Shown here in pieces: positions 1-61,549 of a stretch of 61,549 bases of DNA (its first letter is position 1; each line of letters starts with the position of its first letter). The DNA is from a virus. The stretch spans positions 1 through 61,549 of IMG/VR virus record IMGVR_UViG_3300021225_000417; one strand, written 5' to 3'. The notes under the pieces were generated by a model. It worked only from the letters and a program-made list of their open reading frames with translations. It was not told the DNA's origin and did no database searches. Both the position numbers and the translations under genes were made by a program.

Positions 1-20
1 GGTTCCGCCAAGGTTCCGCC
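1..20. repeat. 20-bp terminal direct repeat (left copy)
   Basis: Positions 1-20 (two GGTTCCGCC units joined by AA) are identical to 61530-61549. This is either the overlap of a circular assembly or a short direct terminal repeat. It is made of the same unit as the adjoining repeat cluster, so a chance end inside a repeat is also possible. Confidence 0.75.
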
Positions 21-154
21 AGCGAAGGAGAGGCGGAACTACAAGTGATTGAAATAAAAAGCAAAGCGGAACTGCGGAACCACATTTGGCGGAACTGGCG
101 GAACCTAGTTCCGTTTTCCCAACAAAAACAACGTTGCGGAACTGCGGAACTTCC
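1..154. repeat. Iteron-like GCGGAAC repeat cluster
   Basis: The core GCGGAAC occurs forward at about 32-40, 66-73, 74-81, 88-96, 97-105, 136-143 and 144-151, and inverted (GTTCCGC) at 1-9 and 12-20. Several copies are in tandem with 8-9 base spacing. One pair forms the palindrome GGAACCTAGTTCC at 100-112. The same inverted units lie at the right end (61530-61549), so in a circle the cluster is continuous. Such arrays are usual for initiator or repressor binding sites. I infer an origin or control region. No convincing gene lies here; an 81-codon frame at 45-290 is mostly repeat and GC-rich sequence. Confidence 0.7.
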
Positions 155-159
155 GGGGG

Positions 160-178
160 GTTATACATTAAGTATAAC
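160..178. promoter_or_regulatory. Perfect inverted repeat GTTATAC-N5-GTATAAC
   Basis: Seven-base arms (160-166 and 172-178) flank ATTAA in an AT-rich island just after the repeat cluster. It could be an operator, or a melting element of an origin. There is no direct evidence for either role. Confidence 0.45.
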
Positions 179-258
179 ACCCTGCGCTCGCGGCGCTCGC
201 GCTCCGCCGGAGGCTCCGCGCTCACGGCCGCTGCGCGCGCCCGTTGGCGTGCGGGGGA

Positions 259-287
259 TTGACTGGACAGGGGTTGCCTTGGTTTAT
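259..287 (+). promoter_or_regulatory. Candidate sigma70-like promoter of the left operon
   Basis: TTGACT at 259-264 is followed after 17 bases by GTTTAT at 282-287, about 30 bases before the first likely start codon at 317. The -35 box is good and the -10 box weak. It would drive the 317-4157 operon, which ends at the terminator at 4188. Confidence 0.4.
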
Positions 288-316
288 TAGTGCAATTGAA
301 GTCGGAGAGGATTGAT

Positions 317-688
317 ATGGGCATGCGGGCGAAGGGGACGCGGCACGGCGTCGCGGATGTCAGGACGATTGGCGACAGGGAATACGTCGTTCGCGCGGAC
401 GAGCGGCCTTTGGCGAAGAAGGGCAGATGGGAACTTTCGGAGTTCACGAATTGGCGAGGCGCCGCGTGGGTGTCGCTGAAGTTGTTCGACACGCACGGTC
501 AGGCGAGGAAGCGGGTCTATCAGATTGGTTACAGCCTTGAGTGCCGGAGGCTTGCGATGAATGTCAATTCGTGCGCCTTGCGTGATCGTTACCCGGAAAT
601 TTTTGATTGGGTCCTGGAGACGATGCGGGAGCTGCACCAGTCCGGCGAGCTGGACACTCCCGCCGGCCGCGAGGATGTTGAGCGATGA
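317..688 (+). CDS. Hypothetical protein, first gene of left operon
   Basis: A 123-residue basic protein of unrecognised family. The frame is open from a GTG at 290, but the ATG at 317 follows GGAGAGGATTGAT, a much better ribosome site. No motif or membrane segment is visible. Its end overlaps the start of the C5 methyltransferase by four bases (ATGA), so the two are translationally coupled. It may therefore act with the DNA-modification genes, but that is only context. Confidence 0.7.
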   Translation: MGMRAKGTRHGVADVRTIGDREYVVRADERPLAKKGRWELSEFTNWRGAAWVSLKLFDTHGQARKRVYQIGYSLECRRLAMNVNSCALRDRYPEIFDWVLETMRELHQSGELDTPAGREDVER

Positions 689-2232
689 CCCGCGGCGTTT
701 ACTACAACGAGTTCGACCCCCGCGCTGCGGCGTGGCTGCGCGCTTTGATCGAGCGGCGCCTGATCCCGGCGGGTGAAGTGGACACGCGATCGATCGCCGA
801 CGTTCAGCCGGATGATTTGCGCGGGTTCACGCAGCATCATTTTTTTGCGGGCATCGGCGGCTGGAGCCGGGCGCTTCAGCTCGCGGGGTGGCCGGAGGAT
901 CGGCCGATATGGACGGGCTCGTGCCCGTGTCAGCCATTCAGCGTGGCGGGAAAGAGAAAGGGGACAGCGGATGAAAGACATGTTTGGCCAGATTTCTTCC
1001 GGCTCATTGGCGAGTGCAGAACTGCAGTCGTCATTGGCGAACAGGTTGCGAGCAAGGCTGGGCGCGAGTGGCTCTCCGGAGTGTTCGCTGATCTGGAAGG
1101 AGTGGGCTATGCCGGGGCGGGAGCCGATCTGTGCGCTGCGGGCGTCGGCGCGCCGCACATCCGGCAGCGGCTCTACTGGGTCGGCGTGGCCGACGCCGAA
1201 GGCGTCGGACGGCGAGGGCGGGCGAACGTCGAAGACGAAGGGCGGAGGGAACAGCCATTTGCCGATCCACGCGAGGGAAGCGGCGACGTGGTCGACGCCG
1301 CGAGCCTCGGACGGCGAGAAGGGTGGTCCGAACATGAGCTTCGGGGCCGGGGGCCAGCCACTGCCGGCGCAAGCAGCGGCGACGTGGCCGACGCCGACGA
1401 CGCGCGATGGCAAGGACGGCAGCTTCTGCCCGAACGTCCCGACGAACGCTCTGCTTGGTCGAGCGGCGTGGAGTGGCGACGGGGCGCCGACGGCAAAGAG
1501 AGGCGCGTTGGATGCCAGATTTGTCGCATTTCTGATGGGCTTTCCCCAAGCATGGGTGAGAGCAGGAATGACTGTCGAGAAGAGGCGAAGGGGGAAATAA
1601 ATGGGTGGAAAGATCAAACAAGCTCCCGACAAGATTTGCCAGACCTGCGGAGTGTCGTTCAATCGGACGAGATTTACCAGCGGCGTTTTGGAGGACCTGA
1701 CTCGGTATATGGCACGGAAATTCTGCAGCATCAGTTGCGCGGGAACCCTTCCAAATGTGACGAAGCAGGCGCTTCATCAGCGGGCAAGGGAATTCCGCGG
1801 GGAGGAATGCGAGGCGTGTCACGCGACGGAGAGGCTGCACGTTCATCACGTCGACCACAACCCGAGCAACAACGATCCGTCGAACCTGAAGACGTTGTGC
1901 GCTTCTTGTCATTTGAAACTTCACTGGGCGACTGGAAAGAAGGCGTCGAAGAAGCAGTCGGCCTGCAAAATCTGTGGAGAGCCTGCGAGCAAGTTGGGCA
2001 TGTGCCAGAAACATTATCAGCGTTTCCGAAAATATGGAGATCCATGCCTTACGAAACGCGGCAATGGATTGGGCGTATACTTTGTGAGGGAGGACTTGTC
2101 TGGCAATCTATCCCGCTGCTCACAACTAATCAGCCCAATCGAATAATGCTTTTGCGGGGCTTCGGTAACGCCGTCGTCCCGCCGCTCGCGGCCGAAGTAA
2201 TCAAGGCGCTCATGGACATTCTGGATCATTGA
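685..2232 (+). CDS. C5 cytosine DNA methyltransferase with two genes nested in another frame
   Basis: A 515-residue protein with the ordered motifs of AdoMet-dependent cytosine-C5 methyltransferases: motif I FAGIGG (about 54-60), motif IV GSCPCQPF with the catalytic Cys (about 79-86), motif VI as GEQVAS (about 118), motif VIII RQRLYWV (about 160) and C-terminal motif X GFGNAVVPP (about 492). The conserved parts lie at both ends of one open frame. The middle (about 170-480) is a long low-complexity segment with VADA-type repeats, and should include the target-recognition region. In a different frame the same DNA carries two other plausible genes (971-1600 and 1601-2146). It probably methylates phage DNA to evade restriction. 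The specificity cannot be read from sequence. Confidence 0.88.
   Translation: MTRGVYYNEFDPRAAAWLRALIERRLIPAGEVDTRSIADVQPDDLRGFTQHHFFAGIGGWSRALQLAGWPEDRPIWTGSCPCQPFSVAGKRKGTADERHVWPDFFRLIGECRTAVVIGEQVASKAGREWLSGVFADLEGVGYAGAGADLCAAGVGAPHIRQRLYWVGVADAEGVGRRGRANVEDEGRREQPFADPREGSGDVVDAASLGRREGWSEHELRGRGPATAGASSGDVADADDARWQGRQLLPERPDERSAWSSGVEWRRGADGKERRVGCQICRISDGLSPSMGESRNDCREEAKGEINGWKDQTSSRQDLPDLRSVVQSDEIYQRRFGGPDSVYGTEILQHQLRGNPSKCDEAGASSAGKGIPRGGMRGVSRDGEAARSSRRPQPEQQRSVEPEDVVRFLSFETSLGDWKEGVEEAVGLQNLWRACEQVGHVPETLSAFPKIWRSMPYETRQWIGRILCEGGLVWQSIPLLTTNQPNRIMLLRGFGNAVVPPLAAEVIKALMDILDH
971..1600 (+). CDS. WPTP/ASDG-repeat protein nested in the methyltransferase gene (+1 frame)
   Basis: A 209-residue protein starting MKDMFGQISSGSLAS, with AAAGGGGA upstream of the ATG. 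It contains LWKEW-like and ICALRAS segments, three near-repeats of the form WPTPKASDGEGG, and a C-terminal RGALDARFVAFLMGFP. From memory, proteins with these blocks are common next to or within phage C5 methyltransferase genes and have no known function. The whole gene lies inside 685-2232 in the +1 frame. The VADAEGVGRRG repeats of the methyltransferase and the WPTPKASDGEG repeats here are the same DNA read in two frames. Its stop is followed directly by the HNH start. Confidence 0.6.
   Translation: MKDMFGQISSGSLASAELQSSLANRLRARLGASGSPECSLIWKEWAMPGREPICALRASARRTSGSGSTGSAWPTPKASDGEGGRTSKTKGGGNSHLPIHAREAATWSTPRASDGEKGGPNMSFGAGGQPLPAQAAATWPTPTTRDGKDGSFCPNVPTNALLGRAAWSGDGAPTAKRGALDARFVAFLMGFPQAWVRAGMTVEKRRRGK
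1601..2146 (+). CDS. HNH endonuclease nested in the methyltransferase gene
   Basis: A 181-residue protein with a zinc-ribbon HNH core: ECEACHATERLHVHHVDHNP (about 69-88), then NNDPSNLKTLCASCHLKLHW. The paired CxxC motifs and the HH, N and H residues are those of HNH homing-type nucleases. A further Cys pair (CKICG, MCQKHY) follows, and an additional CQTCG lies at the N-terminus. The start is supported by a strong AAGGGGGAAATAA ribosome site and a TAAATG junction with the preceding gene. It overlaps the methyltransferase C-terminal half in the +1 frame. It may nick DNA to aid packaging, or be mobile; both are inferences. Confidence 0.82.
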   Translation: MGGKIKQAPDKICQTCGVSFNRTRFTSGVLEDLTRYMARKFCSISCAGTLPNVTKQALHQRAREFRGEECEACHATERLHVHHVDHNPSNNDPSNLKTLCASCHLKLHWATGKKASKKQSACKICGEPASKLGMCQKHYQRFRKYGDPCLTKRGNGLGVYFVREDLSGNLSRCSQLISPIE

Positions 2233-2233
2233 C

Positions 2234-2548
2234 ATGCCAAATCGTGAAATTGCGCGCATGGGCGGCGTTGGAGTTTACCGAACTCCGCAGCCGCCGGCTG
2301 GCGCCAGAAAGTGGGTGAACTTTTGGGTTGTTGGATATCGAACTTATCCGGATGATTTTGGCGTTGAGGGGAGGCAGAAAATAAAATTCATGATTGGATG
2401 GAGCCTGACGGACTGGAAGCATTCGAAGACCGACGGATGGAAATGGATATTGCAAAAAGACCCGGTCTTCGCAAAATGGCTGCTTGATAATATCGAAATG
2501 GAGATGAGACAAAATGGCCCTGCACGAGCAATCAGTCGGGAAGACTGA
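2234..2548 (+). CDS. Hypothetical protein
   Basis: A 104-residue protein rich in Trp and aromatic residues (WVNFWVVGYR, WSLTDWKHS). Its family is not recognised. It begins just after the methyltransferase stop and its end overlaps the adenine methyltransferase start by 35 bases, as expected in a compact phage operon. The segment around 2496-2513 inside it serves as ribosome site for the next gene. Confidence 0.6.
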   Translation: MPNREIARMGGVGVYRTPQPPAGARKWVNFWVVGYRTYPDDFGVEGRQKIKFMIGWSLTDWKHSKTDGWKWILQKDPVFAKWLLDNIEMEMRQNGPARAISRED

Positions 2549-3005
2549 CGAGTGGTATACGCCGAAATATATTTTCGACGCATTGGATTGTGAGTTCGAC
2601 ATGGACGTCGCGTCGCCTGAAGACAGAACGCATTGTTGCGTGCCGGCGAAGAAATTCATTGTGCGAGACAGCCTTATTGTCAGATGGAGCGGTTTTGTCT
2701 GGATGAACCCGCCATTTGGCGCACGAAACATGTTGCACTTTTGGCTGGATAAATTTTTTCACCATCACAACGGGATTGCTCTTGTTCCCGACAGAACGTC
2801 TGCGCCGTGGTGGCAGAGGCATGCGCCAAAGTCTGATGCCGTTCTTTTTGTTGCAAAGAAAATAAAATTCATTGGGGCCGATGGCGTCCCCGGAAAGTCT
2901 CCCGCGCAAGGGACTTGTCTCCTCGCGTCTGGAGAGCGGGCCACTGAAGCGCTTCGGCGAGCCGAGGCAAAAAGCCTCGGAGTTTTATTCAAAAATTACT
3001 ATTGA
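2514..3005 (+). CDS. Phage-type DNA N6-adenine methyltransferase
   Basis: A 163-residue protein of the phage Dam family (DNA_N_6-adenine MTase). DEWYTPKYIFDAL near residues 12-24 is the family N-terminal signature, and WMNPPFG (about 63-69) is the catalytic [DNS]PP[YFW] motif for transfer to the exocyclic amino group. LVPDRTSAPWWQ and the VLFVAKKIKF strand follow the usual order. It is full length for the small phage members. A GAAATGGAGATGAG ribosome site precedes the ATG. With the C5 enzyme upstream it forms a DNA-modification cassette, probably anti-restriction. Confidence 0.88.
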   Translation: MALHEQSVGKTDEWYTPKYIFDALDCEFDMDVASPEDRTHCCVPAKKFIVRDSLIVRWSGFVWMNPPFGARNMLHFWLDKFFHHHNGIALVPDRTSAPWWQRHAPKSDAVLFVAKKIKFIGADGVPGKSPAQGTCLLASGERATEALRRAEAKSLGVLFKNYY

Positions 3006-3022
3006 AATGGAGATGATAAAAA

Positions 3023-3715
3023 ATGGCTCGCAGACCAACAGCGAAACTGCCGAAGGCTGACAAAGGCGTCGCGGTGACGACGCCAACAATTCCGTGGATG
3101 CAGACGCCCGGCATGTATCTCTCCGGGAGGTCATTTCTTGATGAGGCCGACGCGATAGAGGTCGAGATGGAGCTGAAGTGGGGCCGCGATCGGTTGCGGC
3201 TCCTCGTGTCGCAGGAGTTGCGTGAGAAGTTTGATCGGCAGCGATATCTCACCGCGCAGGCTCGGTGGTCGGGCGATCTCGAAGACGTCCGGCGCGAGGC
3301 GAAGCGCATGGCGACGGCGTGGCGCGCGCTCGACAAGGCTGCGGCCGCCGCCGGCGCCAATGAGCTGGACCCTGAGATCTGGGAGGTGACGCTGCATGAC
3401 GGCACGGTCGCCACGATCGTGAAGGACCCGACGTTCCTGTCGCGCGTCGTCGCCGACGGGCGCAAAATCAACGCCTACACGCTCGACGAGATCGCGAATA
3501 TGATTTCGGCGTTCCCCGAAATATGCAAGGCGAAGGCGGAATTCCCCGGGGCGGCGGTGACGCGCACAAAGACGCGCGTCGACGACCCTCTGCAAACCCC
3601 GCTCGGAGACAGCCCGGAAGGCATTCACGAGGCGACGCCGCCAATCGACGGCGTCGAGGGCTTTCGGGGAGAGGTCAGCCCCAAATCAATGCTCAATGAC
3701 GACATAGGATTTTGA
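3023..3715 (+). CDS. Hypothetical protein
   Basis: A 230-residue soluble protein with a Lys/Arg-rich N-terminus and a helical central part (WGRDRLRLLVSQELREKFD, KRMATAWRALDKAAAAAG). Its family is not recognised. The start is preceded by the genome's recurrent TTGAAATGGAGATGA element. The stop is directly followed by the next gene (TGATATG). It sits among modification genes, but no function can be assigned. Confidence 0.7.
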   Translation: MARRPTAKLPKADKGVAVTTPTIPWMQTPGMYLSGRSFLDEADAIEVEMELKWGRDRLRLLVSQELREKFDRQRYLTAQARWSGDLEDVRREAKRMATAWRALDKAAAAAGANELDPEIWEVTLHDGTVATIVKDPTFLSRVVADGRKINAYTLDEIANMISAFPEICKAKAEFPGAAVTRTKTRVDDPLQTPLGDSPEGIHEATPPIDGVEGFRGEVSPKSMLNDDIGF

Positions 3716-3716
3716 T

Positions 3717-4157
3717 ATGAACGGACGCACATTTTTCAGCAAGAGACGACAGCGCTGGCACGCCGAGATGCGCAGCCAAGGGAAGCGCATTCACCTCGGG
3801 TCGTATCAGTCGCGCCCCGAGGCGGAGGCCGCTCTGGCGGTCTCAATGCGGGACGCGGAGAGCGCGCGGGCCATGCTCCGCACCGGCGGGGAGAGCCTAT
3901 CGGAAGACGAGCTGCTGCGCGCGGAGCCGATCAGGCTGTCCCTCCACGGCGGCGGCGAGCTTGTGATTGATCGCGTCTCGAAAATCATCCCGGCGCACGC
4001 GCGCCTGTGCGCCAACACGCCGGTCGAGGCCACGATCCCGGATTACGGGGAGCGGCGCAGCGCCTTCGCCGGCAAAAGGATGATCGTCATGTCGCTGCCG
4101 CGCGTTCGGTTTTTGGAGAAGCCAGACCCCTTGGCTGCGGAAGCCCCCGCAGGCTGA
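3717..4157 (+). CDS. Small protein with AP2-like/integrase-arm-like N-terminus
   Basis: A 146-residue protein. Residues 5-35 (FFSKRRQRWHAEMR, then KRIHLGSYQSRPEAEAAL) resemble the three-strand AP2 or integrase arm-type DNA-binding fold (W-x-A...K-x-I-x-L-G-x-Y/F...EAA). The rest is unrecognised and lacks the Arg-His-x-x-Arg-Tyr residues of a tyrosine recombinase, so it is not an integrase. It is the last gene before the terminator at 4188. A DNA-binding role is an inference. Confidence 0.6.
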   Translation: MNGRTFFSKRRQRWHAEMRSQGKRIHLGSYQSRPEAEAALAVSMRDAESARAMLRTGGESLSEDELLRAEPIRLSLHGGGELVIDRVSKIIPAHARLCANTPVEATIPDYGERRSAFAGKRMIVMSLPRVRFLEKPDPLAAEAPAG

Positions 4158-4187
4158 CGGGCGCGGGGCACCTGTAAGCGAAACAAC

Positions 4188-4225
4188 AAAAAAGGCCCGG
4201 AGGTAGCTCTCCGGGCCTTTTTTGC
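4188..4225. terminator. Bidirectional rho-independent terminator
   Basis: GGCCCGGAG and CTCCGGGCC form a 9-bp stem around a short GTAGCT-type loop, with an A run before and a T run after. It works in both directions and separates the rightward operon ending at 4157 from the convergent leftward operon ending at 4246. Confidence 0.92.
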
Positions 4226-4245
4226 GTCAGCGGGCTTTGGTATGG

Positions 4246-4482
4246 TCAAGTCTGAGCGTCCGCCTCCTGACGAAGCTCTGACATGACCGCGTCGACCAGC
4301 CAGTCCCGGTTGATTTTTCCGTCGCGAAGGCCGATCAGGATGGCCGCCATAGGCCGCGGCACCGGCGCCCGGCCAGACAGCCAGGAACGCACCTGACGAT
4401 CCGTGCAGCCGGCGATCACGCCGACGTCGCTGGAGTTCAGGTTGAGTTCCTTCATCACTTCGCGCAGGAGGTCAGGCGCCAT
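4246..4482 (-). CDS. Cro/CI-like HTH protein
   Basis: A 78-residue protein. SSDVGVIAGCTDRQVRSWLS (about 17-36) is a helix-turn-helix of the phage Cro/XRE type, with a recognition helix containing RQVRSWLSG. It lacks a dimerisation or protease domain. The ATG is preceded by GAGGAAGAC. It overlaps the upstream HTH gene by 11 bases and is the last gene of the leftward block. It is a good candidate for a repressor of the GGAA-N5-TTCC promoters in the same block (inference). Confidence 0.75.
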   Translation of the reverse strand: MAPDLLREVMKELNLNSSDVGVIAGCTDRQVRSWLSGRAPVPRPMAAILIGLRDGKINRDWLVDAVMSELRQEADAQT

Positions 4483-4666
4483 TTTTGTCTTCCTCGCTCA
4501 ACAGAGCGTTCCTGACAGTCCGAATGGCTTCCGCCACGCGACCCTGATTTACTTCGAAGAGGGCCGCGAGATCGTGCTGCGCGATGCCCATAATCTCATA
4601 GGCGTAAACGACTTTGATTTTTTCGCGAATTGTCAGGGCGCTTTTATGTTCATGCTCGCGTTTCAT
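4472..4666 (-). CDS. Small HTH protein
   Basis: A 64-residue protein: KIKVVYAYEIMGIAQHDLAA followed by LFEVNQGRVAEAIRTVRNAL is a homeodomain-like/sigma-type helix-turn-helix. The ribosome site is AAAGGGATAAAA. It overlaps the genes on both sides, so it is coupled to the Cro-like protein. It probably binds DNA as a small regulator. Confidence 0.65.
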   Translation of the reverse strand: MKREHEHKSALTIREKIKVVYAYEIMGIAQHDLAALFEVNQGRVAEAIRTVRNALLSEEDKNGA

Positions 4667-4850
4667 TTTTATCCCTTTCCTTTGACACGCGCGAAGTCCG
4701 CGCGGCGATCGCCATGATGACGTCTCTTTCTGTCCAGTGATCCGCGACGTTGGATGCGTCGCGTCCGACGTAGTCGCAATACATTTTCCAGAGTTCTGGA
4801 TTGACCGCGTGGCACGGCTCCAGCCTGCCGATTGGCGCTCCTGATATCAC
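4650..4850 (-). CDS. Hypothetical 66-residue protein
   Basis: The GTG at 4850 overlaps the stop of the upstream membrane peptide (GTGA) and has GGAGGGACAAAGA before it. A longer frame reaches to 5009 but runs through the peptide gene and clamp end, so I take the GTG. The Trp/Tyr-rich centre (NPELWKMYCDYVGRDA) and basic C-terminus match no family I know. Confidence 0.5.
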   Translation of the reverse strand: MISGAPIGRLEPCHAVNPELWKMYCDYVGRDASNVADHWTERDVIMAIAARTSRVSKERDKNETRA

Positions 4851-4954
4851 TCTTTGTCCCTCCACTCCGTCATGAGCAGGATGATCGCGGCGGCAATTAA
4901 ACCGCCGACACCAAGAACCCCAAACGCGACCAGAATTGACGCGATGTCGCTCAT
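4847..4954 (-). CDS. 35-residue single-pass membrane peptide
   Basis: The product starts MSDIASILVAFGVLGVGGLI and continues through AAAIILLM to a charged TEWRDKE tail: one hydrophobic segment of about 22 residues with a charged C-terminus. The AGGAG ribosome site lies 6 bases before the ATG. It overlaps the clamp-like gene stop (4951) and the next GTG, so it is a coupled gene of the operon. Small phage membrane peptides can be lysis or exclusion factors; no role is shown here. Confidence 0.55.
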   Translation of the reverse strand: MSDIASILVAFGVLGVGGLIAAAIILLMTEWRDKE

Positions 4955-5604
4955 TCCGCGCTCCTTTGGCTCCACGACGGCGTCGCGGTTTTATTTCTCT
5001 TGCCTCCAAAGTCAGTTCTCATTGGCATGATCAGGGCTACATAGTCCCAGTAATTATCTATATCTTCCGCGCCGAGAAGCGACCCAAAATTAATAATGGC
5101 CGGGCCAGATCCGTTGTGATGTATCACTGGGGGCTCTGCCCCCGAAGCCCCCAGCAGCCTTCCTATCTTCCTGAAAGACGCGAGATAGTCTGCATTAAAT
5201 TGCGCAAGCTCTCCGCTTGTTTCATGCGGGACTACACTACGCCAGTTTGGATACTCGCTTTTTATTGAAGGAAAAGACGTTGTGACGCCATTGCCGCTTT
5301 TGACGTGCGTCATGGAGAAGTTTCCTTCGCCTTTTTCTTCAAAAATTGCCTTATAGCACTTTGCTGTTGGCTTGAGTGCAGAGACAGCCCAATACGGAAT
5401 AATCACATTTATTTCTTTGGGATCAGCTCCCTCCAGCCATTGCGCGTCTTCTCTGAAGGCGACGAGGCGATGACCATCTGCTGCGACATAAATCACATGA
5501 TCTGGCGTTATTTCAAGAAATACCCCCTGAAGATAGGGTCGCGTTTCTTCTTTCCCCGCGACCATGTTTGCGGCTTTCAAGAGCATTGTGTTGAGCGTTA
5601 TCAT
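4951..5604 (-). CDS. Short DNA sliding-clamp (beta/DnaN)-like protein
   Basis: A 217-residue protein. Residues 10-50 (AANMVAGKEETRPYLQGVFL...VIYVAADGHRLVAFRE) match the second-domain signature of bacterial beta clamps (R-x-x-L-x-G-V...A-T-D-G-H-R-L). Later it has PSIKSEYPNWRSVVP, equivalent to the clamp F-P-x-x-x-x-Y-P-x-w segment. It is about 60 percent of the usual 365 residues, so perhaps two of three domains, which would assemble differently. The role would be processivity of a polymerase, presumably the host's, since no phage polymerase is visible. A GAGGGAAAATAAA ribosome site precedes the ATG. Confidence 0.68.
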   Translation of the reverse strand: MITLNTMLLKAANMVAGKEETRPYLQGVFLEITPDHVIYVAADGHRLVAFREDAQWLEGADPKEINVIIPYWAVSALKPTAKCYKAIFEEKGEGNFSMTHVKSGNGVTTSFPSIKSEYPNWRSVVPHETSGELAQFNADYLASFRKIGRLLGASGAEPPVIHHNGSGPAIINFGSLLGAEDIDNYWDYVALIMPMRTDFGGKRNKTATPSWSQRSAE

Positions 5605-5615
5605 TTTATTTTCCC

Positions 5616-5876
5616 TCAGTGATCCATGACGAACCAGCCGTATGCCGGGTTAAGAATGCGGAAGCCTTGCAGATATAAGTCGGCGGCCAGATTGCGCGCG
5701 GGGCGGTGGTCGACAGCTATCTTTCCGCCGACATGCTGCCAGTCTTCTGCGACGATGTTCTCGGCGAAGAATTCAATGGCCGCGTCAGACACGGGCTCGA
5801 ACATCCACACGGTCGCGAAGCCTTCGGCGTGGACAAGTATGTCGGCGTCAGCGGCATTGGGTTTTGATACAGACAT
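5616..5876 (-). CDS. Hypothetical protein
   Basis: An 86-residue acidic, aromatic-rich protein of unknown family (VWMFEPVSDAAIEFFAENI). The start at 5876 follows GAGGAGGAATATTG; a TTG one codon earlier is less likely. The start overlaps the upstream stop (TGATG). It lies between the clamp and small early genes. Confidence 0.6.
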   Translation of the reverse strand: MSVSKPNAADADILVHAEGFATVWMFEPVSDAAIEFFAENIVAEDWQHVGGKIAVDHRPARNLAADLYLQGFRILNPAYGWFVMDH

Positions 5877-6076
5877 CAATATTCCTCCTCATTAACTCTT
5901 TCAGGTCCGTCGCAGCCATTTCCGCGTCGGTATTGAGCAACGCGCGTGCGCTCCAGCGCGGCGCCCGTTACGCCGCGTCGAATGATTTCATTTTCTGCGC
6001 TCTTGCGGGTTTTGTATATGCCGTCCCAAACGATGTAGAAACCACGCCCGACGCGCTCTTCGATCTTGTAGAACAT
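5876..6076 (-). CDS. Hypothetical protein
   Basis: A 66-residue protein with GRGFYIVWDGIYKTRKSAEN, a short beta-type motif often seen in small phage proteins of unknown role. I chose the ATG at 6076 (GAGG upstream) because it leaves a 14-base gap. The longer frame from 6121 would overlap the upstream gene. Confidence 0.5.
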   Translation of the reverse strand: MFYKIEERVGRGFYIVWDGIYKTRKSAENEIIRRGVTGAALERTRVAQYRRGNGCDGPERVNEEEY

Positions 6077-6090
6077 CCGCGCCTCGTTGA

Positions 6091-6378
6091 TCAGTAGTCC
6101 CTGCCACGCGCGCGCAAGCATTCTGCGGCTCGGTGCAGTATCTTCCCAAAAGCCAAGAGGTTTTCGTCATCGGCCTGAAAAACAATACCAAGGATGTAAT
6201 CTTCGTCGCCTGTTGTTTTCCCAAAAACAGAAGGTCGAAATTTCCATTCGTCCGGAACGGGAAAATCCCGTTCAAAGTGTATTTCTTCTGCAACGACAAA
6301 GAGCCACGACATGACGTGTCCCCAGTCGTCGCCGTCATTCGTTAAACGGAACGCTAGTTTAAGGTCCTTAAGGTCCAT
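6091..6378 (-). CDS. Hypothetical protein
   Basis: A 95-residue acidic protein (FRLTNDGDDWGHVMSWLFVV...FGKTTGDEDYILGIVFQADD). No family is recognised. The excellent GGGAGGGGATC ribosome site and the codon pattern of its neighbours support it as a real gene of the leftward early operon. Confidence 0.6.
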   Translation of the reverse strand: MDLKDLKLAFRLTNDGDDWGHVMSWLFVVAEEIHFERDFPVPDEWKFRPSVFGKTTGDEDYILGIVFQADDENLLAFGKILHRAAECLRARGRDY

Positions 6379-6394
6379 GATCCCCTCCCGCTTG

Positions 6395-6883
6395 TTACAC
6401 GCGTTGCCCGATCACGCCCCACGGCGCTTTCACCGCGCTCTTGATCGGGTTGGTTCCCGCCGCGTCAGCAATCAATGCGTCGCCCAGAGGGATTGCCGCC
6501 TGCGAGCCTTCGTCGGGATTGGCGACCCACCACTGACCCTCGGTCCAGACGTAGGTGAATTCAGTCCAGCAATCGGCCTCCGGCCACACGCCGGCGAGCG
6601 TGTCGGCAACAACGCCGTCGGTGTCTTTCTCGCCGCGGTCTCGACCGTAATAGACGCAATAGCCGGGAATGCTGTTATCGAAGTTGTGGCCCTTTGGCTT
6701 TGTGCATTTCGGCGCCAGTGACGACAAATCACCATGTTTGACGAGCGCCTCCGCCCTTTTCTGCGAATTGTAATGGTCCTGCAGGATGCGGCCGTTGTGT
6801 GAGAGGTATCCATCCCAGTGGCAGTAAATCCGCTTCCATTGGCCACCGGAGAGTTGGACGATGATGTCAGAGCGCGTTCCCAT
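6395..6883 (-). CDS. Conserved phage protein of unknown function (MGTRSDI family)
   Basis: A 162-residue protein starting MGTRSDIIVQLSGGQWKRIY, followed by CHWDGYLSHNGRILQDHYNS. This N-terminus is widespread in phages and prophages of Gram-negative bacteria, always of unknown function. The Trp-rich centre (TEFTYVWTEGQWWVANPDEG) suggests a compact beta domain. The frame is open to 6943, but conservation starts at the ATG at 6883. Confidence 0.75.
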   Translation of the reverse strand: MGTRSDIIVQLSGGQWKRIYCHWDGYLSHNGRILQDHYNSQKRAEALVKHGDLSSLAPKCTKPKGHNFDNSIPGYCVYYGRDRGEKDTDGVVADTLAGVWPEADCWTEFTYVWTEGQWWVANPDEGSQAAIPLGDALIADAAGTNPIKSAVKAPWGVIGQRV

Positions 6884-6945
6884 GATGATTAATCCCCATA
6901 TGACATTTCGAGAGAAGTGTGGGCCGCCGCAGCGGCCCATCAACG

Positions 6946-7227
6946 TTACGCGGCTACCGGAACTTTTGCCTTGACGCGGACGGTCGTGATCAGGGTCGTC
7001 GAGGAAGCCTCGGCGATCTGGGCCGGGGTCAGGATCGCCTTGACCTTCTTCTGGTCGAGCGACGAGCGTTCCGACAGGGCGACGGTGACGACGCAGAAGT
7101 TGCCGACGACTTCCTCGACGCCGAGGTCGAGGATCGCCTTCTTGGCGACGTCGAGTTCCCTGGTCAGAGCATCAATCTCGTGCTTGAGGGAAGCGTATCG
7201 GTCGGCAAGATCAGCAAGGTTGGACAT
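6946..7227 (-). CDS. Coiled-coil protein, first gene after the internal early promoter
   Basis: A 93-residue protein: an N-terminal coiled coil (YASLKHEIDALTRELDVAKK) and a Thr/Val-rich C-terminus (TLITTVRVKAKVPVAA). Its family is unknown. The true start at 7227 has the ribosome element TTGAAATGGAGATTGACATG. The open frame extends to 7389 through the promoter and operator region and should be discarded there. Confidence 0.65.
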   Translation of the reverse strand: MSNLADLADRYASLKHEIDALTRELDVAKKAILDLGVEEVVGNFCVVTVALSERSSLDQKKVKAILTPAQIAEASSTTLITTVRVKAKVPVAA

Positions 7228-7274
7228 GTCAATCTCCATTTCAATCAGTGTGGGCAGCGCCTGCCCATGAACAG

Positions 7275-7325
7275 ACACTACTATGGAACTTTCTTCCGTG
7301 CAAGCGTTATTTGGAAGATAGTTCC
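7275..7325 (-). promoter_or_regulatory. Leftward promoter with two GGAA-N5-TTCC operators
   Basis: On the minus strand TTGCAC (7303-7298) and TAGTGT (7280-7275) are 17 bases apart. The palindromic GGAAGAAAGTTCC (7297-7285) fills the spacer. A second, inverted-sense copy lies just upstream (7313-7325, GGAAGATAGTTCC on the plus strand), overlapping the end of the upstream gene. The arrangement matches 8915-8943 and indicates a shared regulator. Confidence 0.65.
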
Positions 7326-7555
7326 ATTTTTTTCGCCCACCACGGATCGTATGCAAACGGGATCTGACACCAGAGCCCGGAGCCGTCATCCGCCGAGAAC
7401 AGCTCCGGGCGGTTGACCAGCCTCTTGTCGTCCAGCATTTCGCGCATGACGCGCCGCGAAGCCGGATCGACTTTCACGTAGAGGTCGCTTTCGTGATGCG
7501 CCATTCGGCATCCGGCGAACTTCAGTGTCTCGTAGACGCTGCATTCAAGTTCCAT
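7307..7555 (-). CDS. Hypothetical protein
   Basis: An 82-residue protein (MELECSVYETLKFAGCRMAH...LFSADDGSGLWCQIPFAYDP) of no recognised family. The ATG at 7555 has GGGGTGG upstream; a GTG at 7564 is an alternative. Its last codons contain one copy of the operator palindrome of the downstream promoter. Confidence 0.6.
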   Translation of the reverse strand: MELECSVYETLKFAGCRMAHHESDLYVKVDPASRRVMREMLDDKRLVNRPELFSADDGSGLWCQIPFAYDPWWAKKMELSSK

Positions 7556-7557
7556 AT

Positions 7558-7776
7558 TCACCACCCCATTGTTATGTCCGGGCGCTCAAGCCACGCCACA
7601 CGCGGCAACGTCACCGGCTCCTCAGAAAGATACCTGCGATGCTGCGCGAAGATCAGCTTTCTACGAAGCTCGGCGCTGTATTCGCTATCAACCTGCGCCC
7701 TCTTCATCTTGCGATGGATCGCAGCTTTGCCATTAGGGTCCGCAGAATAATCGCATTTCAATTTTATGTGTTGCAT
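7558..7776 (-). CDS. Hypothetical basic protein
   Basis: A 72-residue Arg/Lys-rich protein with two Trp near the C-terminus. The ATG follows GAGGAAAAGGCT. Its family is not recognised. It is a member of the 8881-7307 leftward operon, with only short gaps to its neighbours. Confidence 0.6.
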   Translation of the reverse strand: MQHIKLKCDYSADPNGKAAIHRKMKRAQVDSEYSAELRRKLIFAQHRRYLSEEPVTLPRVAWLERPDITMGW

Positions 7777-7786
7777 AGCCTTTTCC

Positions 7787-8005
7787 TCACGCCGCTTTCA
7801 TCTTGGTGTAAATATCATTCACGCCTCTCAGGAATTCATAGAATTCTCCCTCTTCCATTTTATGCCTGAGAGCTATCAGAGCGACGTCAAGCTTGCGGCC
7901 AACGACGTGATCTTGCGGAACCGTTCCCGCGAGAAGTATGCATGCCTGCCGCAGCCGATCCTCTGACATGCCTGCGTATCGATATTGCGCATTTTGATTG
8001 TTCAT
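7787..8005 (-). CDS. Hypothetical helical protein
   Basis: A 72-residue, mostly alpha-helical protein (RLRQACILLAGTVPQDHVVG, ALIALRHKMEEGEFYEFLRG). The ATG is preceded by CGGAGTGAATTGAT. Its family is not recognised. Confidence 0.6.
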   Translation of the reverse strand: MNNQNAQYRYAGMSEDRLRQACILLAGTVPQDHVVGRKLDVALIALRHKMEEGEFYEFLRGVNDIYTKMKAA

Positions 8006-8038
8006 ATCAATTCACTCCGATTTTTACTTCCGCCACGG

Positions 8039-8224
8039 TTATCCAAAAAAACGAGGGTTCAGGATCATCTGCGCGTCAGTGTAGTTTCTTGCGCAGTAGT
8101 TTATCTGATTTATGTGTTCGGGATTATCAGGCTCCGCCTCCAGCCTGCGCGCCGCATGCAATAGCATCGCAATGCTCTCGTCACGCGCTTCTTTTATTCT
8201 CTGCGTCAGCTCTTCATTTGTCAT
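8039..8224 (-). CDS. Hypothetical helical protein
   Basis: A 61-residue protein (MTNEELTQRIKEARDESIAM...LHAARRLEAEPDNPEH), predominantly helical. The frame continues upstream to 8293, but the ATG at 8224 follows the TGGAGATATTGAT ribosome element shared by other genes here. Its role is unknown. Confidence 0.55.
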   Translation of the reverse strand: MTNEELTQRIKEARDESIAMLLHAARRLEAEPDNPEHINQINYCARNYTDAQMILNPRFFG

Positions 8225-8276
8225 ATCAATATCTCCATTCAGGTCTTGCGGCGGGAAATACGCAGATGCATTCCAG

Positions 8277-8579
8277 TCAATGTTGATTGGCACGTCTTGC
8301 CTCCATTGCAGTCTTGTATTCAGTTGAATGCTTTGCGCGCTCTACCGCGTATTTGATCGCCTCCTTTCGCGTTCTGAACCTGATGTGATGGTTTCCGTCA
8401 TAAAGAAACCACTTCGCTCCAGCGCATGGATGCGTGATCACAGAAATGCATTTTTTGCTGTACCATGATGCGTCTGGTTTGATGACATAGACCGCAATCT
8501 CACTCCATCCATCACGGCGATCTTCCCGCATCGTGATTGCGCTGTCGATGGTCGTTGTGCGCACGTTGTCGATAAGCAT
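8277..8579 (-). CDS. Hypothetical protein
   Basis: A 100-residue mixed alpha/beta protein (AKWFLYDGNHHIRFRTRKEA, YAVERAKHS). The start at 8579 has GAGATGGAGTCTTCT before it. The short segment FRTRKEAIKYAVERA resembles small phage DUFs, but I cannot name it. Confidence 0.6.
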   Translation of the reverse strand: MLIDNVRTTTIDSAITMREDRRDGWSEIAVYVIKPDASWYSKKCISVITHPCAGAKWFLYDGNHHIRFRTRKEAIKYAVERAKHSTEYKTAMEARRANQH

Positions 8580-8626
8580 AGAAGACTCCATCTCAATAAA
8601 CATGATGATGACGTGGATGCTGGCGC

Positions 8627-8881
8627 TTATTCGGCGCCATGCTCCGCGACCCAGTTCAGGGCGCCGTAGGGGACGTAGACCTTGCGGGGCGCGCCATTGA
8701 GAAGGTCGTAGTCGCTGGCGTAGTCCTGCTTGCCGAAGAACACGATCTCACTGCGCATGACCTTCGCGCTCAGCCACGCCCGGGCGAGGCACTCGCCGAA
8801 AGACATCTCGGCGCTCCACCGGCCGTAAAAGTCCCAGGCCAGCTGCATCACGCCTTTGCGGTTGATAGTTACGTTCGTCAT
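8627..8881 (-). CDS. Hypothetical protein, first gene of leftward operon
   Basis: An 84-residue protein (MTNVTINRKGVMQLAWDFYG...YGALNWVAEHGAE). The start at 8881 has GGATGGAGATTGAG upstream; the frame to 8908 only adds the leader. It is the first gene behind the promoter at 8915-8943. Its family is unknown. Confidence 0.62.
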   Translation of the reverse strand: MTNVTINRKGVMQLAWDFYGRWSAEMSFGECLARAWLSAKVMRSEIVFFGKQDYASDYDLLNGAPRKVYVPYGALNWVAEHGAE

Positions 8882-8914
8882 CTCAATCTCCATCCAAATC
8901 ATCAGCACCTTCTC

Positions 8915-8943
8915 TTTTTATCGGAACTTTCTTCCACGGTCAA
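8915..8943 (-). promoter_or_regulatory. Strong leftward promoter with GGAA-N5-TTCC operator in the spacer
   Basis: On the minus strand TTGACC (8943-8938), a 17-base spacer and TAAAAA (8920-8915) form a good sigma70-type promoter for the 8881-to-left operon. The palindrome GGAAGAAAGTTCC (8935-8923) lies wholly in the spacer, so a bound repressor would block RNA polymerase. The identical palindrome occurs at 7285-7297. Confidence 0.7.
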
Positions 8944-9004
8944 GCCCCATTCGCAATATTTTCGGGGAACACGTATCGTCGCCTTTTCGCCGGAGGACTT
9001 GACC

Positions 9005-9229
9005 ATGCCGACGCTCTTGCTAGACAAAACCGACCCCAAGACGCTCGCGACCGTCGTGGAGGTCGCCGCCGGCGCGCTCTGCCAGTTCAATTTCTCTTAT
9101 CACGACGGGCAGCCGGCAATTATCGAGGGGGAGAAATGCGACGCCCCGTGCGACTTTTGCCTCGCGCAGGCGTTCTACGTCGTTCACCGCATTGTCGCCG
9201 ATCAGAAAGAACAAACCAATGAGCAATAG
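9005..9229 (+). CDS. Hypothetical Cys-rich protein
   Basis: A 74-residue protein with a CDAPCDFC cluster (about residues 45-52), which could bind zinc. The frame is open from 8639, but the ATG at 9005 follows CCGGAGGACTTGA. Its end overlaps the GapR-like gene by 11 bases. It is the first gene of the rightward block. Confidence 0.6.
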   Translation: MPTLLLDKTDPKTLATVVEVAAGALCQFNFSYHDGQPAIIEGEKCDAPCDFCLAQAFYVVHRIVADQKEQTNEQ

Positions 9230-9527
9230 CCAATTGAAGTCTATCATTGAGCGCATCGAGCGTCTTGAGCTGGAAAAAACCGCCCTCGCCGAAGACATCA
9301 AAGAGGTCTATTCCGAAGCCAAAGGCACCGGCTTCGACCCGAAGATCATCAAGCAGATCGTCGCTATGCGAAAGAAGGACGCTCACAAGCGCCGCGAGGA
9401 GCAGGAACTGCTCGCCACTTACATGGCCGAGCTGGGAATGCTCGCCGACACGCCTCTCGGTCGAGCCGCCGTCGCGCGCGACCTCCCGGCCGCAAAGGAC
9501 GAAGCCCAACAAGAAGATGGGTTTTAA
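9219..9527 (+). CDS. gapR: GapR-like nucleoid protein (DUF2312)
   Basis: A 102-residue protein; residues 5-75 match the alphaproteobacterial GapR/DUF2312 family: LKSIIERIERLELEKTALAE, DIKEVYSEAKGTGFD, then KIIKQIVAMRKKD. Host GapR forms coiled-coil clamps on overtwisted DNA ahead of replication and transcription forks and stimulates gyrase. The C-terminus has a phage-specific extension (AAKDEAQQEDGF). A phage copy could support high-rate replication or displace host GapR (inference). The start at 9219 keeps the domain intact; the upstream codons from 9192 lie in the preceding gene. Confidence 0.88.
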   Translation: MSNSQLKSIIERIERLELEKTALAEDIKEVYSEAKGTGFDPKIIKQIVAMRKKDAHKRREEQELLATYMAELGMLADTPLGRAAVARDLPAAKDEAQQEDGF

Positions 9528-9552
9528 TTTGTAAACGTGCTATTATATCAGG

Positions 9553-9571
9553 CGAGGGCTTCTGGCCCTCG
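9553..9571 (+). promoter_or_regulatory. Stem-loop in the leader of the next gene
   Basis: CGAGGGC (9553-9559) and GCCCTCG (9565-9571) form a perfect 7-bp stem with a five-base loop, ending 8 bases before the ribosome site of 9588. No T run follows, so it is more likely a leader structure or weak attenuator than a full terminator. Confidence 0.45.
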
Positions 9572-9587
9572 TCGATCTGAGGTTGAT

Positions 9588-9959
9588 ATGGATATTACAC
9601 ACGACGATATGCTTCGTATGGAGGCCGAATTCGGTATACGCAACGGGGGGTGGACAAAGCTCGCCGTGGAATACCTCGGCCTCTCAATTCCGCTGCAGGC
9701 TGGATGGAAAGTCAGACTGATCGAAGAGGGTTCAAAGCCAGGTTCTCCGCATGACAACGGGCTGTCAGTCGAAGACTGGCGCTTTCTGCAGGGCGAGACA
9801 AAAGACGAACCCTTTAGTTGGAGAGTGACAGACGAGATGGAAATCAAAATGCGCCTTGATGCGCTCGACGCATTCGTTTCTGATCTACGAAAGAGAGCAG
9901 ACGCCGCGAAAGTCGAAATCAGGAAATTGCGCGATCAGCACGCGGGGGAGGAATGGTAA
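9588..9959 (+). CDS. Hypothetical protein upstream of terminase
   Basis: A 123-residue protein. The central GGWTKLAVEYLGLSIPLQAG is followed by WKVRLIEEG; the C-terminal half is a charged helix (LRKRADAAKVEIRKLRDQHA). Its family is unknown. The ATG at 9588 has TGAGGTTGAT upstream. The stop overlaps the terminase start (TAATG), so it is coupled to packaging genes. Confidence 0.6.
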   Translation: MDITHDDMLRMEAEFGIRNGGWTKLAVEYLGLSIPLQAGWKVRLIEEGSKPGSPHDNGLSVEDWRFLQGETKDEPFSWRVTDEMEIKMRLDALDAFVSDLRKRADAAKVEIRKLRDQHAGEEW

Positions 9960-10435
9960 TGGCTGTCGCACCGAAAAATTCTCCCGTCAAAAAGAACCCG
10001 GTCGGGCGCCCGACCAAATACAAGCCTGAATATTGCGAGAAAATCATTGAGCTCGCGAAGGAAGGGAAGGGCTGGGTTGCGTGGGCGCTCGCGTGCGGAG
10101 TAGATCGCCCGACGCTGTATGCGTGGGGTAATCAGCATCCTGAATTTTTGACAGCCCTCAAGGAAGCGAAGTTGCTTGAGCAGCTTTGGTGGGAGGAAGT
10201 TGGTCGATCTTCTGTGCACGCGAAGAACTTTCAGGCGGCTGTTTGGCGCACGTCGATGCAGGCGCGCTTTCGTGAGGACTACACGGAACGAAAGGTGCAG
10301 GAGGTTACTGGAAAAGATGGTGGCGCAATCAAGCACGAACACAATGCGTCGATTGACTTTAAGGCGCTGAATGAAGATCAGCGCCAACAACTACGAGAGT
10401 TATTGATGTTGGCGAAGAAGGGGGAAAAGAAATGA
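9959..10435 (+). CDS. terS: Terminase small subunit
   Basis: A 158-residue DNA-recognition subunit of the packaging motor. NPVGRPTKYKPEYCEKIIEL is the diagnostic N-terminus of the phage terminase small subunit family. It is followed by an HTH (WVAWALACGVDRPTLYAWGN) and a helical oligomerisation part. I prefer the ATG at 9959, 7 bases after GGGGGAGG; the ATG at 9953 is too close. It lies two genes upstream of the large subunit. Confidence 0.9.
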   Translation: MAVAPKNSPVKKNPVGRPTKYKPEYCEKIIELAKEGKGWVAWALACGVDRPTLYAWGNQHPEFLTALKEAKLLEQLWWEEVGRSSVHAKNFQAAVWRTSMQARFREDYTERKVQEVTGKDGGAIKHEHNASIDFKALNEDQRQQLRELLMLAKKGEKK

Positions 10436-10692
10436 CACTTGATAAAAACCGACACGCCCAGATGGATGCCTGTTCGAGCAAGATGCTGCAGGCATTGTCT
10501 GAGGCTGATATGGATTACTACACCGCAATGCACACTCTTGGCCTGTGCTTCGTTCAGTTACTCGTAGCAATTGAGGACACTAAAAAGGCGCAGGCTTGCT
10601 TCGTGGAAGTAATAGACGTCGTTTGCAAGACGATGCGAGCAACCGATGTTTTATTTTCGACAGATAGAAAAGAAGACACAACGGCTCATTGA
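10432..10692 (+). CDS. Hypothetical helical protein
   Basis: An 86-residue, Met/Cys-rich, mostly helical protein (MLQALSEADMDYYTAMHTLG, AQACFVEVIDVVCKTM). It overlaps the terS stop (ATGA) and the next start (TGATG), so it is coupled within the packaging operon. No family is recognised. Confidence 0.6.
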   Translation: MTLDKNRHAQMDACSSKMLQALSEADMDYYTAMHTLGLCFVQLLVAIEDTKKAQACFVEVIDVVCKTMRATDVLFSTDRKEDTTAH

Positions 10693-11309
10693 TGAACCCT
10701 CCTGTCGTTCACGCAATATTTCCGTGGCCGATCTTCACGGTTTTACTGGAACGCGATTTCTCTGAAGAAGAAATCGCGTTCGCGTGCACGCAGGATTGTG
10801 CATGGAATGTTGGCGGATTAATCAGCAAGGATCGTCGCGTCCTCGACAATCCTTGCCTCTCCAGCCTGCGCGCAATGATCCAGCAATATCTCGATCTCTA
10901 TGTTCAGCGCATCATATCGCCGCGCGATCCTATTGAAATTTACATCACGCAATCGTGGTTCAATCTCGAAAAAATGGGTATGTTTCATCACCAGCATTCA
11001 CATACAAACAGCATTGTTTCTGGCGTCGTCTATATCAGGACGCGGCCCGGAGACAGTGTCCAGTTCTATCGGGACAACCACCGTCAGATCATCTCGATTG
11101 AAGGCGTATCACGCGGTCCCTTCAATTCGGATGTCTGCAGCATCGGCGTTGAGACTGGAGAATTGATCCTCTTTCCCTCAGCCCTCGTCCACGGCGTCGA
11201 TCCGGTCGACAAAGATCGCGAGGAAGGGCGCCTCACGCTTTCATTCAACACCTTCGTGCGAGGCATCGTCGGAGACGAATTCGCATCCAACGCTCTGGAT
11301 CTGAAATGA
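10692..11309 (+). CDS. 2OG-Fe(II) oxygenase-like protein
   Basis: A 205-residue protein resembling the phage 2OG-Fe(II) oxygenase family (PF13759 type): QSWFNLEKMGMFHHQHSHTN (about 93-112), SIVSGVVYIRT, VQFYRD, and GELILFPSALVHGVDPV (about 155-171), then RLTLSFNTFV. The likely iron ligands are His in the HHQHSH cluster and His of VHGV. The expected 2OG-binding Arg is in EEGRLTLSFN. Substrates of such phage enzymes are mostly unknown; DNA bases or Pro/Lys of virion proteins are possible. It sits between terS and terL and overlaps terL by four bases. Confidence 0.75.
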   Translation: MNPPVVHAIFPWPIFTVLLERDFSEEEIAFACTQDCAWNVGGLISKDRRVLDNPCLSSLRAMIQQYLDLYVQRIISPRDPIEIYITQSWFNLEKMGMFHHQHSHTNSIVSGVVYIRTRPGDSVQFYRDNHRQIISIEGVSRGPFNSDVCSIGVETGELILFPSALVHGVDPVDKDREEGRLTLSFNTFVRGIVGDEFASNALDLK

Positions 11310-12922
11310 TCGAAGATATTTCGATCGATGACGCTTTGATCGAGCTGGACAGGATCGACGCGGAAGAAAGCCTCGCCGCATTTGTGCGAATGGCGTGGCA
11401 TATTATTGAACCCGGAGCGCCATACGTCCACGGTTGGCACATCGACTTCCTGTGCGCTCATCTCGAAGCCATAGGCGCAGGCGCTGAGATAGATGATGGT
11501 GAGTATTACAATCGCCTCCTGATCAACGTCCCGCCGGGCGCTATGAAATCTTTGCTTACCAGCGTCTTCTTCCCGGCTTGGATATGGGGGCCGAAAAAAC
11601 AGCCGCACAAGCGCTTTCTCTGCGCGTCGCATTCGCAGTCGCTTGCGATCCGCGACAGCACAAAGATGCGCCGCCTGATTGTCAGTGACTGGTATCAGGC
11701 GCGATGGGGCGACCACGTGACGCTCACCGGCGATCAGAACGCCAAAACGAAGTTCGAAAACACCGCGACCGGCTTCCGCGAGGCTGTCGCGGCCGGCTCA
11801 ATTACCGGCTCACGCGGCGACATCGTCATCATCGACGACCCACACAGTGTCGAGGGCGCGGCTTCCGACGCCATGCGCGCGTCAACAATCGAGTGGTTTC
11901 TCGAAGCCGTCCCGACACGTCTCAACAACCCCGAGCGATCGGCGATCATCGTCATCATGCAGCGCCTGCACGAAGGCGACGTCTCCGGCGTCATCCTCGA
12001 AAAACAGCTCGGATACGATCACATCATGTTGCCGATGCGCTACGACCCGCTCCGCGCCGCTCCGACGCTGTTGGGCTTCGAGGACCCGCGCAGGGAGGAA
12101 GGCGAACTTCTCTTCCCCGATCGCTTCCCCGAGCGCGTCGTCGAGCGCGACGAGCGCGTCATGGGGCCATACGCGGCCGCCGGCCAGCTGCAGCAAAGCC
12201 CCGTGCCTCGCGGCGGCGGCATCATCCAGCGCGAGTGGTGGCAGCTCTGGGAGCGGGATAACTACCCGCAATTCGACTACATCGTCGCCAGCCTCGACAC
12301 CGCCTACACCACAAAACAGGAGAACGACCCCAGCGCCATGACCGTCTGGGGCATATGGTCAGGCGGCGACCAGACTGCGCAGATCACGCGCGCGCCGTCG
12401 TCGGATGGCGAGATGATGGCCGTGCTGGAGCGGACGTATCGGCAGGAGCATCCGAAGTGCATGCTGATGTATGCGTGGACCGAGCGTTTGGAATTGCACG
12501 AGCTGGTCGAGAAAGTCCGCGAGACGATGGACCGATGCGGCGCCGATCGGCTGCTGATCGAAAACAAAGCTTCGGGACACAGCGTTGCCCAAGAGCTTCG
12601 CCGGGTTTATGGTCACGAGGATTTTGGCGTGCAAATGGTCGACCCAAAGACGGCCGACAAAATGGCGCGCCTTTACAGCGTTCAGCATTTGTTTTCAGAG
12701 GGACTGATCTACGCGCCGGATCGATCGTGGGCCGACGCGGTAATAAATCAGGCGGCTCAATTCCCGAAAGGGAAGCATGACGATCTTGTCGACACGGTTA
12801 GCATGGCGATGCGCCACCTGCGCGACACGGGAATGCTTGTCAGAGGGTCGGAGTGGACATCTGAAATCGACGAAAGTCGTATGCATCACGGCGCTGCGCC
12901 GGAGCCGCTCTATCCAGTTTAA
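11306..12922 (+). CDS. terL: Terminase large subunit
   Basis: A 538-residue packaging ATPase-nuclease. Walker A is VPPGAMKS (about 75-82), Walker B is IVIIDDPH (about 173-180) with the coupling motif IVIMQRLHEGD after it. The RNase H-like nuclease begins with SLDTAYTTK (about 330) and ends with HDDLVDTVSMA (about 491), giving the acidic triad. It docks on the portal and drives headful-type DNA packaging. Both domains are full length. Its start overlaps the oxygenase stop (ATGA). Confidence 0.95.
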   Translation: MIEDISIDDALIELDRIDAEESLAAFVRMAWHIIEPGAPYVHGWHIDFLCAHLEAIGAGAEIDDGEYYNRLLINVPPGAMKSLLTSVFFPAWIWGPKKQPHKRFLCASHSQSLAIRDSTKMRRLIVSDWYQARWGDHVTLTGDQNAKTKFENTATGFREAVAAGSITGSRGDIVIIDDPHSVEGAASDAMRASTIEWFLEAVPTRLNNPERSAIIVIMQRLHEGDVSGVILEKQLGYDHIMLPMRYDPLRAAPTLLGFEDPRREEGELLFPDRFPERVVERDERVMGPYAAAGQLQQSPVPRGGGIIQREWWQLWERDNYPQFDYIVASLDTAYTTKQENDPSAMTVWGIWSGGDQTAQITRAPSSDGEMMAVLERTYRQEHPKCMLMYAWTERLELHELVEKVRETMDRCGADRLLIENKASGHSVAQELRRVYGHEDFGVQMVDPKTADKMARLYSVQHLFSEGLIYAPDRSWADAVINQAAQFPKGKHDDLVDTVSMAMRHLRDTGMLVRGSEWTSEIDESRMHHGAAPEPLYPV

Positions 12923-12935
12923 CAGGAAATTCAAG

Positions 12936-13151
12936 ATGATATTCGCCAATGCCGTTGTCGATGTCCTTGATGCGCCGCCGCCTCACGGCAAGGGGCTCGG
13001 GCGTTTTCGCGTCGAAGTTTGGGGCAAGGAGCCCCATGATTACGTGCGGGTGTATGAAATAACGGCCCGCGATGATAATATGGCGGCTCGCGAGGGCCTG
13101 GATCGTTTCTCCAAGGAGATCGGTGATCTCCTGAAAAAACAGGAAGAGTAG
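12936..13151 (+). CDS. Small protein between terminase and portal
   Basis: A 71-residue protein (GKGLGRFRVEVWGKEPHDYV, EGLDRFSKEIGDLLKKQEE): beta-rich N-terminus and a charged helix at the C-terminus. The start follows ACAGGAAATTCAAG. It lies tightly between terL and portal, so a small virion or connector accessory role is plausible. Its family is not recognised. Confidence 0.6.
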   Translation: MIFANAVVDVLDAPPPHGKGLGRFRVEVWGKEPHDYVRVYEITARDDNMAAREGLDRFSKEIGDLLKKQEE

Positions 13152-13152
13152 C

Positions 13153-15579
13153 ATGCCGATGACGCCCGGGCTGAGCCCATCTATTCGCCAGCCGGGCGAA
13201 GAGCCGCAAGGGCTCGCCGCCGCAGAAGACATCATCGTCGAAATTGAGGAAGGCGCCGATCGCCCGGAGACGGACGAAAAAGGCAACATCCTGCGGATCG
13301 AACACCCGGATGGCTCGATCAGCGTTTCGCTGGATGGTCGCCCGGTCGAGAGCGCCGACGAAGCAATCAAGGCGCGCGACTGGTTCCGCAACCTCGTTGA
13401 CGAGGTCGATCAGGGTGAACTGAACCGGATTTCAGAAGACCTGCTGCGCGGCATCGGCGACGACCTGGACAGCCGGCAGGACTGGATCAATGATCGCGCG
13501 CAGGGCATCAAGCTGCTTGGCCTGACGATCGAGCTGCCGGGCCTGCAGGGCGCAACCGATGGCGCGCCGGTCGAGGGCATGAGCCGCGTCCGCCATCCGC
13601 TCCTGCTCGAAGCCGTCCTTCGCTTTCAGGCGAACGCCCGGTCCGAGCTTCTTCCGACCGACGGGCCCGTGAAGGTCCGCAACGACGCCGTCGACACGCA
13701 CGCGCCGCAGGAGCAGCTGGCGGATGCGCTGGAAAGCGATCTCAACCACTATCTGACGGCGGTTGACGAGGAATATTACCCCGATACCGACAAGATGCTG
13801 CTGATGCTTGGGTTCGGCGGCACGGCCTTCAAGAAGGTCTATTTCTGCCCGCTGCGCGGCCGCCCGGTCAGTGAGACGGTCGACGCCGAAGACTTGATCG
13901 TGAACAACGCCGCGACGACGCTGTCGAACGCCAAGCGCTACACGCATCGCGTCTACATGCGCCCGTCTACTGTGCGTCGCATGCAGATCCTTGGCGTTTA
14001 TCGTGACGTCGACTTGCATACGCCGGAGCAGCCGCAGCACGATGAAGTGCAGCGCGAGAAGGCTGAGCAGCAGGGCATTGCGTCCGATCCGGCAAATCCT
14101 GAAGATCGCGACCGTGAGATTTACGAATGCTACTGCGAGTTGGACATTCCCGGCTTCGAGCATAAATACCGCGGCAAAATTACGGGTCTCGAAATTCCGT
14201 ATCGCGTCACGATTGATAAATCGTCGCGAGAAATCCTGTCCATCACGCGTAATTATGATGAACCAACTGGCGAGGAAGGCGACGAGCTTCCGAAGGCGCG
14301 TGTCGACTTCGTGAAGTATGTTTTCGTCCCCGGCTTTGGGTTCTACGACATTGGCCTGCTTCACATTCTCGGCAACACCACCAATGCGGTGACGGCGGCG
14401 TGGCGCGAGATGCTCGACGCAGGCATGTATGCCAACTTCCCCGGCTTCCTGATGGCCGACACAGGCGGCAGGCAAAACACGAACATCTTCCGCATTCCTC
14501 CCGGCGGCGGCGCGCTGGTGAAGACGGGTGGCCAGCCAATCAATCAGGCGGTGATGCCGCTTCCCTACAAGGAGCCGGGCCCGGCCATGATGGGTCTGGT
14601 GACGAACATTGCTGAGACGGGCCAGCGCGTCGGCGGCACCGCGGAGCTTGCCGTCGGCGAGGGCCGGCAGGACGCGCCGGTCGGCACGACGCTCGCGCTG
14701 ATTGATCAGGCCACCAAGATCCTGAATTCGGTCCACAAGCGGCTGCACGCCGCGCAGGCCAAAGAATTCCAGCTGCTGGTCCGTTGCTTCCGGGAGCATC
14801 CGAAGAGCTTCTGGCAGCAGTGCCGCAAGCAGACGATCAAGTGGAATGAGCAGCTGTTCATTCAGGCGCTCAACGATTGCGAGCTGGTGCCGCAGGCGGA
14901 CCCGAACACGTCCAGCCATACGCAGCGCGTCATGAAAGTCATGGCCCTGAAGCAGCTGGCTGCGGCCAACCCCGCGCTCTACGACCCCGTGGCGGTCGAC
15001 ACGGCGGCGCTGAAGGCGATCGGCTGGAGCAATCCGGAGCAGTTCATGTCGCCGGCTGAGGCGCGCGCGCAGATGCCGCCGGAGGCGATGGCGAAGATCG
15101 AAGAGCTGAAGATCAAGAAGCAGGACGCCGACGCGCGCATGATGACAGCGCAGGCGAACGCCGCCAAAGTTCAGGCGGACATCGGGGCTGGCCAAGACGG
15201 CGCGCCGCAGATGGACCCGAACAAGATGATCGACGCCGAGCTGAAGCGCATGGAAATGCAGCAGAAAGCGGCTGAGCTGCAGATGAAGCGCGAGGAGATC
15301 GACGCCGAGCTGAAGCGCGTTCAGATGGAAATGCAAATGCGCAGGGCAGAAGATGCTTCCAGACTGCGCGAGGATATGTTCGTCCGCGAGACGGACCAAC
15401 TGGAAAACTGGAACCGGCGCAAGGATCGCGAGAGCGACGAGCGCATCGCCGCGGTGAAGCTGGCGCAAGACTTGATGAAGGCGCCGGACAGCGAGCGCCT
15501 CATGGGCAAAATTATCGACGACAAGACGCTTGGGCTGCTGAAGAGCGAAGAGCCAGCGCCACCCGGCTTTGGAGGGTAA
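13153..15579 (+). CDS. Portal protein (P22-type)
   Basis: An 808-residue protein, the size class of P22-like portals with a C-terminal barrel. Blocks recognised: SRVRHPLLLEAVLRFQANAR (about 144), the portal core KMLLMLGFGGTAFKKVYFCP (about 215), the DLIVNNAATTL segment, FGFYDIGLLHILGNTTNA (about 395), and a long Gln/Met/Glu-rich coiled coil (about 645-760) typical of the barrel. It forms the dodecameric DNA channel at the capsid vertex. It directly follows the terminase genes, as is usual. Confidence 0.88.
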   Translation: MPMTPGLSPSIRQPGEEPQGLAAAEDIIVEIEEGADRPETDEKGNILRIEHPDGSISVSLDGRPVESADEAIKARDWFRNLVDEVDQGELNRISEDLLRGIGDDLDSRQDWINDRAQGIKLLGLTIELPGLQGATDGAPVEGMSRVRHPLLLEAVLRFQANARSELLPTDGPVKVRNDAVDTHAPQEQLADALESDLNHYLTAVDEEYYPDTDKMLLMLGFGGTAFKKVYFCPLRGRPVSETVDAEDLIVNNAATTLSNAKRYTHRVYMRPSTVRRMQILGVYRDVDLHTPEQPQHDEVQREKAEQQGIASDPANPEDRDREIYECYCELDIPGFEHKYRGKITGLEIPYRVTIDKSSREILSITRNYDEPTGEEGDELPKARVDFVKYVFVPGFGFYDIGLLHILGNTTNAVTAAWREMLDAGMYANFPGFLMADTGGRQNTNIFRIPPGGGALVKTGGQPINQAVMPLPYKEPGPAMMGLVTNIAETGQRVGGTAELAVGEGRQDAPVGTTLALIDQATKILNSVHKRLHAAQAKEFQLLVRCFREHPKSFWQQCRKQTIKWNEQLFIQALNDCELVPQADPNTSSHTQRVMKVMALKQLAAANPALYDPVAVDTAALKAIGWSNPEQFMSPAEARAQMPPEAMAKIEELKIKKQDADARMMTAQANAAKVQADIGAGQDGAPQMDPNKMIDAELKRMEMQQKAAELQMKREEIDAELKRVQMEMQMRRAEDASRLREDMFVRETDQLENWNRRKDRESDERIAAVKLAQDLMKAPDSERLMGKIIDDKTLGLLKSEEPAPPGFGG

Positions 15580-15585
15580 CAAAAC

Positions 15586-18500
15586 ATGGCTGATGTTCCC
15601 CAGCGCCTCGACCTCGGCCTCGGTCTCGGCAAAGCCGACCCGGAGGCGTATTTTCGCCGGCTGGCGCTCTACTCCTACGCCGTCGCGCCTCTCTTCCCGG
15701 GCCGCAGGCCAGAGGGCCAATACGCCCCGGGGCTGCGTCAATACGCCGCAGGCGGTCGCATCCTGCAGGACGAATATCCGACGAGCTACATGCCCGAAGT
15801 CGGTCGGCAGGTGATGGCTGACGGCGGCGCGCCGCTGTCTCCCGAAGATCAGCGCGCCATGACGCATTACGAAGGTGGACCGGGCGTCGTCGAGATGGCG
15901 CCCGTGAAGTTCCGGGAGCCCCTGTCTGGTTACGAGCGCGAATTGTTTCAGGCCCCGGCCGCGACCGCGCCCGTCCTTGAGGCTGGCCTTGAATTCGCGC
16001 CCTATCTGACGCCCGCCGCGCCGGCCTTGGCTGCGCGCGACGTTGTCGCCGGGCTGAAGCATGGCGACCCCGTAGAGCTTGCCACCGCCGCGCTTGGCGC
16101 GCCCGGGAAATACGCCAAAGCCGCAATCCTTGGCGCCGCCGCCATGATGCCGGAAGAGGCGCAGGCCACCTTCTTCGGGAGCGCGGCCAAGATGTCTCCA
16201 AAGATCCGGGAGGCGCTCGAAATGGCGAAGCGCGCCACTGCGCGCGGCATGTCCCCGGAGGGGACGTGGGCGCTTCACGGGTTCGCGCCGGACCCGGCCG
16301 GCAAGATGATCGGCGAGGTTTCCGACCTGCCGGCGCGATTGATCCCGTCTGGTTTGGAAAAATTTCGCAGCGGTCAACAACTTCCGCTTGGCGAACTTTT
16401 GTCGCATCCTGAGGTCTACGATCTTTATCCCGGTTCTTTTTCCTCGCCGGTCATTCCGTTTGATCGTTCACCGTCTCATCGCGGTTATTTCAATCAAATT
16501 AAAGACGAACTCGGATCAAATGTTCGTTTGAGCGATCGCGATCTGTTGGAAAACTTGCTGCACGAGCATCAGCACCGCATCCAGCACATTGAAGGCATGT
16601 CGCCCGGAACGAGCCCGGATGTGTTTCCGAGCGCGGAGAGACTTGCAGCGCCGCTGAAGGAGGACTTGCAATCCGCCAATGGCGCAATGGCGCTCAAGGC
16701 ATTCATGGAGCGCAATCCGACGCTGAAGCCAATTGACGCAATCATTGAGGCGCGCAAGGCTGGTATCCCGCTCGGGCCGCAGCCATTGAAATTTTCCAGC
16801 CTTGGGCAGGAGGAATTGCGCAACACGCAGGACCTGCTGTCCAGTCAAATCAATCGCATCTATGAGACGACGCCTGATCCATATCAGGAGTATTCGCGAT
16901 CGCTCGGAGAAGTGACAGCGCGCCTACCGGGCGAGCGACTGGAGATGTCTCCCGAAGAGCGCCGCCTATCCTATCCTTTCCCGGACCCAAGCCAGGTCAT
17001 CGTTCGCCCAATTTCTCCTGCGGTGTTGCCCAATCGACCAAACCCGCGATGGGAACGCGCGCGCGAAGACGCCCTCGCGTTGTCGCGCCAACTGCAGGAA
17101 CGGCCTCTGCCGCCCAGACTTGAAGAGTTGGTTTCGCCAGAAGAAGAAGCTCTTATGCAATATGCGCAAGAGCTTGAAGCGCAGAAGCGTGCGGGCCAAG
17201 CCATGCCGCCCGGTGGAGCGCTGCCGACGATCCGAAAAGACAAGGGTGGCTCCGTCATCAAGGCGGCGCTGAAGGCGCTCGGAAAGTTGATGCCGGAAGG
17301 GTCGGGATACGCCAGTGTTCCAGGCAAGCCTGCGCTCGTCAATCTGCCGGGTATCGGCAAGGTTGAGGCGCGCCCAATCCCTGCAATCGAAAGCGCGGCG
17401 GAAAAATATATGCAGTCGGCCGGACGCCCGGGCGAGCATGCGGTTTCTTCTTTTCCTGAATTCAATCCGGCCTTCGCCACGAAGGTCGCTGAAGCATTCG
17501 CCGAGATGAAGCATCGTCCCGGGGACCCGGCTGTCCGTCGCGCCTATGACGCGCTCATCGACGAGACGATGGCCCAGTATCGAGCAGCGAAGGACACAGG
17601 CATTGACTTTCGTTTCCTCAAAGAGGGGCAACAAGATCCTTACGCTGCGTCGCCGGCGCTGGGCTACGAGGACATCGTCAACCGGGGTCGGCTCTTCGTC
17701 TTCCCCACCGAGCAAGGGTTTGGGTCTTCTGGAGGCTTGATCGCCGACAACCCGCTCCTGAAGCGCGCCGGCCAGGTAGGAGACAAACCCGATGCAGTCG
17801 TCAACGATGCTTTTCGGATTGTTCACGATCTCTATGGTCACTTTGGTCCGGGCAATCCTTTCTTCCGCGCCCCGGGCGAAGAGCGTGCGTATCAACTCCA
17901 CTCGCGAATGTTTGGCCCGGAGGCGCTACCCGCCGCCACGCTAGAAACGCGCGGTCAGAACTCGTGGCTGAACTACGGGCCATATGGAGAAGCCAATCGA
18001 TCAGCGCTGGGCGCGGACACGCGCTTCGCCGAGCAGAAGATCGGCCGCATGCCGGAGTGGACGCAAGCGCCCGCTCCGGCGGTCGGCGAAGATGTCGAGG
18101 CTTACATCCGCAGCCTGACAGGCAAAGCCGAGGGCGGTGAAGTTGAGCGCAACGACCCAGACATGGTTTCCCGCGCGCTGGATCTTTTGTCTCAGCTCAA
18201 TCCCGTCGGCGCTGCGCAGGCGGAGACACTGCCCGGTGTTGTGGCGAAAGCGCTGGTTCGGAAGATTGTGCCGACCGTAAAAAATATGGCCAGAAAGGAG
18301 CCTGTCTTTCCGGGGGTCTACGGCAATCCACGCGAAATGGCTGCGGAAGCAGAGAGCCGCGTCGCGCCCGAAGACCCGATCATGAAGCAGCTCTTCGGCG
18401 TCACGCGACAAGATATCTTCGACATCGCCGCGCGCCGCGCCGGCAACACTCCTCCGGTTTTAAAGGCGCCGCCGGAACGCACGCGTGGCATCAATTACGC

Positions 18501-19398
18501 AGCAGAAGGTGTCATGACGCCAAAAAACGAGCGGCGGCTTTTGGACATTTTGACGGAGGGCGAGAAGCAGCCCGGCCTGCGCACGGGCATGATGCCTTGG
18601 TATTACATGGACCCGGTCTACAACCGCATGGAGCAAATGTTCGGTCCGGAAGAAGCCGCGAAGCGATATAATATTTTCAACACGACGATCGGCGCGATGT
18701 CGCCCGGTAGTCCCGTGCAGATTGAAATCAATCGCGGCCTCGGCGCGTATCACCTCGCGACGCAAGGTCGTATCGAAGATTTCCTGAATTATGGCGGCAA
18801 TCCGTCCGCCGCTCCGGAAGGAACACTGCCGTCATATGTGCGAGAGGCGATGCTTGGCCACCCGTATCACTCGACGTCGCAAGCGGGGACGCTGAAGCGG
18901 TTCTTCGAGACCGGCGAATACAAAACTGGTTCGCCAAAAGTCCCGCTGTATATTCAGGCATCCGGCGTGCCTGAAACAGGCTTTCAGACGACGCTGCCTG
19001 TGCCGGATGCGCATTACACGCGCATTCTCGGCATGCCTGACGTGCGCAAGACGGACAATCCCGGGACGTCAATGAAAATGGGCGAGTATCGCCCGATCGG
19101 CCCGTGGTTCCGCGAACGCGTCGCGAAGCGCGCGGACATGGAAGCTGTTCCGGCGCAAGCGCTTCTTTGGGGCACGGGGTCAGGCGCGACGGGCGTTGAC
19201 ACTCCAATCGGATCGCCGAAGCTTGAAATGCTCGCGCAGGAGATCGCGAATATCGCGCGCCGGCGTGGCGTCACTCCTGAGACGGCGCGAGACCTTGTCT
19301 TGCGGGGCGAGCTTTACGCTGACGGCGGCTCTGTAATTGACGACGCCATTCGTGTATCATCCAACGTCGCGAACACGCGAGAGCTTGAGGCGGCGTAG
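15586..19398 (+). CDS. Large polyvalent virion protein with zincin-like metallopeptidase domain
   Basis: A 1270-residue multidomain protein. Around residues 320-465, LLENLLHEHQHRIQHIEG and, further on, YSRSLGEVTARLPGERLEMS match the zincin-like domain of phage polyvalent proteins (HExxH-type metal site, second conserved Glu in GEVxAR). Around 740-800, NDAFRIVHDLYGHFGPGNPF and ETRGQNSWLNYGP form a second domain common in such proteins. Residues about 930-1240 hold a third conserved block (GINYAAEGVMTPKNERR onward). Several AxGG tags (YAAGGRI, MADGGAP, KAEGGEV, YADGGSV) separate the domains. It is probably packed in the head and injected, where it may act on host targets (inference). Confidence 0.7.
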   Translation: MADVPQRLDLGLGLGKADPEAYFRRLALYSYAVAPLFPGRRPEGQYAPGLRQYAAGGRILQDEYPTSYMPEVGRQVMADGGAPLSPEDQRAMTHYEGGPGVVEMAPVKFREPLSGYERELFQAPAATAPVLEAGLEFAPYLTPAAPALAARDVVAGLKHGDPVELATAALGAPGKYAKAAILGAAAMMPEEAQATFFGSAAKMSPKIREALEMAKRATARGMSPEGTWALHGFAPDPAGKMIGEVSDLPARLIPSGLEKFRSGQQLPLGELLSHPEVYDLYPGSFSSPVIPFDRSPSHRGYFNQIKDELGSNVRLSDRDLLENLLHEHQHRIQHIEGMSPGTSPDVFPSAERLAAPLKEDLQSANGAMALKAFMERNPTLKPIDAIIEARKAGIPLGPQPLKFSSLGQEELRNTQDLLSSQINRIYETTPDPYQEYSRSLGEVTARLPGERLEMSPEERRLSYPFPDPSQVIVRPISPAVLPNRPNPRWERAREDALALSRQLQERPLPPRLEELVSPEEEALMQYAQELEAQKRAGQAMPPGGALPTIRKDKGGSVIKAALKALGKLMPEGSGYASVPGKPALVNLPGIGKVEARPIPAIESAAEKYMQSAGRPGEHAVSSFPEFNPAFATKVAEAFAEMKHRPGDPAVRRAYDALIDETMAQYRAAKDTGIDFRFLKEGQQDPYAASPALGYEDIVNRGRLFVFPTEQGFGSSGGLIADNPLLKRAGQVGDKPDAVVNDAFRIVHDLYGHFGPGNPFFRAPGEERAYQLHSRMFGPEALPAATLETRGQNSWLNYGPYGEANRSALGADTRFAEQKIGRMPEWTQAPAPAVGEDVEAYIRSLTGKAEGGEVERNDPDMVSRALDLLSQLNPVGAAQAETLPGVVAKALVRKIVPTVKNMARKEPVFPGVYGNPREMAAEAESRVAPEDPIMKQLFGVTRQDIFDIAARRAGNTPPVLKAPPERTRGINYAAEGVMTPKNERRLLDILTEGEKQPGLRTGMMPWYYMDPVYNRMEQMFGPEEAAKRYNIFNTTIGAMSPGSPVQIEINRGLGAYHLATQGRIEDFLNYGGNPSAAPEGTLPSYVREAMLGHPYHSTSQAGTLKRFFETGEYKTGSPKVPLYIQASGVPETGFQTTLPVPDAHYTRILGMPDVRKTDNPGTSMKMGEYRPIGPWFRERVAKRADMEAVPAQALLWGTGSGATGVDTPIGSPKLEMLAQEIANIARRRGVTPETARDLVLRGELYADGGSVIDDAIRVSSNVANTRELEAA

Positions 19399-19437
19399 CC
19401 TCCCCGGGACGCCGGGATTACTGGCCAGGAGAAGAAA

Positions 19438-20472
19438 ATGTCAGACGTCGCCAAAAAGGCCCGCGAGGCCATGAAAGCAAAAGCCCGCAGGCTGGCGGGT
19501 GAAAAAGATCAGAAGGTCGACAGTTCCGACTGGTCGCCGGCCGAGCCGCTAAATGCTGACGTAAAGACGGGCATGCGCCCCGTTGGCAAGGCGCGCGAAT
19601 ACAGCGCCGGCGGGATGGCTTCCGCGCGTCGCGCCGATCGCCGCGGCCGGAAGGCTGGCGGCAAGGTCATGGAGAAGGAAATCGGCGTCGGCATGGCCAA
19701 CAAAGACATGAAGGAAGCCAATGAGCAGCGCGAGGGCAAGAAACACATCGGCGGCATGAAGCGCGGCGGCGCTCTTCCCGAAGTCAAGGTCCCCAAGCCC
19801 GCTCGCGCGGCTGCGCAGCACTACAAGCGCGGCGGGAAAGCCGGCGGCGGAAGCCTGCCGAGCCCTGAGGAGGCGATGAAATCTGAGCAGCGGCTGGGTG
19901 GCTTGAGGGCCACGAAGGCGCCGGCGCAGTCCTTCTCCAAGGATCAGGCGGCCAGCTACGCGCGCGAAGAGGGCTACGCCGCCGCTGATCGGCGCGCGGG
20001 GCGCAAGCGCGGCGGCCGCGCAAAAGGCAAGACCGACATCAAGATCAACATCATCTCCGCCGGCGGCAAGCCGGGCCCGATGCCAATGCTGCCGCCTGAC
20101 GGCGCACCGACTGGCGGCGTCGCGCCTGTGCCGATGCCGGCTCCGGGCGGCGTTCCCGGCCCGATGATGCCTCCGGCGATCGCCGCTCCGCCGCCCATGC
20201 CGGCTCCGGGGCCCATGCCCATGGGCCGCAAGGCTGGCGGCCGCGTCTCGAAAGTCGCCTCGTCCTATAAGGACATGGAGGCTGGCGCCTGCAGCGGCGA
20301 GGGCCGGCTGCAGAAGACGGACATCGCCAAAAAGCATCGCGACGCGCCGGCAAGAAAGGCTGGCGGCCGCGCGCCGAAATCGTATCGTGGCATGACGGCG
20401 GGCGCTGAAAGCGGTAAGGGCCGACTTCAGAAGACCGCGATTGAAAAATCGCAGAGGGCTCGCGGGGCGTAA
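19438..20472 (+). CDS. Basic, Gly/Pro-rich virion-associated protein with GG tags
   Basis: A 344-residue, strongly basic low-complexity protein. The N-terminal half has many GRKAGG/KRGG tags. TDIKINIISAGGKPGPMPML leads into a Pro/Met/Gly-rich linker (about 205-262). Two tandem copies of YKDMEAGACSGEGRLQKT / YRGMTAGAESGKGRLQKT, each after RKAGGR, close the protein. Similar arrangements occur in related alphaproteobacterial phages without known function. The charge suggests DNA binding inside the head (inference). GGAGAAGAAA precedes the ATG, and a strong hairpin follows the gene. Confidence 0.7.
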   Translation: MSDVAKKAREAMKAKARRLAGEKDQKVDSSDWSPAEPLNADVKTGMRPVGKAREYSAGGMASARRADRRGRKAGGKVMEKEIGVGMANKDMKEANEQREGKKHIGGMKRGGALPEVKVPKPARAAAQHYKRGGKAGGGSLPSPEEAMKSEQRLGGLRATKAPAQSFSKDQAASYAREEGYAAADRRAGRKRGGRAKGKTDIKINIISAGGKPGPMPMLPPDGAPTGGVAPVPMPAPGGVPGPMMPPAIAAPPPMPAPGPMPMGRKAGGRVSKVASSYKDMEAGACSGEGRLQKTDIAKKHRDAPARKAGGRAPKSYRGMTAGAESGKGRLQKTAIEKSQRARGA

Positions 20473-20484
20473 TTAACCCTGCGC

Positions 20485-20522
20485 GGGCGGGATGTCGTTA
20501 CCCCCTTTTCGACATCCCGCCC
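20485..20522 (+). terminator. Strong hairpin, probable terminator or processing site
   Basis: GGGCGGGATGTCG (20485-20497) pairs perfectly with CGACATCCCGCCC (20510-20522) around a 12-base loop that holds CCCCC and TTTT. No T run follows the stem, so it may stall or partly terminate transcripts, or stabilise the 3' end of the upstream mRNA. Confidence 0.55.
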
Positions 20523-20551
20523 AATAACAACATATAAGGGGAACAAAGGGG

Positions 20552-20761
20552 ATGAATATGGGCGCGCAAACATATGCGTCGTTCTATGAGCACGAGCTGA
20601 GAAAACTTATTGAGATTGAAATAGAGAATGTGAAACAAAATATGTCTTTCGGCTCTATCCAGTCGTTTGAAGATTACCGCCACGCATGCGGCAAGATTGC
20701 GGGACTGCGCCTCGCGATTGAGTTGATGGCGGAAGCAGAAAAAATCTGCAGTCAAAGATAG
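20552..20761 (+). CDS. Small helical hypothetical protein
   Basis: A 69-residue helical protein (YEHELRKLIEIEIENVKQNM, CGKIAGLRLAIELMAEAEKI). Such small helical proteins are frequent just upstream of capsid genes in related phages and have no known role. AAGGGG lies directly before the first ATG, so the ATG at 20558 is an equally good start. Confidence 0.6.
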   Translation: MNMGAQTYASFYEHELRKLIEIEIENVKQNMSFGSIQSFEDYRHACGKIAGLRLAIELMAEAEKICSQR

Positions 20762-20781
20762 CGCAGACGAAAGGGGAAGTT

Positions 20782-21174
20782 ATGGCGAACATGCTAATGG
20801 ATCACTCTGTCGACCCAAAAGAGGAAATACTCAAGGCGCTTGGTGATATTTCGCAAATTGAGTTGTTCAACAACCAGATTTTGTGCGCAGTATACATCAG
20901 GCCCGAGAAAACAAAGGGCGGCATTATTTTGACGGATGGCGTCAGAAGCGAAGATCGCTTTCAGGGCAAGGTTGGATTGCTTGTCGCGATGGGTCCGTCT
21001 GCCTTTCAGGACGACAACGGCGAGTGGTTTAACAAAGCGACGTTCAACATGCATGACTGGCTCGTTTTCCGCCCGTCAGATGGCTGGAACATCACGATCA
21101 ATGGTGTTTTGTGCCGAATTTTGGGTGACACACAGGTCAAAATGCGCGTCCCGCAGCCTGATCTCGCGTGGTAA
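20782..21174 (+). CDS. GroES-like co-chaperonin
   Basis: A 130-residue protein with a Cpn10-like pattern: NNQILCAVYIRPEKTKGGII corresponds to the GroES strand and mobile-loop start (RPxxxxGGIxL), then GKVGLLVAMGPSAF (GxVxAxGpG), DWLVFRPSDG (GDxV) and a final strand. Phage GroES homologues help host GroEL fold capsid protein, and the position among head genes fits. The similarity is moderate and several core residues differ, so a related small beta-barrel cannot be excluded. Confidence 0.6.
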   Translation: MANMLMDHSVDPKEEILKALGDISQIELFNNQILCAVYIRPEKTKGGIILTDGVRSEDRFQGKVGLLVAMGPSAFQDDNGEWFNKATFNMHDWLVFRPSDGWNITINGVLCRILGDTQVKMRVPQPDLAW

Positions 21175-21185
21175 TGGAGAAAAAT

Positions 21186-22145
21186 ATGTCGAATGAAGCA
21201 GACGATATCGAAATTGTCCTTGAAGAGCAAAAAACAGAGGCAAAAGAAGAACTGAAAATTGAAATTACCGATGAGCCTGAGCCAAAAATAGAAAAAAAGG
21301 CTGAAGCGCCGGAAATTTCTCCGCAGGAAGGCATCAATGAGCTGAAGCGGCGCCTCGCTGAAGAGCAGAATGCGCGCGTCGAGGCTGAGCGCCGCATGCA
21401 GGCGGCGTATCAGCAAGCGCAGCGCGCCAAAGTCGACGTCACCGAGGCCCAATATCATCAAGTGGTCAGCGCCATCGAGACCATTGAGGGTCGGGCAAAG
21501 GCTTTGGAGGCGGCTTATGCCGAGGCCAGCAGCGTCGGGGACTACGACAAGCTGGCGCAGATCAATCGCGCCATGGTCGTGAACCAGGACCAAATGGAGA
21601 GGCTGCGCGCGGGCGAAAAGGCAATCCGCGAGCAGATCGAAATGACGCGCGCCGCGCCGGACGCGCAACCCATTCAGCCGGTCTCGCCGCCTCCGCGCGT
21701 TGATGACATGATCGAGGACATGGCGTCCAAAGTCACGCCACGATCGGCGGCTTGGTTGCGCGGCGCGAAGGATCACTTGCGAGACGAGAAATCCATTCGC
21801 AAGATGTTCAACGCGCACGAGGCGGCCGTGCTTGATGGCATTGAGCCTGACAGCGACGCCTACTTCGAATTCATTGAGCAGCGCCTCGGCATGCGCAAGT
21901 CCGCGCCTGCTGCGCCGCCGCCGGTCGAGGAAGAAGAGAGCGCGCTGTCCGCCGCCGCCGCGCCGGCGCCTGCGCGCCGATCCGCGCCGCCGCCCGCCGC
22001 GCCGGTCTCGCGCGGCGCGCCGCGCCCAGGCACGGTTCGCCTGTCGTCTGCGGAGGCTCAGACGGCAAAAGAACTCGGCATGACGCCGGAAGAATACGCC
22101 CGCAACAAGCAGGCGCTTATCAAAGAAGGCCGCTACGGCAATTGA
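21186..22145 (+). CDS. Probable scaffolding protein
   Basis: A 319-residue acidic, coiled-coil-rich protein: acidic N-terminus (DDIEIVLEEQKTEAKEELKI), long coiled coil (about 45-165), a Pro/Ala-rich linker (about 245-285) and C-terminal MTPEEYARNKQALIKEGRYG, the end typical of phage scaffold-like proteins. Scaffolds assemble the procapsid around portal and are then lost. The gene order portal, scaffold, capsid is classical. The start at 21186 follows TAATGGAGAAAAAT. Confidence 0.72.
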   Translation: MSNEADDIEIVLEEQKTEAKEELKIEITDEPEPKIEKKAEAPEISPQEGINELKRRLAEEQNARVEAERRMQAAYQQAQRAKVDVTEAQYHQVVSAIETIEGRAKALEAAYAEASSVGDYDKLAQINRAMVVNQDQMERLRAGEKAIREQIEMTRAAPDAQPIQPVSPPPRVDDMIEDMASKVTPRSAAWLRGAKDHLRDEKSIRKMFNAHEAAVLDGIEPDSDAYFEFIEQRLGMRKSAPAAPPPVEEEESALSAAAAPAPARRSAPPPAAPVSRGAPRPGTVRLSSAEAQTAKELGMTPEEYARNKQALIKEGRYGN

Positions 22146-22159
22146 TGGAGATTGAAAAC

Positions 22160-22729
22160 ATGGCAAACATTACAGAAGCGGCCGCGAAGTTCGCGGAGAG
22201 GATGAAGTCAGAGCAGGCCGAAGACGCGCCGCGCGCGCCCGCGCGTCCAAAGTTGCGCGAGGATGACCCGCGCGCACGCGCCCGTCAGCGCGCGGAAGAG
22301 CTGCGGCAGCACGGCAGCAACGCCGCAAACGAGGCTCCTGACCCGCTTTACGTCGATCCGAACGACATCCCGGACGGCTGGTCCTATGAGTGGAAGATGT
22401 TCACGGTCTACGGCGCAGAAAACCCTGCCTATCAAATTGAGCTGCAGCGCCGGGGCTGGACTGCGGTCCCGCGCGAGCGCCATCCGCACATGATGCCGCT
22501 TGGCAGTAACGAGGCATTTATCATGCGAGACGGCCTGATCCTCATGGAGTGTCCCATGGAGATCGTCGAGGAGCGGCGCGCGGAGGAGCTTCGCGCGGCA
22601 CGCCAGCAGGTCCGCAGCAAAGAGCAGCAGCTCGCCGGCACGCCGGACGGGACAATGACGCGCGATCACGCCAAGGTGCGGCCGCAGATCAAAAAGTCCT
22701 ACGAGGCCATGCCGATCCCGGAGGAATGA
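22160..22729 (+). CDS. Conserved hypothetical virion-region protein
   Basis: A 189-residue protein. The charged N-terminus is followed by a compact conserved part: IPDGWSYEWKMFTVYG, NPAYQIELQRRGWTAVPRER, then HPHMM and LILMECPMEIVEE. I have seen this pattern in many phages next to capsid genes, with unknown function. The ATG at 22160 is preceded by the ATGGAGATTGAAAAC element. Its stop overlaps the next gene region closely. Confidence 0.65.
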   Translation: MANITEAAAKFAERMKSEQAEDAPRAPARPKLREDDPRARARQRAEELRQHGSNAANEAPDPLYVDPNDIPDGWSYEWKMFTVYGAENPAYQIELQRRGWTAVPRERHPHMMPLGSNEAFIMRDGLILMECPMEIVEERRAEELRAARQQVRSKEQQLAGTPDGTMTRDHAKVRPQIKKSYEAMPIPEE

Positions 22730-22730
22730 A

Positions 22731-22946
22731 ATGCATCCTGAAACTTTCGAATATGCGCAACCCACGCCGCGTCAAATTGAGACGATGACGAAATTGCGCG
22801 AGGCCGCCAAGTCTTACGCGGAAGTCGTCGAGGACCTCGTTCCTCCGGGGGGCGACAAGGATCATGTTTTGCGATCAATCCGATCGGCGGCCATGTGGGC
22901 CAACGTTGCCATCACGCGCTACGCCGATGGCGGGCCGCGCGGCTGA
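22731..22946 (+). CDS. Possible Acb2/Tad1-type cyclic-nucleotide sponge
   Basis: A 71-residue two-helix protein: IETMTKLREAAKSYAEVVED, LVPPGGDKDHVLRSIRSA, then AMWANVAITRYADGG. The pattern helix, short P-x-x-x-D turn, then LRxxxxAxMWANxAI resembles the Acb2/Tad1 helical-hairpin family. Characterised members bind and sequester CBASS or Thoeris signal nucleotides. This one is close to the minimal size of the hairpin. The assignment is from motif memory only. It is located just before the capsid gene block. Confidence 0.5.
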   Translation: MHPETFEYAQPTPRQIETMTKLREAAKSYAEVVEDLVPPGGDKDHVLRSIRSAAMWANVAITRYADGGPRG

Positions 22947-22970
22947 TCGGGAATAACTGACCGTTCAATT

Positions 22971-22998
22971 GGGCCGCCTCTGGGCGGCCCTTTACTTT
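22971..22998 (+). terminator. Rho-independent terminator before the capsid genes
   Basis: GGGCCGCC (22971-22978) pairs with GGCGGCCC (22983-22990) and is followed by TTTACTTT. It ends the early head operon transcript. Confidence 0.85.
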
Positions 22999-23146
22999 GC
23001 GCTCTCTGTTTGCAATAATGTTGCCCAGCAGGCACACCGCTCGGCGCGGCAGCCGCATCCTCGCCCGGCGCGAGGCGAAACTTTTCCTCCGGTTCCATAG
23101 TCGCTCGGCGCGATGACAGAACCTCCTGTCAAAAGGAGAACCCGTC
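22999..23146 (+). other. Intergenic leader of the capsid operon
   Basis: About 150 bases without a gene. TTTACT with a 17-base spacer and AATAAT (near 22991-23019) is a weak candidate promoter overlapping the terminator tail. CCTGTCAAAAGGAGAAC near 23127-23143 supplies a strong ribosome site for the next gene. A dedicated promoter for the abundant capsid proteins would be logical, but the sequence evidence is thin. Confidence 0.3.
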
Positions 23147-23758
23147 ATGCCGAACACGGCTCCAGGTTCGTATAACGGCTTTCAGCAGTATCGAGGCGGT
23201 GGCTCTGCCCCGACCTATGAGCAGGTTGTTGGCACGACTGCCTACAATGCTTCCGCCATTTACTTTGGCGACCCCGTAATCATCAATGGATCGACGGGCT
23301 ATATTCAGGTCGCGACGACGACCGCTGGCACGACCGGCGTTGCGCCGATCGCGGGCGTATTCGTCGGCTGCAAGTATCTCTCTGTCTCGCAGAAGCGCAC
23401 CGTCTGGTCGAACTATTGGCCGGGCAGCGACGTCGCTTCGACGCAGACTGTCGAGGTCTACTACGTCAATGATCCGAACGCGCGCTTCGCGGTGTGGTCC
23501 GACGCGACCGGCATCTCGCAGGCTGACGTCGGCTCGACGGGCGGCTTCAACATTGGCTCCGGCAATGCCTCAAATGGCATCTCGGGCGCCTACCTGAACT
23601 GGGGCACGTCTGGCGGCAACTCCGACAGCACTGGCCCGTTCCGCATCATTGGTCTCGTCGGCGACCCGCCGGGCACGAATGGCACGGAGTTCGGGCCTTA
23701 TGCGCACGTCGTCGTTGCCTTCAACAACGTCGCCACCAAGACCCTGGCCACGATCTAA
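23147..23758 (+). CDS. Probable capsid decoration/structural protein
   Basis: A 203-residue Gly/Ser/Thr-rich beta protein (NASAIYFGDPVIINGSTGYI; GVFVGCKYLSVSQKRTVWSN). The segments resemble structural proteins encoded just before the capsid gene in several podoviruses. It is probably a head decoration or vertex protein. AAAGGAGAAC gives a very strong ribosome site, as expected for an abundant product. Confidence 0.62.
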   Translation: MPNTAPGSYNGFQQYRGGGSAPTYEQVVGTTAYNASAIYFGDPVIINGSTGYIQVATTTAGTTGVAPIAGVFVGCKYLSVSQKRTVWSNYWPGSDVASTQTVEVYYVNDPNARFAVWSDATGISQADVGSTGGFNIGSGNASNGISGAYLNWGTSGGNSDSTGPFRIIGLVGDPPGTNGTEFGPYAHVVVAFNNVATKTLATI

Positions 23759-23771
23759 GGAGTAAGGACCA

Positions 23772-24683
23772 ATGGCTGTTAATCTTTCCGCCATCAAAGA
23801 CCTTCTCCTTCCCGGTCTCCGGGGGGTCGAGGGTAAGTATGAGCAGATCCCGTCGCAGTATGACAAGATCTTCACGAAGCACGACAGTAAGATGGCGCTT
23901 GAGCGCACCGCTGAAATGCGCTTCCTGGGTCTTGCGCAGCTGAAGACGGAAGGCGCTCAGACGTCGTTCGATAACGCCGCTGGCGAGCGTTATGTCTATA
24001 ACCAGGAGCACGTAGAAATTGCTCTCGGTTACGCGATCACCCGCAAGGCGATCGACGACAACCTCTACAAGAGCCAGTTCATGCCGTCGAACCTCGGCTT
24101 GATGGAAAGCTTCCATCAGACGAAGGAAATCTACGGCGCCAACGTGCTGAACACTGCGACGACCTACAATGCGTCGATCGGCGGTGACGGCGTTTCGCTG
24201 CTGAACTACAACCATCCGATTGATGGTGGAACGGTCGCGAACACGCCGCTCGTTCAGGTAGACCTCAACGAAGCTTCGCTTCTGAACGGCATGATCGCCA
24301 TCAGGACGAACTTCCGCGATCAGGCTGGCCTGAAGGTGTTCGCGCGCGGTCGTCGACTGGTGATCCCCGCGGCTCTGGAGCCAACGGCGATCCGCCTGAC
24401 GAAGACGGAGCTGCGTCCGGGCACCGCGAACAACGACGTTAACGCGATCATGATGACGGCCGGCGGGCTGCCGGAAGGCTACATGGTCAACGACTTCCTG
24501 ACGTCGTCCCGCGCGTGGTTCCTGCTCACGAACATTGATGGCCTGTCCTACATGGAACGCATCAAGTTCGAAAGCGACATGCAGGTCGACTTCGTGACCG
24601 ACAACCTGCTGGTGAAGGGTTACGAGCGCTACAGCTTCGGCTACTACAACTGGCGCGCGATCTACGGTTCCACCCCGACTTAA
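23772..24683 (+). CDS. Major capsid protein (Mu gpT-like)
   Basis: A 303-residue protein of the HK97 fold, Mu gpT-like group: IKDLLLPGLRGVEGKYEQIP near the N-terminus, HVEIALGYAITRKAIDDNLY (about 78-97), SLLNYNHPIDGG (about 142), and a C-terminal W-F-L-x-T-N and YSFGYYNWRAIYGS. It would form the icosahedral shell. GGAGTAAGGACC precedes the ATG. It has no long scaffold-like N-terminal extension, in agreement with a separate scaffold gene. Confidence 0.85.
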   Translation: MAVNLSAIKDLLLPGLRGVEGKYEQIPSQYDKIFTKHDSKMALERTAEMRFLGLAQLKTEGAQTSFDNAAGERYVYNQEHVEIALGYAITRKAIDDNLYKSQFMPSNLGLMESFHQTKEIYGANVLNTATTYNASIGGDGVSLLNYNHPIDGGTVANTPLVQVDLNEASLLNGMIAIRTNFRDQAGLKVFARGRRLVIPAALEPTAIRLTKTELRPGTANNDVNAIMMTAGGLPEGYMVNDFLTSSRAWFLLTNIDGLSYMERIKFESDMQVDFVTDNLLVKGYERYSFGYYNWRAIYGSTPT

Positions 24684-24696
24684 TGGAGGCTCCCTG

Positions 24697-25881
24697 ATGG
24701 CTATTACGGCATTCACAGGGCCTCTGATCTCCTTCGGAAGCGATCCCGGCACGCCCGGGACCGCCTTCGACGGGGGCACGTCCCTCTTCTATGCGGGCAT
24801 TGGTCTTCTCGACCAGCGCGCGCCCGAAGGTTACTACCCGGGTCAGGAACTCGGCATCGACGCGGTCGGCTGGCTGGGGACCAACTCCATCCAGACGGTG
24901 AACTTCAATCCGTCCACGCAGGCGGCGAACAACATCGCCGCCAGCCAGACGCCGCCTGTTGGCGCCGGTTCTCTGACGCTCGTCTCCTCGACGGCGGCGG
25001 GCATCACCGTCGGCTGCAGCGTCGTCAACCGCAATACCGGCAACACCGTCACCGGTGCGCTCGGAATTGACCTGCCGACGGCGTCTTCGGCGACCAGCAC
25101 GATCTCCGGCAATGTGTTCACGGCGGTTGGCGCAGTGACGGCCACGACGGCCTTCACGATTGGCTCCGTGCTTTCGGGCACCGGGGTCACGGCCAACACC
25201 ACGATTGTCGGGTTCGGAACGGGCACCGGCGGCGCCGGCACCTATTACGTCGACATCCCGCAGACCGTCTCTTCGACGACGATTACGGGACGCGCTGGCG
25301 TGAATGGCGTGCCGGTGATTGCGCAGGGCACGACGACGACGGTCGGTCTTTACAATCCGCTCTGCATGCTTGGGCGGAATGTGAGGATCACCACGGCGGC
25401 GACCGACAACACGGTCTACACCGTCAACGGCTACGATGTTTACGGCTTCCCAATGTCGGAAAGCATCACGGCCAATGGCGCGACGACTGTGTCGGGCAAG
25501 AAGGCGTTCAAGTATATCACCAGCGTCACCGCTCCTGCGGCGGGCACGCGCGGCGCGACCATCACGGTTGGCACCGGCGACGTGTTCGGCTTTCCTCTGT
25601 TCTCCGCTGGCTATCAGGCCATCGCGACAACTGCGGGAACCGCCAACAATCAGGACGTCTCCATCTTCTGGGGAACGCCTCCCTTGATTGCCAATAGCGG
25701 CGCTACGACGGGCTATCTCGCTGGCGACACGACGACGGCTTCCGCTACGACCGGCGACGTTCGCGGGACGTATGCCGTTCAGGACGCCTCGAACGGCACC
25801 AAGCGTCTGATCGTTTATCAGTCGCCCACGCCTGCTCTGATCAGCTCGCTGACGGGCACCTTTGGCGGCTCGCAAGCCTAA
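24697..25881 (+). CDS. Structural protein with Thr/Gly-rich beta repeats
   Basis: A 394-residue protein, very rich in Thr, Gly and Ala, with alternating beta-strand pattern. Residues about 90-205 (GSLTLVSSTAAGITVGCSVV, TTIVGFGTGTGGAGTYYVDI) look like an inserted Ig/beta-sandwich found in phage surface proteins. The flanks (VTVLLYN-like LYNPLCMLGRNVRITTAATD; PLFSAGYQAI) resemble capsid-decoration proteins. It is probably a second head surface protein. Confidence 0.62.
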   Translation: MAITAFTGPLISFGSDPGTPGTAFDGGTSLFYAGIGLLDQRAPEGYYPGQELGIDAVGWLGTNSIQTVNFNPSTQAANNIAASQTPPVGAGSLTLVSSTAAGITVGCSVVNRNTGNTVTGALGIDLPTASSATSTISGNVFTAVGAVTATTAFTIGSVLSGTGVTANTTIVGFGTGTGGAGTYYVDIPQTVSSTTITGRAGVNGVPVIAQGTTTTVGLYNPLCMLGRNVRITTAATDNTVYTVNGYDVYGFPMSESITANGATTVSGKKAFKYITSVTAPAAGTRGATITVGTGDVFGFPLFSAGYQAIATTAGTANNQDVSIFWGTPPLIANSGATTGYLAGDTTTASATTGDVRGTYAVQDASNGTKRLIVYQSPTPALISSLTGTFGGSQA

Positions 25882-25893
25882 CAGGAGATCATC

Positions 25894-26103
25894 ATGGGTG
25901 CTTACAAGGGCAAGGCCAGCACGATCAAAGAAGCCGACGAGAAGACCGATGGCTTCAAGAAGGGTGGCGGCTGCATGAAGAAGGGCGGCAAGGCCGTCAT
26001 GTCGAAGGCGGAGAAGGGCAAGAAGCCGGCGCGCGCGTCGGGCGGCGGCGTTTTCTCCTCGGCCAAGAGCGGCTCGCCGCGCGGCAAGGCTCAGCACTAC
26101 TGA
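25894..26103 (+). CDS. Small Lys/Gly-rich basic protein
   Basis: A 69-residue protein, about a quarter Lys, with FKKGGGCMKKGGKAVMSKAE and a GSPRGKAQHY end. The GG tags are like those of the 344-residue protein at 19438. It is probably a DNA-binding or virion minor component (inference). Ribosome site AGGAGATCATC. A terminator follows. Confidence 0.62.
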   Translation: MGAYKGKASTIKEADEKTDGFKKGGGCMKKGGKAVMSKAEKGKKPARASGGGVFSSAKSGSPRGKAQHY

Positions 26104-26134
26104 GTTGCTGCGCCGATATCTTCGAGACAATAGA

Positions 26135-26158
26135 CGGGGGCCGCGCGCCCCCGTTTTT
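26135..26158 (+). terminator. Rho-independent terminator
   Basis: CGGGGGC (26135-26141) pairs with GCCCCCG (26147-26153) around CGCGC and is followed by TTTTT. It lies 31 bases after the stop at 26103 and marks the end of the capsid transcript or a partial attenuator before the adaptor genes. Confidence 0.88.
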
Positions 26159-26172
26159 GCAGTGAGGCAATC

Positions 26173-26442
26173 ATGGCGAAATCACCAGCGTGGCAGCGTG
26201 CCGCCGGCAAAAACAAAGAGGGCGGCCTGAACGCCAAGGGGCGCGCTTCAGCGAAGGCGCAGGGCATGAACCTGAAGCCTCCGGTATCGAAAGAGCAGGC
26301 GGCGAAAAGCGACAAGGCTGCGGGGCGCCGGTCCTCGTTTTGCGCCCGCATGACCGGCATGAAGCGCAAGCTCACCGGCGCCGCTGCAGCTGCCGACCCC
26401 AACAGCCGCATCAACAAAGCTCTCAGAAAATGGGATTGCTGA
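26173..26442 (+). CDS. DUF6321-like basic protein
   Basis: An 89-residue basic protein: SPAWQRAAGKNKEGGLNAKG, RASAKAQGMNLKPPV, RRSSFCARMTGMKRKL, then DPNSRINKALRKWDC. This ordered set is that of the phage DUF6321 family, which is often next to head genes and has unknown function. The GLNAKGR and FCARMxGM blocks are well kept. Confidence 0.75.
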   Translation: MAKSPAWQRAAGKNKEGGLNAKGRASAKAQGMNLKPPVSKEQAAKSDKAAGRRSSFCARMTGMKRKLTGAAAAADPNSRINKALRKWDC

Positions 26443-26443
26443 C

Positions 26444-26617
26444 ATGACGAAACCGTTCTGGGAAAAAGACGCCCCAAAGGACGCCAAGAAGCGTGCTTTG
26501 AGCGCGAAAGGTGTTAAAATGGCAAAGGCAAAGGCGCGCGCCGCCGGGCGGCCATATCCCAATCTGGTCGATAACGTCGCCGCGGCGAGGGCCGGCCACA
26601 CGAAGGGAAAGAAATAA
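26444..26617 (+). CDS. Small basic protein
   Basis: A 57-residue Lys/Ala-rich protein starting MTKPFWEKDAPKDAKKRALS and ending RPYPNLVDNVAAARAGHTKG plus KK. It starts one base after the DUF6321 stop, and its own stop overlaps the next start (TAATG). The RPYPNLVDN block is common in phage neighbours of DUF6321. The role is unknown. Confidence 0.65.
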   Translation: MTKPFWEKDAPKDAKKRALSAKGVKMAKAKARAAGRPYPNLVDNVAAARAGHTKGKK

Positions 26618-26964
26618 TGCAGCCGATCACTGTCACGGCGTCCGACGCTTCTGTTGCGCCAAAAGCCACGGGCCTGGTTCGATTTGATGATTGGGCCCCG
26701 GGGGACGTTGCCTTTCAGGTGACGGTTACGGGCACCGTCAATTATACCGTTCAGACGTCAATGGATGATCCGAACAGCCCGACCAATCCCGTTCCTCTTG
26801 GCTCTATGACATGGATACCTGCGACGGACACAAACGTCGTTGGCCAGACCGCTTCGAAGTCCAGCACATTTTCTGCCGCTCCGATTTTTGCGCGGGTGTT
26901 GCTGAATAGCGGAAACGGGTCTATTTCGGCAACCTTCCGCCAGAATAGCAATGGCCCGATTTAA
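26617..26964 (+). CDS. Small beta-sandwich virion protein
   Basis: A 115-residue beta-rich protein (DVAFQVTVTGTVNYTVQTSM, PIFARVLLNSGNGSISATFR). The pattern is that of small phage structural proteins, perhaps a head-completion or decoration protein. It resembles in type the 117-residue protein at 42337. Coupled to its upstream gene by TAATG. Confidence 0.6.
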   Translation: MQPITVTASDASVAPKATGLVRFDDWAPGDVAFQVTVTGTVNYTVQTSMDDPNSPTNPVPLGSMTWIPATDTNVVGQTASKSSTFSAAPIFARVLLNSGNGSISATFRQNSNGPI

Positions 26965-26977
26965 ATAAGGGGCGATA

Positions 26978-27660
26978 ATGGCTACGAGCGGCACATATAC
27001 GTTCAATCCGTCGCTCGGCGAGCTAACGGTCTACGCCTATCAGATGATAGGCGTGCGACCCACTGCTCTTTTGCAAGAGCATATGGACGCCGCGCGCATC
27101 GCAACAAACATGATGTTTACGCGGTGGAGCAATCAAGGCGTCAATCTCTGGCAAGTTTCTTTTACGACGGTTCCGCTGATTACTGGACAATCCAGTTATC
27201 AAGTTCCGTCGAATGTTGTCGTAATGCTTGATGCCTACATTTCGACTGCCACTGGTGGACCGGCTATTGATCGCGTGATCCTCCCAATCAGCAGAACGGA
27301 ATATGCCTCCTATCCAAACAAATCCCAGCAAGGATTTCCAACGACGTTCTGGTTTGACCGACAGCTAAATCCGAGCGTTTATCTATGGCCCGTCCCTGAC
27401 GGAAGCCAAACTTCGTTCAATTACTACGCTGTTCTTCGAATTCAAGATGCGAACCTTACTGGCACGCAGCAACTTGATATACCGCCTATTTGGTTGGAGG
27501 CTATGGCTTACGGCCTCGCCGAGCGTCTTGCAATAATCTGGGCCCCCGATAAAGTCGCACTCATGAAGCCTATGGCGGATGAGGCGTATCAAATTGCGGC
27601 GGCGCAGAATATCGAGACGGCATCACAGTATATCTCGCCCCAGATTAGCGGATACTGGCG

Positions 27661-27664
<4 letters not shown>
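26978..27664 (+). CDS. Head-tail adaptor-like protein (P22 gp4-like fold), copy 1
   Basis: A 228-residue protein: TVYAYQMIGVRPTALLQEHM and AARIATNMMFTRWSNQGVNL are the two opening helices of gp4-type adaptors. PNKSQQGFPTTFWFDRQLNP followed by VYLWPVPDG is the conserved beta hairpin, and C-terminal WLEAMAYGLAERLAIIWAPD follows. It would sit below the portal. A second protein of the same general type is encoded at 39218. Confidence 0.68.
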
Positions 27665-32579
<4,915 letters not shown>

Positions 32580-34889
32580 TTGGCGACGTATTTCATTGAT
32601 TTCGCAGGCGGGAATGACGCAAATGACGGGACAACATTTGCGCTGCGCAAAAAAACCTATACGGGTATCACCCCGACTGCGGGCGATGAGGTGCGTTTTG
32701 CAAAGTCTCCAGATCCTCTTCCTATTGGCAACGCAACGTGGACGACTGGCGCTCGCCAAAGTGCCGTTAATATAGCTTCATCCACGAACGCGTCTCCGAT
32801 AGAGATTACCACGAGCGCAAATCACGGTCTCTCCGCCGGAAATTACGTGAGTATTATTTCGCATACGGTGAATACGAATGCGAATGGCTTGTGGAAGGTT
32901 GGGGCAGTAACTTCGCCAACTGTTTTTTCAATATTGCAAATGGATGGCTCTAACACCACCGGGAATGGTGTTGGGGGCGCAACCGGCACTAGCACAAACG
33001 TAACAAATTGCTTTGTAAAACTGGCTTCTCCGCTGACACAAAATGTCGCTTTGTGTGGAGGGTTAGGTCAAAAGATAAATTGGACAGGCGCTACAAATGT
33101 TACGCCTACAATAACAACCGCAGCAAATTCGTATAAAGAAGGATACGGAGGTCTTAGCATAGCCATAGCCGCCGCGTTCACAACAGGCGTCGCGGCATAT
33201 TATAACTTTCCCTCTGCGATTAATCTTTCAGGCTATCAACAGATTTGTTTTTCGATGAGGCAAACATCCGGAACAGTTGCTTCTGCGAACGATGTGACAA
33301 TAACTTTATGCAGCGGCACAAACGGAACAAGTCCGCAAAATACATTTAATATTCCGGCAATGCCAGCGCTTAATACCTGGATACCTGTAGTTATCAATCT
33401 TGGAACAGACCTATTTAGCTCAATCGCATCTATATCTTTTAATGTTGTAGTTGATAGGGGCGCGCAGACCTTTAACATAGACAATATATTTGCCAGCAAG
33501 GCGTCTGGCTCTAACGATGCTCTTAATCTCTCATCTCTTATCTCAAAATCGAGCGGAACCGGCGACGAACCGTGGTATGGAATTCAGTCAATAAACTTTG
33601 ATGCCGTTATGCTTTCTACCACTCTTTCTTATAGCCCTGAAAACACTAATATTGGAGGATATAGCAACGGCGTCACCGCAACAACCGCAACATATCGGAG
33701 AGAAACATTTCAAACCGCTCCTCTCGCAACAGCTATTACTGGAAATGCTTCTGGAAGCCTTGCAAACCCAATCATCTATTCTGGCGGATGGGATACGTCG
33801 ACAAGTATGACGACCCAAACAGGCATTAGTTATTACGACGGAGCACTTTCTGGGTTTAATAACCTCGGTAGCGGACTTGCCAATGGAATTGTCTGCACCA
33901 ATTTGTCGGGTTTGTCTTTTGATAAAATATATATATGCAGATACGATATTGGATTTCACGCTACTACATCTTCGTCTGCCATTAGCTTGGGAACTATGTT
34001 CGCGACTAATTGCCGCATTGGGGTGGCCTCTAGCAACAACGCTAATACTTTAAGCGCGACTAAATTGATACTCAATAATAACAACACTAGCATGTTTTTA
34101 TTTCCTGGAATAAACTGCTCTTTTCAAGACATTCAATCAAGCAGCGGAGGTCTTTCTTTTTCGACTTCATGCAACAAAATCACTATTGATAATTTAATCT
34201 CCGCAAATGGTATAATGGTCATTCAGACCGCTTCAAATTTTTATATAAAAAACTTGACCTGCAGGGAGAGCGTAAATAATTCTATCAGAGTTAATGGTTC
34301 GGTTGTTAACACTTTAATAGGCGCTGGAACGATTGATCTTCCCATCATTCTGAACCAGTCATATACCCAGATATACCTCAGCAACGTTACCATATCCTCG
34401 GCGACTGAAGTCGCTTATGCGTCTAATATTGTTGAGTCGTATGTATACTCCAATCGACACGACAACACGGACAACAATAGCTGGATTTGGCTACCTTATG
34501 GCACAATAAATCAGCAGTCTTCTGTTATAGACAGCCCCGCGACGACATCTTGGAGAATGTCGCCTTCGATTAGTGGTAATTCTTCCTTTAATCCCGTATT
34601 CATGAAATTGGCGACGGTTGTATGCGCAGCTAATTCTCTTGTTACGGTAACAGCAAGAATGCTCCGGAGTGACACGGGCCTGACAATGCGACTTATTTGC
34701 CCCGGGGGCCAAATACTCGGCGTTGTGAACGATGTCTTCTCTGACATGACCGCTGCCGCTAATACATGGGAAACCGTGACCATCACGTTCACGCCCACAA
34801 GACCCGGCGGCGTAAATATTTACGCTCATGCGTTTGGGGGAACTACTTTTAACGGATACGTGTGCAACGTAAACGCGTCTCAAGCATAA
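32580..34889 (+). CDS. AT-rich beta-helix-like tail fibre or spike
   Basis: A 769-residue protein starting at TTG (32580), directly after the previous stop and 9 bases from GGAGG. The N-terminus (TYFIDFAGGNDANDGTTFAL) is the short GGNDANDG motif that opens many right-handed beta-helix proteins. The rest is Asn/Ser/Thr/Ile-rich repetitive beta structure (e.g. TSMFLFPGINCSFQDIQSSS), ending in a carbohydrate-module-like sandwich. Base composition is clearly more AT-rich than its neighbours, a sign of recent acquisition. It is probably the receptor-binding or depolymerising element; no catalytic site was recognised. Confidence 0.7.
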   Translation: MATYFIDFAGGNDANDGTTFALRKKTYTGITPTAGDEVRFAKSPDPLPIGNATWTTGARQSAVNIASSTNASPIEITTSANHGLSAGNYVSIISHTVNTNANGLWKVGAVTSPTVFSILQMDGSNTTGNGVGGATGTSTNVTNCFVKLASPLTQNVALCGGLGQKINWTGATNVTPTITTAANSYKEGYGGLSIAIAAAFTTGVAAYYNFPSAINLSGYQQICFSMRQTSGTVASANDVTITLCSGTNGTSPQNTFNIPAMPALNTWIPVVINLGTDLFSSIASISFNVVVDRGAQTFNIDNIFASKASGSNDALNLSSLISKSSGTGDEPWYGIQSINFDAVMLSTTLSYSPENTNIGGYSNGVTATTATYRRETFQTAPLATAITGNASGSLANPIIYSGGWDTSTSMTTQTGISYYDGALSGFNNLGSGLANGIVCTNLSGLSFDKIYICRYDIGFHATTSSSAISLGTMFATNCRIGVASSNNANTLSATKLILNNNNTSMFLFPGINCSFQDIQSSSGGLSFSTSCNKITIDNLISANGIMVIQTASNFYIKNLTCRESVNNSIRVNGSVVNTLIGAGTIDLPIILNQSYTQIYLSNVTISSATEVAYASNIVESYVYSNRHDNTDNNSWIWLPYGTINQQSSVIDSPATTSWRMSPSISGNSSFNPVFMKLATVVCAANSLVTVTARMLRSDTGLTMRLICPGGQILGVVNDVFSDMTAAANTWETVTITFTPTRPGGVNIYAHAFGGTTFNGYVCNVNASQA

Positions 34890-34899
34890 CGGGGTTAAC

Positions 34900-35082
34900 A
34901 TGACGATTTATCCAATAGTCGATCAAGCAATAGATGAGGCCGGCAAGCATCGCATTCGCCTTGACATAAATGGTAATTCAATCATGTTTAAATATGACGA
35001 GATGCCTAGCGAAGAGCAGCTTCAGAAAGATGCGGACGATTACGTAAAAATGATCACGCCTGCCGATCCTCCGACTGATTAG
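34900..35082 (+). CDS. Small hypothetical fibre-accessory protein
   Basis: A 60-residue acidic protein (RLDINGNSIMFKYDEMPSEE). Located between fibre genes and small proteins. ACGGGGTTAAC precedes the ATG. Its function is unknown; a fibre chaperone-like role would fit its position only. Confidence 0.55.
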   Translation: MTIYPIVDQAIDEAGKHRIRLDINGNSIMFKYDEMPSEEQLQKDADDYVKMITPADPPTD

Positions 35083-35092
35083 GTGAAAGCCA

Positions 35093-35299
35093 GTGCCTCT
35101 CCCGACGCGCTCTCAGGTAACGACAGGCGATTATTCAAATCAAGCGCAGCCTGCTATTTACCTTGAGGCCAAAACTCTTTCTCCTTCTTCGTCAACGCTT
35201 GATTATAGCAATCAAGCGCAGCCTGCGGTTGGCCTACCTTCCACTGCCCCGGCTCCGTCTCAAAATTCTAATTTCTTTTTATTCTTCAATGTTTTTTGA
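35093..35299 (+). CDS. Small protein with duplicated DYSNQAQPA motif
   Basis: A 68-residue frame starting at GTG. It has two copies of DYSNQAQPA (about 13-21 and 37-45) and a hydrophobic SNFFLFFNVF tail. The duplicated motif and its agreement in reading frame suggest it is expressed, but the ribosome site (AGGTGAAAGCCA) is weak. Its role is unknown. Confidence 0.42.
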   Translation: MPLPTRSQVTTGDYSNQAQPAIYLEAKTLSPSSSTLDYSNQAQPAVGLPSTAPAPSQNSNFFLFFNVF

Positions 35300-35351
35300 T
35301 TAAACATGAAGTCTCAACAAGGTTCCATGTCTACAAGATAAGGAGAGTAAA

Positions 35352-35531
35352 ATGCCTGCAGATACTATTAGATACGCTCATGTGACAAACGAAGGCGTCG
35401 TTGCCGAGATTGTGGTGATCCCATATGAGTTGAGAACAGTCGCGCAGAAACCCGGAACGCGTTTGGTTTTTGATGTTCCAGAAGACGCTCAGGAAGGCTG
35501 GACGTATCAAGATGGCGTCTGGTCTGCCTGA
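35352..35531 (+). CDS. Small tail-associated hypothetical protein
   Basis: A 59-residue protein: MPADTIRYAHVTNEGVVAEI ... LVFDVPEDAQEGWTYQDGVW. The pattern (opening V-x-x-G-V-V-x-E-I strand, later W-x-Y-x-x-G) is frequent in small proteins near phage fibres. AAGGAGAGTAAA is a strong ribosome site. Confidence 0.6.
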   Translation: MPADTIRYAHVTNEGVVAEIVVIPYELRTVAQKPGTRLVFDVPEDAQEGWTYQDGVWSA

Positions 35532-35568
35532 CACGTAGCATACGCATTAATGAAGGGGGAATGCGACC

Positions 35569-37782
35569 ATGCCAGTGAGTGCAGACAGCGGCAAGGAATT
35601 CACGCGCCAAATGATGGCCGGTATCAAGCACGACAGGATGCTTGATATCGGCGTTGGTTGCGGCACCTACGCCAAACTTTTTCCAAAATCTTCGTGGGTC
35701 GGAGTAGAGGCGTGGGAGCCATATGTCTCTGAATTCGGCCTATTAGATCTTTACGAAAACCTTGTCGTCGCTGACGCCAGAACCGTTGATTATAATAGTC
35801 TCGGGCGATTTGATGTAGCCATCGCTGGCGACGTCCTTGAGCATATGACATCGGAGGAAGCGGCTGATCTCGTTGCGCGGCTCAAGGATGTCGCAGATTA
35901 TGTCTTCGTCAGCATTCCTCTTGGGCATTGCCCGCAAGATGCCGTCAACGGCAACGAATACGAGCGCCATATTGAGGATTGGAGCGACGAAAAGGTTCGT
36001 AAGGTTTTTGGCGAGCCTGTTGCGGCGCATATTGACTGGATTATTGGTGTCTATGTGTTCTCCAACAAGTCGGTTGCTGTTCCGAAGACGATCCATGTCA
36101 TTTGGGTTGGCGACGAAAGCATCCGTCCGGACAGGTTCATAGACAGTTGGCGTCATAAAAATCCTTCATGGTCTCTAAAAATATGGGGCAACAAAGAACT
36201 CGCGGAAACGAACTGGCAGAACAAGGCGCTGATTGATAGATATTACGCAGACGGGCAGTATTGCGGCGTAGCCGATCTCATGCGCTACGAGATATTGCTG
36301 AATGAAGGTGGATTTTGTGTTGACGCAGACAGTGAATGCGTCGCTACTCTCGATGACTTCCTGTTTCACTCTGATATTGTCTGCGCCTACGAGAGCGAGC
36401 AAGCGAGAGGCGGGACGGTTGCCGTAGGCAACATGGGCGCAAAAGCTGGCCTTCCATTCTTTCAAAGAATTATTGATAGCATCAAAGCGGACGAAAGTGC
36501 GCATGAGCGCCTCCCGTGGCTATCCACGGGCCCAACGGTCCTGACGCGCGAGATTGATGCCGACAGGCCAAATAGCATCAGCATCTTTCCGTCTTACACT
36601 TTTATTCCAAATCACTTTGCCGCCCCGGAATACGCCGGAGGAGGGAAAATCTACGCGAAACAATTCTGGGGCTCTACGAACAATAATTATGGCCGCATCG
36701 GCATGTATCGAAGCAAGCTAAAGATTTGCGTCTATTCAATCGCAAAAAATGAAGAGAAGTTCGTCGGTAGATGGGCGGGATCAGCCAATGGCGCAGATCT
36801 GATCTTTTTGGCGGATACCGGTAGCACTGACGGGACAGTCAATGAATGCGCAAAGCACGGCGTCGATGTGCGCCGCATCACGATTGATCCGTGGCGGTTT
36901 GACTATGCTCGCAATGCAGCGCTTGCGATGATCCCGGAAGACATAGACGTATGCATCAGTCTCGACCTCGACGAAGTTCTTTCCGATGGCTGGCGAGAAG
37001 AGATTGAGCGATCTTGGGCACATGACACGACCAGAATTCAGCACGCGTTCTCTTTCTCGCCCGGTCTTTATTACTACAATACGCGCATCCACGCCCGGCG
37101 GGGGTATTATTGGCGGCATATGTGTCACGAGATTGTTTGCCCCGCTCCCGGCGTTGTCGAGAGAATGGTCTTCAACGACAAAATTCTGATCTCTCACAAG
37201 CCCGACCAGACAAAGAGCCGCTCAGGCTATCTTGATCTTCTCGCCACTGCGGCAAGGGACGATCGGGCGTGCCCGAGAATGGCTTACTACTACGCCAGAG
37301 AGCTGAGCTATCGAGGGCTCTGGGCCGAATGCATTGCGGAGTTTGAGCGCTATTTGTCCATGCCAACAGCTGTCTGGAACAGTGAGAGATCCTTCGCCAT
37401 GAGAACCATCGCTCAAGGCTATGAAAATCTTGGCCAGCGGGATCGGGCAGAGGTTTTTTGGCTCAAGGCGGCGTCTGAGACGCCAGGTCAACGAGAGCCG
37501 TGGGTTGGTCTGGCGCAGCTTTATTACAATCAAGGGCGCTGGGATGAGTGCTTGAGCGCGGCGACGCGCGCATTGGCTATAAAAACACGAGAACTTGTAT
37601 ATACTGGAGACCCAGCGGCTTGGGGCGCTCAGCCTCATGATTTGGCGGCAATCGCGGCCTGGAACCTGGGTCTGATGAGCATTGCCGTTACTCAGGGCGA
37701 ACTTGCGCTGCAATTCTGCCCTGACGATCCAAGGTTAAAAGAGAACCTCTTATGGTTCCGAGGCGAGAAAAGGGCTGAGTGA
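35569..37782 (+). CDS. Trimodular methyltransferase-GT32-GT2-TPR fusion
   Basis: A 737-residue enzyme with four parts. Residues about 20-165: class I SAM methyltransferase (MLDIGVGCGTYAKLFP; AIAGDVLEHM). About 170-330: GT32-type glycosyltransferase (PKTIHVIWVGDESIRPDRFI; the DxD motif as GGFCVDADSE near 252). About 385-560: GT2-type glycosyltransferase (ICVYSIAKNEEKFVGRW; ADTGSTDGT; SLDLDEVLSDGWR with DxD near 465). About 570-737: TPR-like helices (YYARELSYRGLWAECIAEFE; WVGLAQLYYNQGRWDECLSA). All active-site motifs are present. It probably builds and methylates a glycan. It lies 3 kb after the Thr-rich fibre, so the fibre is a possible substrate; host surface sugars are an alternative. The start follows GAAGGGGGAATGCGACC. 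Confidence 0.82.
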   Translation: MPVSADSGKEFTRQMMAGIKHDRMLDIGVGCGTYAKLFPKSSWVGVEAWEPYVSEFGLLDLYENLVVADARTVDYNSLGRFDVAIAGDVLEHMTSEEAADLVARLKDVADYVFVSIPLGHCPQDAVNGNEYERHIEDWSDEKVRKVFGEPVAAHIDWIIGVYVFSNKSVAVPKTIHVIWVGDESIRPDRFIDSWRHKNPSWSLKIWGNKELAETNWQNKALIDRYYADGQYCGVADLMRYEILLNEGGFCVDADSECVATLDDFLFHSDIVCAYESEQARGGTVAVGNMGAKAGLPFFQRIIDSIKADESAHERLPWLSTGPTVLTREIDADRPNSISIFPSYTFIPNHFAAPEYAGGGKIYAKQFWGSTNNNYGRIGMYRSKLKICVYSIAKNEEKFVGRWAGSANGADLIFLADTGSTDGTVNECAKHGVDVRRITIDPWRFDYARNAALAMIPEDIDVCISLDLDEVLSDGWREEIERSWAHDTTRIQHAFSFSPGLYYYNTRIHARRGYYWRHMCHEIVCPAPGVVERMVFNDKILISHKPDQTKSRSGYLDLLATAARDDRACPRMAYYYARELSYRGLWAECIAEFERYLSMPTAVWNSERSFAMRTIAQGYENLGQRDRAEVFWLKAASETPGQREPWVGLAQLYYNQGRWDECLSAATRALAIKTRELVYTGDPAAWGAQPHDLAAIAAWNLGLMSIAVTQGELALQFCPDDPRLKENLLWFRGEKRAE

Positions 37783-38039
37783 TGGACCACCAAACAATGT
37801 TTAACATCGGCATTGGCCTGATCAGCACTATGATGGGATGGTGGCTGAACAATGTTTGGTCCGCCCTCAAGGAGCTTCAATCTGTCGACAGAGAACTTGC
37901 TGAAAAGGTCGCCTCAATCGAAGTTTTGGTGGCGGGTAAATACGTCACCAGAGACGAATTCAATATGACATTAAATCAAGTATTTAGTAAATTAGATCGC
38001 ATAATTGACGCTTTGAACCAGAAGGTTGACCGACAATGA
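37782..38039 (+). CDS. Membrane-anchored coiled-coil protein of the lysis cassette
   Basis: An 85-residue protein: an N-terminal hydrophobic stretch (MFNIGIGLISTMMGWWLNNV) and a soluble coiled-coil part (LKELQSVDRELAEKVASIEV, FNMTLNQVFSKLDRIIDALN). Such proteins next to endolysins are common in phages and may be holin-associated. The ATG at 37782 overlaps the preceding stop (TGATG). It overlaps the endolysin start by four bases. Confidence 0.65.
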   Translation: MDHQTMFNIGIGLISTMMGWWLNNVWSALKELQSVDRELAEKVASIEVLVAGKYVTRDEFNMTLNQVFSKLDRIIDALNQKVDRQ

Positions 38040-38413
38040 CAAAACTCAATGCAACCTCAATTACACGCTTGCGCGGCGTAGACGCCAATCTGGTCGCGCT
38101 GGCGAAGAAGGCTCGCGAGATCAGTCCGATCCCGTTTGAGATCACCGAGGGCCTGCGCACGGCTGAGCGTCAGCGCTACCTCGTGAAGACCGGCAAGTCA
38201 CGCACGATGAAGTCGTATCACCTGCGCGGAAAGGCAATTGATTTCGTCGCCATGCCGGCCGGAAAAGTATCGTGGAGTTTGCCGGACTACAAAACCATCG
38301 TCGAGAAGGCTTTCAAGCCGGCCGCCAAGGCGCTGGGATTGTCGGACAAGATCACATATGGCATCTACTGGAAGTCGATTGTCGACGGACCTCATGTTCA
38401 AATCGAGACGTAA
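38036..38413 (+). CDS. Endolysin, L-alanyl-D-glutamate peptidase (T5-like, M15)
   Basis: A 125-residue cell-wall peptidase. The signature is EGLRTAERQRYLVKTGKSRT (about 38-57), SYHLRGKAIDFVAM (first zinc His and Asp, about 62-75) and DGPHVQIE (last His, near the C-terminus). It cleaves peptidoglycan stem peptides from the cytoplasmic side after holin opening. It has no signal peptide. It is followed by holin-like and spanin genes, a complete lysis cassette. Confidence 0.9.
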   Translation: MTKLNATSITRLRGVDANLVALAKKAREISPIPFEITEGLRTAERQRYLVKTGKSRTMKSYHLRGKAIDFVAMPAGKVSWSLPDYKTIVEKAFKPAAKALGLSDKITYGIYWKSIVDGPHVQIET

Positions 38414-38424
38414 GGAGAAAAACT

Positions 38425-38607
38425 ATGCCTGCAATTTTCAAAAACTGGATGACCACAATCCCGGGGATTTTGATGTTTCTGAGCGTCGCGTGGCGCGTAT
38501 ATCAGAACAAGACGATCACGCAAGAAGACATCACCGAGGTTCTCGCGGCCTTTGGCTTCATTGGCGCCAAGGACTTCAACGTGACTGGCGGGGACCGTCA
38601 GGCGTGA
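38425..38607 (+). CDS. Holin-like small membrane protein
   Basis: A 60-residue protein with a membrane segment near the N-terminus (TIPGILMFLSVAWRVYQNKT) and a second less hydrophobic helix (EVLAAFGFIGAKDFNVTGG). The ending AKDFNVTGG is seen in many small phage membrane proteins annotated as holin. TAAGGAGAAAAACT precedes the ATG. It would make the membrane holes for the endolysin. Confidence 0.62.
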   Translation: MPAIFKNWMTTIPGILMFLSVAWRVYQNKTITQEDITEVLAAFGFIGAKDFNVTGGDRQA

Positions 38608-38840
38608 TTTCTTACGCCCTGAGCATCATCAGCAGCCTTTTCTGGGCTGCTGGTAAGCTTTTTGAGTGGCTCTACGCGCGCCAGCTTGTCGACGCCGGTA
38701 AGACGCAGGCGGAGCTTGAGGCGCTGAGAAAGCAGGTTCAGGATGCGCAAGTTGCTGTCGCCGCTCGCGAGGCTGTTCGGGCTGATGTCGCTCTCAACCC
38801 TGATGGGGTGCCAGACGACGACCCGTTCCTTCGAGACTGA
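38604..38840 (+). CDS. Inner-membrane spanin (Rz-like)
   Basis: A 78-residue protein, GTG start overlapping the holin stop (GTGA). An N-terminal membrane anchor (ISYALSIISSLFWAAGKLFE) is followed by a coiled-coil periplasmic region (KTQAELEALRKQVQDAQVAV). This is the i-spanin arrangement. Its 3' part overlaps the lipoprotein spanin gene in another frame, typical of Rz/Rz1 pairs. The pair fuses inner and outer membranes at lysis. Confidence 0.72.
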   Translation: MISYALSIISSLFWAAGKLFEWLYARQLVDAGKTQAELEALRKQVQDAQVAVAAREAVRADVALNPDGVPDDDPFLRD

Positions 38841-38982
38841 CACGGGCTTCTGCCAGATTTCGCGGGCCATTTACTACAGCCGGCGCGACACGGCTCCGAC
38901 CATCGCTCAAATCCGCGAGCACAACGCGGTTGGCGTCGCGCTCAAATGTGGGTGGCTTCCGGCAAAAAAGGCCAAGCGATGA
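38743..38982 (+). CDS. Outer-membrane lipoprotein spanin (Rz1-like)
   Basis: A 79-residue protein with a lipoprotein signal: MRKLLSPLARLFGLMSLSTL followed by lipobox MGC. The mature part is short and basic with two further Cys. It starts inside the i-spanin gene in another frame. No classical Pro-rich stretch is visible, which makes it slightly unusual for an o-spanin. It may alternatively be another small lipoprotein, but position and overlap favour a spanin. Confidence 0.7.
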   Translation: MRKLLSPLARLFGLMSLSTLMGCQTTTRSFETDTGFCQISRAIYYSRRDTAPTIAQIREHNAVGVALKCGWLPAKKAKR

Positions 38983-39167
38983 GCGAGGTCATAAATCTAA
39001 ATGAAGGAGCCGAGATCGTGATGCTTCGGCGTGAGCTTCGAGAGTGGCGCCGGCGGAACGACCTGGCTTATCAGGAAGGCTGGGACTGGCGAGCACGCGA
39101 GATCATTGCCCTCGAAATCAGGCGACTGAGGATGGCTATCCGGGAAAGAACCGGATCGCCGGCGTAG
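38979..39167 (+). CDS. Small Arg-rich helical protein
   Basis: A 62-residue charged helical protein (VMLRRELREWRRRNDLAYQE, REIIALEIRRLRMAIRERTG). It overlaps the spanin stop (ATGA). Its role is unknown; last gene of the lysis block. Confidence 0.55.
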   Translation: MSEVINLNEGAEIVMLRRELREWRRRNDLAYQEGWDWRAREIIALEIRRLRMAIRERTGSPA

Positions 39168-39217
39168 GACGCTCGGCCGATATGTGATAGGATCGCCCGG
39201 AATTTGGGGTTTCGGAC

Positions 39218-39967
39218 ATGACAACAGGTCTCAGCTACGCCGGCACGGTGGCCAACACCAGAAGCTACAAGACGCAAATCGCGACTATGGCGGTGGTCGA
39301 CGAGACTGACGTCAATTTTCTTGAGATCCTGCCAATGGCGATCAGCTATGCGGAAAACCGCATCTATCGCGAGGTGGATTTCCTTTTCACCTCGATCGCC
39401 ACGACGGCCTATTCATGCACAATCGGATCGCGCATCATTGCAGTTCCAAGCGGAACGTTCGTCGTCCCAGAGCAAATCAACATTATAACGCCATCGAGCG
39501 TCAGCGACCCGGACCTTGGGACGCGCAATCCATTGACAGCAACCACAAAGGAATTTCTTGATGCTGTATATGGTGTAGCGACCAGCAGGGGGCAGCCTCT
39601 TTATTTCGCACCATTCGACGACTACACCTTTCTTCTCGGTCCATATCCGGACCAGACATATACCGTCGAGATTGTCGGAACCTATCGCCCGCAAAGCCTC
39701 GGCGACGGAACCAACGGCACACAGACTACCACCTTCATCAGCCTTTATCTGCCAGAGCTGTTCATCATGGCGAGCATGATCTACGTCGCCGCCTATCAGA
39801 GAAACTTCAGCAGTGCGCAAGGAAATGATCCGGCAATGCCCGTGACGTATGAGACACAGTATCAGGCTCTATTGAAGAGCGCGCTCAACGAAGAGAACCG
39901 CAAGAAATTTGAGGCTGCGGCTTGGAGTTCGCAGAGCGTTTCCACCTCAGCAACACCGACGCGGTAA
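39218..39967 (+). CDS. Head-tail adaptor-like protein, copy 2
   Basis: A 249-residue protein: FLEILPMAISYAENRIYREV (about 28-47), SRIIAVPSGTFVVPEQINII, RGQPLYFAPFDDYTFLLGPY and YLPELFIMASMIYVAAYQRN follow the helix, beta-hairpin and helix order of phage adaptor proteins. It precedes the long hub-like protein. With the 26978 gene the genome has two proteins of this type, which could be two stacked rings of the neck. Confidence 0.62.
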   Translation: MTTGLSYAGTVANTRSYKTQIATMAVVDETDVNFLEILPMAISYAENRIYREVDFLFTSIATTAYSCTIGSRIIAVPSGTFVVPEQINIITPSSVSDPDLGTRNPLTATTKEFLDAVYGVATSRGQPLYFAPFDDYTFLLGPYPDQTYTVEIVGTYRPQSLGDGTNGTQTTTFISLYLPELFIMASMIYVAAYQRNFSSAQGNDPAMPVTYETQYQALLKSALNEENRKKFEAAAWSSQSVSTSATPTR

Positions 39968-39973
39968 TAATTT

Positions 39974-42337
39974 ATGGCCCACGCGACACTAAAGCTTCTT
40001 CCCGGCGTTGATCAGAACCGCACGCTTACGCTGAATGAAGCCGCTATTTCATATTCAAATCTCGTGCGTTTTGTTTTTGACAAGCAGGGTATTGGTCTTG
40101 TTCAAAAGCTTGGGGGCTGGCTCCGATATCCGACGAATTCTTCTGCGTCAAATGTCGGAACTGTTTGCCGGGCTCTTTGGGCATGGGAAGACACAAACGC
40201 CAACACATATCTTGGCGTTGGATGCCAAGGCACCAGCGTCAATGGAAATGGCCTCTCAATTATTTTTGGTGGAACGCGCCAAATTATTACGCCGCGCACG
40301 GACATACAGAATTTTCAGCTTCCTCCGCTTTTCCCGGCATCTGTTGACGGAGTTCAAACCACAAGCGGCAGCGCGATCGTTCAAATAAACGCAACCGGCT
40401 CAAATGTAGATGATTACGACAGCGTCTATATCCAGACACCAATTGCTGTCGGCGGCCTCGTTCTTTTTGGGACATATTCGTGTTCGTATTTAAGTCCCGA
40501 TGCGTTTCGAATTGTTTCTACAGACGCCTTGGGAGACCCCAAGGCGGCAACATCAACCGTCGGCGCTCCCGGCGGCGGCGCGGTCCCGACTTTCGATGCG
40601 ACAATCGGCGATGCCCTGATCACCGTTACATTGACGGCGCATGGGTATTTGGCTGGCGATACGTTCTCCGTTATTGTTCCTGTATTTTCCGGATCAATCA
40701 GGATTTATGGCAATTACACCGTCGTGCAGGTCTTGTCGGCGAATACATTTACAATTAGAGCCGATAACTCTGCGACATCAATCGTTCCGACCAGCGCCGT
40801 CACGACCGGGGCATCGGCAACGATCACATTCCCCGGCACCTATGTTTTCTCTGCTGGCGACACAATAACGGTTGCCGGCGCGACGCCGGCCGGGCTGAAT
40901 ACTGCGGGCGCGACCGTCACCGCGGCGACGGCGAACACCGTCACCTACGCCAACGCGACTGCGGCGGGAAGCTACGCCAGCATTGGTGGCACAATCTTCA
41001 ACACGCTGACGCTCATGAACCTCGGGCGCGCGCGCTATCTTTTCTATCGCACGCCCGGCCCAATCCCGACAGGCACGGGTTACGGTGTCGCCGGATACGG
41101 CGCCGGCGGATACGGCACGGGCGTCACCGCTTCCGGGTCTTCTGAAGGATCGCCGATCGACGTGACAGATTGGACGCTTGATAATTGGGGCGACACGCTG
41201 GTCGCATGCCCGGTGGGCGGCGGCATTTATACGTGGCAGCCCGCAACTGGCTCGACCGTCGCGTCAATCATCCCGCAGGCTCCGCCCGTGAATGACGGCA
41301 TGTTTGTCGCCATGCCGCAGCGGCAGATCATTTCGTGGGGAACAACCTTCACTGGCATTCAGGATCCGCTGCTTCTGCGCTGGTGCGACGTCAACGCCTA
41401 CAACTCGTGGATTGCGCTGCCAACCAATCAGGCGGGCTCCTATCGCATCCCGCGCGGGTCGAGCATTATCGCATGCATTCAGGGTCCCCAGCAGGGCCTC
41501 GTGTGGACAGACCTCGCCGTGTGGGCGATGCAATATGTTGGCCCTCCCTACGTCTACCAGTTCAATGAAATCGGAACCGGATGCGGGCTGATCGCGCGCA
41601 AGGCAGCGACGTCAATGAATGGCGTTGTCTACTGGATGGGGCAAAGCCAATTCTTCCGCCTTGGGCCATCTGGAGTTGAGCCGATAAAGTGTCCGATCTG
41701 GGATGTTATCTTTCAGGATCTGGATCGGAACAATGTCACAAAAATTCGCGCTGCAGCCAATTCGCGCTTCAGTGAAATTGCGTGGCACTATCCAACAACG
41801 ACCAACGGCGGCGAAGTCAGCGCATACGTTAAATACAATATTGCGCTCGACCAATGGGATTTCGGATATGACGTCAGCGGCGTCAGCGCCGCCCGCACGG
41901 CGTGGATTAATGAAAGCGTTCTGGGTCCGCCTATTGGGGCTGGCGTTCTTAATTCGCAGAACCTGATCTATCAGCACGAAACAAGCCCTGATGCTGATGG
42001 CGTCGTTATGCCGTCCGAGTTCCAGACCGGATATTTCTCGATGGCGGACGGAGAGTTCAAGGTTTTCGTGGATCAGGTGTGGCCCGATATGAAATGGGGC
42101 TACTACGGAGGTCAGCAAATTGCGCACGTTCAGCTGACATTTTTTGTCGCTGATTATCCAGAGGGTCCGGTTCGCACATACGGGCCATACTCAATGACCA
42201 ATCAAACGCAATTTCTTACGCCTCGCTTTCGTGGGCGTTTGATGTCAATCAAATTAAAAAGCGACAACGTAGAATTAAACACGTTTTGGCGTATTGGCGG
42301 AATGCGCTATCGGTTTGAGCAGGACGGAAAGTTCTAA
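39974..42337 (+). CDS. Tail hub/propeller-like protein (P22 gp10-like)
   Basis: A 787-residue beta-rich protein. After a start typical of virion hub proteins (KLLPGVDQNRTLTLNEAAIS), two Ig-like inserts occur (about 215-335). The C-terminal part resembles propeller-type tail proteins: GLIARKAATSMNGVVYWMGQ, FFRLGPSGVEPI, then NVTKIRAAANSRFSEIAWHY. In P22 gp10 closes the neck and carries the spikes. Its place after an adaptor gene fits. The similarity is by pattern only. Confidence 0.58.
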   Translation: MAHATLKLLPGVDQNRTLTLNEAAISYSNLVRFVFDKQGIGLVQKLGGWLRYPTNSSASNVGTVCRALWAWEDTNANTYLGVGCQGTSVNGNGLSIIFGGTRQIITPRTDIQNFQLPPLFPASVDGVQTTSGSAIVQINATGSNVDDYDSVYIQTPIAVGGLVLFGTYSCSYLSPDAFRIVSTDALGDPKAATSTVGAPGGGAVPTFDATIGDALITVTLTAHGYLAGDTFSVIVPVFSGSIRIYGNYTVVQVLSANTFTIRADNSATSIVPTSAVTTGASATITFPGTYVFSAGDTITVAGATPAGLNTAGATVTAATANTVTYANATAAGSYASIGGTIFNTLTLMNLGRARYLFYRTPGPIPTGTGYGVAGYGAGGYGTGVTASGSSEGSPIDVTDWTLDNWGDTLVACPVGGGIYTWQPATGSTVASIIPQAPPVNDGMFVAMPQRQIISWGTTFTGIQDPLLLRWCDVNAYNSWIALPTNQAGSYRIPRGSSIIACIQGPQQGLVWTDLAVWAMQYVGPPYVYQFNEIGTGCGLIARKAATSMNGVVYWMGQSQFFRLGPSGVEPIKCPIWDVIFQDLDRNNVTKIRAAANSRFSEIAWHYPTTTNGGEVSAYVKYNIALDQWDFGYDVSGVSAARTAWINESVLGPPIGAGVLNSQNLIYQHETSPDADGVVMPSEFQTGYFSMADGEFKVFVDQVWPDMKWGYYGGQQIAHVQLTFFVADYPEGPVRTYGPYSMTNQTQFLTPRFRGRLMSIKLKSDNVELNTFWRIGGMRYRFEQDGKF

Positions 42338-42690
42338 TGGCAACCCTTGATGATGTCGTGACGGTCCAGAAAAACGGGGTCATCGGCCTCAATAATCTTT
42401 CGACGACTGTCACATACCTTAATGGCGAGCAGACGAGCGCGACAGTCACTGCTTCGACGCTTGTCTTCGCAGGCGCCGGTCGTCTGGTGAATGTTTCTGT
42501 CGTAGTCGCCGGCAGCGCGTCCGGGTTTATCCATAACGCCGCGACGACGGCGCTCGCGGCTGCATCGAATGCGTTGTTTGCGACGCCGACGACGCCGGGT
42601 GTGTTTCAGGTTGGCCAACACTTTACCAACGGACTTGTGATTTCCCCGGGAACGGGGCAGTCGATCAATGTCACTTACTCAACGGATTAA
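42337..42690 (+). CDS. Small beta-rich virion protein
   Basis: A 117-residue beta protein (STLVFAGAGRLVNVSVVVAG, SASGFIHNAAT). It is coupled by TAATGG to the hub gene. Probably a minor head or tail surface protein; no family name. Confidence 0.58.
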   Translation: MATLDDVVTVQKNGVIGLNNLSTTVTYLNGEQTSATVTASTLVFAGAGRLVNVSVVVAGSASGFIHNAATTALAAASNALFATPTTPGVFQVGQHFTNGLVISPGTGQSINVTYSTD

Positions 42691-42693
42691 ATC

Positions 42694-43197
42694 ATGCCGC
42701 TGCACAAAGGAAAATCGCAAGATGTCATTTCGGAGAATATCTCTGAAATGGTGCGCGCAGGCCATCCCCAGAAGCAGGCGGTCGCGGCGGCATTAAATGA
42801 GGCGCGTCAGTCGAAGGCGCGCGGTGGCGCGTCTGCAAAAATCCACGTTGGCCCGATCCACAGTCCTGTCGCCGGACGAACTGACCACTTGCCGATCAAT
42901 GTCCCGTCGGGTTCATACGTCATACCGGCCGATATTATTTCCGCGATGGGCGAGGGAAACACGATGGCTGGCTTTCGGGTCGGCAACAAGATTTTCGGAA
43001 AGCAGGCTCTGGGCGACGAGCCGGGCGTAGAGATTGTCGCCGCAGGCGGCGAATATGTTATCTCGCCTGCAAACGTCGCCCGCATTGGCGGCGGCGACAT
43101 TGATCGCGGACACAAGACGCTTGATGAATTCGTGGTCGATTATCGGGCCAGAACGGTGAAGACGCTGAAGTCTTTGCCTGGGCCAAAGAAGGACTAG
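42694..43197 (+). CDS. Conserved virion-associated protein
   Basis: A 167-residue protein in two parts. The N-terminus ([20 protein letters not shown], then [15 protein letters not shown]) is a short module found on many phage proteins. Then [40 protein letters not shown] and [20 protein letters not shown] form a conserved domain of unknown function common beside ejection proteins. Lysines and GG tags recall other virion proteins here. Confidence 0.65.
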
Positions 43198-43217
43198 CGC
43201 GCAAGAAGGGGGCCGCT

Positions 43218-43706
43218 ATGAATGACGTGAAGGTTCGCATTGGGGTGCCAGAAGATATGGACGCCGTCATGGAAATGGCGCTTCGGGTATGTGAGGAAAA
43301 CGGCATATCGGAGCCGAACATCCAAAAGATCGCCGCCGACATCTGGCCGTCGCTTCATGCCCACCACGGGCTTGTAGGCGTCGTTGGCGAGCCGGGCGGC
43401 CAGCTTGAGGGCTTCGTTTTGCTCAGACTTGGCACGATGTGGTATAGTGACAGTCCAATCATTGAGGAAAAAACCGTCTTCGTGCTTCCGGAGTTCAGGA
43501 ATGCACCAGGCGGCAGGGCAACAAAATTGTGCGAGTTCAGCAAGCAGGTTGCCGACGAACTGAAGTTCCCTCTGATTATCGGGATCATTTCCAATAATCG
43601 GACGAAGAGCAAGGTTCGGATGTATGAGCGGCTCTTTGGCGAGCCGGCCGGTGCGTTCTTCCTTTATGGAGCGCATACCGGCGAATGGAAGGCGGCGGCG
43701 GAGTGA
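43218..43706 (+). CDS. GNAT-family acetyltransferase
   Basis: A 162-residue protein with the GNAT fold pattern: VRIGVPEDMDAVMEMALRVC (beta1-alpha1), EGFVLLRLGTMW (beta4), then VFVLPEFRNAPGGRATKLCE, where R-N-x-P-G-G-R-A corresponds to the acetyl-CoA pyrophosphate loop. The substrate is unknown. Similar phage GNATs lie among virion genes; acetylation of a virion or injected protein is possible. Ribosome site GAAGGGGGCCGCT. Confidence 0.72.
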   Translation: MNDVKVRIGVPEDMDAVMEMALRVCEENGISEPNIQKIAADIWPSLHAHHGLVGVVGEPGGQLEGFVLLRLGTMWYSDSPIIEEKTVFVLPEFRNAPGGRATKLCEFSKQVADELKFPLIIGIISNNRTKSKVRMYERLFGEPAGAFFLYGAHTGEWKAAAE

Positions 43707-43733
43707 TCCGCGCGCACACAAGGAGAGCGCAGC

Positions 43734-46700
43734 ATGTGCGGTAAGGGCAGTCAATCTTCCTACGGCTCTCTGCCGCCACAGTCGATGCAGACCACCGTCG
43801 CCTCGCCGCAGGCGTCGGCGATGTATGGCCAGGCATTTGGGGCGGCGCAGGCGGCAGCGGCCCGACCCTTTACGCCTTACAGTTCCGACCCGAACGCCTT
43901 TGTCGCGCCGATCAATCAGCAGCAGCAGATGGCGATAAGCAACATCAACAAGGTCGCGCAAACTGGTCAGCCCTATTTTCAGGCTGGAGCCGGACTGACT
44001 GGCGCGGCCGGCACGACCTTCGTGCCGCAGATCGTCGGCAACTACATGAACCCCTACACGCAGGCGGTCGCCGCGCCGACGCTTGATCTTCTTCGCCAGC
44101 AGCAGGGGCGCGAGCTGGCGCAGCAGCAGGCGCAGGCGATCAAGGGCGGAGCTTTTGGCGGCGATCGTGCCGGCATTGAGCGCGCCGTCCTGCAGGGCCA
44201 GCAAGGCCTCGCCTACGGCAAGACCGCGGGCGACATTTTCTCCGCAGGCTACGCCCCCGCCATGGGCGCGGCGCAGGCGGATTTGCAGCGCCAGCTGCAG
44301 GCGGGCGGTCAGTTCGGTCAGCTCGGTCAAGGCGCGGCTCAGACGGCGCTCGCCGGCACGCAGGCGCAGCTCGGGGCCGGCACGCTGCAGCAGCAGACGC
44401 AACAGGCCGGGCTTCAGGCGCTCTACAACCAGTTCCTGCAGCAGCAGGCGTATCCCTTCCAGACGGCGCAGTTCCTGGCGAATGTCGCCGGCGGACTGGG
44501 CCCGCTCTATGGCGGCCAGACGTTCAATGCGCAGGCGCAGCCGTTCTTCTCTGACCCGCGGCTGAAGGACGGCGTCCGCGAGCGCGCCGCCGCCGGCGGC
44601 CTTGGCTACGACGGCCCGGAGCCGATCGGTCAGACCTATGATGGGCAGGACATTTGGCGCTACAGCAAGTTCGGTCAGCCCGAGATCGGGCTCATGGCGC
44701 CGCAGGTTCAGGAGCGCATGCCGGAAGCGGTGGGCGAGTATGGCGGCTATCAGACCGTCGACCTTCCCGCGGCGACGGATCAGGCTGCGGCGCTTGGGCG
44801 CGCGCGCATGGGCGGCGCGGTGAATGCGCCGGGCGATTACGCGCGCGGTGGATACGCCGCCGGCGGCGCGGGGCTGGTGTCGGGCGACATTGCCTCCATT
44901 CTGGCGGCGCACGAAGCGATGTATGGAGGCCTCGGCGGCGGCGCAGGCGGCTACGGCCCGAGCGGGCCGGCGATAGGCGGAGGCGCGGGGCTGACAATCC
45001 CGAAAGAGGGTATTCAGGCGGCGCAGAGCATTCACCGCCCGGGCGGCGCGCCGGCGCCGATGAAGTCGCGCGCGGCAGAGATGATGGAGGGCATTGGCGG
45101 CGCGGCCGACCTGGGTAAGAGCGCCAGTGGTCTCTACGATCTCTACCAGCGCGTCAAGGAAGGCAAGGCCGAAGGCGGATCAATCGACGACAAGGATGTC
45201 GTCCCGGCGCAGCTTGCCATCCCAACAGGCGAGATCCAGACGGCCAAGCCTTTGCACGAACCTACCGCCGGCGGCGCCGCCGGCGGCCAGTCGGGCGGCG
45301 GCCTGAGTGGCGCGCTCAGCAAGGCGGCGTCGATCGGCTCCAGCGCGGCGACGCTCGGTTCGCTCGCCATGCAGGCCGCGCCCTACGTCAAGACCGGGCT
45401 GGCGGCGCTCGCTGCCTTTTCCGACCCGCGCCTGAAGAGTGGCATTCGCGTCGGCATGGCCGACGGCGGCGAGGCGGACGAAGTTGAGCGCTACCTTCCC
45501 GCGCTGGCGCGCGGCGAGACCGGCGGCCGGAAGGACCCCTACTCGACGCTGGGTCCAATGACAAAATACGGCCGACCGATCGGAAAATATCAGGTGCTGC
45601 CGACCAATGTCCCGGAGTGGTCCGAGGAGGCTGGCTTGGGTCGACTGACGCCGGAACAATTTACCGGAAATCGCGACGCGCAGGAGGCGGTCGCTCGCGC
45701 CAAGTTCGGCGAATATCTGAAGAAGACCGGCAACCCGGAAGAAGCTGCCGCCATGTGGTTTGGCGGTCCCGGCTACAAGAAGCACATGGGCGCGAAGGAT
45801 GTGCTCGGAACGTCGATCCCGGAGTATCAGCGCCGGTTCCGCGCCAATGCGGGGATGGAGGGCGCGGCGCCGCTGGCTTACGCCGAGGGCGAGCGCGCGC
45901 CGGCGGGTGGCGGCCTCGACGCGATCGCGAAGAGCGCGCGCGCCGGCGATCGCGACTTCATGGCGAGCGCCATGCCCGACGAGGGCGAGACGATCAATCT
46001 GCCGCGCGCGGCCGGCGCCCAGCCCGCGCCGAGCGGCATTTCGGGCTTCTTCCGCGGCACCGCGCCGGAAGGCGTCGGCGAGAAGGCGCTTGACTTCCTG
46101 ACCAGCGAAAAATTCCTCGTGCCGGCCTTGAGCGGGCTTGGCGCGATGGCGTCGTCGCCGAGCCGCTATCTTGGCTCCGCCATCCTGCAGGGACTTGGCG
46201 CGGGCGCGGGCGCTTACATGGATGTCGCCGGCAAGGAGGCCGAAATCGCCAAGCGGCAGGCCGAGACGGCGCGCGAGCAGCAGATGACAAAAACCGAGGC
46301 GCAGGAGACGAAGAAGCGCGCGACCGAAGTCGCCGAGAAGCTTCAGGATGTCTACGGCAAGTCGATCTTCCAGAAGGGCGACATGTGGTTCGTTCGATTG
46401 GCGAACGGCCAGACGGTTTCGCTCTATGACTGGATGAAGAGCCCGCAGCAGGTATGGGGCGGCGAGACGACGTCTGGCGGCGCGGCTCCGGCCGGCGCGG
46501 GCAAGCCGATCGGCGTGACGCCGACAGAGACGGTCACGCCGGCGCCGGGCATCAATTACGGGCCCGCTTCGACGCAGTCGGCCAAAGAAGAACAGCGCGC
46601 GCTCTACACGCCAGGTGTGGCGAACGTGAAGAAGCAGTCTGCGGAATACATTGATCAGGTGAACCAAGGCGCGGCGGCGGCGACCGCGCAGCGCATCTAT

Positions 46701-47336
46701 CACAACGACATCGCCAAGATCATCGCAGACGCGTCGTCGGCGACGGGCGGGGGCGTCATGGGCGCCGGCGCAAACTGGCGCTCCAAGATCGTGAACGTCC
46801 TGAACACGGCGGCGCGATCGGCGGGCGTCATTGGTCCCGACCAGCAAATCTTTGGCGACAGCGACAATCAGCAAAAAATGCTCGAAAAGTTGGCTGGACT
46901 GCAGGCGCAGGCGGGCGTCACCGGCGCGGGGCAGAAGGCTTTCGCCAGCCTGCAGACGCTGATCGGCACCCTGCCCAATCTTGATCAGCCTCCGCGCGCG
47001 GCGGCGTTCAATGCCGCGTCCAATATGGTGAACAACCAGCGCCGGATTGATCAGCAAGCGCACGCGCAGGCATATGGCCAGAATAGCGGAGAGCTGTATT
47101 ATCGCGCCGGATCGGCGTTCGAGCGAGACAATGGACCGGCAAAATACACCGCCGAGCAGAATGCGTTGTCGAAAGTGATGCTGGACCCGGGCGACATCCG
47201 GAAAAAGCGGCCGAGCGGCGCGAAGGTCATGGAGGCGATGATTTCCGGCGCCGTGACGCCGGCGCAGATCGAAGAGTATTTCACGAAGAACTATAAGCTG
47301 AAGGGCATGAGCCGATATTTCACGGGAGCGCAGTAA
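43734..47336 (+). CDS. Internal virion/ejection protein with lytic transglycosylase domain
   Basis: A 1200-residue protein. The N-terminal third is Gln/Ala-rich and helical. At about 273-345 an S74-like chaperone motif is embedded (FSDPRLKDGVRERAAAGG ... IGLMAPQVQERMPEAV), with a partial second copy near 561 (FSDPRLKSGIRVG). Residues about 580-710 form a muralytic domain: LPALARGETGG with the likely catalytic Glu, PIGKYQVLPTNVPEWSEEAG, LTPEQFTGNRDAQ and GNPEEAAAMWFGGPGYKK. The C-terminus is helical. It is probably injected and opens the cell wall during entry. GG tags (YARGGYAAGG, KAEGGSI, MADGGEA) recur. Confidence 0.78.
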   Translation: MCGKGSQSSYGSLPPQSMQTTVASPQASAMYGQAFGAAQAAAARPFTPYSSDPNAFVAPINQQQQMAISNINKVAQTGQPYFQAGAGLTGAAGTTFVPQIVGNYMNPYTQAVAAPTLDLLRQQQGRELAQQQAQAIKGGAFGGDRAGIERAVLQGQQGLAYGKTAGDIFSAGYAPAMGAAQADLQRQLQAGGQFGQLGQGAAQTALAGTQAQLGAGTLQQQTQQAGLQALYNQFLQQQAYPFQTAQFLANVAGGLGPLYGGQTFNAQAQPFFSDPRLKDGVRERAAAGGLGYDGPEPIGQTYDGQDIWRYSKFGQPEIGLMAPQVQERMPEAVGEYGGYQTVDLPAATDQAAALGRARMGGAVNAPGDYARGGYAAGGAGLVSGDIASILAAHEAMYGGLGGGAGGYGPSGPAIGGGAGLTIPKEGIQAAQSIHRPGGAPAPMKSRAAEMMEGIGGAADLGKSASGLYDLYQRVKEGKAEGGSIDDKDVVPAQLAIPTGEIQTAKPLHEPTAGGAAGGQSGGGLSGALSKAASIGSSAATLGSLAMQAAPYVKTGLAALAAFSDPRLKSGIRVGMADGGEADEVERYLPALARGETGGRKDPYSTLGPMTKYGRPIGKYQVLPTNVPEWSEEAGLGRLTPEQFTGNRDAQEAVARAKFGEYLKKTGNPEEAAAMWFGGPGYKKHMGAKDVLGTSIPEYQRRFRANAGMEGAAPLAYAEGERAPAGGGLDAIAKSARAGDRDFMASAMPDEGETINLPRAAGAQPAPSGISGFFRGTAPEGVGEKALDFLTSEKFLVPALSGLGAMASSPSRYLGSAILQGLGAGAGAYMDVAGKEAEIAKRQAETAREQQMTKTEAQETKKRATEVAEKLQDVYGKSIFQKGDMWFVRLANGQTVSLYDWMKSPQQVWGGETTSGGAAPAGAGKPIGVTPTETVTPAPGINYGPASTQSAKEEQRALYTPGVANVKKQSAEYIDQVNQGAAAATAQRIYHNDIAKIIADASSATGGGVMGAGANWRSKIVNVLNTAARSAGVIGPDQQIFGDSDNQQKMLEKLAGLQAQAGVTGAGQKAFASLQTLIGTLPNLDQPPRAAAFNAASNMVNNQRRIDQQAHAQAYGQNSGELYYRAGSAFERDNGPAKYTAEQNALSKVMLDPGDIRKKRPSGAKVMEAMISGAVTPAQIEEYFTKNYKLKGMSRYFTGAQ

Positions 47337-49126
47337 TGGCGGACGTCAACCCTCTTTTCGACGCCGACGAGCTGGAGCGCGCGATCGGCGCGCAAGGCGC
47401 TCCCGAAGCTGCGGGCGCGCCGGCTGCGGCCGGGCCTGCTGCGGTGCCAGTCAATCCGTTGATGGTGTCAGAGGAGCCCGAGAAGGCGAAGACGCTGCCT
47501 GCCGAGGCCTATCGAGAAATGCCAGCCGCCGAGGTCGGCAGACGCGCGCTGGAGGCGCTACCCGGCAGCGCGCTCGCCCTCGTCAAGGGAACTGTCGAGC
47601 CATTTTATCCGGAGAACATCTCCGAGACAGCCACGGGCGTTGGCCAGATCGCCGCAGGCGCCGTGTCGAAGGGCGCCGGGGCCTTGGGGTTTGAGCAGGA
47701 CCCGCAAGAGAAGGCGCGCACAGAAGCCGCGCTCGACGCGCTGGTGAAGCATTACGGCGAAAAATACGGCAGCGTCGAGGGCGCGAAGAAGGCATTGGCC
47801 GAGGACCCGGCGAGCGTGTTGGCTGATCTATCATCCGTCATGACGCTGGGCGGCGGATCGGCGGCACGCCTTCCGGGAATGATTGGCGCGGCCGGGCGCG
47901 CGGCGCGCACGGCTGGGGAGACGATCGGACCGATCAGCGGCCCCGCCAAGGCGGCAGGCGCGGCGGCGAAAACGATATCGCCCGCCGTCAACGCGGCGCT
48001 GGCCGGTCTTTCCGGGACGTCCTTCTCGTCTCTGCAGGAAGCGGCGAAGTCGGGAGTGACGGGCGACAAGACATTCTGGCGATCGATGTCGGGCGAGATC
48101 ACGCCGGCGCAGATTGTGGATGACGTCCGCAGCGCGCTTTCGGAGATCGCGCAGGATCGCAGCACGCAATATCTGCAGGGCATGTCGACGCTGAAGGCGC
48201 AGCAGCCGCTATCTTTCTCGACCGTGGACAACGCCATCAACCGGGCAAAAAACACGGCCCAGTTTGGCACAATCAACATCAACCAGAAGGCGGCTGAGGC
48301 GATCGCGGAGATCGAGCAGAAGGTTGCGGAGTGGAAGGCGGCGGCGCAAGTCGACCCGATGTATCAAGGCATCGCCGGCTTCGATGCGCTGAAGCGCGCG
48401 ATCCACGATATTGGCTCGACCAATTACCGCGGAACGCCCGGCGACAAGGCGGTCGAGATTGTGCGCAATGCGGTGAAAGATGAAATCAAGCGCGTCGACC
48501 CGAAATACGCCGACGTTATGGAAAAATATCAGGATGCGACGGATCAGCTGAATGAATTGAGAAAGGAGCTGACGACAAACAAAGGAACGGTCGGACAGAA
48601 CCTTCGCAAGCTGCTCAAGGCGCAGAACGACAAATACAAAAACAACTTGCTGGAAGACCTGGCGAAAAAAGACCCGGATATTTTTGCGAAGATCGCCGGG
48701 CAGGAGGTCGCGCACGCGCACGGTCGCGCGGCCGGAGCGCTCGGCGTCGGCGGCCTGATCAGCATGCTGATGCAGGACCCGAAGGCTTTCGCGGCCGCGC
48801 TTCCGATCGCCGGGTTGAGCATGCCAAAGGTCGCCGCCCGCACTGCATACGGGACGCAGATGGCGACGTCTCCTGTCATCGAGGTGGGCGAAGCCCTTGG
48901 CCGTCGCTACGCTCCGAGCGTGGCAGGCGCGCAGCTTGTTGGCTCCGAGGAGCGCGCGCGCAAAGGCCGAGCCACAGGCGGCAAGGTGCAGGCGCTGACG
49001 GCGGCGAGACTGATCCAAATGGCAGACGCCGCGAAGAAGAACATCGGCAGGCAGACTGAAGAGATCCTGAAGGCTCCGGACGAGCATGTCGTCCGCGCTC
49101 TGGATATCGCGCAGAAACACATCTGA
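47336..49126 (+). CDS. Internal virion/ejection protein
   Basis: A 596-residue Ala/Gly-rich helical protein. It contains hydrophobic patches (about 150-220) and a long helical C-terminal half (EAIAEIEQKVAEWKAAAQVD; DQLNELRKELTTNKGTVGQN), ending with a GRATGGKVQAL tag. It overlaps the transglycosylase gene by one base. Composition and position are those of podovirus ejection proteins that form a trans-envelope channel (inference). Confidence 0.65.
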   Translation: MADVNPLFDADELERAIGAQGAPEAAGAPAAAGPAAVPVNPLMVSEEPEKAKTLPAEAYREMPAAEVGRRALEALPGSALALVKGTVEPFYPENISETATGVGQIAAGAVSKGAGALGFEQDPQEKARTEAALDALVKHYGEKYGSVEGAKKALAEDPASVLADLSSVMTLGGGSAARLPGMIGAAGRAARTAGETIGPISGPAKAAGAAAKTISPAVNAALAGLSGTSFSSLQEAAKSGVTGDKTFWRSMSGEITPAQIVDDVRSALSEIAQDRSTQYLQGMSTLKAQQPLSFSTVDNAINRAKNTAQFGTININQKAAEAIAEIEQKVAEWKAAAQVDPMYQGIAGFDALKRAIHDIGSTNYRGTPGDKAVEIVRNAVKDEIKRVDPKYADVMEKYQDATDQLNELRKELTTNKGTVGQNLRKLLKAQNDKYKNNLLEDLAKKDPDIFAKIAGQEVAHAHGRAAGALGVGGLISMLMQDPKAFAAALPIAGLSMPKVAARTAYGTQMATSPVIEVGEALGRRYAPSVAGAQLVGSEERARKGRATGGKVQALTAARLIQMADAAKKNIGRQTEEILKAPDEHVVRALDIAQKHI

Positions 49127-49136
49127 GGCAGAAAAT

Positions 49137-49985
49137 ATGGCGACGCAAAATAAAAACCTAAATCAGCCTGCCTATAATTCGCTCGCTTGGGATACTCCGC
49201 TCAACAGCAATTTCGGTTCAATTGATCAGGCTCTTGGCGGCGTTTACACGGTTTCGTCGAGTGGAGGCACTGTTGCCCTGACGAAAGATAATGCGATCAG
49301 CTCGCGCGTCAGCATCACGGGAAGCCTCACGTCGAATTTGATCGTGACTATTCCAGTCAATACCGGCGGAACGTGGATCGTAACCAATTCGACGACGGAT
49401 GGCGTCGGCGGACCGTGGACCGTGACATTCAAGGTCGCGGGCGGCGCCGTCAACAATGTCGTGCCTCGAAATTACACCGATGTTTATTTCAGCACCGGCA
49501 CGTCAGTTGTGAGCGGAGAAATATATTCGGCCACGGCGCTTCGCTTGTCTATCCTGGGCGGAACGATTGTCGGAAATCTGATCGTCGATCAAAGCACATT
49601 GACAGTGAATAACGTCGGCACCGCAAACGCGCTACAAGTCTCAGGTGGAAATGTCACAATTGGCGGCAATGGCACGACGACCGGAAATTTGACGGCGCAG
49701 GGAAACGTTTCCGCATTCTCTGACGCGCGACTGAAAGAAGATATTCGAGAGATCACGGATGCGGTTGAGAAGCTGAAAAGCATTCGAGGCGTGACCTATC
49801 GAATGCGTGACGCACGCGAGCGGCGCGCCGGAGTTATTGCGCAAGAGGTCCAGACTGTTCTTCCCGAAGTCGTATTTGAGCACGATGACGGATATTTGCA
49901 TGTCGCCTACGGCAATATGGTTTCTATCCTCATCAACGCCGTCAAGGAACTGGCGCAGCGTATTGAGGCATTGGAGAAACGCTGA
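49137..49985 (+). CDS. Tail fibre with C-terminal S74 chaperone domain
   Basis: A 282-residue protein: an N-terminal anchor (MATQNKNLNQPAYNSLAWDT), a beta-rich shaft, and a C-terminal peptidase S74 intramolecular chaperone (about 190-282): FSDARLKEDIREITDAVEKL, KSIRGVTYRM, RRAGVIAQEVQTVLPEVV, then a coiled coil. The S74 domain trimerises fibres and cleaves itself off. The conserved Ser and Lys of SDxRLK are present. The start at 49137 follows GAGGCAGAAAAT. Confidence 0.88.
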   Translation: MATQNKNLNQPAYNSLAWDTPLNSNFGSIDQALGGVYTVSSSGGTVALTKDNAISSRVSITGSLTSNLIVTIPVNTGGTWIVTNSTTDGVGGPWTVTFKVAGGAVNNVVPRNYTDVYFSTGTSVVSGEIYSATALRLSILGGTIVGNLIVDQSTLTVNNVGTANALQVSGGNVTIGGNGTTTGNLTAQGNVSAFSDARLKEDIREITDAVEKLKSIRGVTYRMRDARERRAGVIAQEVQTVLPEVVFEHDDGYLHVAYGNMVSILINAVKELAQRIEALEKR

Positions 49986-50749
49986 TGACGATGGTCGCTT
50001 CTGGTCAGATTGATCTTGGCGGAACGGCGACGTCCGGCGGACTTAGCCGCTCAATCAATTTTGAATTTGGGTATGGAGCCAATCTCGGCGCCTATCGCGG
50101 CCTTCTTTACACGAACGCGAGCGGGTCTTCTGTTTTTCAGTTTCCGAATACGCTTAACAGCATCGGAATGAACGCTTTTTACAACTCGCGAAAAATTCCT
50201 TCAGGCTCGGCCACTTATTCATCAAGCGGGAATTTTTCTGTTCCAGCATACAATACTCTCACGGTAATTGTGCGGGCGGCTGGAGGGCAAGGCGGAGGGT
50301 CTAGAGGAAACAATACGTGCGTTGGTTTATATACAAGCGGTAGTCAAGGCGCGAGTGGCGGCAATTCTTCTTTTGGCCCATATGTTTTTGCGCCCGGCGG
50401 CGGCGGCGGCGGCGGCGCCATAGCTCAGAGCACAAGTGGATTTGCGGGAAATACTCAATCCGGATACGGGTATGGAGGGAATTTTTCTAATTTTGGCGGC
50501 AGTGCGCCAGACATTGCGGGAGTGGGTGGCGGCGGAGGAGTTTCTGTCTCCGCTCTTGTTAATCCGATTGCCGGAGGGAACGGCCCTCAAACTAATTCAA
50601 CCGTGTCCGTAACAGTAGGGACGGCGATATTTTCCGAAAATGGAGGAAACAATTTTGCCAATTTGCCATATTTTGGCTGTCAATACGTTAGCAGAGCTTC
50701 GGATGGAGGTGTCGGAGGAAATGGGAGTGTAGAGATTTCATGGTCATAA
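49985..50749 (+). CDS. Glycine-rich adhesin-like protein
   Basis: A 254-residue protein: MTMVASGQIDLGGTATSGGL, a beta region, then Gly-rich loops (AAGGQGGGSRGNN, APGGGGGGGAIAQ, AGVGGGGGVSVS). Such glycine loops resemble polyglycine tip adhesins of tail fibres, e.g. gp38-type. It is coupled to the S74 fibre (TGATG). It is probably the host-range-determining tip. The 3' part is more AT-rich than the core genome. Confidence 0.7.
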   Translation: MTMVASGQIDLGGTATSGGLSRSINFEFGYGANLGAYRGLLYTNASGSSVFQFPNTLNSIGMNAFYNSRKIPSGSATYSSSGNFSVPAYNTLTVIVRAAGGQGGGSRGNNTCVGLYTSGSQGASGGNSSFGPYVFAPGGGGGGGAIAQSTSGFAGNTQSGYGYGGNFSNFGGSAPDIAGVGGGGGVSVSALVNPIAGGNGPQTNSTVSVTVGTAIFSENGGNNFANLPYFGCQYVSRASDGGVGGNGSVEISWS

Positions 50750-50838
50750 AAATCATGCATAAAATCAAAATTATTATTTCTATATTAATATTGATCGCCA
50801 GCTTCATTAAGGGATTTTTGCGTGCTGCATCCAGATGA
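50740..50838 (+). CDS. 32-residue membrane peptide
   Basis: The product starts MVIKIMHKIKIIISILILIA and ends SFIKGFLRAASR: one strongly hydrophobic helix with basic ends. It overlaps the adhesin stop by ten bases. GGGAGTGTAGAG precedes the ATG. It could be a toxin-like, holin-like or exclusion peptide. It is AT-rich. Confidence 0.42.
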   Translation: MVIKIMHKIKIIISILILIASFIKGFLRAASR

Positions 50839-50950
50839 ATTCGAAAAAATAATTAAACTGATCCGGTTCTTCGTCATGCTGGCAATTGTAATCTACGCCG
50901 CGAAGATCGGCAGACTATGCGCCCTGCTTATTCTTTCACACGCGGATTGA
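50822..50950 (+). CDS. 42-residue membrane peptide
   Basis: GTG start, AAGGGATTTTTGC upstream. The product has a charged N-terminus (LHPDEFEKIIKLIR) and a hydrophobic segment (FFVMLAIVIYAAKIGRLCAL). It overlaps the preceding peptide gene and converges on the leftward GcrA-like gene, overlapping its end by 23 bases. Its function is unknown. Confidence 0.42.
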   Translation: MLHPDEFEKIIKLIRFFVMLAIVIYAAKIGRLCALLILSHAD

Positions 50951-51131
50951 CTGGCGGAGCCCCTGTGTAGCATATTTTGTAATGCTCTTCGCAATAAGGG
51001 CCCTTGTGCGTCTTCTTTCCGCAATAGATCGTTTGAAAGCCGGAAACATCTCCGGTGATGAAGCGGCAAGAATACAGCGTCAAGCGTCCCATAGTTACGC
51101 TTTGCGGAGGCTGCAATTCTTGCCGCTTCAT
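50928..51131 (-). CDS. GcrA C-terminal-domain-like protein
   Basis: A 67-residue protein: LYSCRFITGDVSGFQTIYCG, KKTHKGPYCEEHYKICY. This matches the C-terminal part of alphaproteobacterial GcrA (C-x-W/F-P-x-G-D-x...F-x-F-C-G...G-x-P-Y-C-x-x-H-x-x-x-A/C-Y), the region that binds the sigma70 region 2 of RNA polymerase. The N-terminal DNA-binding part is absent. It may titrate or redirect host sigma70 (inference). The start is either 51131 or the internal Met of MGRLTLYSC. Confidence 0.68.
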   Translation of the reverse strand: MKRQELQPPQSVTMGRLTLYSCRFITGDVSGFQTIYCGKKTHKGPYCEEHYKICYTGAPPVNPRVKE

Positions 51132-51137
51132 TTATTT

Positions 51138-51329
51138 TCATCTCTGACTTCTGCACTCCTCCAAAAGCTCCGTCTTTTTAACGCACTCGGTTTTACCGGT
51201 GGAGCCTTTGGAGTAATAGCCATTTGTGTCGATTGAGCATGACGCCAGAATGATTGTGATCACGGCCATTGTCGTCGTCAGGCAAAAGTATCTTTCGACA
51301 ATCACCGCAATCCTTGAACGCTTACGCAT
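51138..51329 (-). CDS. Small lipoprotein
   Basis: A 63-residue protein with a basic start (MRKRSRIAVIVERY), a hydrophobic stretch and a lipobox-like ITIILASC. The mature part has two more Cys (ECVKKTELLEECRSQ). GAGGAGGCGTA precedes the ATG. The TAATG-type junction couples it to the gene before. A possible superinfection-exclusion lipoprotein. Confidence 0.6.
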   Translation of the reverse strand: MRKRSRIAVIVERYFCLTTTMAVITIILASCSIDTNGYYSKGSTGKTECVKKTELLEECRSQR

Positions 51330-51532
51330 TACGCCTCCTCTGGTGCATTAACTCCGGCGAGAACATCTTTCTTTAATTCGAAGACAATCTCTTTGATGAC
51401 CTTCATCTCGAATTCGCCAACAGCACCGAGGCGATCTCGTATGAAGTTTGGCCGGCCCCACTGCTCAAGCAAGAGAACGACGCGCCTACGCTCCTCTTGC
51501 GCCTCTTTGGTCATATTGAAGTTCGTCTGCAC
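51329..51532 (-). CDS. Small helical hypothetical protein
   Basis: A 67-residue helical protein (KEAQEERRRVVLLLEQWGRP, EFEMKVIKEIVFELKKDVLA). GTG start at 51532 with GGAGGGCCGCAGAAC before it; an ATG six codons inside is an alternative. The 5' end overlaps the upstream gene. Confidence 0.55.
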   Translation of the reverse strand: MQTNFNMTKEAQEERRRVVLLLEQWGRPNFIRDRLGAVGEFEMKVIKEIVFELKKDVLAGVNAPEEA

Positions 51533-51962
51533 GTTCTGCGGCCCTCCTCAAGGCATCAAGAGCGGTATATTTAGACTGCTCGCCAATTCTTGTGGCAATA
51601 TCTTCTACTGGTGAACCGACGCGAGGCTCTGGGACGGTATTTGATGGGCGATCATCCGTTCCAATTCCGCGTTGCTCGTAGGCAAGCAAAAACAAAATGC
51701 AGCATCCGGCATGAGCGAGATGCGTTATTCCGGTATCAGGGTCTACCGTCTCTCCTCTCCACCACGCCCACATGTGACGCATAAGAGCAGAAAACGGGCG
51801 GCTCCAATGCATACCAAGTTCCCAGTTCCGGCCGCCGTATTTCGCCGCTCCGTGCTGGAGAACCCAAAGGATCGGGTCCAACGCGTCCGGCGGCAAAAGG
51901 TGCCAAGGCAATTTACCCTGATCGTCTTTGCGCCCTTCGTGGAAATTTCCGCTTACACCCAT
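51486..51962 (-). CDS. dATP/dGTP diphosphohydrolase-like protein (DUF5664)
   Basis: A 158-residue protein: RKDDQGKLPWHLLPPDALDP, ILWVLQHGAAKYGGRNWELG, MHWSRPFSALMRHMWAWWRG, ETVDPDTGITHLAHAGCCIL. This is the all-helical DUF5664 domain (dATP/dGTP pyrophosphohydrolase N-terminal, related to MazG/MazZ). It would hydrolyse dNTPs and tune the nucleotide pool. No PurZ-like gene is visible, so base-Z DNA is not indicated. The C-terminal 50 residues are a helical extension. Confidence 0.78.
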   Translation of the reverse strand: MGVSGNFHEGRKDDQGKLPWHLLPPDALDPILWVLQHGAAKYGGRNWELGMHWSRPFSALMRHMWAWWRGETVDPDTGITHLAHAGCCILFLLAYEQRGIGTDDRPSNTVPEPRVGSPVEDIATRIGEQSKYTALDALRRAAERADELQYDQRGARGA

Positions 51963-51971
51963 ATCAAACTC

Positions 51972-52211
51972 CTACTTGTTATTTGGGATGACTTTAATTT
52001 TGCCCACATATCTATGGTTAATCGCTGTCATCCCCCTGCTATTATCGCCTCCCGTGTGAGGGTCGCGATAAAATTCTTCTACGATTACGAAGTCTTCTTT
52101 CATTAGCACTTCGACAAAATGCGCAAGATCTTTTGCTGGATATTCCACGTTCATTTGATGAACGAGATTTCCAGAATAAGACGGCATGTTCATCGTAACC
52201 AAAAACCGCAT
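51972..52211 (-). CDS. Conserved small phage protein
   Basis: A 79-residue protein: MRFLVTMNMPSYSGNLVHQM, then LAHFVEVLMKEDFVIVEEFY and a C-terminal IGK-like VGKIKVIPN. The pattern is found in many phages, function unknown. Alpha/beta fold likely. First gene after the leftward terminator at 52259, so it either needs its own promoter or depends on read-through. Confidence 0.65.
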   Translation of the reverse strand: MRFLVTMNMPSYSGNLVHQMNVEYPAKDLAHFVEVLMKEDFVIVEEFYRDPHTGGDNSRGMTAINHRYVGKIKVIPNNK

Positions 52212-52254
52212 AATTCCCTCGTAACTCGTAGCGACGATCCTGATCGCTATTCAT

Positions 52255-52278
52255 AAAAGAGGGGGCGCGAGCCCCCTC
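52255..52278 (-). terminator. Leftward rho-independent terminator
   Basis: GAGGGGGC (52259-52266) and GCCCCCTC (52271-52278) form an 8-bp stem with a GCGA loop. On the minus strand it is followed by TTTT (52258-52255). It ends the 54168-52301 leftward transcript. Confidence 0.85.
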
Positions 52279-52300
52279 CCATACGCAAAACGCGAACGCA

Positions 52301-52975
52301 TCAGCCGAAGTCGTCATCCGCAGCCGGAGCCGGAGCAGCGGCGGGCGGAGGAACGCGCGTCGAGCCAGTGGCCGGCGGGGACGCCGCCGCGCTGGAAGAC
52401 GCCGGCTGATTGGTGGACGCCGACGAACTACGCGGCTCGTGAACAAGGTCCTCCGGGCGGGCAACCCAATTGGTGATCTTGAACACGGGCGCGTAGTTCG
52501 TCGACTTACGGGCCCCCTCACCCGTGGTGATCGGCACGGTGTCGTCGAGAACAACGACCGGGAGCTTGCCCGGGTTGCTCTTCACGCCGGCCAGGTATTC
52601 GTCGTGAAGACCGTCGATACCGCGCACCAGCGCCTTGGCGTTGCCGGCGAATTCGCGGACGTCGCCGCCGCAGTCCTTGTGCAGCTTCAGGACAAGCCGC
52701 ACGCCGAGGCGGTGCTTGTCGCTCGGCTTCGCCGGCGTCTCGCCCTTGCCCCACACGGACATGGCGAAATCAGGGGCGCCGCCGGTATCGAAGTTCATCC
52801 AGCCGGTCTCAAGGTTTTCGAGATCGATCACGGCCTTGAAGGCGCGCGTAATGTCGACGTCCGTGTTCTCGCCATTGGCCCGATCGCGGCGGAACATGCG
52901 TCCCGCGCGGCAATCGAATTTGACGATCGGCAGGAAGTCGCCGCCGGTGCTTTCGTAATTGATGCCTAATGCCAT
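52301..52975 (-). CDS. SSB-like protein with acidic tail
   Basis: A 224-residue protein. The N-terminal 160 residues are beta-rich (FLPIVKFDCRAGRMFRRDRA; KHRLGVRLVLKLHKDCGGDV), followed by a Ser/Ala/Pro-rich linker (about 180-218) and an acidic tip AADDDFG. Globular domain, flexible linker and acidic tip are the architecture of single-stranded DNA-binding proteins. The next leftward genes encode a DNA-binding and a nuclease protein, which fits replication and recombination. No OB-fold signature is conclusive. Confidence 0.62.
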   Translation of the reverse strand: MALGINYESTGGDFLPIVKFDCRAGRMFRRDRANGENTDVDITRAFKAVIDLENLETGWMNFDTGGAPDFAMSVWGKGETPAKPSDKHRLGVRLVLKLHKDCGGDVREFAGNAKALVRGIDGLHDEYLAGVKSNPGKLPVVVLDDTVPITTGEGARKSTNYAPVFKITNWVARPEDLVHEPRSSSASTNQPASSSAAASPPATGSTRVPPPAAAPAPAADDDFG

Positions 52976-53048
52976 TTTACAGTTTCCCTTTTACCCACGG
53001 CGATATAGCCCGCCGCATGCTCTTGCCCACGCGGGCGAAGCTCTCTGA

Positions 53049-53405
53049 TCAGGCGGCGACAAAAAATCCGTCGTCGTCAGCCGGCGTCGGCTTCTCGAAT
53101 GTCGGGATCAACGCCCGCTTGGCCTCTTCGCGCTCCTTGTGCGCCTCGACGCGCGCGCGCGCTTTTTCGACCTTCGCGTGCACCTTCTCCCATGCCTTGT
53201 AGGCGCGAGCCTCTTCGGCGGTCGCTTCGTTCAGCGCGATCTCGGCGGCCTGCAGGCGTGTCAGGCGCTTCACCGGCTTTGCTACGGCGCGCGCGCGGCT
53301 CTTCGCCTTCGCCGGCGGGCGGCCACGGCGGGCGGCGGTCTTCGGAGGGCGGCCAGGCTTGCGCTTGGCGACGACGCGCGTCTTGGTCTTCTTTGCTACT
53401 GCCAT
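53049..53405 (-). CDS. AT-hook, histone-like protein
   Basis: A 118-residue very basic protein. KRKPGRPPKTA and ARRGRPPAKAK are two AT-hook-like GRPP motifs that bind the minor groove. A helical coiled part follows (AAEIALNEATAEEARAYKAW, EKVHAKVEKARARVE), then the acidic-aromatic tip DDDGFFVAA, reminiscent of the tail of the adjacent SSB-like protein. The ATG at 53405 follows AGAAAGGGAAATCC; the frame to 53444 is discarded. Confidence 0.72.
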   Translation of the reverse strand: MAVAKKTKTRVVAKRKPGRPPKTAARRGRPPAKAKSRARAVAKPVKRLTRLQAAEIALNEATAEEARAYKAWEKVHAKVEKARARVEAHKEREEAKRALIPTFEKPTPADDDGFFVAA

Positions 53406-53418
53406 TGGATTTCCCTTT

Positions 53419-54168
53419 CTATATTCCCCAAATTTCAAAAACATGATGCCGCGTCACCGGATCGGAAAAGTAAAAACTGTCGACGTCGGGGACAGTCATC
53501 ATCGCAAGCTCTTTGGGGTCAGAGCTTTTTGAAAGAAAAGTCTGAATTCCCAGCGCTATCTTTGCGAGGGATTGGACATGCTGCTCAGCGTTTTCCAGCC
53601 GATAGGTGGCGCACTTTTTCGGGGTGATATATGTAAGTCGCGGCTCCAGAGTATTACTCTTTGCCGCAATGTATAGGGCCACCTGACGAGCGTGGTTCGT
53701 CGATATTTTTGAGGGTAGTGCATGCGTCGTCTTTATATCAGTGAGAATTTTGTGGTTCGACCACTCAAGATCGTAATAACCAATTAGAGGAACGGCAAGC
53801 CCTTCGACAAAATATTCGATTTTGCCCTGCACGCCCGTCGGCGGGCCATAGGGGCGCAATTCTTCCAGCCCGATCCGGACCATGTCCTGAACCGCCGGGC
53901 GCTCTTTATCCATGCGGTGATCAAGGCACATAGCCGTCAATTTTTCGAATTCATGCCTGGCGACAGACGCGCATTCGTCGGCCGAGGCTCCCTTCACCAG
54001 TCCGTGAACAATTCCAGCCTCGACGGCGGTCCCTCGATGCGCGGCGGCCCCAACCTGATTTTTGAGCCCCATGCATTTTGTCATGACAAATGCTGACGGG
54101 CTGCCGACGAACATGTTGCAGGAAGAGGGAGAAAGATGCGTGATGCCGAATTTTTCGAAGGGGTTCAT
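53419..54168 (-). CDS. PD-(D/E)XK (RecB/Cas4-like) exonuclease
   Basis: A 249-residue protein. FGITHLSPSSCNMFVGSPSA (about 7-26) is the opening of the phage PD-(D/E)XK exonuclease family. The active site is GYYDLEWSNHKILTDIKTTH (about 131-150: D, then D-I-K), followed by NHARQVALYIAA, the QxxxY motif of RecB-type nucleases. AHRGTAVEAGIVHG supplies the family His/Glu. It probably processes DNA ends in recombination or replication with the SSB-like protein. Confidence 0.82.
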   Translation of the reverse strand: MNPFEKFGITHLSPSSCNMFVGSPSAFVMTKCMGLKNQVGAAAHRGTAVEAGIVHGLVKGASADECASVARHEFEKLTAMCLDHRMDKERPAVQDMVRIGLEELRPYGPPTGVQGKIEYFVEGLAVPLIGYYDLEWSNHKILTDIKTTHALPSKISTNHARQVALYIAAKSNTLEPRLTYITPKKCATYRLENAEQHVQSLAKIALGIQTFLSKSSDPKELAMMTVPDVDSFYFSDPVTRHHVFEIWGI

Positions 54169-54217
54169 GTTACCTCGATTTCAAATATTTTTATTTCTAG
54201 AGCAGTGTCGCTTTTTT

Positions 54218-54236
54218 CTGTCAAGCGCGTTGACAG
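54218..54236. promoter_or_regulatory. Palindromic operator in a divergent promoter region
   Basis: CTGTCAA (54218-54224) and TTGACAG (54230-54236) are perfect inverted repeats around GCGCG. Each arm contains TTGACA, a consensus -35 box, pointing outward: left to the nuclease/SSB operon (start 54168) and right to 54300. The -10 boxes are less clear (TCTAGA leftward after 17 bases). It is a shared operator-promoter for both operons. Confidence 0.58.
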
Positions 54237-54299
54237 GTTTTTCCCCGCATGACAGGGTATCGCTCTATGGGGTTTGTTGACATTGAAATGGAGATCGGG

Positions 54300-55031
54300 A
54301 TGAGCGCGCATCTGTTTGTCATCAGTAGAGAAGTTTTACACGCCGTCTCTTTTCAGGAGGTTAAAGAAACGGTGAAAGCAATGCATTCGGCTGGCGTCTT
54401 TAAGGCTCCATTCGAAGAAATTGATGTAATAATAAATGCCAATCTTTATGAGTTTCAAAAATTTGTTGAACCCAGATGGACGCCAGCTGACACAATTGCG
54501 GAAGATGAGTTTTTTAGTATGATTGTCAAATATATAAGCAAAAATGATGGGTATGATGCATATTTTTGTGCGAGGAACGATAAGCTGAGAAGGTTTGTTT
54601 CTCTGGAAGAGGCGATTGAAAAAGTTAAAAATAGTGAATTTACAGGAGATATCAAGAAATTTGCGGATGATTTAAGAACAACCATAGCTTGTATTTATGG
54701 AACATTGGTCGTTTTGCTTGCAACAAAAAACATCGAAAAACGCACGCATGAAACGCATATAAAAAAACATGCCTCCGGGTCCAAAAAAAGAAAATCTCAA
54801 TATAGATACTCTGGCATCACAGAGCTTCATATCGGCAAAATATCCGAGACTTTTAATAGCGACGGAAGCCGTGGTCCTGTCCGCCCTCATCTTAGACGCG
54901 GCCACGTCAGAAATCAGCGTATCGGAGAGGGTCGGAAGGATGTAAAGCAGGTCTTCATCCAGCCGGTGTTCGTCAACGCGGACGACGGGTGGATCGAAAA
55001 TCAACGGAAAGAATACAGGATCAAAGTATGA
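54300..55031 (+). CDS. Hypothetical protein with basic C-terminal domain
   Basis: A 243-residue protein. AT-rich 5' part: helical, acidic (ISREVLHAVSFQEVKETVKA, EDEFFSMIVKYISKNDGYDA). The C-terminal 65 residues are basic: SDGSRGPVRPHLRRGHVRNQ followed by IQPVFVNADDGWI. An RRGH-R-x-Q block of this type recurs at the end of several phage proteins of unknown function. The start has TTGAAATGGAGATCGGGATG. It overlaps the resolvase by four bases. Confidence 0.62.
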   Translation: MSAHLFVISREVLHAVSFQEVKETVKAMHSAGVFKAPFEEIDVIINANLYEFQKFVEPRWTPADTIAEDEFFSMIVKYISKNDGYDAYFCARNDKLRRFVSLEEAIEKVKNSEFTGDIKKFADDLRTTIACIYGTLVVLLATKNIEKRTHETHIKKHASGSKKRKSQYRYSGITELHIGKISETFNSDGSRGPVRPHLRRGHVRNQRIGEGRKDVKQVFIQPVFVNADDGWIENQRKEYRIKV

Positions 55032-55489
55032 CAGACACATGCATCATGGGCGTCGACCCCGGCGCGTCGGGCGCTGTTGCGTTTTATTACCCGAAATATC
55101 CGCAACGCGTCGCGGTCTACGACGTTCCGATCGTCGGCAAGGAAATCAATTGCTCCGCCCTGATGCAGCTTGTTCAGACGCATGCGCCAGAGCTTGCCGT
55201 TATTGAGCTGGTTCACTCCATGCCCAAGCAAGGCGTGGCGTCGAGCTTTTCTTTCGGCATGGCCTTTGGCATGGTTCGCGGCGTCGTCGCTGGCGCCTTC
55301 ATCCCGACGTATCTGGTGTCGCCAACAAAATGGAAGAAACACTTTGGTCTTGATAGCGACAAGGAAAAGGCCCGCGCGCTTGCAATTTCCAAGTGGCCTG
55401 AGTGCGCGCACTTCAACAGGAAGAAAGATCACGGGCGCGCAGAAGCGGCTCTTCTGGCGCTTTATGGCTCGCAAGTCATAAGGGTATGA
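55028..55489 (+). CDS. RuvC-like Holliday junction resolvase
   Basis: A 153-residue protein with RNase H-like acidic sites: MGVDPGASGAVAFY (first Asp, about 7), LAVIELVHSMPKQGVASSFS (Glu, about 59) and DHGRAEAALLALYG (His/Asp and Glu, about 136-149). FGMAFGMVRGVV and VSPTKWKKHFGL are the usual RuvC segments. It resolves branched DNA before packaging. Alternatively a terminase-associated nuclease, but the RuvC order is clear. Confidence 0.85.
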   Translation: MTDTCIMGVDPGASGAVAFYYPKYPQRVAVYDVPIVGKEINCSALMQLVQTHAPELAVIELVHSMPKQGVASSFSFGMAFGMVRGVVAGAFIPTYLVSPTKWKKHFGLDSDKEKARALAISKWPECAHFNRKKDHGRAEAALLALYGSQVIRV

Positions 55490-55491
55490 TC

Positions 55492-55650
55492 ATGGCAAAA
55501 GACGTTTGTGAAATGACTGTTCAGGAGCTTCGGCAAGAATGTCTGAGGCTTCGGGAGCGCATCAATTTAATCGTAGAGGCAGCTGCGAATAAGCTAGAAG
55601 AGAAAGGCTGCGTCGAGTGCGCGCAATCTATCCGCTCTCTGAAAGAATAA
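55492..55650 (+). CDS. Small helical protein
   Basis: A 52-residue protein (MTVQELRQECLRLRERINLI, VECAQSIRSLKE), a two-helix hairpin. The start at 55492 has AAGGGTATGATC upstream. Role unknown. Confidence 0.55.
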   Translation: MAKDVCEMTVQELRQECLRLRERINLIVEAAANKLEEKGCVECAQSIRSLKE

Positions 55651-55653
55651 GCC

Positions 55654-55956
55654 ATGACGCCTTACGAAAAGATCAAAAAACGGTGCGCTGAAGACCCAGA
55701 GTATCGCGAAAAATATCTTGCGATGAAGGCAAAGAATAATCAGGCAAGACGCGACAGGATCAAGGCGAAAATGTCTCCGGAAGAATTGGAAGACCGACGC
55801 AGGCGGAACGAAGAGAAGCGTATTGCGGCGGTGAAGGCGGCGCACGCGCGGCAAGGCCACAGGCTGACGCCAGAGCGGCACCCTGACCTGCCTGCGTGGA
55901 AAAAGGGAAAGCCGGGGCGGATTGTTTCGATGTGCGGCTGGCATGGGTGGAGTTGA
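55654..55956 (+). CDS. Small basic protein
   Basis: A 100-residue Lys/Arg-rich helical protein with a conserved-looking C-terminus (PAWKKGKPGRIVSMCGWHGW). The AxRQGHxLTPE linker also recalls other phage early proteins. It may bind nucleic acid; no family named. Confidence 0.6.
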   Translation: MTPYEKIKKRCAEDPEYREKYLAMKAKNNQARRDRIKAKMSPEELEDRRRRNEEKRIAAVKAAHARQGHRLTPERHPDLPAWKKGKPGRIVSMCGWHGWS

Positions 55957-55959
55957 GCG

Positions 55960-56265
55960 ATGGCGCATCAAGATTATGAAGCCGACCGGGAAATCAATCG
56001 AGACATAAACGAAGGCGTGCGCTGGTATCTCATGGCGGCATACGCCTACTACATCAAAGACGCACCGATCGTTTCCGACGATTTCTTTGATCGCTTGGCG
56101 GTGCGACTACGCACTGCGTGGGAAACAATCGAGCATCCACACAAGCACCTGATAACCGAAGACGATTTGTGGTGCGGGTCGTTGCTACTGGCGGAAGATA
56201 AATATCCTAAAGAGATTATTGACGCCGCTATTCGTGAGGGGGCGGGTGGAGTTGACGATGTTTAG
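55960..56265 (+). CDS. Standalone LigA Ia-like domain protein
   Basis: A 101-residue protein. AAYAYYIKDAPIVSDDFFDR followed by LAVRLRTAWETIEH resembles the N-terminal Ia domain of NAD-dependent DNA ligases (Y-Y-x-x-D-x-P-x-x-S-D-x-x-Y/F-D-x-L). The adenylation domain with its KxDG lysine is absent, so it is not a ligase by itself. It may bind NAD/NMN or a ligase partner (inference). Confidence 0.62.
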   Translation: MAHQDYEADREINRDINEGVRWYLMAAYAYYIKDAPIVSDDFFDRLAVRLRTAWETIEHPHKHLITEDDLWCGSLLLAEDKYPKEIIDAAIREGAGGVDDV

Positions 56266-56350
56266 AAAAGCGATGTGGGCTTTTATCGTGCTAACCGCAA
56301 TCATATGGGCGCTTGTGCTTGGCGCTCCGAAGGATGGGGGGATTTATTGA
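56258..56350 (+). CDS. 30-residue membrane peptide
   Basis: The product starts MFRKAMWAFIVLTAIIWALV and ends LGAPKDGGIY: a single hydrophobic helix with a basic N-terminus. GGTGGAGTTGACG precedes the ATG. The stop overlaps the next start (TGATG). Role unknown. Confidence 0.5.
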   Translation: MFRKAMWAFIVLTAIIWALVLGAPKDGGIY

Positions 56351-56739
56351 TGGAACACCAATGGAAAGTTGGCGAATGGTATAAGACGCGCGGCGGAGAC
56401 GATGCGCAAGTTTTGGACGTGGATTTCAAAAATAAAGAAGGAGCGATTTTAGGAAAAATACGATACTCCGAAGAAGATGAGGATTACGGAACTTGGTATA
56501 AAGATGGAAATTGGAAACTTTGGTCGGAACACAAAAACGACCTCGTGCCACCCGTGGAGCGTAAAGAGCTTTGGGCAAATGTTTATAAAAATTGGTTATC
56601 TTGCCCGGAAAAAACAAAAGACGAAGCGAAAAAATCCGCCCTATCCGAATGCATCGGCATGATCCACATCGTTATTGAGGGCGACGACTTCACAGTTGAG
56701 AAGGTGACGGGATGGCCGAGCTGGCGCGCGAAGAACTGA
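56350..56739 (+). CDS. Hypothetical protein
   Basis: A 129-residue, Trp/Lys-rich protein (HQWKVGEWYKTRGGDDAQVL; YGTWYKDGNWKLWSEHKNDL). Small beta-barrel-like start, then a helical C-terminus. The frame begins at 56275, but the ATG at 56350 couples it to the membrane peptide. No family named. Confidence 0.58.
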   Translation: MEHQWKVGEWYKTRGGDDAQVLDVDFKNKEGAILGKIRYSEEDEDYGTWYKDGNWKLWSEHKNDLVPPVERKELWANVYKNWLSCPEKTKDEAKKSALSECIGMIHIVIEGDDFTVEKVTGWPSWRAKN

Positions 56740-57005
56740 TTGAGAAGATGGCTGACGCAATGTTCGCATCTGACGAAGATGGGACATTAAGGGTTGACGT
56801 TATGGCCCGCGCCGCACTCGCAATCGCTGAGCCGGTGATACGGGAGCAGTGTGCGAGGATTGCGGATAAACATTCTTCGGAAGTTAGCGTAAGTAAGTTC
56901 ACGACAGCGACAAACGCTTTGTGCGCTCAAAAAATGGCCAAAGACATCGCCGCTGCTATTCGGGATAGCAGGAACTGCGTTCCAGAGGGAGGGAGGGAAA
57001 CATGA
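56712..57005 (+). CDS. Hypothetical helical protein
   Basis: A 97-residue Ala-rich helical protein (REELIEKMADAMFASDEDGT; MAKDIAAAIRDSRN). It resembles the many short Ala-rich proteins of phage early regions. Overlaps both neighbours. The motif AAIRxSR also occurs in the next protein. Confidence 0.58.
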   Translation: MAELAREELIEKMADAMFASDEDGTLRVDVMARAALAIAEPVIREQCARIADKHSSEVSVSKFTTATNALCAQKMAKDIAAAIRDSRNCVPEGGRET

Positions 57006-57730
57006 GTGACGATGTGGTCAAACGGTATAATGGTGCCAGACCGATACAGGCTCCGGCTCAACTGTTGGCGGATGCAATTCATGAAATCGAGGTTCTACGC
57101 GAAGAAAACGCGCGGCTGCAAGGATTGCTCCGAGAAGCGCACGTAAAAATGGAAGCCAACAACTTATGGAGCAATTTGCGACATCGCGTGGCCGCAGCTA
57201 TTCGGGAGGGAGAAAGGATGCCTAACATACCCAAAGAGCTTGCCTATCTCTGCACGCCTCATGCCGAACGCTTGTCGGACTTTGACCGCATCAACGAATT
57301 TTGTAGGGTGGGCAGAGAGGCCGTGAAATTGTTAGGTGAACAAGCTGCTGAGATCGAACGGCTAGAGCAAGAACGCAACGCCCTTCGCGAAGAAAACGCG
57401 CGGCTTCTCGCAGCCAACAAAGACCTTCAGCTTCATTTTGATGTAGTGATAGAAGACTTAAAAGAAGCAGAGGAAGAAAACGCGGGGCTTCGAGAGCAAA
57501 TTAATTCAGCCTATGACAAAGGGCGCGGATCGCTCGGCAAAGTCGTAGTGGCAGGACACGCGCTGTTCGTCTACGCGCAGAAAATGACGCATAAAATAAA
57601 GCACCATTCGCTTGAAAAATTATTTCCGTTGCCAGACGGCGAGTTACTGGCGTTTATTGAAGCGGTTAATGAAAGCAGTAATAGCGAACGCGCTCGCGCC
57701 GCTATTCGGGAGGGAAGGAAGGATGATTGA
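57002..57730 (+). CDS. Coiled-coil early protein
   Basis: A 242-residue protein with heptad repeats and repeated EENARL units (EVLREENARLQGLLREAHVK; EQERNALREENARLLAANKD; EEENAGLREQINSAYDKG). AAIREGE occurs internally and AAIREGRKD at the end, suggesting a duplication of the N-terminal unit. Probably an oligomeric scaffold or regulator; no family named. Confidence 0.6.
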   Translation: MSDDVVKRYNGARPIQAPAQLLADAIHEIEVLREENARLQGLLREAHVKMEANNLWSNLRHRVAAAIREGERMPNIPKELAYLCTPHAERLSDFDRINEFCRVGREAVKLLGEQAAEIERLEQERNALREENARLLAANKDLQLHFDVVIEDLKEAEEENAGLREQINSAYDKGRGSLGKVVVAGHALFVYAQKMTHKIKHHSLEKLFPLPDGELLAFIEAVNESSNSERARAAIREGRKDD

Positions 57731-57995
57731 CATAGTAGATAGGCTTCGAGCTACTGCAGACTTCGGCATTCCCGACTACACGAACAGCAAATTACTTCGG
57801 GAGGCTTCCGATGAGATCGTCCGCCTGCGTGAGGCGTTGCAACGAATATCAAACCCCGACAATTGGGATGATGACGGCTGTTGGTTGGCGGACAGCTACC
57901 CGGACGAAATAGCTGAAGAGGCCCTTAATAGGCAGATTTATGACGATAATGAAACCCGCCTCAGCCGCCCCCTCTCTGGAGAGAACGAAAGATGA
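57723..57995 (+). CDS. Small phage early protein
   Basis: A 90-residue protein (MIDIVDRLRATADFGIPDYT; LREASDEIVRLREALQRISN). The L-x-x-E-A-x-D-E-I-x-R-L-R block is common in phage early proteins. GGGAGGGAAGG is a strong ribosome site inside the end of the preceding gene. Confidence 0.62.
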   Translation: MIDIVDRLRATADFGIPDYTNSKLLREASDEIVRLREALQRISNPDNWDDDGCWLADSYPDEIAEEALNRQIYDDNETRLSRPLSGENER

Positions 57996-58270
57996 GTAAC
58001 TTTTACAGAAAAAAGCCTGTTGTTGTCGAGGTAATGCGCCTTACCGATGAAACAATGTGGAAGGTTCGCGATTGGATTGGTGATCGCGTAAAAGAATGGT
58101 GTTGGGATGAAGTTGAAAAATACATATACATCAAAACGCTTGAGGGGAACATGTTAGCCCGTGAAGGAGATTGGATAATCAAAGGCGTAAAAGGCGAGTT
58201 TTATCCTTGCCAGCCCGATATATTCGAAATGACTTATGAACATCTCCAGCGTGGCGATGAGCTGGAGTAA
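57992..58270 (+). CDS. Conserved phage protein of unknown function
   Basis: A 92-residue protein: FYRKKPVVVEVMRLTDETMW near the N-terminus and REGDWIIKGVKGEFYPCQPD near the C-terminus. The GDWIIKGxxGEFYPCxPDIFE block is widespread in phage early genes, of unknown function. AT-rich. Confidence 0.72.
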   Translation: MSNFYRKKPVVVEVMRLTDETMWKVRDWIGDRVKEWCWDEVEKYIYIKTLEGNMLAREGDWIIKGVKGEFYPCQPDIFEMTYEHLQRGDELE

Positions 58271-58274
58271 TCCG

Positions 58275-58448
58275 ATGCGAAAACAACCTTCTAAGCGACG
58301 AATATTGGCGCGCTTTCGGCTTGGCAAATGGGTGGATGAAGTTGACATTGTGAGGCATGATCTGGATCTGCGGTATGGTTTTTACAAAGATCCGATTGAG
58401 CGGCATTTTTTGGGGCACATGGTCAGAAGAAAAAGGCGGGAGAATTAA
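58275..58448 (+). CDS. Small basic protein
   Basis: A 57-residue protein (MRKQPSKRRILARFRLGKWV, GHMVRRKRREN). TGGAGTAATCCG precedes the ATG. The frame continues upstream to 58236, but without a ribosome site. Role unknown. Confidence 0.55.
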   Translation: MRKQPSKRRILARFRLGKWVDEVDIVRHDLDLRYGFYKDPIERHFLGHMVRRKRREN

Positions 58449-58646
58449 ATGTCAGATGAAACTTATATAGGAGACGGCCTGTATGCGTCTTTCGATGGAT
58501 ATCAGATCAGGCTGCGCGCCCCGCGCGAGGGCGGCGATCACGTCGTATATCTGGATGACGCGACATTCTGCTCGTTCATGGACTACGTTCAGGAAGCTGT
58601 CGGGATTAAGATTGAAATCATGAAAGCTGGTGGAGAAAAAAAATGA
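58449..58646 (+). CDS. Conserved small phage protein (YIGDGLY family)
   Basis: A 65-residue protein: TYIGDGLYASFDGYQIRLRA, then PREGGDHVVYLDD. The GDGLYxxFDGxQIxLRA block is common in phages and the function is unknown. Immediately follows the preceding stop; overlaps the next gene by four bases. Confidence 0.72.
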   Translation: MSDETYIGDGLYASFDGYQIRLRAPREGGDHVVYLDDATFCSFMDYVQEAVGIKIEIMKAGGEKK

Positions 58647-59002
58647 CCAAGTATGAAAAGAATAAGGTGTATCCAACCAGAAATGGCGACAAGGCTATCA
58701 TTTACGATCTAAATTACCAGAATGTGGAGATTGGTAAGCCGCGAATGCTTGGGAAGGTCATTCAAAAGACATGCTCAGATGTTGCCAGGACATGGGACGA
58801 AAGCGGAAGAATTAATCCGGACGTCGTCCATGATCACGATATTATGATTGGATATTCATCATTCCACAATGTTTATTGCGATTACTTGGGCAATCCTCAT
58901 AAAAGTAGAGAAGAGGCGGATATACAAAAAGGGGCGCATCGTATCGGCGTTGTAGAAATCAGCGTATGGGAAGGCGAGATAACGACGGTGGTGCATAAAT
59001 GA
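58643..59002 (+). CDS. Hypothetical protein
   Basis: A 119-residue beta-type protein (YPTRNGDKAIIYDLNYQNVE; YSSFHNVYCDYLGNPHKSRE). No family named. Overlaps both neighbours (ATGA). Confidence 0.58.
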   Translation: MTKYEKNKVYPTRNGDKAIIYDLNYQNVEIGKPRMLGKVIQKTCSDVARTWDESGRINPDVVHDHDIMIGYSSFHNVYCDYLGNPHKSREEADIQKGAHRIGVVEISVWEGEITTVVHK

Positions 59003-59142
59003 CGTGGGTCCTCGCTCTCTGGATATACGGCGCCGGCGTCGTGACGCAGGAATATTCTTCGCGCGAGGCATGCGAGCGCGCGGCGAGAGAAATCCGGTCA
59101 AATGTAATCGGCGGGATGGGATACTCCTGCTCCCAAAAATAA
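58999..59142 (+). CDS. Small protein with membrane-like N-terminus
   Basis: A 47-residue protein: MTWVLALWIYGAGVVTQEYS, REACERAAREI, then GYSCSQK. A short hydrophobic start, a helix with one Cys and a C-terminal Cys; similar small exported-looking proteins occur in other phages. It overlaps the preceding gene (ATGA). Confidence 0.55.
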   Translation: MTWVLALWIYGAGVVTQEYSSREACERAAREIRSNVIGGMGYSCSQK

Positions 59143-59147
59143 AAAAA

Positions 59148-59172
59148 TAGACAGCGGTGTGAGCGCTGTCTA
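59148..59172. terminator. Hairpin after the small-gene operon
   Basis: TAGACAGCG (59148-59156) pairs with CGCTGTCTA (59164-59172) around a seven-base loop. On the plus strand it follows an A run and precedes TTTGGG's short T run. It is a weak terminator or attenuator before the Prim-Pol gene. Confidence 0.55.
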
Positions 59173-59233
59173 GTTTGGGAGGAAACGCCCAAGAAGGAGC
59201 GTCGCGCTTTTTATACGCCAATTTTCAAAAGGC

Positions 59234-61489
59234 GTGCAAGAGGCGACGCTCGAATATTTTGATATTACGTCACCCGAGCAAAGAGCCTCCAAAATGCAAG
59301 AAAATTTTGACGCCGATTTTGCGTCCGTTTCACAATGGGCGCGGATGTATAGATCGTGCGGCCTGCAGGTTGTTCCCGCCAAGTCGCCGGCGGAGGTCAA
59401 GAGAAACGAAAGCTTCAAGCGCCCGGCGATCGCGTGGCGCGAACACGAAAAGCATTTGATTGGCGACGAACTTTTTGAGCAGTGGTATGGCGCAGGCGGC
59501 GAGTTCGCCAATCGTCAGAACATGGGCGTCATAACCGGCTCCTGCTCGGGCAATCTCCTCGTCATCGACCTCGACACCCACAAGCATCCGGAGGCTGACA
59601 TATGGTGGGGGGGCATTCACGCCGACCACCATGGCGGCGTCTTTCTGGAAACCGCCACGCAGACGACAGGCGGCGGCGGCAAGCAATATTTCTTTCGCGC
59701 GCCGGCTGGCGTGCGTCTCCCGACGACGAAGACGCCGATCGGCGTCGATTTTCGGGGCGAAGGCGGCTTCGCCATGCTGCCTCCGTCGAAGCACGACAGC
59801 GGCGGCTACTACCACTGGGATGACGGCTTCGAGCCCAACGAAGTCGGGATTGAGCTGGCTCCGGAGTGGCTGCTGGAGGAGGTGATCACGCTGGCGGCGA
59901 AATACGGCGCCGGCGGAGAGGGCTCTTCAGGCGCAAAAGAGAAGACCCCGACGCCGGAGAGGGCCACCGACGCCTTCGGCAACATCGTCGACGGGCGCGA
60001 AGATTACATGCACCGCATGATCTTCGCCGCGGTCGTCAACTCCTACCGCGACTGCCCGATCTTGCCCGACCCGGGCGAGCAGCAGCGCCTGATGCGCGAG
60101 TGCTTCAAGCTTTACGAGCTTCGCGTGAAATCCCGCCTGCGCGAGCCCGGCACACCCAACCACATCCTCCTGGAGCGCGAGGGACGCGGCCTGACGGTGT
60201 TCACGCAAAAGTGGCGCGAGACCGTCGCCCAATGGGACAACAAGATCGCGCGCGCGGCCGGCGAGCCGCCGCCAAAGAGGGGCGACGCGACGGCCGCCGG
60301 CGCTCCGGAGGCGGGCCCCGGCGGCGGGGCAGTCTCTTCCGACCCTGACGAAGACGGCTTTTCGGGCGGCCGGATCGAGGTCGCGGACCCGGAGGCGGAC
60401 GTCTACGAGCTTCTGAGCATCCGCGACATCATGAACATGCCGGACCCGGTCTATCTGGTCGAGGACCTGATCATGGAGCGCGCGCTCGGGTTTCTGTTCG
60501 CCGCGCCGGGGCTGGGCAAGACTTTCATCGCCAAGGGCATAGCACTGTCAATCGCCACCGGCCGCCCGGACTGGTGGGGGCGCAAGATCAGCCGCAAGGC
60601 GCCGGTCCTCTACATCTCTTCGGAGGGCGTGAACGACATGAAGTTCCGCATCGAGGCGTGGTCGCTCAGACACAAGACGCCCGTCACCGAGGGCGACATC
60701 AATTTCCATTTGCTGAAGGACAGCGTGAACTTCATGGACGCCGAGTGCGTCATGAAATTGCTGCGGACCATGCGGGCGGAATACGGCGACGCGCCGCCGG
60801 CGATGGTCATCGTCGACACGGTGTCGAGGACGCTGCCGGGCGCCGACGAGAACCTGCAGAAGGACATGACGCTCTACATCAAGACCTGCCAGGCGATCCA
60901 GGAGGCATTCGGGTGCGCCGTCATGGGCGTCCACCACACGGCGCGCGCCGGCGCGAACATGCGCGGCTCGACGGTCTTCGACGGCGCCGCCGACTTCCTG
61001 ATGTCGATTGATGTCGACGAGGAGACGGGGGATCGCTTTCTCGTCGCCCGCAAGATCAAGTCGGCGCGCGACGGCTGGCGGGAAGCTTTCACGCTGACGG
61101 AAGTGGCTGTCGGCATCGGGAAGTCGTCCCTCGTCGCCGAGCGCGTCACCGATCGCCCGCAGCCCGCTGGCGAGGGCTTCGGCGGCCGGCAGGAGATGGG
61201 AGGCGAGATCGTGGACGGGAAGAAGTGGCCGCACATGGATGTCTGCAAGGCCGTGCTGCGAGACCTGCAGCGCGCCTGGGACGAGGGGCGTCCGTGGAGC
61301 AGCAACAAGCAGACGCGCGAGGACGGGCGCTACGCGCCGTGGCTGATGAAGGACCGGTTTGGCATTGAGCCGGCGCTCGCCGAGAACATGATCCGCCGTT
61401 GGCTGAGCAACGACGTGATCTCGTCGGAGCTGCGTGACAGCAAAACCAAGATGAAGGGATTGCGCGTCATGAACGGGCTGCCGACGTGA
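59234..61489 (+). CDS. Prim-Pol/RepA-like helicase fusion
   Basis: A 751-residue replication protein. The N-terminal domain (about 30-215) is a bifunctional primase-polymerase: FKRPAIAWREHEKHLIGDEL, GVITGSCSGNLLVIDLDTHK (acidic motif near 112-116), TTGGGGKQYFFRAPAGVRLP. The C-terminal domain (about 395-650) is an AAA_25/RepA-type helicase: Walker A FAAPGLGKTFIAKG (about 422), Walker B AMVIVDTVSRTLPGADE (about 522), and MGVHHTARAGANMRGS. It primes and unwinds DNA. It lies next to the repeat cluster across the genome ends. The start is uncertain: GTG at 59234 or ATG at 59294. Confidence 0.85.
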   Translation: MQEATLEYFDITSPEQRASKMQENFDADFASVSQWARMYRSCGLQVVPAKSPAEVKRNESFKRPAIAWREHEKHLIGDELFEQWYGAGGEFANRQNMGVITGSCSGNLLVIDLDTHKHPEADIWWGGIHADHHGGVFLETATQTTGGGGKQYFFRAPAGVRLPTTKTPIGVDFRGEGGFAMLPPSKHDSGGYYHWDDGFEPNEVGIELAPEWLLEEVITLAAKYGAGGEGSSGAKEKTPTPERATDAFGNIVDGREDYMHRMIFAAVVNSYRDCPILPDPGEQQRLMRECFKLYELRVKSRLREPGTPNHILLEREGRGLTVFTQKWRETVAQWDNKIARAAGEPPPKRGDATAAGAPEAGPGGGAVSSDPDEDGFSGGRIEVADPEADVYELLSIRDIMNMPDPVYLVEDLIMERALGFLFAAPGLGKTFIAKGIALSIATGRPDWWGRKISRKAPVLYISSEGVNDMKFRIEAWSLRHKTPVTEGDINFHLLKDSVNFMDAECVMKLLRTMRAEYGDAPPAMVIVDTVSRTLPGADENLQKDMTLYIKTCQAIQEAFGCAVMGVHHTARAGANMRGSTVFDGAADFLMSIDVDEETGDRFLVARKIKSARDGWREAFTLTEVAVGIGKSSLVAERVTDRPQPAGEGFGGRQEMGGEIVDGKKWPHMDVCKAVLRDLQRAWDEGRPWSSNKQTREDGRYAPWLMKDRFGIEPALAENMIRRWLSNDVISSELRDSKTKMKGLRVMNGLPT

Positions 61490-61529
61490 TCCGGCGCTTC
61501 GGAAATCGCGATCGCGGCGCGATCACTGA

Positions 61530-61549
61530 GGTTCCGCCAAGGTTCCGCC
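61530..61549. repeat. 20-bp terminal direct repeat (right copy)
   Basis: Identical to positions 1-20. The 40 bases before it (61490-61529) carry a GATCGCG-rich palindromic stretch and no gene. Confidence 0.75.

Follow-up and report, generated by a model that had tools for sequence, protein, structure and literature searches.

The locus at positions 685 to 2232 of the window, a 61,549-nucleotide stretch of viral DNA (positions 1 to 61,549 of IMG/VR record IMGVR_UViG_3300021225_000417), probably represents a C5 cytosine DNA methyltransferase (MTase) that has been split by overprinting and that carries a mobile nuclease gene. In this arrangement, frame 0 would produce alpha, in which a long unstructured linker would connect motifs I-VIII, for SAM binding and catalysis, to motif X, and the +1 frame would produce beta, a row of target-recognition modules with motif IX last. 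Beta would supply recognition, alpha would need a mere spacer between motifs VIII and X, and the two may come together as a single active and possibly multispecific enzyme protecting the phage DNA. A homing-type HNH gene appears to have been inserted in the beta frame, immediately behind the part that encodes motif IX, with its start a few bases from the new beta stop and with its own Shine-Dalgarno (SD) sequence, so that its translation would probably be coupled. An insert behind beta would harm neither half as long as its frame-0 shadow stays open. The frames themselves, homology, the switch in constrained frame, fused homologues, empty alleles, and start and SD statistics were observed directly, and we infer expression, alpha-beta assembly, module specificity and homing.

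As read from the ORFs of the window, frame 0 is stop-free over 685-2232 (515 aa) and matched the Pfam C5 methylase model (E 1.4e-15) and, over residues 1-512, PHROG 363 (E 3e-68). The +1 frame is stop-free from 764, has an ATG at 971 and ends with a TAA stop at 1598-1600; this WPTP-repeat ORF matched PHROG 1008 ('DNA methyltransferase'; E 2e-33). A second +1 ORF, joined to the preceding one by a TAAATG junction, runs from an ATG at 1601 to a stop at 2144-2146 (181 aa) and scored 22.2 bits against Pfam HNH (cut-off 21.4). The coordinates in a preliminary description of this DNA (685-2232, 971-1600 and 1601-2146) were exact. Its count of three genes is correct for ORFs, but fusions of the WPTP family with the catalytic family in other phages make one two-part MTase with an inserted nuclease the better description. 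The features of the locus are as follows.

685..2232, + strand: alpha, C5 MTase in frame 0, 515 aa (Pfam, PHROG 363, AlphaFold2, fold match)
971..1600, + strand: beta, WPTP ORF in the +1 frame (PHROG 1008), probable target-recognition modules and motif IX (selected frame, fused homologues, start cluster)
1187..1288, + strand: beta repeat module 1 (WPTPKASDGEGG..., 34 aa; module clustering)
1289..1384, + strand: beta repeat module 2 (WSTPRASDGEKGGPNMSFGAGG...; module clustering)
1385..1483, + strand: beta repeat module 3 (WPTPTTRDGKDG...; module clustering)
1502..1555, + strand: motif IX-like segment in the +1 frame (GALDARFVAFLMGFPQAW; residue conservation, +1-frame constraint)
1556..2133, + strand: insert, approximate extent relative to the empty alleles L006/L007, comprising the new beta tail, the HNH gene and its MTase-frame shadow
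1588..1594, + strand: Shine-Dalgarno-like AAGGGGG ahead of the HNH start
1601..2146, + strand: HNH endonuclease, 181 aa, with CxxC pairs and an HH...N...H core (Pfam, family alignment)
2143..2190, + strand: alpha motif X (LLRGFGNAVVPPLAAE)

Alpha has motifs I, IV (PCQ), VI, VIII and X in order together with a Rossmann MTase fold, which identifies it as a C5 cytosine DNA methyltransferase. Its catalytic core (motifs I-VIII) occupies residues 1 to ~170 and motif X the C-terminus; AlphaFold2 gave a pLDDT >90 over most of residues 1-170 and >80 over 490-515 (the motif X helix), and the core fold matched M.HaeIII and M.HhaI (E about 1e-7). Between these parts, pLDDT was mostly <50 at residues 188-445, and residues ~180-450 were mostly predicted to be disordered. 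The claim of a complete C5 motif set in frame 0 holds for motifs I, IV, VI, VIII and X and not for motif IX, whose likeness lies in the +1 ORF: frame 0 lacks the arrangement of a target-recognition domain (TRD) and motif IX between motifs VIII and X in one polypeptide, and its stretch from VIII to X mainly shadows the +1 frame and is predicted to be disordered. The shadow of the HNH gene in the MTase frame is stop-free and likewise predicted to be disordered. Among homologues, the middle of the MTase frame was conserved mainly as an open frame and not as a sequence.

To locate the selected frame, substitutions were counted at +1-frame codon positions 1:2:3 in nucleotide alignments of 26 independent pairs of relatives. 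The counts were 307:841:473 up to motif VIII, indicating selection on frame 0. Between motif VIII and the beta stop they were 277:275:552, indicating selection on the +1 frame. A sliding profile of the ratio of position 3 to position 2 stayed mostly at 0.2-0.8 upstream and reached about 1 in the interval 40-10 codons ahead of where motif VIII ends. Over codons 10-100 past motif VIII the ratio was 2.7-15; it was about 2 at motif IX and fell to 0.5-0.7 at motif X, where frame 0 is again the selected frame.

Homologues keep both frames open, rather than only one. In a sample of 74 MTase loci selected solely by MTase-frame alignment, frame 0 stayed open for a median of 188 codons past motif VIII, the +1 frame for 171 and the +2 frame for 23, and the +1 frame was open through motif IX in 58 loci as compared with a single locus (1/74) for the +2 frame. 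Phages of Paenibacillus, Lacticaseibacillus and Bacteroides have a nested +1 ORF like that of the window at ~44% GC, with a +2 frame full of stops. With database matches for each frame as well, the extensive dual coding on one strand that the preliminary description had noticed is upheld.

As judged from homology, position and constraint, the same MTase most likely has its target-recognition and motif IX half in the WPTP ORF. Mycobacterium phage DLane gp65 contains, in a single frame, motifs I-VIII, four LPTP repeats, a motif IX-like segment and motif X, and matches PHROG 363 (the alpha family, 5e-78) and PHROG 1008 (the beta family, 1e-72) together; L013 is a second fusion of the alpha and beta families in one frame. 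In Arthrobacter phage Andrew the enzyme is split, with the repeats, motif IX and motif X in the second ORF, and the annotation of Paenibacillus phage Leyra gives methyltransferase for each of its two nested ORFs. PHROG 1008 and PHROG 363, although listed apart, each as 'DNA methyltransferase', correspond to overlapping frames of one DNA in many phages. Module clustering resolved the beta repeats into modules of about 30 aa, and module 2 was found in 10 loci, at differing positions and with catalytic domains down to 24% identity. In the motif IX-like segment, P192 was invariant and L188, M189, G190 and W195 nearly invariant in 59 homologues, and by this pattern and its constraint we call the +1 segment at 1502-1555 a putative motif IX. 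On that call, motifs I-VIII and X lie in the large chain and motif IX in a small chain from another ORF, the division that characterizes M.EcoHK31I-type enzymes. Beta alone gave a poor AlphaFold model (pLDDT 61); a PDB sequence search with beta returned no meaningful match, and a PDB fold search with this pLDDT 61 model returned none.

The +1 starts that are preceded by an SD sequence cluster about 70 codons ahead of the end of motif VIII, and the ATG at 971 lies there. The beta start codon is not strictly conserved, and 971 is the likeliest start as judged from this cluster.

We compared the window with L006 and L007, the nearest relatives found, which share the neighbouring genes and lack the HNH gene (empty alleles). 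In L006 the MTase is 284 aa long and the +1 ORF ends ...LMGFPIAWDDCGASATPSSRRSRPK, and in the window the HNH insert sits between ...LMGFPQAW in the +1 frame and NRIMLLRGFGNAVVPP in frame 0, giving the +1 ORF a different, basic tail and a new stop. Part of the insertion site is found at each end of the insert, with CCCAATCG of the empty allele recurring at the right edge (2134-2141), and because of this partial duplication the insert boundaries are approximate. In L007, a TGAATG at L007:4278-4283 places a frame-0 TGA right after motif VIII, which splits alpha, and the +1 ORF stays open.

Related HNH genes, in the +1 frame relative to a C5 MTase and right behind a WPTP-type ORF, were found in Komagataeibacter phage phiKX1 and four IMG/VR contigs. 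A family-alignment scan placed ~60 of roughly 70 better-scoring homologues wholly within an open MTase frame, with the HNH always in +1, including that of a Staphylococcus phage with 35% GC whose record annotates the methyltransferase alone; such overprinting is thus not rare, contrary to what had been supposed. Eight HNH homologues were not nested, and distant cellular homologues were mostly not nested. Only one of the 74 loci sampled through the MTase frame had an HNH of this family, and identities of the HNH and the catalytic domain were weakly correlated (Spearman 0.36), so the stable linkage of nuclease and MTase that marks a restriction-modification pair was not found. No group I or II intron was detected by Rfam at positions 1-4000 of the window, the sole match being to a weak sRNA elsewhere, and Pfam detected no intein domain. 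From its patchy distribution, the HNH gene is probably a homing-type, mobile gene. A defence-system assignment was considered and rejected: the MTase matched generic type II and Druantia methylase models, and the HNH matched ZorE via the HNH core only.

Within nested HNH genes the substitution counts were 420:477:853, with the HNH frame dominant, as compared with 296:227:757 in free-standing HNH homologues; a flanking-gene control for codon positions, limited to four genes, gave 119:72:357. The excess of position 2 over position 1 in nested genes, reversed in the free-standing homologues, is the mark of a second constrained frame. At HNH-synonymous sites, changes in the MTase frame were somewhat more conservative than expected (BLOSUM z 3.4, about 3 allowing for transitions), a result that is only supportive. 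When synonymous codons of the HNH gene in the window were permuted, the MTase frame was left open in 0 of 2000 trials; the same permutation at the ~60 nested loci, which include GC contents of 0.35-0.45, gave 0/2000 in many and mostly <0.02 in the rest. The HNH insert could be tolerated because alpha would need this stretch only to be stop-free, as a linker. Selection on alpha across the HNH gene is weak beyond openness (z about 3), and alpha could be partly impaired here.

Nested HNH genes start at most 11 nt from the upstream +1 stop in 45 of 58 cases, directly behind it in 26, and an SD match of 5 or more bases precedes 34% of their starts as compared with 4% of background positions. These figures suggest that HNH translation is coupled behind beta.

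Other endonucleases were seen in the +1 frame of related loci. Between motifs VI and VIII of L028:3200-4711, the +1 ORF contains a different HNH-like endonuclease, and the MTase frame there is also open. In L239 (Mycobacterium phage DotProduct, NC_042336.1 41819-43810), a LAGLIDADG-like endonuclease ORF (LAYVAGLIDGEG...) overlaps the annotated methylase in its +1 frame. At L003:2077-3426 (Klebsiella virus KpV2811) the WPTP ORF continues stop-free into an endonuclease VII domain that is annotated as a separate gene.

Elsewhere in the window, a Dam-type N6-adenine MTase (PF05869, E 3.7e-13) is encoded two genes downstream at 2514-3005 (+ strand), and the phage therefore carries two different DNA methylases. 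The non-coding start of the window (1-160) contains repeated GGTTCCGCC/GCGGAAC motifs. A collagen-like tail fibre gene at 28407-32579 (+ strand) has long GGCGCGACG-type repeats that leave several other frames open through composition alone.

We weighed four other explanations of the locus. If the WPTP ORF were a mere shadow of the MTase frame, the real genes would be one 515-aa MTase and one HNH, in keeping with a Pfam that knows frame 0 only and with a +1 frame that is indeed mostly shadow up to motif VIII. We find this hardly credible given that substitutions past motif VIII peak at +1-frame position 3, that the +1 frame is open at ~44% GC where the +2 frame is not, and that DLane and L013 carry the same modules in one frame with their catalytic domain. 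Those single-frame fusions, and the sharp switch of selected frame at motif VIII, would also be expected if programmed frameshifting joined beta to alpha in one chain (motifs I-VIII, WPTP repeats and IX, possibly with X) with no separate polypeptide. However, motif X of the window is in frame 0 again, so a full enzyme would need two opposite shifts; moreover, SD-preceded +1 starts, 971 included, cluster ~70 codons ahead of where motif VIII ends, and two nested ORFs are annotated in phage Leyra. Frameshifting is therefore an unlikely explanation.

The preliminary description had suggested that nesting keeps the two activities linked, with the HNH as a functional, restriction-like partner of the MTase. 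Although HNH or EndoVII genes do recur next to or within phage C5 MTases, we consider this idea improbable, since the closest relatives have the MTase without the HNH, the family is present in 1/74 MTase loci, HNH and catalytic-domain identities are weakly correlated, and related methylases carry other endonuclease types in the +1 frame. Alternatively, the HNH insertion might have inactivated the MTase and left the open frame as a high-GC remnant, a reading that draws on the predicted disorder of the alpha insert region and on the stop after motif VIII in the close relative L007. This is very unlikely, because the shadow frame is open in ~60 loci, with permutation probabilities mostly well below 0.02 that extend to GC contents of 0.35-0.45, and motif X is kept downstream.

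Split MTase and mobile nuclease, as we propose them here, combine known systems: ShiLan-type hidden HNH genes and two-subunit MTases are already known. The 'ShiLan domain' conceals an HNH within the DNA methylase of an actinophage: it is a ~200-aa insertion that leaves the methylase frame stop-free and encodes an HNH with zinc fingers in another frame (Arsenault, Gosselin and Gogarten 2025, PMC11855218; 2023, PMC9957025). It is patchily distributed and has no splicing element, its flank is partly resembled at both insert ends, and no Shine-Dalgarno was found, so that leaderless initiation was suggested (PMC11855218, PMC9957025). Compared by described features, the window is alike in the size of its insert, its out-of-frame HNH that leaves the methylase frame open, the zinc fingers of that HNH, its partly duplicated insertion site, its patchy presence with empty alleles (L006/L007) and its lack of intron or intein. 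In contrast, no upstream +1 ORF is described in the ShiLan papers, whereas the HNH gene of the window follows beta by a stop-start junction with SDs and the arrangement is found in many phages beyond mycobacteriophages. PHROG 363 and PHROG 1008 each match one frame of the window, and the library is silent on their overlap or on a single enzyme.

In M.EcoHK31I, the gene for the small subunit is nested in another frame. M.EcoHK31I and M.AquI are two-polypeptide C5 MTases, and the former has motifs I-VIII and X in its large subunit and IX in its small subunit, as summarised in PMC3404938. The TRD of M.EcoHK31I is predicted in the large subunit, again according to PMC3404938, and the analogy is imperfect for this reason, the putative TRD of the window being in the small ORF. 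On the same summary, the division of I-VIII and X in the large chain and IX in the small one is shared; unlike in M.EcoHK31I and M.AquI, the small +1 ORF of the window also holds the putative recognition repeats, which are under selection, and is followed by a nuclease gene. Several consecutive recognition modules were reportedly found by the Trautner laboratory in the phage C5 MTases SPR, phi3T and H2. These multispecific enzymes are named in titles cited in PMC8936443 and PMC4081073. Consecutive recognition modules would be a shared feature, but the putative modules of the window lie in an overprinted frame.

Compared with the open-licence literature, what is new is the identification of the +1 ORF that lies upstream, the evidence for a frame switch, the finding of how prevalent the arrangement is and the likely route of HNH translation. 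As a proposal, the last of these answers in outline the question left open in the ShiLan paper of how a hidden HNH is translated, namely as the downstream cistron of a +1 ORF with a Shine-Dalgarno. Judged from their sequences, many unrelated phages have the same overlapping-frame arrangement, and we propose that their widespread, Pfam-invisible WPTP/LPTP ORFs (PHROG 1008) serve as the specificity half of C5 MTases; gene callers that keep one of two overlapping ORFs would therefore lose half an enzyme. There is perhaps an even chance that this phage C5 MTase family as a whole keeps exchangeable recognition modules in the overprinted frame, one segment serving as both specificity subunit and catalytic-subunit linker, and that homing endonucleases (at least two types of HNH and a LAGLIDADG) find a general refuge in this frame, where they would persist without splicing by way of the stop-free host frame. 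Such a route may allow homing endonucleases to persist within genes without an intron or intein and, if the modules set specificity, the specificities of these enzymes could be read from sequence.
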